Position numbers and translations under genes: made by a program. 64,000 nt of DNA. Origin: Tritrichomonas musculus. Its lineage: Eukaryota; Parabasalia; Tritrichomonadida; Tritrichomonadidae. Within the stretch, counting starts at the first letter, position 1; every line of letters starts with the position of its first letter. The notes under the pieces were generated by a model, which did no database searches, was not told the DNA's origin, and saw nothing but the letters and a program-made list of their open reading frames with translations. The stretch spans positions 434,001-498,000 of the forward strand of contig JAPFFF010000043.1 of the NCBI GenBank assembly GCA_039105265.1. Direction: 5' to 3'. Shown here one piece after another: positions 1 to 64,000 of the stretch.

Positions 1-24
1 AAGTAATAAGAATATAAATAAGAA

Positions 25-96
25 ATCGGCATCGTTGAACGGTTAAGACAAGTGGTTTTCAACCTCAAAATCGGGGTTCGACTCCCCGTGCCGATA
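25..96 (+). tRNA. tRNA-Glu (anticodon TTC)
   Basis: A 72-nt cloverleaf. The acceptor stem ATCGGCA (25-31) pairs perfectly with TGCCGAT (89-95). The T arm is CGGGG-TTCGACT-CCCCG. The D arm resembles that of eukaryotic tRNA-Glu, and the anticodon loop TTTTCAA (56-62) places TTC at 58-60. The anticodon stem is weak, with mismatches 51/67 and 53/65. Internal A-box-like and B-box (GGTTCGACTCC) sequences are present and a T7 run follows. A decayed copy lies about 1 kb downstream. Confidence 0.85.
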
Positions 97-103
97 TTTT
101 TTT
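97..103 (+). terminator. Pol III T-run terminator of tRNA-Glu
   Basis: Seven consecutive T residues start one base after the discriminator base, followed after GA by a second longer T run to 118. This is the normal Pol III stop signal. Confidence 0.6.
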
Positions 104-139
104 GATTTTTTTTTTTTTACTGAAAATATTTAAATGTTT

Positions 140-760
140 TCACCAAATGATTGGTAGTGGTTCTGTTAATGGTGAATTAATTGGTTCATAAGAAAGATTT
201 AGTTTCTCTTCATTGTTCATTATATTCATTCGATGTTCGTTTTGATCTTTCTTATTAATTGGATGAGACCTTAAAAATCGATCAAGTTTCTTTCGTTTGA
301 TTTCGAACTTGATAAATTTAAGATCTTTAATTCGTGCAATTTCTCTTCGACTATTTTTGTTGATATCTATATTTAGTCGTTCTTCAAATGTTTCATAATC
401 ATTCGTCATTTGGATCCATTTTTCGACTAAGCATGAATCATGTTTCATCATTTGAGGAGAAATCGATACAATTTTATTTTCATTTGTTATTTGATAATCA
501 AAAAAAGTTTTTGAAATATCAAGAACTTGACCTTTAAATATGTAAGTCGAATCTTCAGGATAAACACGTGTTAATATTGATATACAACTTCTAATATTCA
601 ATTTAATATGTTTTATTCGAACACAAGGTTGATAAACATATATTGTTATGTTATCTTCATCAAAATCATTTTTCTCTATAAAAAATGAACTATTTTTAGA
701 ATATGCACCTATTTGTTGATTGTATCCTTGATGGATATCTTTTTCTCCTATCTGCATCAT
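140..760 (-). CDS. Small ubiquitin-like-fold protein
   Basis: 206-residue intact frame starting Met-Met-Gln. Residues about 38-102 look like a ubiquitin-like fold: a beta-hairpin (TIYVYQPCVRIKHIKL), then the Ubl-type stretch YIFKGQVLDISKTFFDY and a closing strand KIVSISPQ. Residues about 130-160 carry a charged motif (RREIARIKDLKFIKFE) that I associate with a family of trichomonad Ubl proteins, although this rests on memory rather than a search. The C-terminal tail is polar. There is no di-glycine at the end, so it is not a conjugatable ubiquitin precursor. It sits between the two tRNA-Glu copies on the opposite strand. A function such as a proteasome or chaperone adaptor would be inference only. 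Confidence 0.5.
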   Translation of the reverse strand: MMQIGEKDIHQGYNQQIGAYSKNSSFFIEKNDFDEDNITIYVYQPCVRIKHIKLNIRSCISILTRVYPEDSTYIFKGQVLDISKTFFDYQITNENKIVSISPQMMKHDSCLVEKWIQMTNDYETFEERLNIDINKNSRREIARIKDLKFIKFEIKRKKLDRFLRSHPINKKDQNEHRMNIMNNEEKLNLSYEPINSPLTEPLPIIW

Positions 761-1042
761 TAAAAAATGAACATTTTTATCACAAATAAATTGAATTCAA
801 AAAAAGTCATTTTTTTATATTTTTAAAGACAGACACATTCCATCTTGAAATCGTAGTGATGTGACAAATAAGATTTGAAATTCGAATTACTATTTATTTA
901 AATTGTTATAATCATATTTTGCCCATTTTATTGTTAGAAACATTATTTTCTTCAGTAATTCAAAACATCCAATTCAAAATTATATAAAAATATTTAGAAT
1001 TAATAAATAATATATAACGTGTGAGAATTATATAAATAAGAA

Positions 1043-1114
1043 ATCGGCATCGTTGAACGGTTAAGACAGGTGGTTTTCAACCTCAAAACCGGGGTTCGAC
1101 TCCCAGTGCCGTTA
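1043..1114 (+). pseudogene. Decayed tRNA-Glu copy
   Basis: Same 72-nt layout and anticodon loop as the tRNA at 25-96. It has a T:T mismatch at acceptor pair 2:71 (TGCCGTT instead of TGCCGAT), a broken T stem (CCCAG instead of CCCCG) and an altered base at the start of the anticodon stem. The flank TATAAATAAGAA is shared with the intact copy. A T run follows. It is probably a duplicated tRNA gene in decay. Confidence 0.7.
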
Positions 1115-1509
1115 TTTTTTTTTGATTTTTTTTCCCTTATTTTTTGTTTGAATCAATTTGCTAATTTATAAAATAAATATCTGATTATTACTCTTTCTTT
1201 ACTTTATATCAAAGAAAATGGACAGCTTTATCTCAAAAAATTTGAATCCAAAAAAAGACAAGCTGCTTTTTGATTCAATGACCTATTTTCTCCAGAAAAT
1301 CAAAGATATGACATATAAATCATTAAAAATGAGTTTCTAAAAAATTTTTTTTTGCATAAATACTGATGTAAAAAGGATGTAATTTGAAGAAATAAATATT
1401 AATGATATAAATAAGAACTCGGAGTAGCAAACACTGTAAATGTTTTTGCCTGACATGAAAATAATTTTCTTCACCCGAATGCTCTGAAACTGCATGAAAA
1501 CTAGGGATA

Positions 1510-3480
1510 TTACTCCAAACTTGATTCAATGTTGCCCAATTCAGCTCCTTTTTTAAAATATTTGGCTGATTCTTCAATGTCAACTCTGATTCCAACTCCA
1601 TCAAAAAGCATCTTTCCGTATAAAAATGTAGAATCTGGGATTTGGAGTGACATTTTCATTGCTATTCAAAAGAAGTAAACCAAATTGATGCATTGCTTTC
1701 ATATTTCCTTTATCTGCTGAAAGTTGAATGTAATGAATTCCCTCTTTTTTATTCATTGGAATTTCAATCCCATCGAGAAGAAGATTTCCATAAAAATGCA
1801 TTGCTTCAGGGCAACCTTTATCAACAGATTTTATAATATACATCAAACCTTCTTTTTTATTCATTTTAATTTCTTCTCCTTTGAAAGGCATCAAACCGAA
1901 TTCGAAAATTGCATTAACATTTTAATACAACGAAGTCCTTCTTCTTTGTTCATTGGAACAAGATCTCCTTTAATAAGAAGGTTTCCATATTCTAGTAAAG
2001 AATCTGGATGATTTTTATCAGATGCCATTTTAAGATAATTAACTGCTTCTTTTTTATCTGAAATGCATTCATTTAATTTACATTTTCCATAAAGAAACAT
2101 CGCATCTAAGTTTCCACTATCTGCTACTTTTTTGATGTATTTAAATCCTTTATTTTTATCTGATTCAAATCCATCTCCATTAATCAACATTAATCCAAAA
2201 TGAAACATTGAATAAAGGTTTCCTTTATCATATGAATTTTGCAAATATCTGATTCCATCATTCTTGTTCAATTTCAAAATTTTATTCTTTCTAAATAAGT
2301 AATAATACCTGCTTATTTCAGCGTTATTTTCTTGTTTATAAGCCATATTAAGATAACCAGATTGTTCTTCTTTATCTAATATATATATTCACCTTTCTTG
2401 ATCAGTATTTTCCCAAAGATGTACATTGCATCAGAGTTTCCTTGATCTGCTGACATTTTTAGATATCGAATTGCTATTTTTTTGTCCATCATAATTCCAT
2501 CACCTTTATATAAAATGACACCATAAGTTTTCATTGCTTCAATATTTCCTTTATCAGCAGCTTGTTTTAAATATTTTGCTGCTTCTTCTTTATCAATTGG
2601 AACTCCATCACCATAAAGAAGCATTTTTCCATATTGATTCATTGATCTTGCCGAGCCAGCATCAGATGAAAATTTGACATATTTAGCTTTTCCAAAAGGT
2701 GTCATGTTAATGTCAATCTTATCATTTATTAAAGCTACTAAATAAGGTAAAGAATCAAAATAGCCATGATCAATTGATCTTTTGAAATATTCAGTAGATT
2801 CTTTTTTATTCATTTCAATTCCATCACCATTATAGAGCATTTCAGCATAATAAAACATGGACAAAATATGTCCTCTATCTGCTTCCATCTTAAAATAATG
2901 AGCTTCTTCTTTTTTATTTACATCAACACCATCACCATTAATAATGGCAATTGCATATCTGTGCATTGACTCAACATCTCCATGATCAGCTCTTACTTTG
3001 AATAAATGAACTGAATTAATGTTAACTTTACCATCTACCATTGTTAAACTCGACACCAATTTATTAGAGACATCATCACCATATTTATTTGGACCAAAAT
3101 TTCTTTGAAACAATTCAATTAAAAATTGTTTTGTGTCATTCAATGATTTTTTATTGTATCTTTTATAACTCGATGCTCTTTGAAGATATTTAATTCCTTC
3201 TTCTTCATCTTTAGTTCTGCCGTATCCTGCAATTAATAAACTACCAAACACATACATTGAATATGAGTCTCCTGTATCATTCACTTTGGTTAATGACATT
3301 ACTTCTCGGAAAAATATTCCTTCATCTGAATCTTGATCGAAAGGTCGAAGTGATTCTTTTGCTACATATAATTTCGATTCCCCATCTTTTTCAATTAAAC
3401 TAACTTGTCCAAATCCTCCGATTCCAATTCTCTTTTTTTTTCTTATACCATTTTAGATCAACAATTAAAGATTGGTCCAT
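1510..3480 (-). pseudogene. Broken protein kinase-Sel1 repeat gene
   Basis: The 5' end keeps a kinase glycine-rich loop (RIGIGGFGQVSL), a VAKE lysine motif and a short helix-C-like piece (FFREVMSLT), then runs straight into Sel1 repeats. The rest of the kinase domain is absent. At least ten Sel1 units (pattern A.Y.GK.L..GDGI..NKKE..KYLK.AADKGN) follow. The frame breaks in an A9 tract near 3440, in a TA-rich stretch near 2390, near 1925 and near 1640; each time the Sel1 pattern resumes in another frame. The last unit ends with a stop at 1510-1512. Kinase-Sel1 fusions are a known trichomonad architecture. The homopolymer site could be a sequencing error, but four breaks make a pseudogene more likely. 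Confidence 0.75.
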
Positions 3481-3825
3481 TCTTAATCGTAACAAAAATT
3501 TTACGAGAGGTGTAAACTTTTTGAATTTTTTAATCTTTGTCGTTTCAAATTTATTATAACAAAAATATTGTTTTATTTTGATTATTAATATTTTTTTTAT
3601 AGAAAAAAGAGAAAATACTTAATAGCATGTTCCTTCATTATTCTAAATTTGCAATAAAATATTGTCAATCAAATTTATATTTAAATATTATATTATTCAT
3701 TTCTTATATAATATATAATGATAATTGGCCTAGGGAACCCAGGTGCTAAAAACATTTTCCCACCCCTCATATAAAAAGTTATCATCAGGCTTGCGAAAAG
3801 GGCGGCCCGGGCAAATTCTCAATAT

Positions 3826-3921
3826 AAATAGATAAATATTCAATCTACTGTAAATATGGCATTCTCAATCAGAAATAGAAGTAATCTCTTGTTCTTGAAA
3901 AAATCGAATATTTATCTATTT
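3826..3921. repeat. Short inverted repeat with 16-bp arms
   Basis: AAATAGATAAATATTC at 3826-3841 is the exact reverse complement of 3906-3921, giving a 96-bp stem-loop or tiny MITE. It lies in the gene-free stretch 3541-4115. The same stretch holds a GC-rich patch at 3728-3815 (GGCCTAGG and GGCGGCCCGGGC), unusual here and of unknown origin. Confidence 0.5.
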
Positions 3922-4027
3922 GTAAAACTTATTAATTCAATTAATTCTGCCAATTTTGATGCAGCCAAATAACCTCATAATTAATTTATTTTAAACTATT
4001 CAAATTTTATTTTATTACCACTTGATG

Positions 4028-4062
<35 letters not shown>

Positions 4063-4079
4063 AAGAAAGAAAGAAAGAA
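4028..4079. repeat. Poly-A tract followed by (GAAA)n microsatellite
   Basis: 33 A residues followed by GAAA repeats, immediately downstream of the helicase gene that ends at 4116 on the minus strand. Confidence 0.9.
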
Positions 4080-4115
4080 TTTTATATGAAGTTTTAAAAA
4101 CCATATTGATCAAAG

Positions 4116-5387
4116 TCAAGAATTGTTAGGATTTTGAAGAATATTTTGTATATTAGTTGGAGCCTCATCAATTTTTGTATGATAAAACCTTTCAATAAAA
4201 CGTATACCACCTATTTCACTTTCGTCGCAAATATTTAATGCAACATATTGATGACCACAACGATCAAAATGTCCAACATTATGTATGTAGTTTTCTACAG
4301 ATGCAGGTAGCTCAAAGTTAATAACAAGAGGAATCCTCTGAAAATCAAAATTAATATGAGTAGCATAATCTGTTGCAATTAGAGCCCTAGAATTTCCTGT
4401 TAAGAATTGCTCAATAATATTATTTTTAATATTTTGTTCCATTTCTCTATGAATAGCCGAAACTTCAAAATGAGCTTTTTCTAATTCACTCTGGAGGTAA
4501 ATAACAGTACTTTTTTTATTCACAAAGATGAAGACCTTCTGAGTAGAAAACTTTCCCAAAATATCAATAAGAACTGGCAATTTATTTATACAGTTGCCAA
4601 CATTCAAAAAGTATTGTCTTACACCATCTAAAGTTAACCTTTCGGGTTTAGCAATTGTTATAACTGGGTCGTTCATGAATTTATTCATTAAGTCAAGGAT
4701 TTCAGGTGTGATTTGAGTTGAAAAAATTAATTTTTGAACAGCCGGATCTAATAATGAGAAAGTTTCATTGATTTGGCTATTAAATCTTTGATTTAATAAT
4801 TCATTTGCTTCATCTAAACAAACAATCTTCAAATTTTCACATCGAATGTAGCCTTCTTTAATGAGAGATAAGGCACAATCTGGTGTTGTAATAATAATAT
4901 GTGGAAGTTTTGCAGCTTTTTCCTTTTGCTGTTGAACTGATTCGCCTTCTTTGAAGGTAGAAAGCTGGAGACGAGGCAGTCTCATACCAATCAGTTTAAA
5001 GATATCATATATCTGATCAGATAATTGGCTTGTTGGTACAAGAACCATCGCTTGCGTTGTTTCTTCATATGTATTTATGCTTTGAAGAATTCCAATTATG
5101 AATGTAAATGTTTTACCTGATTTGATTTGTGCTTGTGCAATGATATTCCTACCAAGTAAAATAGGTTTGATCGTAAGTGATTGAATATCAGTTGGATATT
5201 GAAAACCGTAGCTATATACAATGTGAAGTATGTCAAGGTTAATATCTAATAGATCAAAGTCATTGATACGTTCTTCCCAGTTTGCTGTAATTTCTGGGTG
5301 CATGCATTCATTTCCTAGATTTCCACCACGACGACCACGACCACGACCACGACGACCACCTCTATGATTGGATTCGTAATTACTCAT
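4116..5387 (-). CDS. Degenerate eIF4A-like DEAD-box protein (probable pseudo-helicase)
   Basis: 423-residue intact frame co-linear with eIF4A from the NW/YGF (Q-motif) region to the C terminus (FYHTKIDEAPTNIQNIL). The first 25 residues form an Arg/Gly-rich tail (RGGRRGRGRGRRGG). Motif I is AQIKSGKT at 86-93 (eIF4A AQSGTGKT), motif Ia PTSQLS, motif Ib TPDC, motif II DEAN at 192-195 (not DEAD), motif III STQ (not SAT), motif V ATDYATHINF (not ATDLLARGID), motif VI HNVGHFDRCG (not HRIGRGGRFG). Folding residues are kept and catalytic ones changed. Inference: a paralogue that may bind RNA or eIF4 partners without normal ATP-driven unwinding. No frame lesion is seen over 1.27 kb, so it is likely maintained. 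Confidence 0.85.
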   Translation of the reverse strand: MSNYESNHRGGRRGRGRGRRGGNLGNECMHPEITANWEERINDFDLLDINLDILHIVYSYGFQYPTDIQSLTIKPILLGRNIIAQAQIKSGKTFTFIIGILQSINTYEETTQAMVLVPTSQLSDQIYDIFKLIGMRLPRLQLSTFKEGESVQQQKEKAAKLPHIIITTPDCALSLIKEGYIRCENLKIVCLDEANELLNQRFNSQINETFSLLDPAVQKLIFSTQITPEILDLMNKFMNDPVITIAKPERLTLDGVRQYFLNVGNCINKLPVLIDILGKFSTQKVFIFVNKKSTVIYLQSELEKAHFEVSAIHREMEQNIKNNIIEQFLTGNSRALIATDYATHINFDFQRIPLVINFELPASVENYIHNVGHFDRCGHQYVALNICDESEIGGIRFIERFYHTKIDEAPTNIQNILQNPNNS

Positions 5388-5910
5388 TCAATTTACTCCT
5401 AAAATATTCAAAATTTGAAACTTAAAATATTGAAATATCTTGCTCAATATCCGATATACAATGATTTTGATCATATAATAATGTTGTATAAAAGCAATAT
5501 AAAATATAAATATATTAAATACAATTTTGTTTTAGAAAAATAATTTAACTAAACTAAATTCCAAAAACTTAGAAGGGTCGAAACTAGCGAATTTATAATA
5601 AATATGATAATAATTAATATTTTATATATAAAAACAGATAATAAAATTATATTTCGAATTATGATTTATTTAATGCGCTAGAAAACAAGATATTTCTATA
5701 AAAAAATGATGACTTTTGAATTCAAATACTGATCGTCATAGGCAAATTTTTAACTTTGAAAAATTTTTTACAACTTTTCTATAAAATCATTTTATTAATC
5801 ATTTATATCATAACAAATATCATATATTTGCTCTTTGGTTGGTATAAATTGGCATTTATTGCCTACTAAAGTTGGACTTAGCCTTTATAAATTATACAAG
5901 ATATTGTTTA

Positions 5911-7525
5911 CTGGGAAATTCAATAATTTTGTCAAAAACTGGGAAATTCAATAATTTTGGCAAAAATTTTGAAAATAAAAAAATAAATAAAAATTAATTT
6001 TTATTTCTTGCTTTTTTTCCCTGGACTTTTCTTACGAAGTAAAGGTCTTACATCATCAGATGTTATACAAAGACCTGAAATTTTAATTGCATTATTAGGA
6101 ACAAGATCAGTTTGAATAAAATTCTTTTGTGAAACATGAACATTTTTATTTTTTAGAATTTTTTCAGGATTGCGCGGTAAAAGCCCACAAGCTTCAAAAG
6201 CAATACGGCAATTGTGTGTTGTTGTTGCAATTCGATGGGCATCGACGAATCCTTGTATTTCGGCTGTACGAACGACTGAAATTTTTTCTTGCTCATTTTC
6301 ATCTATTTCATCAATTATATGCGATGCAATTCTTGACAATGCATCTTTAAGAGGTCGAGCTACAACCCTATCAAAAGGTTGCATGATATGAGTTAAATGA
6401 GGCGGGAAAATAATTACTTCAATATTGGCCTTTTTAAAAAGATCCATGACATGACGGTTATTTCTTGAGCCGTGTCCATCAAGGAACAAAATGGCCTTTT
6501 GTTTCTGATCGAAATGGTATGTTTTTCGAATTTCAATTACTCTTTCAATGAATTTTTTGGCCCAACATTCGAAACATTCATCATTTATCCATCCATTGTC
6601 TGATCCACCGATATCTATTTTACCTCCAGCTACTAAAGGTGTTAGATCTTTGGGCATGTTTTTTAATGGTACAATAATATATGGGACAAAGTCATCGCCA
6701 GCCGCATTTATTGTCACCATTGCGGAAATGTGACATGAAAAATGAAATTTATCAACTTTGTGTCCTTCCTGCTCTCCTGGTGGTATTATTATTTTTCTTG
6801 GCTTACTAATTTCAACACTAGTCTCATCTGAGTTGAAACATAATTGTGGGGGAACACCTGAGCACATTTCCTCCGTATATGTATTTTCAAAAAAATATTC
6901 AATAGTTTTGGTTGTCGCACATTCATATCTGTCTTTATCTATAGTACATGGACATTTTGTGTTGAGTTGAAGTCTGTTTGACGCTTCATATTTATAATTC
7001 TTTCTTAAATTTGGAGGGTATTTTTCTCTATCTTCTGGGGCCATTTTTTCTAATTTCTTTCTGTATTTATCATCTAGACAATTAGCAATATCTGTATAAT
7101 CAGCACAATCTTTTTTACGGAATTTCTGTTTGATCATTGAATGAATAGAAATTGCATCTTTATAATTTATAAGAGGAGGTCGTCCTACTCCAGTCCATTC
7201 TTTCCCTTCTTCTAGGGCTTTATATCTTCTTAAAGTTTTTTGATAATCTGCATTTAGTTCCTTGCAGATTGTTGGTAAAGGAAGATTAATACATAATTTT
7301 TTCACATGCGCAGCCTTATCTTCTGGCGTGTCTTGAAACCTGACTTCTGCTGTCAATAATATGTGTGCTGGTATGCTATTCATACTAAATAAAAATGAAG
7401 TAAAAATATCCGTTTATTCATGAATTAAAAGCATATTATTGTTTTTAACGTACATATTTTGGCGCCAAAATTTTGCCAAAATTATTGAATTTCCCAGTTT
7501 TTGACAAAATTATTGAATTTCCCAG
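5911..7525 (-). mobile_element. pogo/mariner-like DNA transposon, complete
   Basis: 1,615 bp bounded by perfect terminal inverted repeats of 55 bp (CTGGGAAATTCAATAATTTT at the start and its complement at the end). Each TIR consists of two tandem near-identical motifs of about 27 bp, differing at one position (GTC versus GGC). TA dinucleotides flank both ends (5909-5910, 7526-7527), as expected for Tc1/mariner/pogo insertion. The flanking GTT and AAC extend the symmetry to 60 bp. It contains one intact transposase gene on the minus strand. Perfect TIRs and an intact gene suggest a recent insertion. Confidence 0.85.
6001..7383 (-). CDS. pogo-like DDE transposase (DDE_1 superfamily)
   Basis: 460 residues, intact. 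The N-terminal part (about 20-130) looks like a helix-turn-helix DNA-binding region with the motif GRPPLI at 67-72. The catalytic core has D186 in FNSDET, D302 in LFLDGHGSR and D338 in HIMQPFD, a DDD triad of the pogo/Tigger/jerky type with 35 residues between the last two. The tail is Lys-rich (KKSPGKKSKK). The gene fills the element between its TIRs. It would cut and rejoin the element ends at TA sites. The start is the first Met of the frame, about 140 bp from the right TIR end. No disabling change is visible. Confidence 0.88.
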   Translation of the reverse strand: MNSIPAHILLTAEVRFQDTPEDKAAHVKKLCINLPLPTICKELNADYQKTLRRYKALEEGKEWTGVGRPPLINYKDAISIHSMIKQKFRKKDCADYTDIANCLDDKYRKKLEKMAPEDREKYPPNLRKNYKYEASNRLQLNTKCPCTIDKDRYECATTKTIEYFFENTYTEEMCSGVPPQLCFNSDETSVEISKPRKIIIPPGEQEGHKVDKFHFSCHISAMVTINAAGDDFVPYIIVPLKNMPKDLTPLVAGGKIDIGGSDNGWINDECFECWAKKFIERVIEIRKTYHFDQKQKAILFLDGHGSRNNRHVMDLFKKANIEVIIFPPHLTHIMQPFDRVVARPLKDALSRIASHIIDEIDENEQEKISVVRTAEIQGFVDAHRIATTTHNCRIAFEACGLLPRNPEKILKNKNVHVSQKNFIQTDLVPNNAIKISGLCITSDDVRPLLRKKSPGKKSKK

Positions 7526-7991
7526 TAAACGTTATGTAATTTTTTCGATGATTTGATGAAATGAGGCTCCAAAACATAAAATATCCTATTTAATTTTGAT
7601 AATCATCATTAGAAATTTATGTTTCTAAAAAATTAACTTAAATCAGTAAATCATATTTCTGTTACGAAAAATGTAGCGCACCAAATTCAATGAAATTTAT
7701 CCATCAGAAAATACATATATAATAACGATGATTTTATCAATATTTCAAAAATTTGTTATGAAATTGGAGTGAAAAGACGGATTTGAAATTGAGAGGAAAT
7801 CAATTTAAGTTCTCAATTCTGATTTTAAGGGACAACTATCATATTTTTTTGTAAACATTTCAATATTGAAAAAACTCATAGAAAATAAAATTCAATGGTT
7901 ATTATTTTGGAAAAAGTTTAAAACTTTAAAATTTCACCATTCCGATCATTTTTGTAAAATTTTTACATCCTTTCAACTAGACCTTGAAAGC

Positions 7992-8593
7992 GGTACCTAC
8001 CCGACCCCTTTTGACAGGTCCTTCTTGGGTAGGGTCATTTTTTACCTGGGTAGGAAAATAACATATTACCTAAAGGTAAAATTTTACCCGGCCATTTATA
8101 AAGATGGTAATTTTTTACCAGACCATTTCTTTAATGATATTATTATTATTCTTGTCAGATATTCTATTGATAATATTTGAGATGCAATTTGCTACGATAT
8201 CATATGTTTGGATGATATCAATTTAAGTGATTCCAAAAAAATTCATTTTTTTTATGGAATAATAATCATAATATGAAAATTTAATATTAATTATGTTATT
8301 TGTTGGGTTTAGAATAAAGTTATAAATGTAATATTATAATATTAAAAAAAATTGAAATTGAATTTATATCAGCTTTTTCAGAGGAAAATTTTCCTTAAAG
8401 TTTGAATCAGATATTGAAAATGAATCAAGAAATCAAAATTTTTAATGAAAAAAATTAATATTTATTATTTATTATTATAAATTAAATGAATAATTAAAGA
8501 AAAATAATCGGGTAATACTTAAACACTTCACTTGAATGGTGGGTAATTACCCTACCCGAAAAAAACGGGTCGGGTCCATTTTTTCAGGTTACC
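7992..8593. repeat. MITE-like degenerate inverted-repeat element
   Basis: GGTACCTACCCGACCC near 7992 and GGGTCGGGTCC...GGTTACC near 8565-8593 are imperfect inverted repeats. Both ends also carry scattered GGGTAGGGT/ACCCTACCC blocks in otherwise AT-rich sequence. No gene lies inside. Exact ends and a target duplication could not be fixed. The rest of 7526-9120 shows no gene. Confidence 0.45.
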
Positions 8594-9129
8594 ATTAGAA
8601 GGTATACTTTCAACTTTTAAATTTTTATTGAAAAAAGGGAATAGGCTTAAAAGAAGAATAGAAATAAATGATATATAATTTATATAATTTATATATACCA
8701 AAATATTGCAAAAATACTCAAGAAATAATTTTTTTTAAGACAATTAATTTTGTGATAACTCATAGAATTTTCAACACAGAATTTGATAGTGGTCCCTTAA
8801 GGGTAAAGTTGGCTTTTCCTTTTTTTTGAAATCTTTTAATTTATTCTAAATAATAATTTATTATATTTGTATGATTGTCAAATTAATTTGAAATCAAATA
8901 GAATAAAATTCAATTTCAAAGACAATTGTATGTATCATTTAAATAGTAACTCTTTTACAAATGGAGAATTTATGATATAAAATGATTTTGATGAAAAAGT
9001 TTCATTCAACTCAGAATTTAAAGATATTTGTATTTATTTTTCTGTAGGGCCTAAAAATCATATAAATCTAAGTCATTAGCTAAAAGAGATTTTGTTTTTT
9101 TTGTTTTCAGAAGCTACTGTAAATGATTT

Positions 9130-9389
9130 CTTACGATTTATTTAAGAAATTGTTTTTCCTTCTTCAATCAAGACTATTCGTAAGGAACAATTTTCGAATT
9201 CATCATGAGATTCAAATAGAAATACTATCATCAGTCATTTCAATTGAATCAAAAGTTTTGCATAACGGTTTATTAATACAAATCGGATTTCCATCATCAG
9301 TTACTTCAATTGGAGGATGGTTATCTTCAGGATCCATTTCATTATTACGAGTAATTACTCCAGAATCAGTAACATCAATTATTAATAGT
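9130..9389 (+). pseudogene. BspA-type LRR fragment
   Basis: A short stretch retains LRR_5 wording: two degenerate units with ILSSVISIESKVL, FPSSVTSIGGW and PESVTSI, the hallmark P-SSVTSIG strand-turn of BspA-like leucine-rich repeats. The AF..C..L consensus between them is lost. It lies just upstream of an LRR-containing gene, so it may be a relic of a neighbouring tandem copy. Confidence 0.5.
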
Positions 9390-9576
9390 TAATTTTCCAG
9401 TTTTTAAAAATTTGGTCACCTTTATTGATTAAATAATGATAACCAAATCATATTTAAATTAAGTTTAATGAAAACTAAAATCAATTCATAACAAAATTTT
9501 GGGGAAAATGCCAAAAATCATGAACAAAATTTTTAAATTTTTTTGATAAAATCATGCCCTTTATTCTATTTTTATT

Positions 9577-11675
9577 ATGGATGTTCATAAATATATTGAT
9601 CAAAAAAAGGATTTTTACGAATTTCTTATTGAATATCTCGAAAATGAAATAGAAGAGGATTCGAGTTTCGATTTTTTAATAAAAAAAATTGAAATTGTTC
9701 TAAATTTGAATAAAGTGAATGAACTGGAATTGTTACTTCATTTGATTTCAATCATATCCCAAAATCATCATCGAACAGAAAAATTCGATAGAAGAATCCA
9801 AAAATTATTATCTTATTTATCAGAAGAAATCAACAATTCATTTTCTAATTTGCAAGTCTTCGAATTATTTAAAAATAATAAATGGATACTTCTTTTTCTT
9901 TATCAAAAGCAAATTTTGAATTTTGATGATTCTATTTTAGAGTTTATTAAAAATGATTCGGATTTATGCTATTTTTTCTATCCAGAAATCAAATGTTATC
10001 TTGATGACGAAGATAGAAAAAAGAGAGAAAAAGAACTTATTTCTCAAAAAGAAAATATATTTGATAATTTTGAAAAATTCCGCCAAGTAGGCCAGAATGA
10101 TTTGTATATATGCTCCATAATTCGTTATGATTTAATAGAAGAATTTGCTTCATACATGATTCGTTCAAATTATTCGTTAAATGGCAAAATCAAAAAATCA
10201 ATTTTTGAAACAAATTCTTTTCTGATCAACAAAGAACCAACATTAATTGAATATGCTGCATTTTTTGGCTCAATTCAAATATATCAATATTTAAGATTAA
10301 ATAATGCTGAAATAAACGGCACTTTATGGATGTATGCAATTCATTCAAATTGTGCAGAAATGATTCATCTTCTTGAGAGCGATGGAATCAATCCAACAAA
10401 AGAATCAAATCAAAAAGATGCAAAAAAAGGAGGAAACAAATATATGAAATGTTTTGCAGAAGCAATTAAATGTCATCATAATAATATTGCAAATTATATT
10501 GAAAATAATTTTTTGACAGATTTATTGCAGAAAAAAGTGACTCGACTTGGCATTCGCTATTATAATTACTCTTATTTTGATGAGATAATATTGCAAGATA
10601 TGAACTATTTTTTAGATTTGTGCCAATATGGTTATGAAACGGTTGCAAACTTTCTTATAGAAATGAAAAAAGAAGAAATTGAAATAAATACAGAAATTAT
10701 ATTTCTTTATTTTATATGACTTCATTAAAACAAGCTGCAAATAATAATGAAATAGATGTTGTTTATTGTTTTTTATTAAACGAAACTATGATCAAGAGTG
10801 ATTTTTTTGCTGGTTTCCAAAAAATGATAAAAATATCTCTTCCTCGAACAATAAAATCAATTGACTCTAAAGCATTCAGAGAATGCGCCTCATTACAGAA
10901 GATATCAATTCCATCATCAGTAAAAGAAATTGGAGACAGTGCATTTTATGGATGTTCATCATTAAAACAGATTCTAATTCCTCCTTCAGTAACTTCAATT
11001 GGTGGCTATGCCTTCTTCAATTGTCATTCGTTGAAACAAGTAATTCTTCCTTTTTCGATTACAATCATTAAACCATACACATTTAAAGATTGTAATAGGC
11101 TTGAGGAAATAATAATCCCTTCATCAGTAACGGCAATTGAATCAAATGCTTTCCATGGATGCATTTCATTAAAGGAGATAACAATTCCTTCTTCAGTGAA
11201 ATTGATTGAAAATTCAATTTTTTATTATTGCAGTTCATTAGAGCGTGTTACAATTCTTTCTTCAATATCATCAATTAAAGGAGGCATGTTTTACAATTGT
11301 TCTTCTCTTAAGGAATTTATTATTCCGTCCTCAGTAACTTTGATTGAATTTGGCGCTTTTTCTGGCTGTTCCAATTTGGAAAGAATATCAATTCCATCAA
11401 AAGTTGAAGTAATAAAAGGATTCGCTTTTTATGGATGTAAGTCACTAACAGATGTGGTTTTTGAAGAACAATCATCTCTCCTTTCATTTGAAAATAATGC
11501 ATTCAGCAAATGTTCAAAACTTAAAAAATTATATTTGCCTTGTTTGGTGAAGTCAATTGAATATAATGTTTTCATTGATTGCCCAGAATTAAGAGTAGTA
11601 AATATGCCCAAATCCATGAAAGATTTTATAGAATCAGAATTCGGATTTCATCCTTTTAAAATAAAATATTATTAA
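9577..11675 (+). CDS. DUF3447/ankyrin protein with BspA-type LRR tail, frame interrupted once
   Basis: First frame 9577-10695 (about 373 codons before the break) is a DUF3447-type N-terminal module: helical, with YFFYPEIK, ICSIIRYDLIEEFASYMIR, SIFETNSFLI, IEYAAFFGSI and AIHSNCAEMIHLLE, an irregular ankyrin solenoid. It reaches the ankyrin position EIEINTEI, then a T-rich 20-nt stretch (10696-10715) shifts the frame by +2. The second frame begins with an ankyrin opening (TSLKQAANNNEIDVVYCFLL) and continues as about ten BspA-like LRR_5 repeats (AF..C.SL..I.IPSSVT.I) to 11675. The two parts look like one protein. The 20-nt stretch is either a tiny intron or a frame lesion. Trichomonad BspA-like proteins are often surface or adhesion-related, but no signal peptide or membrane segment is seen here. 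Confidence 0.7.
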
Positions 11676-11773
11676 ATCCTTTGAAATTATCATATGACCA
11701 TATATGCATTCAAAAAACGATTAACAATTATATAATAATAACCTTTTTATAGTGTTGATCATAATTCAAAAAT

Positions 11774-11777
<4 letters not shown>

Positions 11778-11806
<29 letters not shown>
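11778..11806. repeat. Poly-T tract (29 nt)
   Basis: Uninterrupted run of 29 T residues upstream of the MATE pseudogene. Confidence 0.9.
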
Positions 11807-11808
<2 letters not shown>

Positions 11809-11827
11809 CAATTTTGAAAAAGATAAT

Positions 11828-12248
11828 ATGACAAATCTAGATGAAAGTATCAAAGAAGTTATTAATTTGCAATCTGAAAATAATTCAATAGATCTTTCTA
11901 ATGAATCAAAAATAAAAGAAGATAAGGAAGATAAAGAAAACAAAGAAATTAAAGAAAATAAAGAAAACAATGATAAAAAATGTAATTGGTTTAGTAAAAT
12001 ACTAGATTCAGATGAACAAAAACGACTTGGATCATAACCTGCATTAAAAACTTTAGTTCTACAATCAATTGGTCAATTGCTTTCAGGTATGTTGTGGGTT
12101 TCTTCAAAGTGAAAGAATTTGTCAGATAGGTTCATTGGTTTTAAACATGATATGTTTTGATCTACTCTTTCTAGTAGCACTCAAAAAGCCAATTTGTGGA
12201 GCATCATTAGCATCAATTATATCATCATTTTTACCTATGTATTTTTAA
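11828..12248 (+). pseudogene. MATE-family efflux transporter remnant
   Basis: A polar N terminus rich in Lys/Glu (ESKIKEDKEDKENKE) leads to DSDEQKRLGS, a stop codon, then PALKTLVLQSIGQLLSG. RLGG.PALKTL..SIGPLLSQ is the start of the first MATE helix in trichomonad proteins, as I recall. After a frame change, LNMICFDLLFLVALKKP and ICGASLASIISSFLPMYF match a later MATE segment. Most of the 12-helix transporter is missing. It is clearly non-functional. Confidence 0.55.
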
Positions 12249-12479
12249 ATATAAAATGTAGATTCTTCCTAATTAAAAATACATCAATGAGGCCAAGATT
12301 TGTCAATGAACATAAAACAGAAATGGAGGAAGCAGTTGAGAAAGAATACATCGCAATTTTTGAATCATGAATCTCTTTTCACAAAAAAACAAAAGTTAAA
12401 AAAAGATATCTAAATAATAAGATAAACAAAAAAGAAATAAAATAGGCAATAATTTATAAATATGCGAAGAATTTTGTTG

Positions 12480-12900
12480 AATTAAAGCTTTTCTAGTTCA
12501 AACTTGTTACTTTTTCTCTTTTTTTCCTTATGATCTTTGCTTAATACTTCGCATTGTTTAGGAATTTAGTTATGCTCGAGTATCATTCCCTACTTGAAGA
12601 GAGGCAATCTCCAATTGAAGAGCTTATCTTAAGCTCGGCTAATGTCTATTCGCTTTCTGATGCATCTTGATCTATTATAATGCTTTTTTTAACGGTCGCT
12701 AGAACCAATTGAAAGGAGTTTCAAGGAACCAGGACCGAACAAATAAAGGGTGACGATCACAAATTTTGAAGAGAAGGAAGATTTTCACCTAGAAGCAAAT
12801 TAAACTTGTACTTTTTGTTACAACCTTGTGATCTCTATCGTTCTGAAACCAAAATTGGACTCTACTATATCAAATAATCCAGTTATCCTTGCTGTTTTTA
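12480..12900. other. Gene-free stretch with higher GC, unexplained
   Basis: This stretch is less AT-rich than its flanks. On the minus strand fragments such as TLAELKISSSIGDCLSSSRE read like former coding sequence, interrupted by stops. I do not recognise a family. It may be a relic of a gene or an ncRNA. Confidence 0.25.
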
Positions 12901-13147
12901 CTAAAAAATATGATTGTAATTAAAGTTAATATTTTCTCTTGAATAAAAACGAAGTGATGCAGCAAAAGTACCTGTGTTTACAAATTCATATTGATTACAA
13001 CAGTCTGTCATAAATATCAAAAGAACATGCATACTGATGATTATTAATAATTCTTGATTTTTGATGCTATAATTTTATCATTTATTTATAAACTACTGAA
13101 AATTGAAGTGCCGAAATTATTCTTGCTAAAAGAACCTCATTTGAATA

Positions 13148-14112
13148 TTAATCAAATTGATCTGATAAGTATATTAGTAAATCTTCTCCGAAACCTTTGT
13201 AAAATTCTGATGAAAGATCTTTTGCTTTTAGATATTTTGGAGGAGAAACTTTCTGTTTTCCTTTTTTAGATGATAGAACTGGTTCATAATCAAAATTGTA
13301 TAAGTAATCTTTGGATTTATATGATTCATATAGTATGTCAAAATCTAACAAAGTTCTATCTATTTGATCCAGAAGTTTCTTAATTGAATTTATTGTTAGA
13401 TCTTTTCTTGAAACAAGTTCTTGTTTGATTTGTTCAATATTGAAATCGAATCTCAAAAGTAATGCTATTTGCAATATAGTGAACAAATGTCTGAATACAT
13501 TCATTGATTGAATTAATAAATCAATTGATTTGTTGAGATATTCTTGCTTGTTTGTTGTATCATCTAAATATATGTAAATGTGAGCTAAGTTATACATTGA
13601 TAAATAATCATTTTTCTTCTTAATTGCTTCTTCAAAGAAAACAATTGCATTACCCGCATTTCCTTTTATTTCATCATAGCCGTGCTTATATATAATGCCA
13701 AGGTTGTTTTTTGAATATTGATTTTTGAATGATGATGCTTCTTTATAATAATGAATGGCTTGCCGGATGTCCTTTTTTACATATATACCCTCATGAAGTA
13801 AAAAAGCATGCAAATAATTAGCTTTACTAAAGTTATTTTTGGATGATAACCTGATATAATAAGTGAATTTTTTAATATCTTGTTTTATTTTATCACCTAA
13901 ATAATAAATAATGCCAAGTTGGTATTGTGCTGGTGGGTTATTTTGATTTGCAGCGAGTTAAAAATAGTGAATTACTTTGTCGATATCTTGTTTGACATAT
14001 CGTCCTTCTAAATAAATTCAACCGAGATTTGATTGTGCTGGTGGGTTATTTTGATTTGCAGCGAGTTAAAAATAGTGAATTGCTTTGTTGATATCTTGTT
14101 TGACATATCCTG
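13148..14112 (-). pseudogene. Sel1-repeat gene with duplicated in-frame stops
   Basis: An open part (13148-13813, extended upstream in frame to about 13940) has Sel1/TPR-like units (LGIIYKHGYDE..., YNLAHIYIYL) and a helical C-terminal tail ending DLLIYLSDQFD. Upstream, two nearly identical units of about 106 bp read DINKAIHYF-stop-LAANQNNPPAQ and DIDKVIHYF-stop-LAANQNNPPAQ. The same TAA appears in both copies, and a TGA follows LG in the upstream copy. The stop was probably present before the duplication. There is no convincing start codon. Nothing recognisable lies between 14113 and 14898 apart from a short open piece at 14230-14368 (VTEEGISIDLSEE...). Confidence 0.65.
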
Positions 14113-14898
14113 GAATAAATTGGGTTTTTGTCCCTTTATTGCATTTGCACTGACAAGAAATATTTCCTGCTCCACAATCACAATAACCTTATTTGACAAT
14201 TTATTGTTACATTTTTCAAAGACGAACATTCAGCAAAACAACTTTCGCGGAGAGAAGTAACAGAAGAAGGAATTTCAATTGATTTAAGTGAAGAACATCG
14301 AGAAAATGACATTTTACAAATAGTTGTTTCAGAAGAAGGAATTGTAACTGATTTAAGTGATAAATAATTGCTTAAAAATCTTTGTTAGGCACTTTTTTAT
14401 CTTTCTGCTTGATAAATAATTTTACTTTTGTTTATTATTGTTTTCTTTATTTTCTTTAATTTCTTTTGTTTATTATGCAATAATATATATAGAAGCGATA
14501 TATATGATTCAATATGGAAACAATAATCCAAATAATCCGACATTTCGATTTTATTTTTTCACCTTCAGCAATAGAAAAAATGCTAAAATTTCTATTTTTT
14601 GTTCGAATTCTATATTTTTTTATATCAATTATTAAGTGCTTAACATATTGATATATTTCATTTATTATCAAAGTCTTTGTATCTAAAGAAAAATCCAAAA
14701 TAAATAAAAATAAATACAAATTTTAAAAATTTTCCGATCACATTTGAATTCATTTTTACATTTAAATTACATAATTTCAATTGAAAAAAGCATTCAACTT
14801 AATCACAAGTTATGTGTATAAAATTGAACACTTATTCCGATTTCTTGAATTTGACTTTTGAGTACTAAAAGATAAAAACAAATTAATTAAATGAAACT

Positions 14899-17800
14899 TT
14901 ACTGATGGAATAAATTCTTTATTTTCTGATCAGTTGTTAGTTCAACTGGTGTCCTTCAAAAATATTAAATAAAGACCAGAAGATTATATTTAAAACTTGG
15001 TCAAATATTTGGCAAGAAAATGTTGTCTTTTGAATTAATATTAATTTTTGAATTTTGTAATAAAAGCTGAATAATCTCAACGCTTTTGTTTTTGACGGCA
15101 ATGTGTAATGCTGTATTATGAAATTAAACAAGAATTTCATTGAAATATATGATTTTGAATTTTATTGAAATATATGATTTTGAATGGAATTGAAATATAT
15201 GATTTTGAATGGAATTGAAATATATGATTTTGAATGGAATTGAAATATATGATTTTGAATTTCATTGAAATATATGATTTTGAATTTTATTGAAATATAT
15301 GATTTTGAATTTCATTGAAATATATGATTTTGAATTATATTGAAATATATGATTTTGAATTTTATTGAAATATATGATTTTGAATATTATTGAAATATAT
15401 GATTTTGAATATTATTGAAATATATGATTTTGAATATTATTGAAATATATGATTTTGAATGGAATTGAAATATATGATTTTGAATTTCATTGAAATATAT
15501 GATTTTGAATGTAATTGAAATATATGATTTTGAATGGAATTGAAATATATGATTTTGAATGGAATTGAAATATATGATTTTGAATGGAATTGAAATATAT
15601 GATTTTGAATGGAATTGAAATATATGATTTTGAATGGAATTGAAATATATGATTTTGAATGGAATTGAAATATATGATTTTGAATGGAATTGAAATATAT
15701 GATTTTGAATGGAATTGAAATATATGATTTTGAATTATATTGAAATATATGATTTTGAATATTATTGAAATATATGATTTTGAATGTAATTGAAATATAT
15801 GATTTTGAATGTAATTGAAATATATGATTTCAATTTTATAGATAAATTTTATTTAAAATATATGGAATGTTAATATCAAGTTTTTCGTTCGTTAATAAAA
15901 GTTTGACAATTTCAATATTTCCTTTTTCAACAGCCAAATAAAATGCTGTTTTTTGAAATTAAATAAGAATTTTATTGAAATATATGATTTTGAATTTCAT
16001 TGAAATATATGATTTTGAATTATATTGAAATATATGATTTTGAATTTTATTGAAATATATGATTTTGAATGGAATTGAAATATATGATTTTGAATGGAAT
16101 TGAAATATATGATTTTGAATGTAATTGAAATATATGATTTTGAATGGAATTGAAATATATGATTTTGAATTTTATTGAAATATATGATTTTGAATTTCAT
16201 TGAAATATACGATTTTGAATATTATTGAAATATATGATTTTGAATGTAATTGAAATATATGATTTTGAATGGAATTGAAATATATGATTTTAATTTTATA
16301 GATAAATTTTATTTAAAATATATGGAATGTCAATATCAAGTTTATCGTTCGTTAATAAAAGTTTGACAATTTCAATATTTCCTTCTTCAACAGCCAAATA
16401 AAATGCTGTTTTTTGAAATTAAATAAGAATTTCATTGAAATATATGATTTTGAATGTAATTGAAATATATGATTTTGAATGGAATTGAAATATATGATTT
16501 TGAATTATATTGAAATATATGATTTTGAATATTATTGAAATATATGATTTTGAATTATATTGAAATATATGATTTTGAATATTATTGAAATATATGATTT
16601 TGAATGTAATTGAAATATATGATTTTAATTTTATAGATAAATTTTATTTAAAATATATGGAATGTTAATATCAAGTTTATCGTTCGTTAATAAAAGTTTG
16701 ACAATTTCAATATTTCCTTTTTCAACAGCCAAATAAAATGCTGTTTTTTGAAATTAAATAAGAATTTCATTGAAATATATGATTTTGAATTTTATTGAAA
16801 TATATGATTTTGAATGGAATTGAAATATATGATTTTGAATGGAATTGAAATATATGATTTTGAATTTCATTGAAATATATGATTTTGAATTTTATTGAAA
16901 TATATGATTTTGAATTTCATTGAAATATATGATTTTGAATTATATTGAAATATATGATTTTGAATGTAATTGAAATATATGATTTTGAATGGAATTGAAA
17001 TATATGATTTTGAATTTCATTGAAATATATGATTTTGAATGTAATTGAAATATATGATTTCAATTTTATAGATAAATTTTATTTAAAATATATGGAATGT
17101 TAATATCAAGTTTATCGTTCGTTAATAAAAGTTTGACAATTTCAATATTTCCTTCTTCAACAGCCAAATAAAATGCTGTTTTTTGAAATTAAATAAGAAT
17201 TTCATTGAAATATATGATTTTGAATTTTATTGAAAGATATGATTTTGAATTTTATTGAAATATATGATTTTGAATTTTATTGAAATATATGATTTTGAAT
17301 TTTATTGAAATATATGATTTTGAATGTAATTGAAATATATGACTTTGAATTTCATTGAAATATATGATTTTGAATGGAATTGAAATATATGATTTTAATT
17401 TTATAGATAAATTTTATTTAAAATATATGGAATGTTAATATCAAGTTTTTCGTTCGTTAATAAAAGTTTGACAATTTCAATATTTCCTTCTTCAACAGCC
17501 AAATAAAATGCTGTTTTTTGAAATTAAATAAGAATTTCATTGAAATATATGATTTTGAATATTATTGAAATATATGATTTTGAATTTTATTGAAAGATAT
17601 GATTTTGAATTTCATTGAAATATATGATTTTGAATTTTATTGAAAGATATGATTTTGAATTTTATTGAAAGATATGATTTTGAATTTTATTGAAATACAT
17701 GATTTTGAATATTATTGAAATATATGATTTTGAATGGAATTGAAATATATGATTTTAATTTTATAGATAAATTTTATTTAAAATATATGGAATGTTAATA

Positions 17801-19003
17801 TCAAGTTTATCATTCGTTAATAAAAGTTTGACAATTTCAATATTTCCTTCTTCAACAGCCAAATAAAATGCTGTTTTTTGAAATTATTGCAAACACCTTG
17901 AAATCGAAATTCAAAACACCACAACCTATTTTGAATACGAATTTCAAAAATAAAAAGGAAAATATCTTTCAAATTTACATCAACACCTTCGCATGAAATG
18001 AGATATCTCGCAAGTTCAATGTAGTCGAATTCACATGCGATATGCAAGACTGTTTTATGAAAAAAAGAAAAATGCCTGATATACGAATACTTCCGACATC
18101 TGGTTCCCGCTGAATAAGCCCAAAAATGATCATCTCGGATCCTTTCATCTTTTCTTGCTGCTTGTTATGTTCTTCAATCAACTTTTGATGTGATTCCTGT
18201 ATTTTGACCATCATCGATTCAGTTTCCGACACTTTTTTCGATAAATTTTCGATTTCTGACACTTTTTTCGACAAATTTTGAATTTCCGACACTTTTTCTG
18301 ACACTTTTTCAATAAAACCGAAATCAATTTGCGGAATGAATCCGAAATGATCGTCTTGCTTAGATAAGCAATCTTTCAATGCTTCTTCTTTCAATTTGCT
18401 GCTATTCAAACTTTTTAAAAGAATGAATAAAGTGTCATCATTTTGATGACCGTTATTATTGTTGTTGCTATCGTTATCGTTGCTACTTTGGAGTTCTCTA
18501 GAGATGAACTTGTATCCAAGATTTTCGTCTTCGAGTTTGCGGTTTTGGTCATAGAAAATATTGTAAAGGGATGTGAATGGGACTTTGTACATCTCGTTCG
18601 GGTATTTTTGAAGATACGCCTCAAGATGCATTGATATGTACTTTTCACTATCTGAAATATCGCCTATTTCTGAAGTTGTAACTGCTTTTAGGAATGATAA
18701 GGGAAGAAGTTCACTGTATTCGTTATCGATTTTCTGAGTTAATTCTATGATTCCGAATTCTTTGCTCAAATTATAAAAGTCGACAATGTTATCCATATTA
18801 AGATCAGGAAGTGGACTTTTGTTTATGAAATAATCGATAAATAATGGGATATTTTCTATTTTAACGTTTGATTTAATTTGATATGTAGATTGCTCGTCAA
18901 ATACATCTTGTATTTCTTGAGGTAAGGTAGCCAGCTGACGAATTTTTATGTTGACAGGGAATTCTCGTCCATCTTTTGCGAAATAACGCTGATTAGCACT
19001 CAT
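14899..19003 (-). CDS. BTB/BACK-like protein with ankyrin units separated by non-coding spacers
   Basis: Start at MSANQRYFAKDGREFPV (19003). Segment 1 (19003-18074): a BTB-like fold (IKSNVKIENIPLFIDYF...), a BACK-like helical part (VPFTSLYNIFYDQNRKL), an Asn-rich linker and a coiled coil of VSEIxNLSKK repeats. Ankyrin segments follow at 18056-17964 (KTVLHIACEFDYIELARYLI), six near-identical 93-nt units at 17877-17785, 17517-17425, 17182-17090, 16747-16655, 16412-16320 and 15952-15860 (KTAFYLAVEKGNIEIVKLLL), then 15117-15022 (NTALHIAVKNKSVEIIQLLL) and a last segment 14956-14899 (RTPVELTTDQKIKNLFHQ, stop). Spacers are 17 nt to about 740 nt. Each begins ATTT right after the (D/N)-position and ends just before (K/R)TAL. 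The architecture suggests a spliced multi-exon gene, but no GT 5' splice sites are visible; a decaying array cannot be excluded. Confidence 0.5.
15131..15832. repeat. 25-bp minisatellite, array 1 (about 28 units)
   Basis: Tandem 25-bp units with a near-constant 22-nt core (ATTGAAATATATGATTTTG...) and a variable trinucleotide drawn from GGA, TTC, TTT, TAT, ATT and GTA. It lies inside the spacer between two ankyrin segments of the minus-strand gene. Forms the longest of six arrays. Confidence 0.95.
15970..16293. repeat. 25-bp minisatellite, array 2
   Basis: Same core and the same six variable trinucleotides, about 13 units, in the next ankyrin spacer. One unit has a core change (ATAC for ATAT). 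Confidence 0.95.
16430..16625. repeat. 25-bp minisatellite, array 3
   Basis: About 8 units in the third spacer, same core and trinucleotide set. Confidence 0.95.
16765..17063. repeat. 25-bp minisatellite, array 4
   Basis: About 12 units in the fourth spacer, same core and trinucleotide set. Confidence 0.95.
17200..17396. repeat. 25-bp minisatellite, array 5
   Basis: About 8 units, including core variants AAAGATATG and GACTTTG, which mark it as slightly diverged. Confidence 0.95.
17533..17756. repeat. 25-bp minisatellite, array 6
   Basis: About 9 units, several with the AAAGATATG core variant shared with array 5, suggesting that neighbouring arrays exchange units. Confidence 0.95.
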
Positions 19004-19210
19004 TTTGCTTAAAAAAAAATAATTGAGAAAAATTTTCAAAAAGTTTGTAAATCTAAAAACAAGCATATTTTGTCTTTTATATCCTAAAAACACAAAAAAC
19101 AAACACTAAATCGCATTTTTCTTTTAATAAAAAATAATATTTAATTAATACGAAAATAAATAGATTTATTAAATATTTTTAATTTTGCAAATTAGATTTT
19201 ATTAGAAGGA

Positions 19211-19218
19211 TATTAGAA
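19211..19218. repeat. Target-site duplication, left (TATTAGAA)
   Basis: Exact 8-bp direct repeat of 22349-22356, abutting the palindromic element. Confidence 0.85.
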
Positions 19219-19267
19219 GGCGTCTGGAAAATATATTCAAAAAGTTCCCGAACTTTTTGATACGATT

Positions 19268-19543
19268 TTGATCGTTTATGAGTTTTTCATAGCTTTGAAT
19301 AATTGGCCTTTTAGCTTGTTTAAACGGCGCCATTTTTATTCTTGGCATCATGAATCAGGTTGCGAGGTTCTTCTGCAGGGAGCTTCGTTTAATTTGATTC
19401 TTGAGTGCCTAGATTGTGAAGCTCTTCTGCAGGGAGCTTCACAGCCTAGGCTTCGAGATGATCTTTTAATTTCCAAACATTCTTCGATTTTTATGGCAAT
19501 TTTGGATTCAAGAGCCATAATATGCTTGTTCCAGAACTATTGA
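19268..19543 (+). other. Open frame in left arm (91 codons), uncertain coding
   Basis: Encodes 91 residues with two EVLLQGASF/EALLQGASQ-like repeats. These come from a repeated CTTCTGCAGGGAGCTTC DNA motif. The frame is present identically and inverted at 22024-22299, simply because the arms are identical. No known domain. The hairpin-forming DNA motif may matter more than the peptide. Confidence 0.25.
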
Positions 19544-20302
19544 TCGCAAAACTACAACTTTATAATGCCTCGTTTCTGGAATTCTAATTTTTTTATCTCA
19601 TAATTTACGGATTTTACAAGTTAAATGCCCATGATAACAAACTTCTGAGCTTAAAATGCTTGTTAAACTCAGTGGTTTCTATCATGAATGTTTGACTTTG
19701 AAAATAAGATTGAGATCAATCTAAATTGAAATAATAAAATACAAATCCCTTATCATATAGCTTTTAAAAATTATTCTTTTTCCCTAGACTTTAAATTGAT
19801 GGTCGTTTTAAGTTGAAAATGTCCGGTTCTAGCACATTTTCAAGCTTGAAATAGCATCATATTTTCTTTCAAAAAGATCAAATGTCAAAAAATTGTCATT
19901 AGCAATTAAAAGTATATCTTTTCTCAAATAATTGATATATTATATGCTATTTTTGTTTAAAACTCATTTTTTAAAAATAACTTTTTTTTTTTTTTTTTTT
20001 ATTTTTTTCACAAAAATTAAATTGTATTCAAATTGTTTCTCTTAAATTTTCTATACAAATATAAATGATATTTATGTTTTATTGTTATTTAAAATAAATA
20101 TAAATGGTATATATATTTATTATAACCTTTATAAGATATATATAATAAGTATAAAAATGAAAATATTAATATTTTAAAGGTATATAAATAGTTCATTAAT
20201 TGTGAACTTTTGGACGTTAAAGAAAAAATTAAAATAAATATATCTTGTTTAAATTAATTTAGATATACAATTAAAATATAATATAATAGTATATAGATAA
20301 CA

Positions 20303-21264
20303 CATATAAATATAATTATATTTAATTAATATCTTAAAACATTTTTTTCTCAATTAATCATTTATTCATTTAATCTATATCTAAAAATCAATTAATCTTC
20401 AATTTAACAAACCAATCAAAATCGAAAAATAAAATAATTGAAGACCTATTTGAAACCCAAACATTCCATTTGGAAAAGAATAAAGTGCACTATTGTACCA
20501 ATATAATTCAGACAATTGTACTTATCTTCTGCTACATTTCATAAGAATTAAATGGTTTTGAACTTGACTGGTATTGTTTATAGTATGTGAAATCATTGAG
20601 GGATAATAGATATAAGGAAAAGAGACAGGTGGAATAGCTATATAAGCACCCTGCAGCTATAAATTGATTTAACATCCCCAAATCGCTGTTATATACCTTA
20701 GTTTTTAATGGACTCGTCTCGGTAAACGATGTATTTACTTAGCAAACATTACTTTCTAACTATATAAACTTTAAGATTTTCATGGATTGAAACAATCAAA
20801 GTTATGCAGCATTTAATAAATATCATCCACAACATTAAAAATAATCAAATACTTCTTATATTGTATAGGTTAGACTGTGCGCACTAAACCTCGGCCTAGA
20901 CTCAAAAATTTAATACACATTGGCATATTGAGAATGAAATATTCTCTTTTAAAGTTATTAAGTCATAGAAAAAGGATTCAATGTGCCCATGTCTTTATAG
21001 TTTTTTTAATAAATAACTTCTATTTATATAGAAATAAAGATTGTTTTAATTTCTATAAAAGAGGCATTTCTTCAATTAGATGGCCAAATGAAGAATGATA
21101 TTTAAGTCTATGTGATTTTGAAAATAACAATGAAAATGAAAATTTTAATTATTTGGGGGAAATAAAAGTTTTATTAAAGTGTAAAAGTTATAAAAAGAAA
21201 AAAAATCGAATAAAGATGTTTATGTGAGTTTTTATATTATCTTAAATAATATATTATTTATATT
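20303..21264. other. Unique centre of the palindromic element
   Basis: 962 bp between the arms. A 73-codon open frame at 20877-21098 begins with basic residues (MRTKPRPRLKNLIHIG) but resembles nothing I recognise. A GC-richer patch near 20620-20700 contains CACCCTGCAGC. There is no DDE motif, so the element is presumably non-autonomous. Confidence 0.4.
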
Positions 21265-22023
21265 TGTTATCTATATACTATTATATTATATTTTAATTGT
21301 ATATCTAAATTAATTTAAACAAGATATATTTATTTTAATTTTTTCTTTAACGTCCAAAAGTTCACAATTAATGAACTATTTATATACCTTTAAAATATTA
21401 ATATTTTCATTTTTATACTTATTATATATATCTTATAAAGGTTATAATAAATATATATACCATTTATATTTATTTTAAATAACAATAAAACATAAATATC
21501 ATTTATATTTGTATAGAAAATTTAAGAGAAACAATTTGAATACAATTTAATTTTTGTGAAAAAAATAAAAAAAAAAAAAAAAAAAGTTATTTTTAAAAAA
21601 TGAGTTTTAAACAAAAATAGCATATAATATATCAATTATTTGAGAAAAGATATACTTTTAATTGCTAATGACAATTTTTTGACATTTGATCTTTTTGAAA
21701 GAAAATATGATGCTATTTCAAGCTTGAAAATGTGCTAGAACCGGACATTTTCAACTTAAAACGACCATCAATTTAAAGTCTAGGGAAAAAGAATAATTTT
21801 TAAAAGCTATATGATAAGGGATTTGTATTTTATTATTTCAATTTAGATTGATCTCAATCTTATTTTCAAAGTCAAACATTCATGATAGAAACCACTGAGT
21901 TTAACAAGCATTTTAAGCTCAGAAGTTTGTTATCATGGGCATTTAACTTGTAAAATCCGTAAATTATGAGATAAAAAAATTAGAATTCCAGAAACGAGGC
22001 ATTATAAAGTTGTAGTTTTGCGA

Positions 22024-22299
22024 TCAATAGTTCTGGAACAAGCATATTATGGCTCTTGAATCCAAAATTGCCATAAAAATCGAAGAATGTTTGGAAATTA
22101 AAAGATCATCTCGAAGCCTAGGCTGTGAAGCTCCCTGCAGAAGAGCTTCACAATCTAGGCACTCAAGAATCAAATTAAACGAAGCTCCCTGCAGAAGAAC
22201 CTCGCAACCTGATTCATGATGCCAAGAATAAAAATGGCGCCGTTTAAACAAGCTAAAAGGCCAATTATTCAAAGCTATGAAAAACTCATAAACGATCAA
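22024..22299 (-). other. Open frame in right arm, copy of the left-arm frame
   Basis: Identical inverted copy of the 91-codon frame at 19268-19543. Coding status is equally uncertain. Confidence 0.25.
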
Positions 22300-22348
22300 A
22301 ATCGTATCAAAAAGTTCGGGAACTTTTTGAATATATTTTCCAGACGCC

Positions 22349-22356
22349 TATTAGAA
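22349..22356. repeat. Target-site duplication, right (TATTAGAA)
   Basis: Exact 8-bp direct repeat of 19211-19218, abutting the palindromic element. Confidence 0.85.
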
Positions 22357-22467
22357 TATAGTAAATTTTAAATTTCTAACTTTTTATATGAGATCTCAGA
22401 AATATGAAAATTTTAATTGAAATTTACAATCATTAATCAATAATCATTTCATTAAAATACATAAAAA

Positions 22468-22693
22468 CTAATCTCCATACAAACCATTAAAGTAAATAAA
22501 TAAGACATATTCATATTCTTGTCTGGTCATTGAACTAATATTTAATACTGAATTATTTTTTTCATTTATATTCTTTAATTCATAATAAAAATTTTTTAAA
22601 TCAACCAAAAATACTTCACAATAGCTTGAATCAAACTTGAAATCTTTGACAGAATCACATCAAGATGGCGGTTTTCCATCAGATATTGATGGT
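22468..22693 (-). pseudogene. Unidentified coding remnant
   Basis: An open stretch reads DSVKDFKFDSSYCEVFLVDLKNFYYEL... to FIYFNGLYGD and a stop at 22468-22470. Upstream in other frames is EQIKSNLHSVEPILADIKTI. The composition is protein-like but the frames are broken by stops near 22680. No family assigned. From here to 23400 I see no further gene. Confidence 0.3.
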
Positions 22694-23399
22694 CTTAATG
22701 TCTGCAAGAATTGGCTCTACTGAATGAAGATTTGATTTTATTTGTTCAAATAATACTAAGTTTTCTTCATTTTGAATAATATTATTCTTTGTAAATATAA
22801 ATTGAGAGGATTTAAGTGCAATTATATATTAGTTTTGCTTCAGAGCTTTTATCAAAATGATACCAATAACACTTTTATATTCTATGAAACAATATTTTAT
22901 TTTCTTTATCTCATAAGAATAAGAATTTGACTATCGTAGCCATCTAAGTAATTAAATTAAAAAATAATGTATATTTTTATTTGTTTATTAGTATAGATGC
23001 CATAATTATCATCAATTTCAGCATTCACACTTTTCAAAATCAAATTCTAACATAAAAATCAAATCCAATAACTAATACAAATACTTTAAATAACATTTTA
23101 TATTCTTTAAAAATTTGAATTTTTGTTTTTAAATTAAAAATTAGTATGAAATTACACATTTCTCAGTATTTTTACAAAATATCAATTGTATAAAAAAAAA
23201 AATTGAATAGAATTTATAAATTGTTATCAGAAAATTTGTTATCTATTTCTCAAATATTATTAAACAAAATTTGAAAATTTCTCTCAATTGTTAAGAAATT
23301 TTCTGAGAATAAAACAAATAGTTTTCTGATGATATCTAGCCGCAACTTTTATCTCTTAGTAGTAGATTAATATTCAGGCAATATTTACAAAAATAAATC

Positions 23400-23960
23400 A
23401 TTGAATCCCACTCCTTTGAAACAACTCAATGTTTTTATACATTGCTCCAGAAGTTTCTAAATCTTATCAATATACGAAAGCATGCGATGCTTATGCGTTT
23501 GCTTACATAGCATATGGAATTATAGCAAATATCGCTCATTCGCAAATTATTTCCCAGCCCAAAATCTTAATAAAGATATCCACGAAAAAGAAAGGCCAGA
23601 TTTCAAGTTTCCAATTGATTGATTCATGTTGGTCTGACGATCATAATGAACGACCAACGCTTGAGCAAATAGTACATAAATTAAAAACGGATTCTGGCTT
23701 TATACCCGACTTAGTCGAAAAAGAAGATTTTCTTGATTATGTTGAATTTATAGATTCATACCGAAGCCCTTTTGATTCAGGCAAGCATATTAAAGTTTGT
23801 AACTTTTTAGAATAACACAAATCATGTTCTTTCCAAAAAGCCGAAATCCAAAAAACTGAAGCAAATGCGATTACCAAATCGCAACAAATTCCCAAAAGCA
23901 GAAGTCATATTTAAAGCAAGCATCCAAGATGGCAAAAATATCAAAATGAATTCATTATAT
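23400..23960 (+). pseudogene. C-terminal half of a TKL-like protein kinase
   Basis: Starts abruptly at the activation-loop end (FLYIAPEVSKSYQYTKACDAYAFA, the APE motif followed by the helix-F aspartate region) and continues through CWSDDHNERPTLEQIVHKL, the typical TKL C-lobe ending, and a C-terminal tail (EKEDFLDYVEFIDSY). The N-lobe, the HRD and DFG motifs are absent upstream. The tail seems to continue in broken frames to about 23960. A truncated kinase relic. Confidence 0.7.
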
Positions 23961-24505
23961 ACCGAAGGCTCATTTAAGTTCTTCAATATCACATTGAAGG
24001 GATATTTGGTCGTATATTGAAATCACTATTAACGACTATGCCTTTTCAGAACGCATCTAAGTAGTATATATATGACGCGTTTGGGACAAGATATGTGACA
24101 TTCAAATTTTGATATTTTTTGAAGGTCAGCTGAACATGAATATTTTAAACGATAATTCTTCAAAATTTGATCATTAGTGAAAAGCCTGCTAAAGAGATAC
24201 TAAATAGGATTCAGGATTGCAAAATGGCCAGTAAATGTGCAGAAGATCATAAATGAATTCAAAAAGTTTCTAAGTACATTGTCGATTAAACAAACAAATA
24301 CTTTTTCTTTTTAAAATAACTTTTTTTAAGTTCTATTTGAACTGGGCTAAAGTGCCGAAAGATATCTTTTGAATATTTAAAAAAAATCAAAAGTTCCTCA
24401 GAAAAAGTGAAAAGATTGAGAAGTCTTACAACGTGGACTTCATTAACCTACAACTTGATTTATTATTTGCAAAAAAATAAAGATTAATTTGTGATTAGTT
24501 TTTAA

Positions 24506-25730
24506 TTAATTATCGGACTCATGCATTCGAGCATGATGGCCTCCATATTGATCAAATGTATTTGGCTCATGTGAAATTTCACCATAATAGTAATTATTGG
24601 TTTCTTCAATTGGTAATTCCAGAATCGTTTTCTTATTTACATCAATTGCAGATTTTGAAAGAAGTTTGTCAATAATTTCTATATTATCTCTTTCAATGGC
24701 AAGATATAAAACTGTTTTCTTTTCTCTGCCATTTACTGTGGTGCTATTTACATCAATATCTGCTCTAGATAATATTTCCATAATTTCAGAAATATTTGAA
24801 AATTGGATGGCTGTAATAAGTCTGAGTTAGAGATGAATGAAAATGAATAATTTTCGTAATTTTCCACCTCTGGAAGTTAAAAATTGGTAAAAAATGGAAA
24901 ATTTCTTTTCAAATTTTTTTCATCAGAAAAATTTTCGATAGATTTCCGATTTTTTTATCAAAAATTTTCCAAAGTGATATGACCCCTTCTGATTTTTGTC
25001 CAATACTTTAGCTTTTTGAATTCAAAAAAGAGAATAAATAAGATTTTTTTTTTTTTTTTCATTCGACTTTTTGGACATTTTGCTCTCAAAAATTGAATGC
25101 TTGACTTCACTTTCTAATGATATATTTGCTCTTGTCACATATGAAACAAACTCTACAATTGAACCTTGATGAATAAGAGAACAAATATAGAAGTCATTTT
25201 CACCTTCATAACGCTTTTCATCAGAATGATCAAAAATGTTTGGATCAAAAGAGAGAGGTTTGTTTTTAATATTTTTGCATTCGTTAGCCCTAACTAACTT
25301 TTTGATTTCTGGGTAGAAAAAAGTGACAATAACCGACATTTTCAAGTATATCTTTTGTTATGAAGGATATCTTTATAAATTGCGATCGTTTCGTTTTCAA
25401 AGAGATAAAAGAAAATCTTTTTATTGTTCAGAGAAATGTCAAAAAATTCTGGATTTGAGAAGGTTTGTTTGATTTGGATTTTATAGTGCTGTAATATATG
25501 AAAGACTTTTTGGAAAAATAAATTTCCACGGTAGTGATTAGCAGCATACAACATGACATTTGCAGAAGATCTTTGAAGTTCTTTTGAATGAGATTCTTTT
25601 TATTTTAATTTGCAAAATCATTCTTGCCTTCATCTGGATTTTTAAAATATGCGATAAAATTATTATAAAGTTCTTTTTTTCCTTGAATTATTTTTTGAAT
25701 TTCTCTTTCTACAAGTTTTATCGAATGCAT
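24506..25730 (-). pseudogene. DUF3447-ankyrin gene with frameshifts and an insertion
   Basis: Reading the minus strand: an N-terminal helical piece (IKLVEREIQKIIQGKKELY) with an in-frame TAA, a DUF3447 part (FSNPEFFDISLNNKKIFFYLFENETIAIY, then after a frame change FFYPEIKKLV and FYICSLIHQGSIVEFVSYVTR), an insertion of about 190 bp of A/T-rich sequence (24831-25021) and the C-terminal ankyrin units (TVLYLAIERDNIEIIDKLLSKSAIDVN) ending at 24506. Order and wording match the DUF3447 genes at 9577 and 39599. In this copy the ankyrin junction is coding (VNSTTVNGREKKTVL), a useful contrast to the spacer-bearing genes. Confidence 0.7.
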
Positions 25731-26203
25731 GTATTTGATTTTAATCACTAATATCATGTTTCGGATCACAAAGAGGTGTTACGATGGTTTCTTCATTTTT
25801 GCTTTTGTTTTGCTGATTTTAATAGTAATTGGTTTAGATATTTAATGATAATCGGAAAAAATTGAATAGTTTATTCTGATAGATGGAAAAACATTAGTTT
25901 ATTGAGATATAAAAATATGAAATATATTTCAAAATTAATATGAGTTTAATTCTTCCCTAAAGAATGAAATCTTTATATTTGTTGGCTTTTTAATTGATTT
26001 TTTATTGATTGGAAATATTTATTACGAAATATATGGAATATTAATCTTTGAAAGGTTGCCTATAAAATATAAATCGATATTAATATTCTTTTCTTTTATT
26101 TAAATGGTATATAAATAAAAAAACATATAAGATTTAATTATGAAAATGGTAAACCTTCATAATATCATTTGATATATGCTTTGAGTAAATGAATTAGAAA
26201 AGA

Positions 26204-26752
26204 TTAGATGTATTTCATTTCTCTTTGAGTTTTCATAAAATATTTGTTGAATTCTTTTTTCGTGATTTTACTACAAATTGGAATGAATTCATCATGGGAA
26301 AAATCGATAATGTAACAGTATCCTAGGTACTGACGGCACTTATCTCGCGTAAATCTGTTATGATATTTACGGCAATGTTCAGCAATATAGAAAAAGGCAT
26401 CGGAATAACTCGCAAATCGATTATTATCATTATCTCTGATATCAAATGGAATAATATTATCGTTGTCTCTATCAATGCTTTTGCTTACCGCTTTTCTTCC
26501 TTTCTTTGGAATATCGTATTGGTAATTTGGAAGTTTTTCAATAAATCGCACAAAACCGTTCTTGCTTTTCTTTCCTTGTATTGTTTTCTTTTCTTCTGAT
26601 TTTATCGTTTCTTCTGCTTGTGATTGTCCTTGAATGTTATCCTTTTCAAGTTCAGCTTCTGGTTCTGTATCTGTCCCTTGTGAACTAGCAATTTGTCCTT
26701 TTTCATTTCGTTCACCAATAAGATTATTTATTTGATGTTGGTTCGCAAGCAT
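26204..26752 (-). CDS. Hypothetical protein, charged N terminus and compact C terminus
   Basis: 182 residues, intact. Residues 1-65 are polar and Glu/Gln/Lys-rich, likely disordered (TEPEAELEKDNIQGQSQ). Residues about 68-182 look globular, with FVRFIEKLPNYQYDIPKKGR and SYSDAFFYIAEHCRKYH, then RDKCRQYLGYCYIIDFSHDEFIPICSKI. I do not recognise the family. A distant likeness to trichomonad initiator-binding domains (short helical DNA-binding modules) crossed my mind, but the key residues do not align well, so I do not call it. Neighbours are a broken ankyrin gene downstream and a hAT-like element upstream. Confidence 0.5.
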   Translation of the reverse strand: MLANQHQINNLIGERNEKGQIASSQGTDTEPEAELEKDNIQGQSQAEETIKSEEKKTIQGKKSKNGFVRFIEKLPNYQYDIPKKGRKAVSKSIDRDNDNIIPFDIRDNDNNRFASYSDAFFYIAEHCRKYHNRFTRDKCRQYLGYCYIIDFSHDEFIPICSKITKKEFNKYFMKTQREMKYI

Positions 26753-27217
26753 TTAAAATTATTAATATGATCAAAGTTGTAATTTCAATGCAAAACAAAA
26801 ATTTTCAATACAAAAAATATATAAATCTTTTTTTTTTTAATAAACCTTTCAAATTTATTACTCAAAAAGTTATGATTTATCAAAAAGTTAAATTACGAAC
26901 ATGTATACTTTTTTATATTATTATTCATAATCTCTTAACAAAAGATACGAATTAGACTTTTATCGTTTGCGATAAAATACATTGAAATAATAATACGTTA
27001 ATTATTTATTTGAAAGGTTTATTAAAAAAAAAGTTTTACTAAACGGTCATTGCATAAAATTTTTATTTTGTTCATGAACCAGAAATTTTTTTGATCCTTC
27101 ATTAATATTTATAATAAAATATTATCAAATCTTATTTTCATTTGGTATCTGACAAAGAGAAATTGTAATCTTTATTATGAACCAACATAAAGCAGATAAT
27201 TTTATGTCATATAATTG

Positions 27218-28459
27218 TAGGGTTGCATTTGGCACGGTTTGGGCAAAAAAGCTGCCCACCCAAGTTATTTTGATAACCCAACGGGTATAAGCAAATTATT
27301 TGTTGAATATTTTAAATATGTTGTTTTGCAACCCTATTAATTATATTTAACTTTTCTTAAAAATATGTATATTTTAAATATGTTGTTTTGCATAAAAATA
27401 ATAAAATATAATTAAAATTAAAATAGATATTTTGGAGTTTTTATTTTTTTATTTATTTTTTTATATATTCAATTTTTTCAAAGATAAATTCTGTTGTTAT
27501 TTATAAATTCTATTGGGCTGGATACTTTTCTATGTTTTCATTCAATTTTTCAGTTAAAAAATAAAAATTTGCCCTGGGCAAAGTGGCTGGGCAGCGACGA
27601 TAGCCCATTTTTTCAATCCTTTTTAATCGGGGCTGGGCTAGCCCAAGGGAAGTTATATGATAAATTCAAAAGCTATTTTTAATATTTTTCTTTTTAAATC
27701 ATTATCTTTTCTTTAATATATGATATTAATTGATTATTGTGTTTGATAAAATAAAAAAATTCAAACATATTTTTGTATATAAATAAAATAAAGTTTGGAA
27801 TGGATTTTTGGCAAGATATTTCATTAAAATAATCATAAAATTAGGATAATAAAGTGAAATAAATATCAATATATTTAATAATCATATAAAATGTAAATAA
27901 AATATTAAATAAATTAAAATAATTTTATTTTTATTATTGAATAATTTAATAAATTAAAAAAAATAAATATTTATGAATATTCTCGTTTAAAGTATATTTA
28001 ATCATTATATTATTACATATTAAAAATAGATACTCATTATAAAATATAATATATAAATATATTGTTTAAAATAATTAAGAAAAGATATAATATTTAAAAA
28101 AGACATTTTAATTAACAGAATTCACAAAATAAATAAAAAGAATTCCATGAACAAAGGGCACATTACCGATTTTTTTTAGTTCAAATAATAATAAAAATGA
28201 TGAATTAATAGATTCAAATGCAACTACATTCCACAACTAGCAATCAAATTCAGAACAAATATCATCATTTTCATAATTTGGAAGTATTGATATATATTTT
28301 ATGCTTTTATTCAATACCGAAAAGTTCACACTTTAATGATGTCCTTAAAAAGTGTCCTTTACATTGTACAATTGATCACATCACATCATCATAATTTTTG
28401 AGGCTCAATTGCCCAGTGGGCTGCCCACTTCTTCAATTTTTTGACCCTATGCAACCCTA
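27218..28459. mobile_element. Non-autonomous hAT-like element
   Basis: TIRs TAGGGTTGCA (27218-27227) and TGCAACCCTA (28450-28459), typical in form of hAT ends, and an exact 8-bp direct repeat TATAATTG on both sides (27210-27217, 28460-28467). Subterminal parts repeat GCCCA/TGGGC blocks (27249-27262, 27585-27650, 28408-28430) that are GC-rich islands in AT-rich DNA. An extra TGCAACCCTA lies at 27328-27337, so a smaller 120-bp inverted-end unit is nested at the left. No transposase gene inside. Confidence 0.75.
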
Positions 28460-28873
28460 TATAATTGTAATAAAATAACAATCATGACAAATAAGAAAGT
28501 ATGTTACCATTAATCAAATCTGATACTTTTTTATACCATAAAAGAATATATTGTATCATTCGCAATATTTATCACATATTATGACATTTAATTGATTTAA
28601 TAAAACATTTTTAATATAAAACCCCCAATATATCATCCAAAAATCATAAAACAACAGGAAATAATTATAAATAAACTAATTAATGAACGGGAAGAAAACC
28701 GAATTTGGCACCCTGCGGGATATTTTCAACAAGGAATCAATTTTGTTTATTAAAAAGCTGATTATGTTTTAAAAATTATGAATGAATTGTATTCAATTCA
28801 ATTTTGTATTGAACCGTCAAACTTTTGAATACTACTAGTGAAATGAGCTTTGAGATTTGAAGCCTAGTAAACT

Positions 28874-30325
28874 TCACCATGAATAGAATGCCCCCGAATC
28901 TTTCCCTTTGATCAGCATCTTGACATAGTATGAAGCCATCTGCTTCTTCGAGTTTTCTTCTATTACAATGTTTTGTGATGGAATCACTAATTTATCAACA
29001 AATATTTCTGCAAAACCGAGTTTATCAACTCTTAATGATTTTGATTTATCAGAGATTTCTATTTTTTTAAGATTATGACACCATCTAAAAGCGCTTTCTT
29101 TAATTGCAGACAAATTTGATGGAATAAAAAGACTTTCAATATTTGATTGCATAAATGAATAACCTTCTATTAATTCAAGTTTTGAATTCTTTGGAATTTC
29201 AACAGTTGTCAATTTGGTACATTCATGAAAAGCAAATTCTTTAATTATTTTTACACTTGGTGGAATTAAAATATATTAAATTGATGATTCATAAAATGAC
29301 AACTTTCCAATTATTTCTATTTCTGAGTTTTGATCAAATTCAAATTTTTTTATTGTTTTGTTTTCTTTAAAAGATTCATCAAGTATTGTTGTTATGATAA
29401 ATTCTATTCCTTCTTGTTTTATAGCTCTTGGAATAAAAACATTTTCACTTGGTTTTTGAAGACCAAAAACGGCAGCTTTTTTACTTTGACGATCAATTTT
29501 ATAAATGACTCCATTTTCATCTTCTATTTCATCACGAGTTAACCATCGAGCTTTTTCAATATCACATTCATCAATTGCTTTTTTTATCTTATTTGAGATA
29601 TTTTCTAATTGCTGATGATTTTGCATTTCATTAAAGCACAAATATTCGCTAATTTGTTTAAAATCATTCTTCATCTTATCCATTTTATCTAATAAATGCA
29701 GATTATCGAATTTTGGTATTTGATTTTGTCTTGATTTTCTTTCAATAATTGAATCATTTAAATTGGACTCAGAAAGTTTGTTTGCATCTAGTGTTGATAG
29801 AAGTTTAAACATTGATTCATCAAAATCGCCATAATTAGGGATCAATTCATAAGCTAGATCTTGTTTTGTTAAGTTTCTTGATGGATTTGTAAAAATATTA
29901 TATAATGAATCTAAAGGTAAATGAAATAGTTGATAATTGTATATAACAAGATAATCATCAAGCTTAGAGGAAATAATTTTTTCAAGCATTTCTTTATTTG
30001 TTTCTCCTTTAAGTTCATTTATGGCAATCATTTCTTGATCATTTTTTTTGGTTTTTATTAATTCTTCAAGTTTATTCATATTGAAATTCTTGATTGATTT
30101 TCGAATACTCTAAAATGTTATCGCTAGTAATGTTTGGCTTTTTGTGATAAACTAAAAAATCTAAAAATAATTCAAAAACTGTAAAACTAATATTTGCTTT
30201 AATATGATAAGAGTGCTTATTAATTAGTTCATTGAAAATAGTAGGATTAATATGAACAAGATCTTCAAATAAAAAAGGGATCCTAAGTTTTTTTGAATTT
30301 AAGATTAAAATGAAAGAATTTTGCT
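28874..30325 (-). pseudogene. BTB-BACK-like LRR protein, broken
   Basis: Minus-strand order: a BTB-like segment from about 30325 (FEDLVHINPTIFNELINKHS, ANISFTVFELFLDFLVYHKK), a frameshift near 30082, a BACK-like helical part and coiled coil (29276-30079; LPLDSLYNIFTNPSRNLTKQ, cf. the same element in the 19.0-kb gene), a conserved ADDRESS-like segment (ARWLTRDEIEDENGVIYKID), then LRR_5 repeats. A single in-frame TAA (29276-29278) splits FYESSI from YILIPPSVKIIKEFAFHECT. Repeats continue to 28874. No start codon is found before the BTB part. Two lesions make it a pseudogene; the TAA alone could be read-through but nothing supports that. Confidence 0.65.
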
Positions 30326-30671
30326 CTAGTATTTAAATATTTAAATGAAAATATTTCAATGAGATCATTCAAAAATAAAAATCATTTAGAAAAAGACTCA
30401 AATTTCCAAATTTAAGGATAAATAAATGAAAAGATGAATCTGGATCTTTTTTGTTTTAATTTCATTTTTCGCATTTTAATATTTTAATAAAAGATTTTTA
30501 TTATCAATCTTCAGATGAGCCAAGATGTTTAATTACCCATGTTTCAATATTATGTTGATTAAAGCGATAAAGTTTTAATTAAAAAAAATTAAAAATGTTG
30601 AAAAAAATCAATTTTTTAAAAAAAAATTAGTGCAGATTAATATTCTAAATATGATGATGGTATCGTTTGAA

Positions 30672-31676
30672 TCATGGTTGAATGCCTGCGATCACTGTTT
30701 CATAAACAATGTCATCATCATTAGGTATATCTAAGTCTTTAGTTGCTTTTTCGATATAATTATCGAATTCTTCTTTGTTGATTAAATCTAGATTGAAGAT
30801 CTCGCTTTTGTGGTCCATAAATTCTTTAACTATTTTTTTAAAAGATGGCCGTTCGTCTGGACTAGGTGCCCAGCACAAGTTAATTAGTTCAAGAAGTGAT
30901 GATGGAATTCGAAGATTTTCAGTACAAGGCCTCTTTCCGTTTACAACATTTCTCATAAGTTTATATGTACTAATATTTCTTCCGCATTCATAGAAAGGCT
31001 CTTTTAAGGTCAACAATTTGTATAATAATATTGCATATGAATATACATCAATTTTATTGGTGTAATCAGATTCTTCTATAATCTCAGGTGCCTTGTAAAG
31101 TAGAGTGCCATTTTTTTCTGGGATATTGTCTTGTGAAGCTGGTTTTGTGCAAATGGAGCTATTAAATCCTCCAATTTTTGGATAGTAGTTCTCATCAAGA
31201 AGAATATGTTCGGGTTTTAAGTCACAATGAATCAGATTGTGTTGGTGTATGTATGTCATGCCTGCTGCAATTCCGAATATATTGATGGCTTTGATTGTTT
31301 CCCAGTTCTCTGGTGGAGATCCAGTATTTACAAGATTAATCAGTTCATTAAGTGAGGCGTGAGGCATGTAGTCTGTAATAATTGCATATTTATCTGTACC
31401 TGTTTTAGGAATAACATAGCCGATTAATGGCAAGATCGTTTCATGTTTCAATGAATGTTGATATAGAATTTCATGGAAAAATCTCTTTTGGTCATTGGCG
31501 CTGATCATTGTATCTGGTTTCCGAAATCTAACGCAACAGCAAGTTTGATCTGCTAGTGTTTCTGCCTTGTGGACTTCGTAAAAGACTCCTTCGTTAAGTT
31601 TTTTGTATATGTGTAAATCATCCTGATCAATAAGCAAGCCGAGAAATTGATTTAAGGCTTCGAAGTTTGCTTCCAT
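30672..31676 (-). CDS. TKL-like pseudokinase
   Basis: 334 residues, intact, kinase fold from about 20 to 290. The glycine loop is degenerate (KLNEGVFYEVHK). The VAIK lysine position reads CCCVRF (R50). E69 of helix C is present (FFHEIL). The catalytic loop is HCDLKPEHIL (150-159): Asp152 and Lys154 are kept, but the HRD Arg is Cys and the metal-binding Asn is His. DFG is replaced by GFN (170-172). APE is kept (YKAPE) as is the CWAPSPDERPSF C-lobe motif. Loss of the VAIK Lys and DFG Asp predicts no phosphotransfer; the intact frame suggests a scaffold or allosteric role. The short C-terminal tail is acidic. Upstream (31677-32245) is AT-rich without a gene. Confidence 0.85.
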   Translation of the reverse strand: MEANFEALNQFLGLLIDQDDLHIYKKLNEGVFYEVHKAETLADQTCCCVRFRKPDTMISANDQKRFFHEILYQHSLKHETILPLIGYVIPKTGTDKYAIITDYMPHASLNELINLVNTGSPPENWETIKAINIFGIAAGMTYIHQHNLIHCDLKPEHILLDENYYPKIGGFNSSICTKPASQDNIPEKNGTLLYKAPEIIEESDYTNKIDVYSYAILLYKLLTLKEPFYECGRNISTYKLMRNVVNGKRPCTENLRIPSSLLELINLCWAPSPDERPSFKKIVKEFMDHKSEIFNLDLINKEEFDNYIEKATKDLDIPNDDDIVYETVIAGIQP

Positions 31677-32245
31677 TAGATTTCAATAATTATGGTTATC
31701 ACAAAACATGATCGTTGGTTATTAAATCTTTAACAATTTTTCTTGAGAATAAAATTCAAATTTTTAAATCTTCTGTTTATATATCTTTTTCAAATTTATT
31801 TCTTTTTGAAATTTTAAAAATTGTTCATTTTTTAACTATGTTTTTTTTCTGAGGAGTTATATTACCGATAATTCGATTTTCAATTTCTAATATCTTATTG
31901 GATTATCTTCATTTTAAAAAATAAATGATGAATATAAATAGAATTAATATGATATTTTTAAATTTTTCCTTTTCTATTTTATTGAAGAAAAAAAATGATA
32001 ATTATGATATTAATTGCATTTTTACTTGAAGAAAAATTTCAAATTTCCTTTATAATAAATCAAACAGGTTATAAATAGTATCAAATAATTATGCACGTGA
32101 TAAGCATTTAAAATATGCCATTAAATTTTTGAATATTAAAATCACCAACTTTTTGCTTTCAGTCAATTGAAAAAAAAAAAGCTTTCATACTTTTATATAA
32201 ACTTGATTGGGTTAAAAAAAAAAAAAAAGCTTTTTTGTATTTTAT

Positions 32246-32566
32246 TCAAGAGATTTGAAATATTTTGATGCTAAACTCACCCATTGTGAAACTTATGTAT
32301 CCAATCTCACAATGAGTTACGAAAGAACCGCCATAATTTTGCGGTAGAAGAAAAACGCACCATTTTCCGCCATATTTGCTTTCGAATTGTTCGTTAATAT
32401 ATTTTGCACATTTGCAATGTTCATTTTCATGCATATTGAGACATTTTCAAACAATGTCTATTGCATAGTTTTTTTGATCATCATTCATATCATTTTCGAT
32501 TATTTTTACTTTGTTGTAATTTCCTTTATCATATAAATGTAATGATGTCTCTTCTTTCTTTTCCAT
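32246..32566 (-). pseudogene. Dynein light chain (LC8-like) with one in-frame TGA
   Basis: The frame reads from MEKKEETSLHLYDKG to VKIIENDMNDDQKNYAIDIV, then TGA (32447-32449), then KCLNMHENEHCKCAKYINEQ and FESKYGGKWCVFLLPQNYGGSFVTHCEIGY to FKIFQIS-like end. This matches the LC8/DYNLL layout: helices, K.F..KY...W.C.VG.NFGS.VTHE, then the last strands. The stop falls in the second helix at the position of E in LC8's DAVECA. Everything else is in one frame. A young pseudogene, or a case of TGA read-through; no start codon is available for the second half except internal Met residues. Confidence 0.7.
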
Positions 32567-33134
32567 TTCTTCCAATAATCGATTATATTCATTTTTAGTA
32601 TTAAGGAGTTCAGTAATTCAGCAATCACGCATTAAAAAAAAAAAAAATGGTTATATCATGACATAGAAAAAAAGAACTTTTCATTCAATTTAATTCTGTC
32701 TTGTTTTTGGAAGAAATGGATATTTTAAAAAAAAAGACATTTATGTTTTTATTTTTTATCAAAAAGTGAAAGTCTTGAGAAATAGGGAAGTCATAAAGAG
32801 AAAGCTAAGTTCTTTTTTTTTATGATAAGCAGGAATGGAATTCAAGTCGATCGAATTAAAGAAAATATGAATCATTTTCTTTTATTTGGCACTTCAAATA
32901 TTGATAAATTGTAGAGATAATGATATTTGAATAATAGTGTATTCAGCATTTGTTTCACAAAATACAATTTATGATATTTTTTAAAATAATATTTTAAAAT
33001 AAGAAAAGTTCAGTAACGTTCTCTTTAGTCATATACTGTTATTTCAAAAGCTGTTAATCATCAACTTCTGAATCTGCAAATTGCATATCAGATGGATTTA
33101 TGATTTAGGAAATAAAATGATAAATTTATTAATT

Positions 33135-36100
33135 TTAAAAGTTAATTATTTGACTGTCAAATATTAAAGAACTGCTATGATTCATTTCCAATTTTTCACT
33201 TTCAATACTATCTTTCTTCATCTCATAATATTCACGAACATCTTTTTCTGAAGCTCCATTAAATGATATATTTTCATCGATCATTCTTTTTAATATTTCT
33301 TCAAATGAAGGTCTTTTGTTTTGGTCAGTTTCAATGCAATCAGCGATGAGTTTTTTCAATGATTGAGATATTTCATAATGAAAACGAAGATGTTCATTAT
33401 TAATGATTGCATCCATTACATCGTTTTCATTCAACCACGAGTAAGGATGCTTGCCTGAATAAAGTTCGTACAAGATCATGCCAAATGAAAACACATCAGC
33501 TTTAAAACCGTAAGAATTTCCTAGTATGACTTCAGGTGCCATGTAATATTTGGTACCGACTTGATTTGTCATGCACAAGGACAAATTATTACGTGCATAA
33601 CCGAAATCAGTAATTTTTGGATTTAAATCTTTATCCATCAAAATGTTTGATGTTTTCAAATCACGATGAATGACACGTATTGAATGAAGATATTTCATTC
33701 CTTGAGCGATTTCAAAAGAAATCTTTGTCTTCATTAAAGGATCAAGTTTTTTCTCTTTATTCATTTGATATAGATTTCCATTTTCATAGAATTTTGTAAC
33801 AAGCCATAATTTCTCTCCTGGCTCGTTATTGAAACCAATGAATTTGGCCAAATAATGGTTTTTTAATTGACACAGAAAGAATATTTCATTCTTCAAATAA
33901 TGATAAGAGCTATCATTCTCCAAATAATATTTGAAGAACTCTTTAATGGCAACAATTTTGCCTGTCGATTTCTGTCTCCCTAGGTAGACGCTAGCGCTAA
34001 CTCCACCTGCAATGTAGTTCAACTTTTCAAAATCATTCTTGTCAATTCGGTAATCTTTATATCTAACAAGGATGTTTTTAATTCGTTCATCTATCACGTT
34101 CTCAGTGGTTGAAATATCAATCTTCCTATCTTTCATGAAATTCACAATTTCATCGACTTTTTCTTTGGCTGCTTCATCACCATTATTGCTGAAGAGGATA
34201 TAAAGCAATCTGTAATCATTCAACAAGTCAGAATTCGAATAATCATACTTTGTGACAGTGAAGCCCAATTCAGTCATTTCAATGTATATTTGTTCCATCA
34301 AAGAATGAATGTTCTTGGTGATCTCAGTGACGGGCATGTACCATACAACCTTCAGCCATTTATCGGTATCAGTCATTGAAATTGTATCTGACAAATTTTC
34401 AAGTAAAGTTCTCAAATAATTGAGATGAATGTAATCGTTATCATTAAGAGCTGTCTCTTCTTGAGCTGCAAAATTCGATGTCTGAAGAAGATAACGATAT
34501 CCAAGAAGTAAGGGTCTTATTCGAATACATTCATACATGTAAACTTTTGAATTTTGAATCTGCTCACAAATTGATTCAAGAATATCAATGTCGTTCTTTA
34601 AGTCGACATTCTTGATCAACTTTGAAGAATAGAATTGATCCAAAATTTCAGTTCCTTCATCCCCAAAAAATGCCACTTTTTTAGACAGCATTGTGTCAAC
34701 TATCTCTGAAAAAGTGGGCCTTTTTGAGGGATCTTGTGACCAGCATTTTTCAATGAGATCTCTCAAATCTGTCGGCACATTCTCAGGAAAAAGTGGTCGA
34801 TCTCCATTTCCAATCTTTTCCTCTATTTCGGTGCGTTTGAGGCCAGAAAAAGGCGCCTTTCCAACCGCCAATTCGTACAGAATTCCGCCGAATGAAAAGA
34901 CATCAACAGCTTCATTGTACTCTTCAACAATTGTCAGCTCAGGCGCAATGAAATACGATGATGAAACAGGCTTCAATGTCATCGATGAGTTCTCTTCTGG
35001 AAAGAAGCGAGAATTCGCAAAATTCGTGATTCGTGGCGTCATTGATTTATCGACCAAAATGGTCGAACAGCTGAGGTCTCTGTGGATGATATTCAACGAA
35101 TGCAAATAGGCCATCGCTGAAGCTACGTTAAACGCTATAACCGTCCGTTGCCCGGGTAATATTTCGTACGTTAATTTACGTTTATTTTTTTGTGTGTTCT
35201 TTTTGATGACATCTCGAAGCTTTTCGCCGTTTCTTCGCGTGACAAAGACATATGGCAATGGCGACTCAACTGCCCCGATGAATGTTTCAAGGTTTGGATG
35301 ATGAACAGCGGTTAGTACGTTATAAAAACGTTTAAATTTTTCTTCTGAATTTTTTTCTTGATCTAAAACAGTGATCGTAACTTTTTCTTTGGTGGATTTT
35401 AGTTTGCCAGTGTATACTTTGTAGTTTATGGTGGAAATAATGGGCGTCTGGTCTTGTATGTAGTCACTTTTTTTGATTTTGTATGTTTGAATATTATCGA
35501 AATCATTAAATTCAGAATCTTCCTCTTCTTGGTGTTCATGAGGTTTAGGAGTTGGATCGTTGTCATTAGCTGGTTCAGATTTACTTTTTTTGCCTTTTTT
35601 GTGGTGATGATGCTTATGTTCTTTGGATTTCCCTTTTGGAATATCAATATCAAGTGGTTTGTAAATTATAATGAGATATTCTCGTATTTCTTTGAGTTTC
35701 TTTTTAACTTCTGGCTCTTCTAATCGTTTTGGGTCAGATAATATCCCATATATGCTTTTTAAGTCATTTGCAACGCTATCATCCAAAACTTTATAAGTAT
35801 CTTTTAAAATTATTGATGGATTTAGATTTTGAAAATGTTCTGTGATTGTATCCATTATATCTTGAAGATCACCAAATGGCTTTGTAATTGGAGTAGAAAA
35901 ACATGTTTTTTGCCAATTAACTAACTTGAATTCATCAATAACATTACTTAATTGCTTTAATAATTCAAGAATATCTGTCAATTCTGATTGATTTTTTTCA
36001 TTATCAGGTATTGATACAACAGCATCTTTCATTTCTGCAAGAGCTACTTTGATTAAAGAGCATTGTTCTGTATATACATTGGATAAACCAAGTTTTACGT

Positions 36101-36149
36101 TGATTTGATCAATTTCTTCAACAATTTGGCTTGTCATTAAAGTAGTCAC
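33135..36149 (-). CDS. Tandem pseudokinase-kinase protein (TKL-like) with two helical modules
   Basis: 1,004 residues, intact. Helical module A 1-165, Lys/His-rich linker 170-215, kinase-like domain 1 at 225-490, helical module B 515-700, kinase domain 2 at 708-985. Domain 1 lacks a glycine loop, has VTIT at the VAIK site (Lys to Thr260), HRDLSCST (Asn to Thr363) and NFA in place of DFG (376-378): a pseudokinase. Domain 2 has VAIK (K736), E755, HRDLKTSN (D830), DFG (848-850) and YMAPE: predicted active. Modules A and B look homologous (NLSDTISMTDTDKWLKVVWY versus QLSNVIDEFKLVNWQKTCFS), so a module-kinase unit duplicated internally and one half lost activity. The helical modules recall the bundle before MLKL or TKL kinases (inference). 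Confidence 0.88.
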   Translation of the reverse strand: MTTLMTSQIVEEIDQINVKLGLSNVYTEQCSLIKVALAEMKDAVVSIPDNEKNQSELTDILELLKQLSNVIDEFKLVNWQKTCFSTPITKPFGDLQDIMDTITEHFQNLNPSIILKDTYKVLDDSVANDLKSIYGILSDPKRLEEPEVKKKLKEIREYLIIIYKPLDIDIPKGKSKEHKHHHHKKGKKSKSEPANDNDPTPKPHEHQEEEDSEFNDFDNIQTYKIKKSDYIQDQTPIISTINYKVYTGKLKSTKEKVTITVLDQEKNSEEKFKRFYNVLTAVHHPNLETFIGAVESPLPYVFVTRRNGEKLRDVIKKNTQKNKRKLTYEILPGQRTVIAFNVASAMAYLHSLNIIHRDLSCSTILVDKSMTPRITNFANSRFFPEENSSMTLKPVSSSYFIAPELTIVEEYNEAVDVFSFGGILYELAVGKAPFSGLKRTEIEEKIGNGDRPLFPENVPTDLRDLIEKCWSQDPSKRPTFSEIVDTMLSKKVAFFGDEGTEILDQFYSSKLIKNVDLKNDIDILESICEQIQNSKVYMYECIRIRPLLLGYRYLLQTSNFAAQEETALNDNDYIHLNYLRTLLENLSDTISMTDTDKWLKVVWYMPVTEITKNIHSLMEQIYIEMTELGFTVTKYDYSNSDLLNDYRLLYILFSNNGDEAAKEKVDEIVNFMKDRKIDISTTENVIDERIKNILVRYKDYRIDKNDFEKLNYIAGGVSASVYLGRQKSTGKIVAIKEFFKYYLENDSSYHYLKNEIFFLCQLKNHYLAKFIGFNNEPGEKLWLVTKFYENGNLYQMNKEKKLDPLMKTKISFEIAQGMKYLHSIRVIHRDLKTSNILMDKDLNPKITDFGYARNNLSLCMTNQVGTKYYMAPEVILGNSYGFKADVFSFGMILYELYSGKHPYSWLNENDVMDAIINNEHLRFHYEISQSLKKLIADCIETDQNKRPSFEEILKRMIDENISFNGASEKDVREYYEMKKDSIESEKLEMNHSSSLIFDSQIINF

Positions 36150-36413
36150 AAATATAAAAAATCAGATTTAACTTTTTAAAGGGATATTCCAATTATATTT
36201 TGAAAGAATTTCATAAGAAATTACCTTTCTTATGAAAAATTTATTTTACGAAATTCAAAAAATGAATATAAATGGTTAATAAAAAAATTAAAATATCTTA
36301 TAAAATTTTGGTATTTTTGTGTATTTTAGCAACTTTTCAACGAATATGAAACAAATTAAAATGCCAAAAGAATAAATACCGGTTTTAAAGTCATATTTTT
36401 CATCCTTCGTTAA

Positions 36414-36690
36414 TTAAGGTAATATGTAAACCGCTGATCCGAATGACTTTATGAAAGTACTTCGAGTTGATGAGTAATTTGGAATCAAATATTCATTGTT
36501 TTTCGCAAGGCCAAAAACAGCAATTTTTGCATTAAAAACGGAAGTCAATCTGACATTCTGGATCTGCAAACCACGATGCTTTAGGCCAAATTTTTGTATG
36601 TGAATCATTCCATGTGCAATCTCAATGAAAATACTTGTATCCCTCAATTGAAGATTTATTACTTTATCTTCAACTATGGCATTTGCATGA
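36414..36690 (-). pseudogene. Protein kinase fragment
   Basis: A short open stretch with FIEIAHGMIHIQKFGLKHRG, then LQIQNVRL and AKIAVFGLAKNNE corresponds to helix E, a decayed HRDLKxxN loop (HRGLQIQN) and a decayed DFG (VFG) of a TKL-like kinase, stopping at YILP where YMAPE would be. The open frame extends over the adjacent tRNA-Arg gene, which is clearly accidental. The active-site aspartates are lost. Confidence 0.65.
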
Positions 36691-36775
36691 TAATTATCAA
36701 AGTTTATGATGATTTGCATTGGAATATGTTCGCCTGGAAAGGAATTGGTGTTACAATCATCATTAATAAAAATAT

Positions 36776-36781
36776 AAAAAA
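36776..36781 (-). terminator. Pol III T-run of tRNA-Arg
   Basis: Six T residues on the minus strand two bases after the tRNA-Arg 3' end. Confidence 0.5.
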
Positions 36782-36782
36782 G

Positions 36783-36854
36783 CACCCCTGATGGGATTCG
36801 AACCCATTCCAAATGATTCGTAGTCACACATGCTATCCTTTACACTACAAGGGC
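36783..36854 (-). tRNA. tRNA-Arg (anticodon ACG)
   Basis: 72 nt. Acceptor GCCCTTG pairs with CAGGGGT (with G:T and T:G). T arm ATGGG-TTCGAAT-CCCAT is perfect. The anticodon loop CTACGAA places ACG at 36819-36821, reading CGT/CGC after A34 to inosine editing. Anticodon stem has G:T and one T:T at its base. D arm GTGT...GCAT. No intron. A T6 run follows. Confidence 0.88.
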
Positions 36855-37172
36855 AATTGATACTGAAACAGTATGTAGAAATCATTGTCTTTTAAAAATT
36901 CGAATTCAACATGAAATTTGTCATTTTCAAATAATTATTTGATTTAAACAAATGCAGCTCAAATTGAAAAGATGAGAATAAAAAACGATATACATGATCA
37001 TGAATATTGAAGGTTTTATCATAATTGTCCATTTTTCTGTATCAGATCCTACATTCATTATAAATTATAACTCTGAACGGCCAATTATTTATGTTTGCAT
37101 ATCACTTTACATAAGAGTTATTGAAACACAAATTCAAATGATCATTTATCTTTCCGTTACAAAAAAGTAAAC

Positions 37173-37179
37173 AAAAAAA
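37173..37179 (-). terminator. Pol III T-run of tRNA-Met
   Basis: Seven T residues on the minus strand directly after the discriminator base of tRNA-Met. Confidence 0.55.
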
Positions 37180-37252
37180 TGCTTTGAGCGTGACTCGGAC
37201 ACGCGACCTTAGGATTATGAGGCCTACGCTCTACCTACTGAGCTATCAAAGC
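37180..37252 (-). tRNA. Elongator tRNA-Met (anticodon CAT)
   Basis: 73 nt. Acceptor GCTTTGA/TCAAAGC perfect, D arm GCTC-AGTAGGTA-GAGC, anticodon loop CTCATAA with CAT at 37217-37219, T arm GCGTG-TCCGAGT-CACGC. The T loop begins TCC rather than TTC. The overall layout matches eukaryotic elongator tRNA-Met. It lies 325 bp from tRNA-Arg on the same strand. Confidence 0.9.
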
Positions 37253-37386
37253 TTCTTGTACTTATAAAAATTGTATTTTATTTGTTTTCTATTTCATCAA
37301 AGAGCAAAAAAAAAAATATTAATAATAATAATTTACATATATTTATTCATAAATCATATGTTGCATATAAATAAGAAATATTTTAT

Positions 37387-39252
37387 TTAAGAATCGTCAG
37401 AATCACTTTCTGTCTTCATATCTTCAGAATTATTGCTACTTTCACTTTCATCATCATCATCATCATTATCACTTTCATCACACTCGCTTGTATCAATTTG
37501 GCTGTCCACAATTCCATCTTTTTCAACATATTCTTCCTCTTCCTCTTCTTCTTCTTGAATATTTTCTTCATTTTCAGGCACTTTTTCATGAATTGCGTTT
37601 TCGTGTCTTTCTTGCCTATTTCTGAAAGCAACTTTTTCAAGGGCATCGAGTGTGAACTGAGGAAAACCTGGTGGATCATCTTTTATTAAATGGACGCAAT
37701 CAGAGAAGAATGCAGGTGTGCCAATCAATTCAGGAAAGAAGTGATATTTTTCTTTTTTTTCCATCAATAAAATTTTGTCACTTTTTTCGAATGAATCATT
37801 CTTTACTTTTTCAAGCAAACCGAAACTTTCATCGTCAAAACACAAAAACAAAGATGTTGCTCTATCAATCTGCATTCGTTCGTTATAATTGTTACCAACG
37901 AAATCGCCAAAGAGCTGGCTATAAACGTTCGACAAAATGATTTCGAGAAATGTCAAATTGAATTCAAATTCGGTCGGATATTTATTCATTATTTGTGCGA
38001 CCGCATCAATGAACATTGCGAAAATTGGACTAGCCAAATTGTAGTTACTTGTTCGAACATGCAAACAACGTGATGAAAATTTGTGGCCGATATCGATCCA
38101 ATCTTTTTGAATTAATTCAATGAACCCTTTCAAAGTTCGGAATTTTGAATCCATCATCAATTGAGAGAGCGAACAAATTTGAGAGGTTCTGTCCAAACCG
38201 TTAGAGCAATGGATCAAAACGGTGTTCAACATCAATGTCATCCTACTCACGACCAAACTTGCACCATTCAATATTTTCATCGTTATTTTTCCCCACTTTT
38301 TGAAGGCCGAACTTTTTCCATGAAAAATTTTTTTCACCATTGAAATATAACGGTCACGAACGTCTGAATAATCAGGAATTCCGAGGAAATGAAAATGAAC
38401 TTTAGAAATAGACATCTTAACGTCTTTAGTTGACTCATAACCTTTGCCAATCATTTGATTAGCGAACGCTTTTTTCTTAGGACGACAATCGATGATTGTC
38501 AGTCCGTGATTTCCACAAATAGCGGCCAAATACTGGTGCTCGTAGACGGACTTTGGCCTCTTCAACACGTTCACAGGCTGCGAACAACGTAAGAGCGCGA
38601 CTTTCTCTTCTTCATCTGATTTCAAAGGAACGTAAAAATACGTTATAAAAGGAAATCTTTTGTGTGTTCGACACAACGAACTTTCGTGTATGAAATAAGT
38701 CGGAATTTTCGATGGCATGAAGAAATAACGCGGATATGTTTTACAGTACTTGTTCCACATTAAATCATACTCACTTGGAATGTCGACTTTTTCAATCCAT
38801 GTCGGATTGGTTATCCACTTTTGTTCATCAAATTTCAATGAGTTTTTTTTCAGCATTTTAATTCTTTGTTTGAACTCGCGACGAATCCCTTCTGACTCAG
38901 GAAATTTGACATGCAAATGACATCCTGTTGAAAGGTGAAATTTGATCCCAAAATTGCGAACTTTTTCAATTCTGACGATCGTTTTCAATGGAATTACAAA
39001 ATTGCGAAAAAGTGACGCTTCTGAAAGAGGTGGATCGAAAATAAACCGAAGAGCCCAGTTGGTGGCATATATATGGAAGTCGTTGTGCGATGGAATGGTT
39101 AGTTTTGATGGAAAATAAAAATCTAGGATTTCATATTTTAATAATTGAAATAGGGATTTGAGCTGGGCTTCAGCTTCAGAATATGTTGGCATTTGCTCGC
39201 AGCCAGGAAAGTTGGGAAATGAATACAATTGATAATTGCTATCATTGGTCAT
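37387..39252 (-). CDS. Myotubularin-like phosphoinositide phosphatase
   Basis: 621 residues, intact. Residues about 35-135 fit a PH-GRAM domain. The myotubularin core follows: YPRYFFMPSKIP, IIDCRPKKKAFANQMIGKGY (254-272), and the P-loop HCSNGLDRT (348-356) with Cys349 and Arg355 preserved. The usual family motif is HCSDGWDRT, so Asp to Asn351 and Trp to Leu353 are changed. GHKFSSRC and FGDF, typical later motifs, are present. The C-terminal 75 residues are strongly acidic (Asp/Glu/Ser). Expected role: removal of the 3-phosphate from PI3P or PI(3,5)P2 on endosomal membranes. The changed P-loop could alter substrate handling. Confidence 0.88.
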   Translation of the reverse strand: MTNDSNYQLYSFPNFPGCEQMPTYSEAEAQLKSLFQLLKYEILDFYFPSKLTIPSHNDFHIYATNWALRFIFDPPLSEASLFRNFVIPLKTIVRIEKVRNFGIKFHLSTGCHLHVKFPESEGIRREFKQRIKMLKKNSLKFDEQKWITNPTWIEKVDIPSEYDLMWNKYCKTYPRYFFMPSKIPTYFIHESSLCRTHKRFPFITYFYVPLKSDEEEKVALLRCSQPVNVLKRPKSVYEHQYLAAICGNHGLTIIDCRPKKKAFANQMIGKGYESTKDVKMSISKVHFHFLGIPDYSDVRDRYISMVKKIFHGKSSAFKKWGKITMKILNGASLVVSRMTLMLNTVLIHCSNGLDRTSQICSLSQLMMDSKFRTLKGFIELIQKDWIDIGHKFSSRCLHVRTSNYNLASPIFAMFIDAVAQIMNKYPTEFEFNLTFLEIILSNVYSQLFGDFVGNNYNERMQIDRATSLFLCFDDESFGLLEKVKNDSFEKSDKILLMEKKEKYHFFPELIGTPAFFSDCVHLIKDDPPGFPQFTLDALEKVAFRNRQERHENAIHEKVPENEENIQEEEEEEEEYVEKDGIVDSQIDTSECDESDNDDDDDESESSNNSEDMKTESDSDDS

Positions 39253-39598
39253 TTTTTAAAATTGAAATTTAAAAGGTCAATTTTATTGTGCGATAACTTT
39301 AAAAAATTTATAAAAATAAATATTGTCCAATAAATAACCAAAATTTTTAATCAATAGATTCCGATTTATTAAAAAGTTTTCTTATTACAATTATTAATAA
39401 AAAGGGATGTTGAATTTTTGGACTATTTTCCAAAATAAACAAGGCTAAAAAAACAAACATTAGTATTTTATTTTATGATATATTCTTTAAAAACCAGGAA
39501 AGTTCTATATTTTCTTTATTTATTAATTCAATGAGATCTCACAAATAATTTGCCCAAAATAGGTGAAAAAAAATTTGCTGCTAATTAATCAAGTAAAA

Positions 39599-41913
39599 AT
39601 GAGCATTGAAGAATTAACAGAGAAAATGAAAAGTGTTCAGAGTGCTCTTCTTGATTTTCTTGATGATGAGTGCAGTTCAGAAGAAAATTATGAAAATTTT
39701 GTTAATATTACCGCCAATCAAAAAGTAATTGAAGACCGGCATGAACTCAAATTACTACTACGACTAATTAATAACATTGGAAGCAACCATCGACGCAGCA
39801 GTAATTTTACAAATAAAATTGATCAAATTTTACATCATTTTAAAAAAGAAATCCAAAATTTTTTTTCAAATTCAGAAATTTTTGAAGTCTTCAAAGACAA
39901 CAAGCGAATCCTTCTATTTCTTATTGAAGAAAAAATGATGATAATTGATGAATATGTTGTTTCACGAATGACTAGTGATGAATATGTAAGAAAGAACTAT
40001 GACGAATATTTTGCTCCCGAAATCAAACCGTTTCTCACAAAAGAATTCATTCAAAAATTCAGAAGTGAAAATTCAAATTTAAGAAAAGAAGAATTCATTG
40101 ACAAAATCAAAAAAGAAGTTCCAGAAGAATTCTACATTAAAAGGAAAGAAGGAGAAAATGAGAACTATTTATGTGAACTGATTCGAACGAATCAAGTGAA
40201 AGAATTCGGTGTTTATGTCAACCGAAACAATATTTCACTTGAAAGTTATATTAAAAAATCAATCTTTGAAACAAATCCACTTTTGATTGATGAATCTAAG
40301 ATTCGATTGATTGAATATGCATCATTTTTTGGATCAATTGACATCGTCAGATACATGCAAATTAATGGTAACATTGAGCTGACATCATCGATGTGGATCT
40401 ATGCAATTCACAGTAGAAATGCAGAGCTGATCAGATATCTTGAAGACAGTCATGTTACACCACCAGAAGATGATTATGAAACAATTCTTAAAGAATCGAT
40501 TAAATGTCATCACAACGATGTTGCAAAGTACATCATTGACTACTTAATCAAAGAAGAAGATCTACAAAATGACATTGAAAGCAAATATCATAACAATCTT
40601 TATCGTTATGCAGTTGAATATTACAATTATTGCTTTTTCCCAACAAACATGAAATACAAAAACATGTTTTTTTATCTGTGTGAATTTGATTATTACACAC
40701 TTGTTAACCTTTATTTATCTGAAGGAAACATTGATATAAATGCAAAAATTAAAACAGCAAATATTTAAATGACATTTTGAAATCAAAAAAATATTCATGA
40801 AATTCAAATCTAACTTTTATTCATTCAATTTAAAATTTGAATGATTTATGGAATTTCATTCAAATTTTTAAATGACTCGGTTTTAAATCTTGCTGCAAGT
40901 AAAGGTCATTCAGACATTGTTGAATTATTATTAAGGCAAAAAGACATTGATGTCAACATCAAAGACATTTAAAATTAAAATCATTTATGATATTCGCAAA
41001 TCCAACTTTTTAAATGCTATTTAAATTTTGAATGATTTATGAAATTTAATTCTAACGTTTAATAAGACAGTCTTGATGAATGCTTTAAAAAATGGTTATG
41101 CAGAAGTTGTTGAATTATTAATGAAACATGAAGGCACTGATATTAACATCCAAGATATTTTAAATTTAAAAAATCTTTAATAGAATTCAAATTTAACTTT
41201 TTAAATTGGATTGAAATTTTGAATGATTTATGAAGTTTTGTTTGAGTTTTGAATAGGACTGCTTTGGTTTGTGCTGCAGAAAATGGTCAAGTAGGAATTG
41301 TTGAATTATTGTTGAAAAAGGAAGGTATTAATGTCAATATTGAAGACATTTGATATCATTAAATTTTTCATTATATTCAAATGTAACTTTTTAAATTGGA
41401 TTGAAAATTTGAATGATTTATAAAATTTAGCTTGAGTATTTAATAGGACAGCATTACTTGTTGCTTCAGAAAATGGTCATTCAGAAATTGTTAGATTATT
41501 ATTAACAAAAGAAGGTATTGATATTAATAATATAGAAATTTTTTTCAATAATATTAATAACATTTCAAATCTAAATTTTTTTTTCATTTTGTTGAAAATT
41601 TTTAATGATTTATGGCATTTAACTAGAGCTTTTAATAGGACAGCTTTGATTCGTGCTACGGAAAATGGCCATACAGAAGTTGTTAAATTATTATTGACAC
41701 GAAATGACATTGATATCAACACTGAAAGCATTTTATATCAATAGTATTCATAACATTCAAATCTACATTTTTTTAATTATGGAATTTTTAAGAGAAAGTG
41801 TTTACAAAGCTGCTATTGACTACGCAAGAGAAAAAAATTACCAAGAAATTTTTGACATTCTATCAAAAAGACAGATCAAAGCAAGTGAAGCAGGAGCAGG
41901 AGAAATAAAATGA
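39599..41913 (+). CDS. DUF3447-ankyrin protein with regularly spaced non-coding spacers
   Basis: Start chosen at MSIEELTEKMKSVQSALLDF (39599). Segment 1 to 40747 is a full DUF3447 module (IRTNQVKEFGVYVNRNNISL, SIFETNPLLI, IEYASFFGSIDIVRYM, AIHSRNAELIRYLE) ending NIDINAK. Ankyrin segments: 40874-40966 (DSVLNLAASKGHSDIVELLL), 41064-41156 (KTVLMNALKNGYAEVVELLM), 41255-41347 (RTALVCAAENGQVGIVELLL), 41445-41537 (RTALLVASENGHSEIVRLLL), 41637-41729 (RTALIRATENGHTEVVKLLL), and a terminal segment about 41779-41913 (YKAAIDYAREKNYQEIFDIL). Spacers are about 126, 97, 98, 97, 99 and 50 nt with stops in them, and share sequence. All ankyrin units are open and diverged from one another, which argues for function and hence for splicing. 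Every spacer but the first starts ATTT; three end AATAG|GAC-type. Confidence 0.55.
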
Positions 41914-42139
41914 ATGTTCATACTGATTTAATCCTATTTTACACGAATAAACAATTAGTACTAAACATTTTATTTTCTTAAAAATTTAAAATATAAAAAT
42001 GCGAAAAATGGATTAAATATTGAATATTTTCTTCCAGCCTTGAGTTATTTAAATTTAAAAATGATTAAATGTTTTATATTGAACTAATTTAAGATAAAAA
42101 AAGGTAAAAAAATTGACCATTTTTTAAATTTCCCATAAA

Positions 42140-44243
42140 ATGATTATAGCTGGAGGAGATAATACTTTCAATAGATTTGGATCGTGTATCTATGATAATA
42201 TTAGAAATCTTAGCATTTTTCCTCTATGATAATAGTAGTTAATCCTAATTCACTTTTATCGTATTCAATTTGTAACGAATGCTCAGTGTATGTTACTCGT
42301 AATGGATCATTGCTAGCAATTGGTTGCAATTATGATGGAAATATAAGCAATCTTCTACCAAGTACGGTCAACAATTTAACAAATTTTTCGATCAAAGATA
42401 GCAATGGCCGCAATCTATCTCCAATTTCAGCTGCCTGTTTTTATGGCGGCACAGTTTACCTTGTATCAAATAATTATACACCTCAATTATATATATCAGC
42501 AAATACAATAAACAACGGAAAATTAACGCTACTTAATATAGGCAATTTTCATCCAGTTTATCTTTATTCCGGACATTTTGCGGCAGCAGCTATTGGAATT
42601 AATGGCGATATCTTAAACATATATTATTCAAGTCTTATTGCTTCACCAAATGAACCACTTTCAACATCAAAACTTCCAGATGGAGAAAAAGCTGTTAGTA
42701 TTGTATGTGACACTAGTTACTTCTATGCTTTGAGTTCAAATGGCCGACTTTTCTGCGGATTTCCTAGTGATAACATCCATCCTATTGAATTTAAAGAAAT
42801 CGAAGAACTTATAGATGAAAAAGTCACATGTTTGCAGTTACTGAGGAAGGCCGTGTCTTTGTTTAAGGAACTAATTCTGATGGTCAGCTTGGTCTAGGAA
42901 AAGAAATAAAATACACAAATAACTTTACAGAAGTTTCATCTCTTAATAAATACAAAATTATTATTGCATCTGCTGGATGTAACCATTCTCTTTTTCTTAC
43001 AAATGATGGTAAAGTACTTGCATGCGGATCGAATAATAATAACCAACTTTTAATTCATAATTCATCTATTATTCAAAGTTATTATCCATTAGAAACAACA
43101 ATAACAAGTGGTGCTAAATTTTGCATTGCCGATGATTATTTCAGTGTTGTTTTTATAAATGCTGATATACCTTCTAATTCACCAAACAAAACAAATGGAA
43201 AAATTGTATCAAAGAAATCAAATAATTTCTTAAAAGACAAAAAAATATCTCAATTAAAAAATGAAAACAGTCAACTTATAAAAGAGAAAGAAGAAATTCA
43301 AAAAGAAAATCAATCTCTTAAAGAAAAAATAAAATTATTAGAATCCAAATCTAATAATGAATGTTCGTTAAGCCAAATCGAAGAAAAATCGATTACAATA
43401 CTCAGTATAAATATCATCGATTCTTTAAAGGACAAAATTCTTATTGGTAAAGGAGGTCAATCACATGTTTTCCGTGTCATTCGTGAACAATATTTAGCAC
43501 TGAAAGAACTTGAAATTACTGAATCAAATAATGAAAATGTTGAACGTTTACGTCGTCTTATTCAAGAATTTGATTTGATTAATCAACTTCATCATCGTAA
43601 CATAATAAAAACTTATGGATTTTGTTTCGGTGATAAAACTCATCCGCCATCAATTCTTCTTGAATTTTGTCCTCGTAGTCTTGATAAAGTTGTAAATCAA
43701 TTAAATAATAAAGAACGAATTACAACAATTATTGAAGTTTGTATTGCTATGAAAGAAATTCACAGCCATAATATGATTCATAGAGATTTAAAACCTGGAA
43801 ACATCCTTTATGGTGATGATGAGCATGTAAGAATAAGTGATTTTGGAATTGCTCGTTTAAATGATGATGAAAATGGTTTGGTCGATTCTAAAACAATCGG
43901 TGTTGGAACTTTAAAATTCATGGCTCCTGAAATTTTAAATGAAGATCCTCATTATAATGAAAAAGTTGATGTGTACTCTTTCGGTGTCGTTGTTTTCTTT
44001 ATATTAACAAATGGTCAGCTTCCAAAAATTAGTTTTGCTGATACTGTTCTTGGTAAAATGGCAGAAATTCCAACAAATATAAATACCATATCTAAAGATC
44101 TTATTCTTCGTTGTTGGTCAATAAAGCCAAATGATCGTCCTTCTTTTGATGAAATAATTGAATACATCAAGAAAAATAATTTCAATATTATTGATGGAAT
44201 TGAAAATGAAGTTCCTAAAATAAAAGAATTCGTTTCATTATAA
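42140..44243 (+). pseudogene. RCC1-kinase fusion gene with lesions in the RCC1 part
   Basis: The frame opens MIIAGGDNTFNRFG (42140), is lost at 42218, and resumes in 42226-42840 with RCC1-like repeats (SVYVTRNGSLLAIGCNYDGN). A further shift near 42835 leads to FAVTEEGRVFV, a TAA (42864-42866) where the repeat would have Trp or similar, then GTNSDGQLGLGKE. From 42867 to 44243 the frame is fully open: the last RCC1 repeats, a coiled coil (about 43240-43370) and a complete kinase domain with IGKGGQSHVF, LALKELE, HRDLKPGNIL, SDFGIARL, FMAPEIL and CWSIKPNDRPSF. The RCC1-coil-kinase order is a known trichomonad architecture. The kinase half retains all catalytic residues, so an internally initiated kinase is possible, but there is no early ATG in that frame. 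Confidence 0.65.
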
Positions 44244-44384
44244 TAAACATCGTTTTTTATTAATTGGAGTTGCAGCCGTTTAAGAAATAAATCAGCAACG
44301 ATCATTTTGCATTCAATTTTGAATTTAATAAAATGCGATTTCTGAACCAAAATTTTTTAAAAAATTTTCAATATTGATAATCGA

Positions 44385-44495
44385 TCTATTATTTTTATTC
44401 ATTATTGATATCAGAGATAAATTTTTTGATTTGATATTGATATCAGAAAAATGGATCAATTATCATTATCTAATATCGAGAATTAACAAGCCTAA
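44385..44495. repeat. Relic of the TAGGC-type TIR element
   Basis: Ends ATATCGAGAATTAACAAGCCTA, resembling the right end of the element at 62233-63399 (CTCAAAATAACAAGCCTA), with the same scattered GATATC/TATCGA content inside. No matching left end was found. Confidence 0.4.
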
Positions 44496-44592
44496 CGATA
44501 AAATAAATTTATTCTATGATAAAGAAAACATCTATTAAATAAAATTATCAAAAAAGAAATTTTATATATAAGATAATGTTATATTTTGCAAT

Positions 44593-45174
44593 CTAATTAT
44601 CTAAATCAGAAATTTGTGATACATCAGAATTTTCATCAATAAAATTTGTTACATTTGATTTTGGTTTGCTTCTTGGCCTAAAAAAGAAGTCAATAATACC
44701 TTGGTGAAGAATGTTTTTCTTGACTTTTTTGGGATTTATCGATGTCATTCCATATTTTTTCATTGTTTTATATCGAGCAATGTGGCAGTTATGAGAAAAA
44801 GTATCGAATTTCTTGCCTGCCATAAAACCAGCCATTGTTGCAGCTAATCTTATCAACGTAACTGTTTGTTCTGGAACTTGTGATTCATAAGAATCGTGAA
44901 TATAGCGTAAGCCATCGAAATCAAAATCTTCACCTGCGACGTAAAAATTAACTTTCTTGACATAAACGATATTATCTGACATAAATTCAATTAAAAATGG
45001 TCCACGGGCTGTAACACATAAAATTGCAGAATGAGACAAAACATCACCATATATATTCAGCATTGATGGAATATCAAGTGGTCTTCGGACTGGATAGCAT
45101 TCAAGAATGAGGCTTTCTAATTCATTTTCCGAGAGAGATGTGCAAACTTTTGCTGGATAGGCATTGTTTGACAT
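44593..45174 (-). CDS. Hypothetical protein, possible permuted papain-fold (NlpC/P60- or LRAT-like)
   Basis: 193 residues, intact. A middle strand pair SHSAILCVTARGPFLIEFMS with a His at its start and a later FDTFSHNCHIARYKTMKKYG with Cys give the His-then-Cys order and NCxxxA-type context of circularly permuted NlpC/P60 proteins (LRAT, PPPDE and relatives). The hydrophobic AATMAGFMAGKK precedes the Cys motif. The C-terminal 45 residues are basic then acidic and likely disordered. If right, it could be a thiol hydrolase or acyltransferase, but this rests on motif impression alone and the family is not established. Confidence 0.4.
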   Translation of the reverse strand: MSNNAYPAKVCTSLSENELESLILECYPVRRPLDIPSMLNIYGDVLSHSAILCVTARGPFLIEFMSDNIVYVKKVNFYVAGEDFDFDGLRYIHDSYESQVPEQTVTLIRLAATMAGFMAGKKFDTFSHNCHIARYKTMKKYGMTSINPKKVKKNILHQGIIDFFFRPRSKPKSNVTNFIDENSDVSQISDLDN

Positions 45175-45943
45175 TCTGCAAAAAAAAGTAAAGGAAAATT
45201 TTATTTGAGAGATATTAAAATTTTGTTCTGAATATATGATCGTATAATTTAAAATTGTAAAAAGATTTTGAAAGAATATTTGTTTCTATTTCAGAAAAAA
45301 TAAATTGATTCACTTAAATCTCTCAATTTTATATTTACAAATCTTAATGATGATATCTAAATAGCAAATATTATTCTTTATAAACAAATAAATTATATTG
45401 ATTTTTTAATAAATATAATTTATTTGTATATGCTTATTTTTCTCAAAAAAGAGAATAAGTTTTTACAAATTATTTTATTCATTCTATATATTTTTTAAAA
45501 AATATGATTTTTCTTCAAATTATTAATATTTCTTTTTAAAATTTAATAAATACTTAATTTTTTTAGAGATATTTTAATTTTTTATTAGATTATTCAAATT
45601 CAATACCGTATTGATTTATTAAAAAAGAAATGATCTTGTTAAAAATTAAATAAAAAATAGTATATAATATATATATATATTTAATTATTATTAAATCAAA
45701 TATAAATTATAAAATAATTAACATTAATTTGATAAAGCATAAAATAATTGATAATTAAATATATTTGTAATTGAATTAACTTATCTTTTCATTCATTGAA
45801 CTTTTAATAAAGCAAATAAAAATTCTATTTATAGAAAATTGATAATATTTGTTTCAAAGAAGTATTCAAATTAGTTTTCACAAAACATATATAAACACAA
45901 AAAGTTTTATAGAAAAGTTAAAAATTTAGCTCCTTTAGTTTTT

Positions 45944-45948
45944 TCACT
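45944..45948 (+). promoter_or_regulatory. Candidate initiator (TCACT)
   Basis: TCACT fits the trichomonad initiator consensus TCA(+1)Y(T/A) and lies about 20 nt upstream of the ATG at 45967. Short and common, so weak support. Confidence 0.3.
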
Positions 45949-45966
45949 GGGTAATCAGCAAATTAG

Positions 45967-48900
45967 ATGAGCAAATTAAACAATGATTATTTGTTCATTA
46001 AATCTAATCTTTTCTTCGCCTTAGAAAAGATTAGTATCAATTTACCAAATGATTGCTATTTTTTAGCAATATTATCAATTGATGATAGCGAAATAACTCT
46101 TCAACCCACAAATTTAATTAAAAGAAACTGTTTTCAAATCAATTATAAATATAAAAAAACAATAAATGCAGTTTTTACCAATAACCAAACACAAGCAAAG
46201 GTACGTCGAATTGTTGTAGGCATTAATGTTTATGATAAATCCAAAAAATTGATCTCGGCAAGTGAAGCAAGTATAAATCCTGGCCTATTTTTAAATTCAG
46301 AGATGGATAAATTAATACCAATTAAATTAGATTTTCAAATAAAAGGTATTAGTTCAATTATTTATGCAGCAGTTAGTTTGTCTCCGATATATACTTTTAT
46401 TCCATCTGCTTTCCAACTTTTTTCATCGAATGCTGTTCAAGTTTCAATTGCCCCAAGAAAGCCGCGAAGAGGAAGTGATTCCTTTTTAAACAAATTAATT
46501 GAAGAAAACTTCAACAATTCAAAATCAATAAATTCAAATACCAAAAATATAGTTAATAATAATAGTGTATTGGATCAAAAAGAAAAATACCAAATAAATA
46601 GGCAAGCAAAAAAAGAAATAAATGAAACAAATTACATCCCTCCTGCATCCAAGCCTAAGGGTGCCGAGATCAATTCAACTCATGACATGAATAGACAAAA
46701 AACTGCTCATCATAATCCAGCAAGGCCAACAAATACAACCCCAAACGAAAGATATCCAAACAGATCTCATGTAAACCAATCAGAAGCCCAAAATAACAAT
46801 TATTATAGCGAAATAAAAAAATCCATTGAAAAAGTTGACCGGCCAATTCATATTGATTCAATTCCTCCTTCATTAGCCGATAAAGTTTTACCTATTCAAA
46901 AAGTGAACCATGGACAAGAAGTAAATCCAGCAAAACAAGGACTGCCTGACAAATCGAAGAAAGGCTCTCGCGGTACCAATTTAACGGACGAAATTGAAGA
47001 AATTGAATCGATAATTAGCCGCAACTCTCAACTCATTAATTCACTGATTGGGACTATGCCTTCTTCACTTTTCCCAGGAGTCTTTCCTGATATGCAAAAC
47101 GAAACAGAACACAAAGAAAAAATACCCAAAAAAGAGCCACCAAAAGCAGGGCCAAATATGAATTCAAAAAGTTCGATGAATGAACGAAACAAGGCAAATG
47201 TCTCAAATCAAATAGAGCCTAAAAAGAAAATTGTTCAAGATAACATCTCTGATGTTGTAAACAGGCAAGAAATATCGAATAGAGCCGCAAATCCAAAAAT
47301 GCCGGAAAAGAAAGGCAGCGAAATGGCAATGAAAAGTTCTACAAATTCAAATAAATTGCAGAACAATGACTCCAACAATATGGTCATTGCTCCAAAGCCA
47401 AAAAGAGAAGCCCCTGTTTCGAAAGATAAAGAGAAGAAGACTGACTTGTCAGATGAAATTGGCCAAATATCATCTGTAATTGACAAAAATGCAAAGATAA
47501 TAAATTCATTGGTTGAGAATCTTCCACCTGAGCTACTGTTGGACCTCCCTTTCAACCAATCACCAAAGAGTTTTATGACAGAAAACAAAAACAGCACTTC
47601 TAATAATAAAAGTCATTTGGTTAAAGAAACAAAAACCAATGATGAAATGAGTCTTTCTCCTAAAGAAATGACAATTTCTCCTCAAAACAATAATTGCATG
47701 TCAATTTTGCCAAAAAAGCTTCCTGAAATGAATCAGCAGCAAGCACAGTTGATTGTTTCACAGAAGAATCTAAGTTCATCATCAAATGCCAAGCTAAATA
47801 GTAGTTTCCCAATTGTCGAGTCATTTGAACAAAAGCCGAAATTAAGAGTTACAAATGTCCAAAAAGCACAGCCAAAACAAGAAGTAGAAAAAAGCAAGAG
47901 TATTCAAACGGCTTCTCCGTCTCCGCCTTCATTTCAATACATCCAAATGAAGAAAATGAAAGAAAGAAAAAGACCACTGGGACAAGTGTATGTTCCACCT
48001 GCAACTTTTGATTTGTCAGGGATCCAATACGTTGCTGATATTCGACCATTTACGATATCAAAAATATTCTTGGTTGCAGACATTTATCTTCCTTATCAAA
48101 TCTCTGGCACTTTGCATGTCATCGACATTGTTCCTCATAAGTATTCGGGTGTCAATGAAGTGGCCAATATCATGCCTGACGCAAGCAAAAACATGATTAT
48201 TCAGAGAGACGTTTTATTGGAAGAACAAAGTTTCCCTGCAGTTAGAGAAAGAGGAATTAGCTTGGATGTTATGCAAGAACTTGAAAATAAGACAAACGAA
48301 CTAAATGAAACACAAAACGAACTGGAGAAAGCAAATAGTTTGCTTGATGCAATTGCCAGAGGTTTGAACATTGATATTTCAAAAGAAGAAGATTATAGTC
48401 AGATTCTTGATCAAGCTAGAAAAGATAGAGAACTTCGTGAATACCTTCAGGCTGCCTTCGGAGAAGATGTCAATATCGAACTTATTAAAAAGAGGCAAGA
48501 TGCTTATGACCAGATGTGTAAGCAATTATCAGAGACGCAGCAAGAACTCAAAAACAAAATAAATGAACTCTCAGAAACGCAACATAAACTTGACAAAAAG
48601 ACAAATGAGCTTTCTAAGACAAAAAATGATCTTAATGATAAAGCAAAAGAACTCTCTGAAACTAAGCAAGAGCTCAATGACAAAGTTAATGAGCTTTCTG
48701 AGACTAAAGAAGAACTTAATGATAAAATTAATGAACTTTCTGAGACTAAGCAAGAGCTCAATGACAAAACAAATGAGCTTTCTGAGACTAAAGAAGAACT
48801 TAATGATAAAACAAATGAACTGGAGAAGATGCGTCAGATACTTGAAGCAATTGCCAAACTATTCAATATTGATCTTTCAGATGAAGATAAGCTCAATCAA

Positions 48901-51900
48901 ATTCTTGAGCTAGCCAAAAAGCATAAAGAACTGGCAGAGGCAATTATGCGAGCACTTCCAGAAAACTCAAGTGATGGCGAAAGTATCATTAGAAAAATCA
49001 ACGAACTCAAAAATCGCTCAGATGAACTTGATAGCAAAGAAAGAGAACTCTCAGAAATCAAGCAAGAGCTCGATAATATGTCGAACGAACTCAATGAAGC
49101 CAATCAAAAGCTCAGCAACATGTCAAATGAGTTGTCAGAAACAAAGCAAGAGCTTGACAGCAAATCGAATGAATTGGCAGACACTAACAAAAGACTTAAC
49201 AGTAGTGAAAATGAATTGTCAGAAATCAAGAAAGAACTTGACAGCAAGAATGATGAATTATCAGAAGCAAATCAAAAGCTCAGCAGCATGGAAAATGAGT
49301 TGTCAGAAGCAAAACAAGAGCTTGACAGAAAGTCAAGCGAGATTTCAGAAATGCAAAAAGAACTTTCAGAAACCAAGCAAGAACTCGACAGCAAGAATGA
49401 TGAATTGTCAGAAGCAAATCAAAAGCTCAGCAGCATGGAAAATGAATTATCAGAAACAAAGCAAGAGCTTGACAACAAATCAAATGAATTGGCAGACACT
49501 CAACAAAAACTTAGTAATAATGAAAAAGAGTTATCATCTGCAAAGGAAGAACTTGATAACAAAGAAAAAGAAATTACAGAAATCAAAGAAGTGCTTGACA
49601 ATAAGGACAGTGGATTATCTAAGATCATGCAAGAACTTGACAACAAGACAAGTGAACTTTCAGATATTCAGAAAGAGCTTTCTGAAACGAAGCAGAAACT
49701 CGATAGCAAAACGAATGAATTATCAGATACCAAGCAAGAACTTTCCGAAACACAACAAGAACTTAACAATAAAGAAAATGAATTATCAGAAATGAAGCAA
49801 AGACTTGACAGTAGTGAAAATGAGTTATCGGAAACGAAACAAGAGCTTAACAATAAAGAAAATGAGTTATCAGAAACGAAGCAAGAACTTTCCGAAACGC
49901 AACAAGAACTTAGCAATAAGGAAAATGAATTATCGGAAACAAAGCAAGAACTTTCCGAAACGCAACAAGAACTTAGCAATAAAGAAAATGAATTATCAGA
50001 AACAAAGCAAGAGCTTAATAATAAGGAAAATGAATTATCAGAAACAAAGCAAGAACTTTCCGAAACGCAACAAGAGCTTAGCAATAAAGAAAATGAGTTA
50101 TCAGAAACAAAGCAAGAACTTTCCGAAACGCAACAAGAGCTTAGCAATAAAGAAAATGAGTTATCAGAAACAAAGCAAGAGCTTGAAAACATGGCCAACA
50201 AACTTTCTGAAATGCAAAATGATTTGGATAACACATCTAATGAGTTGGCAGACACTAAGCAAAGACTTAACAACAATGAAAAAGAATTGTCATCAGCAAA
50301 GGAAGAACTTGATAACAAAGAAAAAGAAATTACAGAAATCAAAGAAATGCTTGGTAATAAAGATAATGAATTATCAGAAACTAAACAACAACTTGAAAAC
50401 AAGAATGATGAACTGTCAGAAGCCAATCAAAAACTCAGTAGCATGGAAAATGAGTTGTCAGAAACAAAACAAGAGCTCGACAATAAGACAAACAAGCTTT
50501 CAGAAGTGGAAAAAGAACTGGGCAGTAAAACAAACGAGCTTTCTGAGACAAAACAAAAGCTCGACAATAAGACAAGTGAGCTTTCAGAAACACAACAGGA
50601 ACTCAATAATAAGAAGAAAGAGCTTTCAGAGACTCAAAATGAGCTCATGAACAAGAATCAAGAACTTGATTATGTCAAGAAAGAACTTTCAGAATCGAAT
50701 CTTGCGAATGGCAACCAATCGAGTGAACTTTCAGAAACGAAAATGGAACTTTTCAAAGCTAAACAAGAACTTGACAACAAATCAAAGAAACTTCAAGAAA
50801 CAGCAGACGAACTGAATAACAAAACTAAAGATCTTGATAACAAAACGAATGAATTAGAAGAAACACTAGAAAAACTTAACAACAAGACAAACGAATTATC
50901 AGAAACACAGAAGCAACTATCTGAAACAAAGGAAGAGCTTGACAACAGAGATACTGAATTAGCTAAAACTAAGCAAGAATTGAGCAATAGAGATAATGAA
51001 TTAGCTGAAACTAAGCAAGAATTGAGCAATAGAGATAATGAATTAGCTGAAACTAAGCAAGAATTGAGCAATAGAGATAATGAATTAGCTGAAACTAAGC
51101 AAGAATTGAGCAATAGAGATAATGAATTAGCTGAAACTAAGCAAGAATTGAGCAATAAAGAAAATGAATTAGCTGAAACTAAGCAAGAATTGAGCAATAG
51201 AGATAATGAATTAGCTGAAACTAAGCAAGAATTGAGCAATAGAGATAATGAATTAGCTGAAACTAAGCAAGAATTGAGCAATAGAGATAATGAATTAGCT
51301 GAAACTAAGCAAGAATTGAGCAATAAAGATAGTGAATTAACTGAAACCAAGAAATTGCTTGACAGCAAAACAAATGAGCTTTCAGAAACTCAGCAGGAAC
51401 TTTCAGAGACAAAGCGAGATCTTTCAGACTCTCAGCAAAAGCTTAACGATTCAATTAATGAATTGGAACAAACTAAGCAAAAACTTGATGATATGGCTGA
51501 TGAATTGGCAGAAACCAAGCAAGAGCTTTCAGAAAACAAAGAAGAACTTGGTAAAAAGACAAATGAATTGTCAGAAACACAGAAGCAGCTTGATGATAAG
51601 ACAAATGAGTTGGAAGATACGCAAAAGCAGCTTGATGATAGGACAAATGAATTATCTGAAACACAGAAGCAGCTTGATGACAAGACTAATGAGTTGGAAG
51701 AGACACAGAAGCAGCTTGATGACAAGACTAATGAATTATCTGAAACTCAAAAGCAACTTAATGATACAACTAATGAATTGGAAGAGACCAAACAAGAGCT
51801 TGACGAAAAGACCAACGAACTTTCAGAAACTCAGCAAGAACTTTCGGATATCAGGCAGGAGCATGGTAACAGGTCAGATGAACTTTCTGAAGCGAGACGC

Positions 51901-54900
51901 CAACTTTCAGAAGCTAAGAAAGAAATTAACAGCAAATCAAAGAAACTTTTAGAAACAGAGGAAGAACTTAACAATAAAACAAATGAGCTCGAAGAAGCCA
52001 AGCAAGATCTTGAGAATAAGGACAACGATCTTTCTGACATGCAAAAGAAACTCGATAGCAAATCAAGCGAGCTTTCTGAAGCGCAGCAAGAACTCTCAAA
52101 GACCAAGCAAGAGCTTGATGATAAAACAAATAAGCTTTCAGAAACTCAGGAAGAACTTGGCAAGAAAGAAAGCGAACTTTCTGAAATGCAAAATGAACTG
52201 AATAACAATGCAAACGAACTTTCAGAAACCAAGCAAGAACTCAGCAAAAGAACAAATGAACTTTCTGATACACAGAAACAGCTTTCAGATACTAAGCAAG
52301 AACTTGATGAGAGAACAAATGAACTCTCAAAGACCAAACAAGAACTCGAAGATAAAACAAATAAACTTTCAGAAACACAAGAAGAACTTGAAAATAAGAC
52401 AAATGAACTCTCAGAAACGCAGGAAGAGCTTGAAAATAAGACAAGCGAACTTTCACAAACTAAACAAGAGCTTGAGAATAAGACGAAAGATCTTTCTGAC
52501 GCACAAAAAGAACTCAATGACAAATCGAATGAACTCTCAGAAACACAACAAGAACTCTCGAAGACCAAACAAGAACTCGATGATAAAACAAATGAACTCT
52601 CAGAAACGCAGGAAGAGCTTGATAATAAGACCAAGAATCTTTCTGACACACAAAAAGAACTCAATAACAAATCGGATGAACTCTCGAAGACCAAACAAGA
52701 ACTCGATGATAAATCAAACGAGCTTTCTGAGACAAAACAAAAGCTCGACAATAAGACAAGTGAGCTTTCAGAAACACAACAGGAACTCAATAATAAGAAG
52801 AAAGAGCTTTCAGAGACTCAAAATGAGCTCATGAACAAGAATCAAGAACTTGATTATGTCAAGAAAGAACTTTCAGAATCGAATCTTGCGAATGGCAACC
52901 AATCGAATGAACTTTCAGAAACGAAAATGGAACTTTTCAAAGCTAAACAAGAACTTGACAACAAATCAAAGAAACTTCAAGAAACAGCAGACGAACTGAA
53001 TAACAAAACTAAAGATCTTGATAACAAAACGAATGAATTAGAAGAAACACTAGAAAAACTTAACAACAAGACAAACGAATTATCAGAAACACAGAAGAAA
53101 CTTTCAGATACTGAGCAAGAACTCGAAAACACGGCAAATGAATTAGCAGATACCAAGCAAGAACTTTCTGACACTAAACAACAACTTAATGACAAGGATA
53201 CTGAATTATCAAAGACAAAGGAAGAACTTGAAAGCAAATCCAATGAACTGTCAAAGACACAGAAAGATCTTTCAGATACAAAACAAGAACTCGATGACAG
53301 GAATAATGAATTAGCCGAGACGAAGGAAGAACTTGAAAGCAAATCCGATGAACTGTCAAAGACACAGAAAGATCTTTCAGATACTAAACAAGAACTTGAT
53401 GACAGGAATAATGAATTAGCCGAGACGAAGGAAGAACTTGAAAGCAAATCCAATGAACTGTCAAAGGCACAGAAAGATCTTTCAGATACTAAACAAGAAC
53501 TCGATGACAGGAATAATGAATTAGCCGAGACGAAGGAAGAACTTGAAAGCAAATCCGATGAACTGTCAAAGACACAGAAAGATCTTTCAGATACTAAACA
53601 AGAACTCGATGACAGGAATAATGAATTATCAAAGACAAAGGAAGAACTTGAAAGCAAATCCGATGAACTGTCAAAGGCACAGAAAGATCTTTCAGATACT
53701 AAACAAGAACTCGATGACAGGAATAATGAATTAGCCGAGACGAAGGAAGAACTTGAAAGCAAATCCAATGAACTGTCAAAGGCACAGAAAGATCTTTCAG
53801 ATACTAAACAAGAACTCGATGACAAAGACAATGAATTATCAAAGACGAAGGAAGAACTTGAAAGCAAATCCGATGAACTGTCAAAGGCACAGAAAGATCT
53901 TTCAGATACTAAACAAGAACTTGATGACAAAGACAATGAATTATCAAAGACAAAGGAAGAACTTGAAAACAAATCCAATGAACTGTCAAAGACACAGAAA
54001 GATCTTTCAGATACTAAACAAGAACTTGATGACAGGAATAATGAATTAGCCGAGACGAAGGAAGAACTTGAAAGCAAATCCAATGAACTGTCAAAGACAC
54101 AGAAAGATCTTTCAGATACAAAACAAGAACTCGATGACAGGAATAATGAATTAGCCGAGACGAAGGAAGAACTTGAAAATAAAACGAGTGAACTGTCAAA
54201 GACACAGAAAGATCTTTCAGATACTAAACAAGAACTTGATGACAGGAATAATGAATTATCAAAGACAAAGGAAGAACTTGAAAACAAATCCGATGAACTG
54301 TCAAAGGCACAGAAAGATCTTTCAGATACAAAACAAGAACTCGATGACAGGAATAATGAATTAGAAGAAACACAGAAAGAGCTCACAGAAACGAAGGAAG
54401 AACTTGACAGCAAAACCATTTTATTGTCAAGGACGCAGAAAGAACTTTCTGATACAAAACAAGATCTTGAAAGCAAAGCCAGTGAACTGTCAAAAACAAA
54501 AGAAGAACTTTCTGAGACGAAGCAAGAACTTTCAGAGACCAAGCAAGAGCTTGATGATGCGAATACTGAATTGTCAGAGACAAAGCATGAGCTTGACAAA
54601 TCAATTTCCTCTTGCATTGAAGCTGAGCAACGAGAGAACGAAGAAATTGAGAGAGAGAAAGATCTAGAGCAATCACGTTCTCTCAGACTTTTGTTAGAAG
54701 AAAAGCAGAAAGAGCTTGAAGAAATTGAGAATGAAAAAGATGCAGAGCTTAATGACACGTTGATGAACGAAGAAGAGCAAGTGAACGAGAAAATTGAGAA
54801 AGAAAATGAATTAGAAAGGAATCAATCATCCGAGTTCTTGCTCGAAGAAACGCAAGAAGAGAATGAAGAAATGGAACAAGAAAATGAATTGGAAAGGAAT

Positions 54901-57900
54901 CGGTCAGCTGAGTTTTTATTGACAGAAACGCAAGAAGAAAATGAAGAGATGGAGCAAGAGAAAGATGAAGAAATAAATGAATCACAACAATTAATTGATG
55001 ATGAAAATGCATCAGTAATTGAAGATGAAAAAGATGAAGAAATAGAGTTTATGAACTTGATGAAAGCAAGAGAGGAAGGAGCACTTAAAAACGATGAAAT
55101 TAATTCATCAAAACGAAACTTGGAAGAAGAAATCAAAGATGATGAAATCATTTCATATAAGCAAAACAAGCAAGCACAACAAGATGAAGAAATCTACTCA
55201 GTCAATCAAAGAGGAATCAATCTAGATGACACTGATGAAGTTGATGATTTGACTGCCAAATTGCGTGAAGAAATTTTCACTGCAGAAATGATTTCTGAAG
55301 AGAAGCGTTCAAAACAAGAAAAAGACAATGATAAAGAGCTTTCACAAACCTATGTTTATGATCAAGAAATGAAGAAGAGCAGAGAAGAGCATTTTTACAA
55401 GAAAGCATTGAAAGAAATGTTAGAAATTGAGCAAAAAGAAGCAGAAGAAAATGAACAGCAAAAAATTAGAATGAGAAAAGATTCAATTACATCCACAATT
55501 AAAGCGTTCTCATTGAATATTTCTAAAGCAGCCAAGATGATCGTTGATCCGATTCTAATTCAAGAGAAAAATCTTCAAAGAGACATCTTATCAAAAACAA
55601 TTGAAAACCAGAAGAAACAAGAAATTAATCCAGATGAAGTTGATGATTTAACACAAGAAAAAATAAATGAAAAAATTAAAGATGATGATATTGCATTGAT
55701 TTCTAATCGTGCAATGTATGCATTGGCTCAACTTTCATTGAATCGATATCCGTTGATTGATAAAGAATCAACTGGGAATGATAAAGATGTAACAATCAAC
55801 TCACTTTGTGATAATCTTGATGAACAAATTGACGTATTTGATGATTCAAGGAAAATTAATGAATTTTGTGATGATTTGAATCAAGAACAACTTTTGTTGC
55901 AACAAAAGATGATTCAGTCTTTAATGCAAACATTATCTGATTTGAATCACATCAGTTCTTTGATTGATCGAAGCTTAGAGGTTAATGAATCATCAATTAT
56001 ATTGCTTCATACATTAGTTGAAGAATTGAAAGATGAAGATATTGATAGCAAAACGATTCGAAATATTCAGTTGTTTGATGCTGAAGATCTAAACAACATC
56101 AAAATTAAATGTGACCAAGAGAAAGGAAAGATTAAATTGCACCGTAAATTGATAATAAATCACTTAATGATTCAGCAAAGATTAAATTTGAATCAAGATA
56201 TTGAAATCCATTCTGATGACACTGAAAAAGTTGATGATAAAGAATATGATGAAGTTGCAAATCAATTAAAAGATGTCTTTGAAAAAGAAAACATTGATTC
56301 TTTTGTAAATTATTGTCAAAAAGCTCCATCAGTTAAACTTCATCGTGTTTCATCAATTTTTAACAATTTGGTTCATAACATTAGTTCACAATTCGATGAC
56401 TCTATAATCGACAGTGTCTCTAAAATAAGAGTGAATCATCAAGCATTCCTTATTTATGCCGTTAATTATTTGTTACCTATTTTTAAGTCTTCTTTCTTTA
56501 ATCCACATAAAATAGAAGAAGATCAAGTTTACTCGATTCAACAAATCATTTCAAAAATGATTGATTCTTATAAAAGTTTCCATTTGAATCTTTCTGATGA
56601 AGATATGAAGTCACATTTGCCACCTGATGTTAAAAGAGTAACTGTCTTCTTTGATGAATTAATGGAATCAGAACCTGATTCTTCTAAATACTATTCGTCA
56701 TTAATTTCTCTTCTTTCGACTCTTTTTGTCATTGATGGTGCAACGAATTCAAGGCAAGGTAACCAATTAATTGACATTCTCGGTGACATTGCGAATTCAA
56801 TTATGTATGAAGAAATAAGAACACTTAGTTATAGCGTTTTATTACTTTCTAGTGAATCATTAAGAAACAACTTTTACATACTCGATATTCCTTATTTAGA
56901 TGAATCGGTGCAAGCATTCAAAAAAGTGAAAAAATTCATCATAAAAGAAGCTTCAAAAGGATTCGATTATCATAAAGAAGAAGAGGAGGAAGAAGAAGAA
57001 GAAGAAGAAGAAAGTGAAAAAGATAGAGTTAATCTTTATTTACGTAGAAAAGTTCGACCACGAATAGTTGAAATCATTGATGATTTAACAGAAACACTTG
57101 ATGATAAAGTGCAAAACATTGATTCATGTAGATCATGTGAACAATACTTTATTTCGATGTTTTCATTATTTGACATATCGTCATCTGAAAAGTCATACAA
57201 TTTCAAAGAAATTGTATCAGAAATCTGTCAATCGGAAGCATCAATTATTGTTCTATTTCGTAAAACAAAATGCAAAGATTTATCATTAATGACAACATTT
57301 ATTGAGCAGTTCAAATTATCAATGATTTCATTAGAATCACTTCATAAAGCTTCAAAAGAAGGAAACAAGAAAATCATGAATCGTTCATTGAAATCAATTA
57401 AAAGAACATTGGACTCATTGCACGAAATCATTGATGAAATAGAATCGCCAATTGATGTCAGTAATGACAACGATGATGAATCATCAAGTGATGACATTGA
57501 AAGCGAAGAAAAAATGAACGAATTGAAAGTTGATTATTTCGATAACATTAATCAAACGATATTTTGTTTGATCTCTTTCCTTTATATTTTAAGTGTTGCT
57601 AAAGTGCCTGAAGTTGTCCTAAGTAAAAGGGAAGACATAATATCACTACTTGATGAAAGAGAAGATAGTTTTTCATTCCATTCAGAAGAGCTGATCAAGT
57701 TAAACAAAGATCAACAAATTGGTGCCGAATTCAATGAAATGACTAACAGCACAAGAAAGAAGATAAAAAGATTCATTCATTACATTAAATCATTACCAAC
57801 TAAAACTAAAAATAAATCAGAAGACGAAGAAGAGGAGGAGGAAGAAGAAGAAGAAGAAATATTTGAAGAAGATGAAAATCAAATTGATAAGTCTGACACA

Positions 57901-59154
57901 TCTGCTTTCATCTTAGATAAAATGAAAGACTCTGGACTCACTCTATTGAATTTAGCTAATATGACTAAAAAACTAACAATTGTTGAATTAAGAATTCCTG
58001 ATAAAGAGAACGAAGAAAGATTAAAATTCATCGTTTTGCCAAACGTTGAGCTCAAACTTGTTCCCGTTCATGAGATCTATCATTCGAAAATCGAGCCACT
58101 TTCAGAAGATTTCACTGAAGAATTTTCTGATATTGTTGAATCAATTGACAACAAGACTGTCAACAATACAGAGCTCGTTGATCGGATTGAAGAAGCGAAA
58201 GACACACTTAGTGAAGATTTGAAGAACTTGCTTCTAATTTTGGCGAATATGAATTCAAATTCGACGCTTTTCAATCTTGCTAACAAAACAATTCAATACT
58301 TCAATTCATTCATCACTATAATTAAAAAGTTGTTGCTGACAATTGACGAAGGTGAAGAAGCTCGACATTCTGCATCTGATTCTGTTTTGAATTGCATCAA
58401 AGAGATCGTTGAATTGGCAAAAGAAGCTGCAATTCAATCTGAAGAAGATGACAAAATTCAAACCGAAAAAGATTTGTTGTTTGACAAATATTCTCAGCCA
58501 CTTAGCCAAGTAATGAGCAAGTTGAAAGAAACACTAGAAGCGTTAGAAGCAATTGAACCAAGTTCCAATCGTGACACTTCCAAAATCGTGATTGGGACGT
58601 CTTTTAGAGAATGTCTAAAATTGCTTGAATTCCTCTTTTTCACAAAAATAAATCAGCACAAAATATCTCTGGAAACGCTTTACCAATATTCTGAAGAAAA
58701 AGCAAATATCTTTAACGATATTTGTGATAATGCACTAATTATTGCTGATAAAAAGAACGAAGAAGCTTTGAAAATCGCAGTCGAATATCTAAACAAAAGT
58801 TGCGACGTTTCGTCAAAGTTTGAAAACGATTGCTTAAACGTTTTCCCTTCTGTTCTCGATGCAGAATTCAAAAATGATTCTGTAAACGAAATTGCTGATG
58901 CAGATGAGAAAGAACAATTTGTCTTGCAGAAACTTTTGTTCATGAATCAAGAAACTTTTAAGGTTTTCAATGGTTTACAAAATCTTTTGAATGGCCCTGA
59001 AAGTGCTATGAAATTTGTCACAAATTTGCAAGATAATAAGTCGGCTTTGTTGATGAGATTGGACCTCGAGTCTAACGTGACAAAGGCAAGAATGATATTG
59101 GAATTTAATGAAGCTGTCTTAGAAGACTTAAAGAAAACTGACACTAAGAAATAA
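45967..59154 (+). CDS. Giant coiled-coil protein (A-type inclusion-like), 4,395 residues
   Basis: Intact frame of 13.2 kb. Residues 1-150 look like a beta-sandwich, perhaps an NT-C2 domain. Residues 150-700 are Asn/Lys/Ser-rich and disordered, with two related short helices (LTDEIEEIESIISRNSQLIN, LSDEIGQISSVIDKNAKIIN). Residues about 760-2885 form a very long coiled coil of 7- and 14-residue units (NELSETKQELDNK). Residues 2885-3100 are Glu/Asp-rich, and 3100-4395 are helical with two poly-Glu runs (about 3672 and 3955). Such proteins in trichomonads are annotated as viral A-type inclusion-like by coiled-coil similarity only; a cytoskeletal, centrosome/pelta-axostyle or Golgi-tether role would be inference. 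An extended rod of about 2,100 residues would be roughly 300 nm. No membrane segment is seen. Confidence 0.88.
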   Translation: MSKLNNDYLFIKSNLFFALEKISINLPNDCYFLAILSIDDSEITLQPTNLIKRNCFQINYKYKKTINAVFTNNQTQAKVRRIVVGINVYDKSKKLISASEASINPGLFLNSEMDKLIPIKLDFQIKGISSIIYAAVSLSPIYTFIPSAFQLFSSNAVQVSIAPRKPRRGSDSFLNKLIEENFNNSKSINSNTKNIVNNNSVLDQKEKYQINRQAKKEINETNYIPPASKPKGAEINSTHDMNRQKTAHHNPARPTNTTPNERYPNRSHVNQSEAQNNNYYSEIKKSIEKVDRPIHIDSIPPSLADKVLPIQKVNHGQEVNPAKQGLPDKSKKGSRGTNLTDEIEEIESIISRNSQLINSLIGTMPSSLFPGVFPDMQNETEHKEKIPKKEPPKAGPNMNSKSSMNERNKANVSNQIEPKKKIVQDNISDVVNRQEISNRAANPKMPEKKGSEMAMKSSTNSNKLQNNDSNNMVIAPKPKREAPVSKDKEKKTDLSDEIGQISSVIDKNAKIINSLVENLPPELLLDLPFNQSPKSFMTENKNSTSNNKSHLVKETKTNDEMSLSPKEMTISPQNNNCMSILPKKLPEMNQQQAQLIVSQKNLSSSSNAKLNSSFPIVESFEQKPKLRVTNVQKAQPKQEVEKSKSIQTASPSPPSFQYIQMKKMKERKRPLGQVYVPPATFDLSGIQYVADIRPFTISKIFLVADIYLPYQISGTLHVIDIVPHKYSGVNEVANIMPDASKNMIIQRDVLLEEQSFPAVRERGISLDVMQELENKTNELNETQNELEKANSLLDAIARGLNIDISKEEDYSQILDQARKDRELREYLQAAFGEDVNIELIKKRQDAYDQMCKQLSETQQELKNKINELSETQHKLDKKTNELSKTKNDLNDKAKELSETKQELNDKVNELSETKEELNDKINELSETKQELNDKTNELSETKEELNDKTNELEKMRQILEAIAKLFNIDLSDEDKLNQILELAKKHKELAEAIMRALPENSSDGESIIRKINELKNRSDELDSKERELSEIKQELDNMSNELNEANQKLSNMSNELSETKQELDSKSNELADTNKRLNSSENELSEIKKELDSKNDELSEANQKLSSMENELSEAKQELDRKSSEISEMQKELSETKQELDSKNDELSEANQKLSSMENELSETKQELDNKSNELADTQQKLSNNEKELSSAKEELDNKEKEITEIKEVLDNKDSGLSKIMQELDNKTSELSDIQKELSETKQKLDSKTNELSDTKQELSETQQELNNKENELSEMKQRLDSSENELSETKQELNNKENELSETKQELSETQQELSNKENELSETKQELSETQQELSNKENELSETKQELNNKENELSETKQELSETQQELSNKENELSETKQELSETQQELSNKENELSETKQELENMANKLSEMQNDLDNTSNELADTKQRLNNNEKELSSAKEELDNKEKEITEIKEMLGNKDNELSETKQQLENKNDELSEANQKLSSMENELSETKQELDNKTNKLSEVEKELGSKTNELSETKQKLDNKTSELSETQQELNNKKKELSETQNELMNKNQELDYVKKELSESNLANGNQSSELSETKMELFKAKQELDNKSKKLQETADELNNKTKDLDNKTNELEETLEKLNNKTNELSETQKQLSETKEELDNRDTELAKTKQELSNRDNELAETKQELSNRDNELAETKQELSNRDNELAETKQELSNRDNELAETKQELSNKENELAETKQELSNRDNELAETKQELSNRDNELAETKQELSNRDNELAETKQELSNKDSELTETKKLLDSKTNELSETQQELSETKRDLSDSQQKLNDSINELEQTKQKLDDMADELAETKQELSENKEELGKKTNELSETQKQLDDKTNELEDTQKQLDDRTNELSETQKQLDDKTNELEETQKQLDDKTNELSETQKQLNDTTNELEETKQELDEKTNELSETQQELSDIRQEHGNRSDELSEARRQLSEAKKEINSKSKKLLETEEELNNKTNELEEAKQDLENKDNDLSDMQKKLDSKSSELSEAQQELSKTKQELDDKTNKLSETQEELGKKESELSEMQNELNNNANELSETKQELSKRTNELSDTQKQLSDTKQELDERTNELSKTKQELEDKTNKLSETQEELENKTNELSETQEELENKTSELSQTKQELENKTKDLSDAQKELNDKSNELSETQQELSKTKQELDDKTNELSETQEELDNKTKNLSDTQKELNNKSDELSKTKQELDDKSNELSETKQKLDNKTSELSETQQELNNKKKELSETQNELMNKNQELDYVKKELSESNLANGNQSNELSETKMELFKAKQELDNKSKKLQETADELNNKTKDLDNKTNELEETLEKLNNKTNELSETQKKLSDTEQELENTANELADTKQELSDTKQQLNDKDTELSKTKEELESKSNELSKTQKDLSDTKQELDDRNNELAETKEELESKSDELSKTQKDLSDTKQELDDRNNELAETKEELESKSNELSKAQKDLSDTKQELDDRNNELAETKEELESKSDELSKTQKDLSDTKQELDDRNNELSKTKEELESKSDELSKAQKDLSDTKQELDDRNNELAETKEELESKSNELSKAQKDLSDTKQELDDKDNELSKTKEELESKSDELSKAQKDLSDTKQELDDKDNELSKTKEELENKSNELSKTQKDLSDTKQELDDRNNELAETKEELESKSNELSKTQKDLSDTKQELDDRNNELAETKEELENKTSELSKTQKDLSDTKQELDDRNNELSKTKEELENKSDELSKAQKDLSDTKQELDDRNNELEETQKELTETKEELDSKTILLSRTQKELSDTKQDLESKASELSKTKEELSETKQELSETKQELDDANTELSETKHELDKSISSCIEAEQRENEEIEREKDLEQSRSLRLLLEEKQKELEEIENEKDAELNDTLMNEEEQVNEKIEKENELERNQSSEFLLEETQEENEEMEQENELERNRSAEFLLTETQEENEEMEQEKDEEINESQQLIDDENASVIEDEKDEEIEFMNLMKAREEGALKNDEINSSKRNLEEEIKDDEIISYKQNKQAQQDEEIYSVNQRGINLDDTDEVDDLTAKLREEIFTAEMISEEKRSKQEKDNDKELSQTYVYDQEMKKSREEHFYKKALKEMLEIEQKEAEENEQQKIRMRKDSITSTIKAFSLNISKAAKMIVDPILIQEKNLQRDILSKTIENQKKQEINPDEVDDLTQEKINEKIKDDDIALISNRAMYALAQLSLNRYPLIDKESTGNDKDVTINSLCDNLDEQIDVFDDSRKINEFCDDLNQEQLLLQQKMIQSLMQTLSDLNHISSLIDRSLEVNESSIILLHTLVEELKDEDIDSKTIRNIQLFDAEDLNNIKIKCDQEKGKIKLHRKLIINHLMIQQRLNLNQDIEIHSDDTEKVDDKEYDEVANQLKDVFEKENIDSFVNYCQKAPSVKLHRVSSIFNNLVHNISSQFDDSIIDSVSKIRVNHQAFLIYAVNYLLPIFKSSFFNPHKIEEDQVYSIQQIISKMIDSYKSFHLNLSDEDMKSHLPPDVKRVTVFFDELMESEPDSSKYYSSLISLLSTLFVIDGATNSRQGNQLIDILGDIANSIMYEEIRTLSYSVLLLSSESLRNNFYILDIPYLDESVQAFKKVKKFIIKEASKGFDYHKEEEEEEEEEEEESEKDRVNLYLRRKVRPRIVEIIDDLTETLDDKVQNIDSCRSCEQYFISMFSLFDISSSEKSYNFKEIVSEICQSEASIIVLFRKTKCKDLSLMTTFIEQFKLSMISLESLHKASKEGNKKIMNRSLKSIKRTLDSLHEIIDEIESPIDVSNDNDDESSSDDIESEEKMNELKVDYFDNINQTIFCLISFLYILSVAKVPEVVLSKREDIISLLDEREDSFSFHSEELIKLNKDQQIGAEFNEMTNSTRKKIKRFIHYIKSLPTKTKNKSEDEEEEEEEEEEEIFEEDENQIDKSDTSAFILDKMKDSGLTLLNLANMTKKLTIVELRIPDKENEERLKFIVLPNVELKLVPVHEIYHSKIEPLSEDFTEEFSDIVESIDNKTVNNTELVDRIEEAKDTLSEDLKNLLLILANMNSNSTLFNLANKTIQYFNSFITIIKKLLLTIDEGEEARHSASDSVLNCIKEIVELAKEAAIQSEEDDKIQTEKDLLFDKYSQPLSQVMSKLKETLEALEAIEPSSNRDTSKIVIGTSFRECLKLLEFLFFTKINQHKISLETLYQYSEEKANIFNDICDNALIIADKKNEEALKIAVEYLNKSCDVSSKFENDCLNVFPSVLDAEFKNDSVNEIADADEKEQFVLQKLLFMNQETFKVFNGLQNLLNGPESAMKFVTNLQDNKSALLMRLDLESNVTKARMILEFNEAVLEDLKKTDTKK
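50531..50913 (+). repeat. 383-bp segment duplicated within the giant gene, copy 1
   Basis: Near-identical to 52715-53097, offset 2,184 bp (an exact number of codons). The only difference I found is AGT versus AAT near 50727. Confidence 0.85.
50954..51335 (+). repeat. 42-bp coding tandem repeats (about nine units)
   Basis: Nine units encoding SNRDNELAETKQEL (14 residues) are almost identical in DNA; one unit has AAAGAAAAT for AGAGATAAT. Two heptads per unit, so copy changes keep the coiled-coil register. Confidence 0.9.
52715..53097 (+). repeat. 383-bp segment duplicated within the giant gene, copy 2
   Basis: Second copy of 50531-50913 in the same frame and heptad register. It suggests recent internal duplication or gene conversion. 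Confidence 0.85.
53209..54364 (+). repeat. 105-bp coding tandem repeats (about eleven units)
   Basis: Units of 35 residues (five heptads) such as ELSKTQKDLSDTKQELDDRN plus NELAETKEELESK recur with few changes (LAET/LSKT, SN/SD, KTQ/KAQ). The mosaic of variants suggests unequal exchange or conversion. Confidence 0.9.
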
Positions 59155-61095
59155 TGATCAAAAAAAAAAAAAAAAAAATGTAATTGTATAAATAGATTTT
59201 TATTTATTTAATTAGATATTTTATTTGAACAAAAAGATGTTAAAATGTATGTTCGTGACATTTATTTTCTTGTGTTTTTAAAAAGGATTGAGGATCCTGT
59301 TTTTTATAAAATTCAATAAACAGAAACTAAAAATGAAAATCATTGATTAAACTATAAAGTGTATTTCAAAGGTATGTTTTCCTTCGTTTTGTTTTATATT
59401 TTAGCAATTTTGAACGCTTTATCATGAAAAAGAAAGTTATGAAAAAGTGAACTTTTTTAGATCATATATATCATAAATGTTGGTTATCGTTGAAAAAGTT
59501 TAGAACATTTTAATAAACTGTTCATAAAAACTTTTTGAATTAAATTATATCAAATAAATTAAATAACCATTTCTAATAATGTTTTCCATTCCAGCATTTG
59601 CAATTAATAATTCATTTGAAAATTCACTAGTAATTCAAGTTCTAGTTAATTTTCCAAATCTATATTGCTTGTTTCCTTGTAGGACGAATCCATGTTTTTT
59701 CAGCTCCCAAATGATGAATGTGAATCCAAATTTGAATGATTCAAGCAATCAACAAAACAGCATTACGTATGTAATTATTTCTGTACTAATAGATGAAATT
59801 TTTTCCATGTCTAATTATCACTCTCTCCATTTTTAAGAATAGTAATAAACCATTGAAAAAGTAAAATTGAATGGTTTATAAACCAATTTTTTTTAGGTTT
59901 GTTTTTTACCTTCAATATGATTACTTATTTTTTTACTTTATTTATTGAAAAACGGCAAACCTAGAAATTGGATGATTTCCTAGCTCCACAGAAGCTTGGT
60001 TTCTGATTTAAATAAATAAAAGATATTGATAAATTAAATTTTTTAATGTAGATGAAATAAAAATATTAAGAAATAATAATTATTTCTTTTTAAAGTTTTT
60101 TTGAATCATTCATCTAGAAAACTTACATTAATGTAATAAAGATTATTTATAAAATAAATGATATTTTTTGTATTATTCGATATAACGAATCAGAGGTGAG
60201 GTTGCGAAAATTTTTGGTATTTTTTAATAATATTAATACATATTATTTTATTCTAGAATTAAATGTTATTTATGATAATTTCACTAATATTTTTTTCAGA
60301 TATTTAGCTATAAATCTATTTTTAAAATTGAATTGCTTATATCTTATTATAATTTCAACTATATCTTAATAAAAAAATTCTATTTACTCATAATAATAAA
60401 TAATTTAATTATCAATATTTAATATATAGATGTGAATATAATATTAAAATCTTCGACTAAGAATTATTAAATCAAATAATGATTTTTTATGATTTAACTA
60501 ACTATCATCATATTATAAGCATGAATTTTTTAGTAAATTATTGATAAATATTAAAATAAATACTTATTGTGATGTTGATACCAAAATAAAAACAAATGAA
60601 ATTATTTGGATATTTGTGAAGTTTACATCATTAACGTATATAGAATTATATTCAATATTAAACCTCAATCCTAGCTAAAATTGTAAAAAAAAAATTTAAA
60701 AATATTTTGATATGTTTGCCAGCACAAGATAATTTAAGAGATAAACTATAGTTATCCATTTGGTCTTTAATATAGAAGAAAATTTCTCTTTAAATTGAAA
60801 AATATTTTTTTGAATTTTGACCAAAAACGCATTTATTGAATAGCTTTCTTATTAAAAAATAGAGATCATCTATATACAAATGCAATTTTATGGATGAAAA
60901 GAAAAAATAATGACGAATATATGAATTATGACATTTTGAAATATCAATACAATTTCGATTTTTTTTGATTAAATCTGAAAAAAAGTATATGATATGAAAA
61001 GGTAACAACACCATAATACTATATTTTTAATTTATTTTTAATTTTGTTGATTATTATTCCTAAAAAAGTTCATTTAAAATTTCGCAGTCTCACCT
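59155..61095. other. Long gene-free AT-rich interval
   Basis: Opens with an A18 run at 59161-59178 after the giant gene's stop. A few short open frames (59579-59836, 60790-61014) have no protein-like features. I see no RNA gene or clear repeat. Confidence 0.5.
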
Positions 61096-61623
61096 CTAAC
61101 GAATCGCATTTTCATATTTATGTTTTGTTATATGTGCATCAGGCCTTGCTTTTCCAATTGCTACACAGACAATCATTTTATCTAGCTCTGTTCCAATGAT
61201 TTTGGCAACTGGTTCACATATTGGAAGAATCATGCACATTGTTGCAAGACCCATATCTGCGGCTGCAACACAAATTGACATTGCAGCAATTCCCCCATCA
61301 ACATCAACTTTGGGAGAAAGGTGGCTATTCTTTACTAAAAATACAACAGTTGGTGCATCACAAGAAATAACATTATTTACATTAAAATTTTCTTTTCTTG
61401 ACATAATATGGGCTTTTAATTGTTCATCCCAAGTTGAAACCGCAGCATCTGTTATTTCCTGAAGTTTTGAACGACTATTAACAACAATAAAATCAACATC
61501 TTGCATTCCCATGTATGATGGAGATATTCTTGCAGCTTCAAGGATTTTATCTAATTGATCTTTAGGAATTACATAATTTGGATCATAATTTCTGATTGTG
61601 TGACGTTCGAGAAGAATATTCAT
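61096..61623 (-). CDS. Nitroreductase-family FMN oxidoreductase
   Basis: 175 residues, intact and of typical length. N-terminal RHTIRNYDP and LDKILEAARISPSYMGMQD are the FMN-binding start of the nitroreductase fold; later DGGIAAMSICVAAADMGLAT and a Gly-poor end (VAIGKARPDAHITKHKY) fit the family. Likely uses NAD(P)H to reduce nitro or quinone compounds in the cytosol or hydrogenosome. In trichomonads and other anaerobic protists such genes are commonly of bacterial origin and can take part in nitroimidazole activation (general knowledge). No targeting peptide is obvious. Neighbours are gene-poor and repetitive. Confidence 0.88.
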   Translation of the reverse strand: MNILLERHTIRNYDPNYVIPKDQLDKILEAARISPSYMGMQDVDFIVVNSRSKLQEITDAAVSTWDEQLKAHIMSRKENFNVNNVISCDAPTVVFLVKNSHLSPKVDVDGGIAAMSICVAAADMGLATMCMILPICEPVAKIIGTELDKMIVCVAIGKARPDAHITKHKYENAIR

Positions 61624-61874
61624 TAGTAATAAAAAATGTTTCCTACGATATTCATATCAGTAATTATATTTTTCTGAAAATAATTATCCCTAATTTCTAT
61701 TCAATATTTTAAATTGATTATTTTATTATGAATAGAAAAAGTTTATATAAACTTAAAATTGAATAAAGCAAAAAAATATCATTTTTTATGAAAGGAGGTA
61801 CGACTAAAATAAAAAATGGGATGGAATTCAAAAAATAGACTTTAATAATATATCAAAAAACTGCACAATAAATA

Positions 61875-62019
61875 AGAGAACAACTGGTATTCGCTTTTAA
61901 AAAAGCACCTAATTTAGCATGTTCACCTGATAACATTGAGTCTTGTTTTTCCAAAACTGGACTTTATCCATTGGATGTTCAAAGACCAATTGAATTTGGT
62001 GGACTACATTTTTCGTAAC
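61875..62019 (+). pseudogene. C-terminal remnant of a DNA transposase
   Basis: A short open stretch reads REQLVFAFKKAPNLACSPDN then IESCFSKTGLYPLDVQRPIE and ends FGGLHFS-stop. The wording 'SF..TG.YP.d..' is the usual C-terminal region of pogo/jerky-type DDE transposases. The rest of the gene is missing. Its 3' flank (to 62223) is shared with the older repeat around 5.6-7.7 kb. Confidence 0.5.
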
Positions 62020-62232
62020 AGAAATATGATTTACTGATTAAAGTTAATTTTTTAGAAAAACAATTCAAAAAGTGACGTAGAAAAAAACGATTGTCCAAAT
62101 TAATATCTTGTTTTCTAGTGCATTAAATAAATCATAATTCATATTTTAATTTTATTATCTGTTTTTAAATAATATAAATTAATTATTATCATATTTATTA
62201 TAAATTCGCTAGTTTCGACCCTTCTTTGATTT

Positions 62233-63399
62233 TAGGCATGTTATTTTGAGAATCGATATCAGAATTGACACTTTTTTAAACTTGATAATCAATTATCAGT
62301 TTGTAAACCTGATATCGATATTCTCAGGAAATCGTTAACCAAATAAGAAATGTTATATGAAAAATATTGTAAATATGATAACGATTAATGATTATCAATC
62401 ATTATCAGTAATTTTTCACTTGCTAAAAATGATTAAATTTTATTTTTCTATTTGTAAAATAATATATCACTTGGATAAAACATATATTCTGGCTTTTTAT
62501 AAGATTAAATTTATTTTAAGCAAATATATTTGATTTTTTTATTTTTAAAAAATTTGAATACTTTCGAAAATATTTTTCTTGATATCAAAATTTTTCTCGA
62601 TATTTGACATCGATATCGATTATCAAATTAATAACTTTGTTATCAATATCAAAAAACGTACTGATAATTGATATCGATTATCGAGATCGATTTCAGAGAT
62701 CGAGAATTTTTTTTCTCAGCTTTTGATATCAGAATTTTCAATTAAACTTTTTGATAAATATATGATCGTAATTCATTCTCAAATATTTCATAAAAAAGAA
62801 TGTATTTTTTTGTTTTAATCTTAATATAAGCATCAATACATTCTATTATTTATTTTTAATTATTTTAAAATCGCAAATACCAATTATAAAAAAAGATAAA
62901 TCTGTTTGAGATCTCGAGATCTCGGTTATTGATATCAAGTTTACAATTATTTTTTATATCACATTTAATAACTATATAGTGAACGTTTTTCAAAATCAAA
63001 TTACCCATCAAAGCATGCTTTATGCAACGATTCTGCTCCTTTAAAACGAAAATTAGAAAGAATTGAAGCTATTGTAAACATAATATTTCAACATTAGTAA
63101 TAAGTCACAGAATTTTTATTGCCTAGCTGTTTGATTTTGCATCATTCCCAAAAAAGCTAAAAAGGCTTTGAAAAAACTATACTTTATTATAATAAATATT
63201 TCTTTTTTAGATTTTTTATATTTATGCCATTTTACTCCATTAAAATTTCTGAAATAAAATCTCGGGAAAAAGGGAAAAAAAAATCTATCCTAATATCTTG
63301 ATAATCGATAATCTCGATATCAGATTTTTAAACTGATAATCAAGTATCAGATGTAAAAAAGTGACGTTTTTGATATCGATTCTCAAAATAACAAGCCTA
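62233..63399. mobile_element. TIR element with GATATC-rich termini, non-autonomous
   Basis: The left end TAGGCATGTTATTTTGAGAA at 62233 and the right end (complement: TAGGCTTGTTATTTTGAGAA) form imperfect inverted repeats of roughly 90 bp, continuing with matching CGATATC, CACTTTTTT and TATCAGTTT blocks. Both ends are bounded by TA, consistent with a TA target. Internal sequence is AT-rich with many GATATC/ATCGAT words and no gene. 63400-64000 shows nothing recognisable. Confidence 0.7.
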
Positions 63400-64000
63400 C
63401 ATCAAACAAAATCAAAAAAGATTTCTATTGATAAATAATACAACTGATTTTGAAATAAATGACCTTTTAATGAATGATATTATTTTTGATTTTTTAATTT
63501 CATTTTTTCCCGGCCAAATAGAGGTGGGGGAGCAAAATTTTTTTTTAAATCAGTTCAAAATTATAATATAAATTCTTATATATATATGGTAAATTAAATC
63601 ACAAAGTTTCAAGATTATTGGACTGGCGCATTCCAAAATAAAAAAATAAATAAAAATTCTGGTGCTATATGGTCAGAAAAACAATTATTATAGTTAATTT
63701 GTTCTCAGTTTGGAATTGGCCAGCGTTTTATTTGTTATATTTTAATATTATTTTATTTAAATATTACTATTTTTATTTGATTCGTTAAAACTAGATTTTC
63801 TTTTATCTTTGAGAAGAATTTCGTAAATCATTACACATGCAATATTTATCTATAATTTTTTTCATTTAAAAATTATTAATAGTAGTATTTGAAGAAATAA
63901 TATTTTTTAAAATTGTTTTTATATAATAAATATATTATAATTTTTATTATAACTTATTTTTATATCGAGATAAATATATTTTAATGATAAATAAAAACTT

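Follow-up and report, generated by a model that had tools for sequence, protein, structure and literature searches.

The gene at positions 39,599 to 41,913 of the analysed Tritrichomonas musculus DNA (the window, a stretch of 64,000 nucleotides) is one member of a large family in this species that is built from cassettes of one ankyrin unit plus one spacer. Comparison of the loci suggests that the spacers are probably introns with ends other than GT and AG, which would be removed from the RNA and would have spread together with the ankyrin exons as exon-plus-spacer cassettes. Such introns would have a nearly invariant ATT(T) at or beside their start and a nearly invariant (TT)AAT at or beside their end, and neither GT nor AG would be needed for their removal. 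Once they were removed, the N-terminal part, the ankyrin units and the C-terminal part would be read in one frame. The cassettes would multiply by tandem duplication and unequal exchange, and diversification of the contact residues would give a repertoire of binding proteins, some of them joined to a protein kinase.

The window gene consists of an N-terminal open reading frame (ORF), five ankyrin units of 33 codons and a C-terminal cap, with one spacer ahead of each unit and one ahead of the cap (Table 1). In the preliminary description of this DNA, the six spacers were estimated at about 50–126 nt; all six are present, and their measured lengths are 67–102 nt. The five open ankyrin units and the intact cap that were described there were recovered as such, the units matching Pfam Ank with E values of 1.6e-7 to 1.3e-5. 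The start of the gene had been called DUF3447, which is in need of correction: the name stems from UniRef labels of relatives, and the N-terminal ORF gives no Pfam DUF3447 match and only a weak one to Ank_2 (E 2.8e-4). The fixed codon position that had been claimed for the spacers holds on the upstream side, where all six are preceded by an ATT codon, and on the downstream side for five, which are followed by AAT, the exception being the spacer before the cap. AGG comes after three of the six, in agreement with the three AATAGG ends noticed before. A sequence block common to the spacers was also found again: TTTGAATGATTTAT occurs exactly in four of them and with one mismatch in a fifth. A sixth match, also with one mismatch, is found at another place and on the opposite strand, which makes six in total against 1.13 expected, a number reached by 1 of 100 shuffled sequences. 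A myotubularin-like phosphatase ORF adjoins the gene (37387–39252, minus strand, E 2.7e-77), and a weak RCC1-like ORF lies downstream of it (42226–42897, E 0.006–0.008).

Table 1 Parts of the ankyrin gene in the window (positions counted from the first base of the window)
Feature	Position	Strand	Remarks
N-terminal ORF, 389 aa plus stop	39599–40768	+	weak ankyrin similarity only; 107 matches in own genome
Spacer 1, 102 nt, from ORF stop to unit 1	40769–40870	+	same place in relatives; true 5' boundary may be slightly upstream of 40769
Ankyrin unit 1, 33 codons	40871–40969	+	open; Pfam Ank; first Asn codon at 40871
Spacer 2, 91 nt	40970–41060	+	
Ankyrin unit 2, 33 codons	41061–41159	+	open; Pfam Ank; first Asn codon at 41061
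Spacer 3, 92 nt	41160–41251	+	
Ankyrin unit 3, 33 codons	41252–41350	+	open; Pfam Ank; first Asn codon at 41252
Spacer 4, 91 nt	41351–41441	+	
Ankyrin unit 4, 33 codons	41442–41540	+	open; Pfam Ank; first Asn codon at 41442
Spacer 5, 93 nt	41541–41633	+	
Ankyrin unit 5, 33 codons	41634–41732	+	open; Pfam Ank; first Asn codon at 41634
Spacer 6, 67 nt, ahead of cap	41733–41799	+	
C-terminal ankyrin cap, VYKAAIDYAREKNYQEIFDIL... to stop	41800–41913	+	open

Coding pieces and spacers across the family

A DNA search of the genome with the window array gave 78 matching stretches from the 40 that were scored of 382 candidates, many of them covering the whole array at about 75% identity, and 107 matches, of which 98 are free of stop codons, were obtained when the N-terminal ORF served as a protein query. 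When overlaps were dropped, 43 non-overlapping loci were obtained, 24 merged from 30 of the DNA search and 19 of 30 from the protein search. They contain 297 ankyrin units (266 different sequences; six are N-cap units) and 253 measured spacers. A genome-wide search for similar spacers, of the kind that the preliminary description had proposed, showed that the 19-base spacer core CAAATCTAACTTTTTTCAT is present in 389 copies (175 forward, 214 reverse; none for the backward control), a count that diverged spacers fall outside. The unit step (ankyrin unit plus spacer) is mostly 185–192 nt, and a single non-standard gap, of 1,949 nt, occurs between consecutive units (in L059). On contig C15, at 3259142–3280249, four copies of the N-terminal ORF (L059–L062) are spaced by exactly 6,650 bases and have identical scores; this tandem is a recent gene amplification.

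The coding pieces and the spacers differ sharply in their state of preservation. Stop codons are lacking in 296 of the 297 ankyrin units, as found with a scan in which stops were penalised mildly and by which badly broken units would be missed. The spacers (63–114 nt) fall in all three length classes modulo 3 (166, 54 and 33; n = 253), and in one gene (L037) the unit step varies between 186 and 187 nt. In 24 loci, a stop is present in 147 of 148 spacers when read in the frame of the upstream unit and in 44 of 148 in that of the downstream unit, and inspection of diverged spacers revealed stops and indels throughout. Among 1,095 distinct differences from the consensus in the unit framework, 46.5 stop-making ones would be expected, and 11 of that single-base kind were seen, a real stop being present in just one unit. 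Between diverged loci the framework dN/dS is 0.46 (874 pairs), and within these loci it is 0.45 (116 pairs); C20-type arrays have an internal value of 0.52 (875 pairs), and comparison of the one group with the other gives 0.38 (280 sampled pairs). The pairs are not independent of one another. The units thus mainly show constraint, where the preliminary description had named neutral substitution as the sign of a decaying array. Open and constrained flanks around an unconstrained insert are what an intron would produce; counter-signs are the raw framework differences within arrays, which are equal at codon positions 1–2 and 3 (0.039 vs 0.040), and the part of the kinase ORFs ahead of the first Met, discussed below.

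The main rival to the intron reading is that the arrays are silent or decaying, with the N-terminal ORF alone being made and the units forming a gene-conversion store or the remains of continuous genes. It would agree with the eight NCBI proteins of relatives (371–399 aa) that end at or near the first spacer, with the equal differences at positions 1–2 and 3, and with the near-identical and shuffled units that are found in many arrays, as after recent amplification. We nevertheless consider it rather unlikely, in view of the single interrupted unit, the complete lack of stops in 1188 contact codons and the framework dN/dS values, which indicate protein-level constraint that a pseudogene array should not have. 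Furthermore, 33 of the 43 loci retain the cap motif, some loci ending short of where the cap would come, and six intact kinases are located at the far array end without a nearby start codon; a silent store would not need an N-cap, a C-cap and a kinase in place.

No protein with joined units was recognised among the database matches listed. The best 120 of 803 matches to the N-terminal ORF include none longer than 431 aa, and the ankyrin unit of the family is absent from 244 fetched proteins, the one motif match (P0121) being another ankyrin protein. A protein search with the array region, of a type that needs shared words, returned four ankyrin proteins that are apparently unrelated (the fourth was judged by its bacterial name), and for the kinase no ankyrin family appears in the domain lists of the best 120 of 3,151 matches. 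In the genome itself, no fully open array occurs among 150 matches listed, the longest open frame being 506.

The spacers might also be kept in the mRNA and be passed by the ribosome through frameshifting, hopping or stop read-through, in which case they would be partly translated. This would be in line with the 104 of 148 spacers that contain no stop when read in the downstream unit's frame, with the first spacer of L010, which is in frame with the N-terminal ORF (giving an ORF of 473 aa), and with the stop-free words inside the spacers that are described below. However, the step in frame varies between genes and within one gene, so that no single shift works: the three length classes given above are incompatible with a constant relation between the frames of the units. 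A frameshift of constant size (−1 or +1) at each unit, which suited the units of 188 nt, is ruled out by those of 185, 186, 187 and 189 nt, also within one gene. The stops in the upstream frame of nearly every spacer, the stops and indels that are seen by inspection all along the diverged ones, and the consideration that several bypass events per message would leave little product make this explanation improbable.

That homopolymer errors in sequencing or assembly have caused false frame breaks is hardly credible, even though many indels are located in A and T runs. The assembly was made from PacBio HiFi reads, as given in the accessible text of PMC11978803, and the N-terminal ORF has A/T runs too, yet most of its matches carry no stop. 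Each spacer, moreover, is a complete additional block, about 90 nt long, at a fixed position. The same source mentions that 2,500 genes were annotated with introns and that RNA-seq data from the same isolate, deposited as PRJNA841657, were used for the gene models (PMC11978803).

Contact codons and ankyrin-kinase genes

Within the units, positions 2, 7, 10 and 11 are occupied by many different residues, and the neighbouring positions are nearly fixed. According to the known ankyrin layout, these are the positions in the hairpin and inner helix that bind the partner. Their codons differ by 0.43 per site per pair, vs about 0.04 for the remaining sites of the unit (391 pairs, from 28 arrays with at least two units, using 188-nt units only and excluding pairs that differ at more than 47 sites), and have a dN/dS of 2.0–3.8. 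From the column composition, 115.8 stops would be expected in the 1188 contact codons, none of which is a stop. Since the contact residues are diversified, the family resembles a binding-protein repertoire in which some members carry a protein kinase, and binding is its likely function. Repertoires of repeat-protein binders are known from the lamprey VLRs, the plant LRR receptor kinases and the designed ankyrin repeat proteins, with which the T. musculus family has in common a fixed framework, hypervariable contacts and, in some cases, the coupling to a kinase. It differs from them in being a natural ankyrin array of a protist in which each repeat has its own exon-plus-spacer cassette. T. musculus is a gut commensal that shapes mouse immunity, and if the proposed reading is correct, this commensal possesses a natural hypervariable ankyrin repertoire.

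A second class of genes is formed by six of the 43 loci (L011, L015, L017, L018, L028 and L031), in which no N-terminal ORF precedes the array. Their first spacer directly follows an ATG plus N-cap ankyrin (SNKEFLEASKNG...DINIQDI or a variant of it), and the last one is followed by a C-cap, a coiled coil and a protein kinase. The two loci that were tested match Pkinase with E values of 8.9e-56 (L015) and 1.9e-39 (L031), and HRD, DFG and APE motifs occur in all six. The protein from cap to kinase of L015 matches five loci of the genome with 94–100% identity over the full query. The kinase ORF is open for 83–160 codons ahead of its first Met (residue 84, 127 or 161). Since there is no Met over this distance, the best explanation for the cap and the coil is that they are reached by translation through the array, and this open frame provides the strongest argument that the spacers would be absent from the translated message. 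In four loci, the whole ORF has a dN/dS of 0.42–0.70. The part before the first Met shows 4–9 nonsynonymous and 0–1 synonymous changes per pair (six pairs from four loci), so that here it is the open frame alone that argues for translation. The overall layout is like that of a receptor kinase with an ankyrin repertoire. If the spacers are indeed removed, complete receptor and kinase genes can be overlooked when Tritrichomonas genes are modelled.

Spacer edges and known intron systems

In the diverged loci, the last codon of a unit is ATT in 56 of 56 cases and the first is AAT in 52 of 53, whereas two other codons are less fixed (Asn 29 is AAC in 45 of 54, Ile 30 is ATT in 18 of 36). As proof of splice signals, these frozen edge codons are weakened by two inner codons that are nearly as fixed (Val 17, GTT in 47 of 48; Asp 27, GAT in 46 of 47), and a role of the edges as signals is therefore only suggested. 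The majority sequence has GACATTTTAAATCAAAAACATT at the 5' edge and TTATGGAATTTAACTCGAACATTTAAT at the 3' edge. The cut points are ambiguous by up to about 6 bases at either end, with ATT, TTT and AAT being assignable to either side. Removal would leave seven residues in the hairpin if ATT, TTT and AAT are kept and four if the cuts are made at the outer edges; by eye, uninterrupted T. musculus ankyrins commonly have seven residues between the hairpin Asn and Thr. Cutting at the direct repeat ACATTT, which is found at both spacer ends, was rejected on inspection because it gives the wrong frame.

Trichomonads are described as intron-poor in the accessible parts of PMC12316389 and, for T. foetus, of PMC12428144. 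The former lists 63 introns of T. vaginalis, three of which sit in ankyrin genes; all have GT and AG ends, an extended 5' motif and a branch site ACTAA that is fused to the 3' motif (PMC12316389). The spacers resemble these introns in being short, non-coding pieces between coding ones. The T. vaginalis introns that are described are single, however, whereas the spacers are many per gene and mostly lack GT or AG: in 24 loci, GT is absent anywhere in 108 of 148 spacers and AG is also absent in 108, each occurring in 40. As a class, the spacers do not have the ends or the motifs of canonical trichomonad GT-AG introns. In the 193-Mb genome, the joined T. vaginalis pattern GTATGT ... ACTAACACACAG has no exact match, and neither has TACTAACACACAG, for which the backward control gave two. 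Since the T. vaginalis motifs are without a match in the genome, this yardstick may not apply to T. musculus, and splice signals may differ between Trichomonas and Tritrichomonas. A candidate U6 snRNA with the usual ACAGAGA box (L070, 1501–1605, minus strand; 42.5 bits, just below the family cut-off of 44) suggests that a normal spliceosome may be present. A search for U1 gave no match in T. musculus, and control genomes were also silent in that search. The preliminary description had offered two possibilities, introns without a GT 5' end or an array that spreads as cassettes, and both are compatible with the comparative evidence; the ambiguous splice points and the unmatched T. vaginalis yardstick qualify this agreement. 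We infer the removal of the spacers from RNA, and the machinery for it, from the sequence comparisons described here.

Nonconventional introns of euglenids have variable ends that are not GT and AG and that are brought together by RNA structure, according to the accessible text of PMC4770533 and PMC6221363. The spacers share with them the non-GT/AG ends and differ in that such a structure found no support here. Compared with shuffled sequences, the mean folding z was −0.24 for 37 diverged spacers and −0.75 for 40 others, vs −0.92 for 60 ankyrin units, and one L010 spacer with its flanks gave −0.85. The own ends of a spacer pair no better than swapped ends, and a fraction of 0.375 of 200 shuffles was at least as good (47 spacers), so a hairpin or end-pairing in the spacer RNA found no support in these tests. 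ARAGORN detected no tRNA genes in L010, and cmscan of L010, L009, L040 and L037 against Rfam gave one weak snoRNA-like match, in L010 and outside the array. Non-coding stretches that interrupt an ORF and whose two ends are similar in sequence are also known from the mitochondrial bypassing elements (byps) and from hopping in T4 gene 60. The spacers are similar in these two respects, but they are nuclear, occur several per gene and, judged by eye, have no constant matching take-off and landing codon. If hundreds of spacers are cut out without the GT/AG signals, they would represent a new class of introns in a deep eukaryotic branch. No earlier description was found in the accessible parts of the open-access literature on trichomonad ankyrin families, introns and splicing and on the T. 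musculus genome.

Triplet words and inserts in unrelated ankyrin genes

The spacers contain three modules of about 25 nt, each with a triplet in the context YAT-xxx-(A/G)TT. Per site and pair, the difference is 0.26 for triplet 1, 0.57 for triplet 2, 0.05 for triplet 3 and 0.029 for the rest of the spacer; the hypervariable triplets correspond to columns 114–116 and 139–141 of the unit alignment (43 loci). The first two are free of stops, with 0 of 233 and 0 of 247 against 16.3 and 36.0 expected from the columns, and in the diverged loci 0 of 83 triplets is a stop at a background rate of 0.082 (P about 8e-4). Words that recur cannot be treated as independent observations, which weakens this avoidance as proof of translation; when each word is counted a single time per site and locus, P becomes 0.005 for the diverged loci. 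Codon-like words are not predicted by plain introns. The modules resemble the 3' edge TTTAAT-xxx-ACG, in which xxx is contact codon 2, and they may be copies of the acceptor plus this codon.

An extended form of the intron reading, which we regard as possible but doubtful, is that (A/G)TTT...AT introns occur at the hairpin of many ankyrin genes and that cassettes build hypervariable binders and receptor-like kinases. The spacer words would then be copies of acceptor plus contact codon that either serve as alternative acceptors or are varied by the targeted process that also acts on the ankyrin contact codons. The intron reading of the spacers itself is supported by inserts in unrelated ankyrin genes. 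Of the eight Ank_2 loci with the best scores, five were seen to contain a total of 13 inserts (two each in L001 and L002, four each in L003 and L007, and one in L006), which had been chosen before the inserts were known. They are short and T-rich, add stops, frame breaks or extra length, and are all located at the hairpin between ankyrin repeats. Twelve of the 13 begin with (A/G)TTT and 11 end with AT just before the codon that precedes Thr; in uninterrupted junctions (L001–L008 and L069) the same codon ends with AT in 9 of 44. Since the sequence is T-rich and the insert ends were set manually, these figures are a lead rather than a motif test. One or two of the inserts also fit GT-AG introns, one of 25 nt in L001 and perhaps one of 22 nt in L003, the latter with a hairpin that is one residue shorter.
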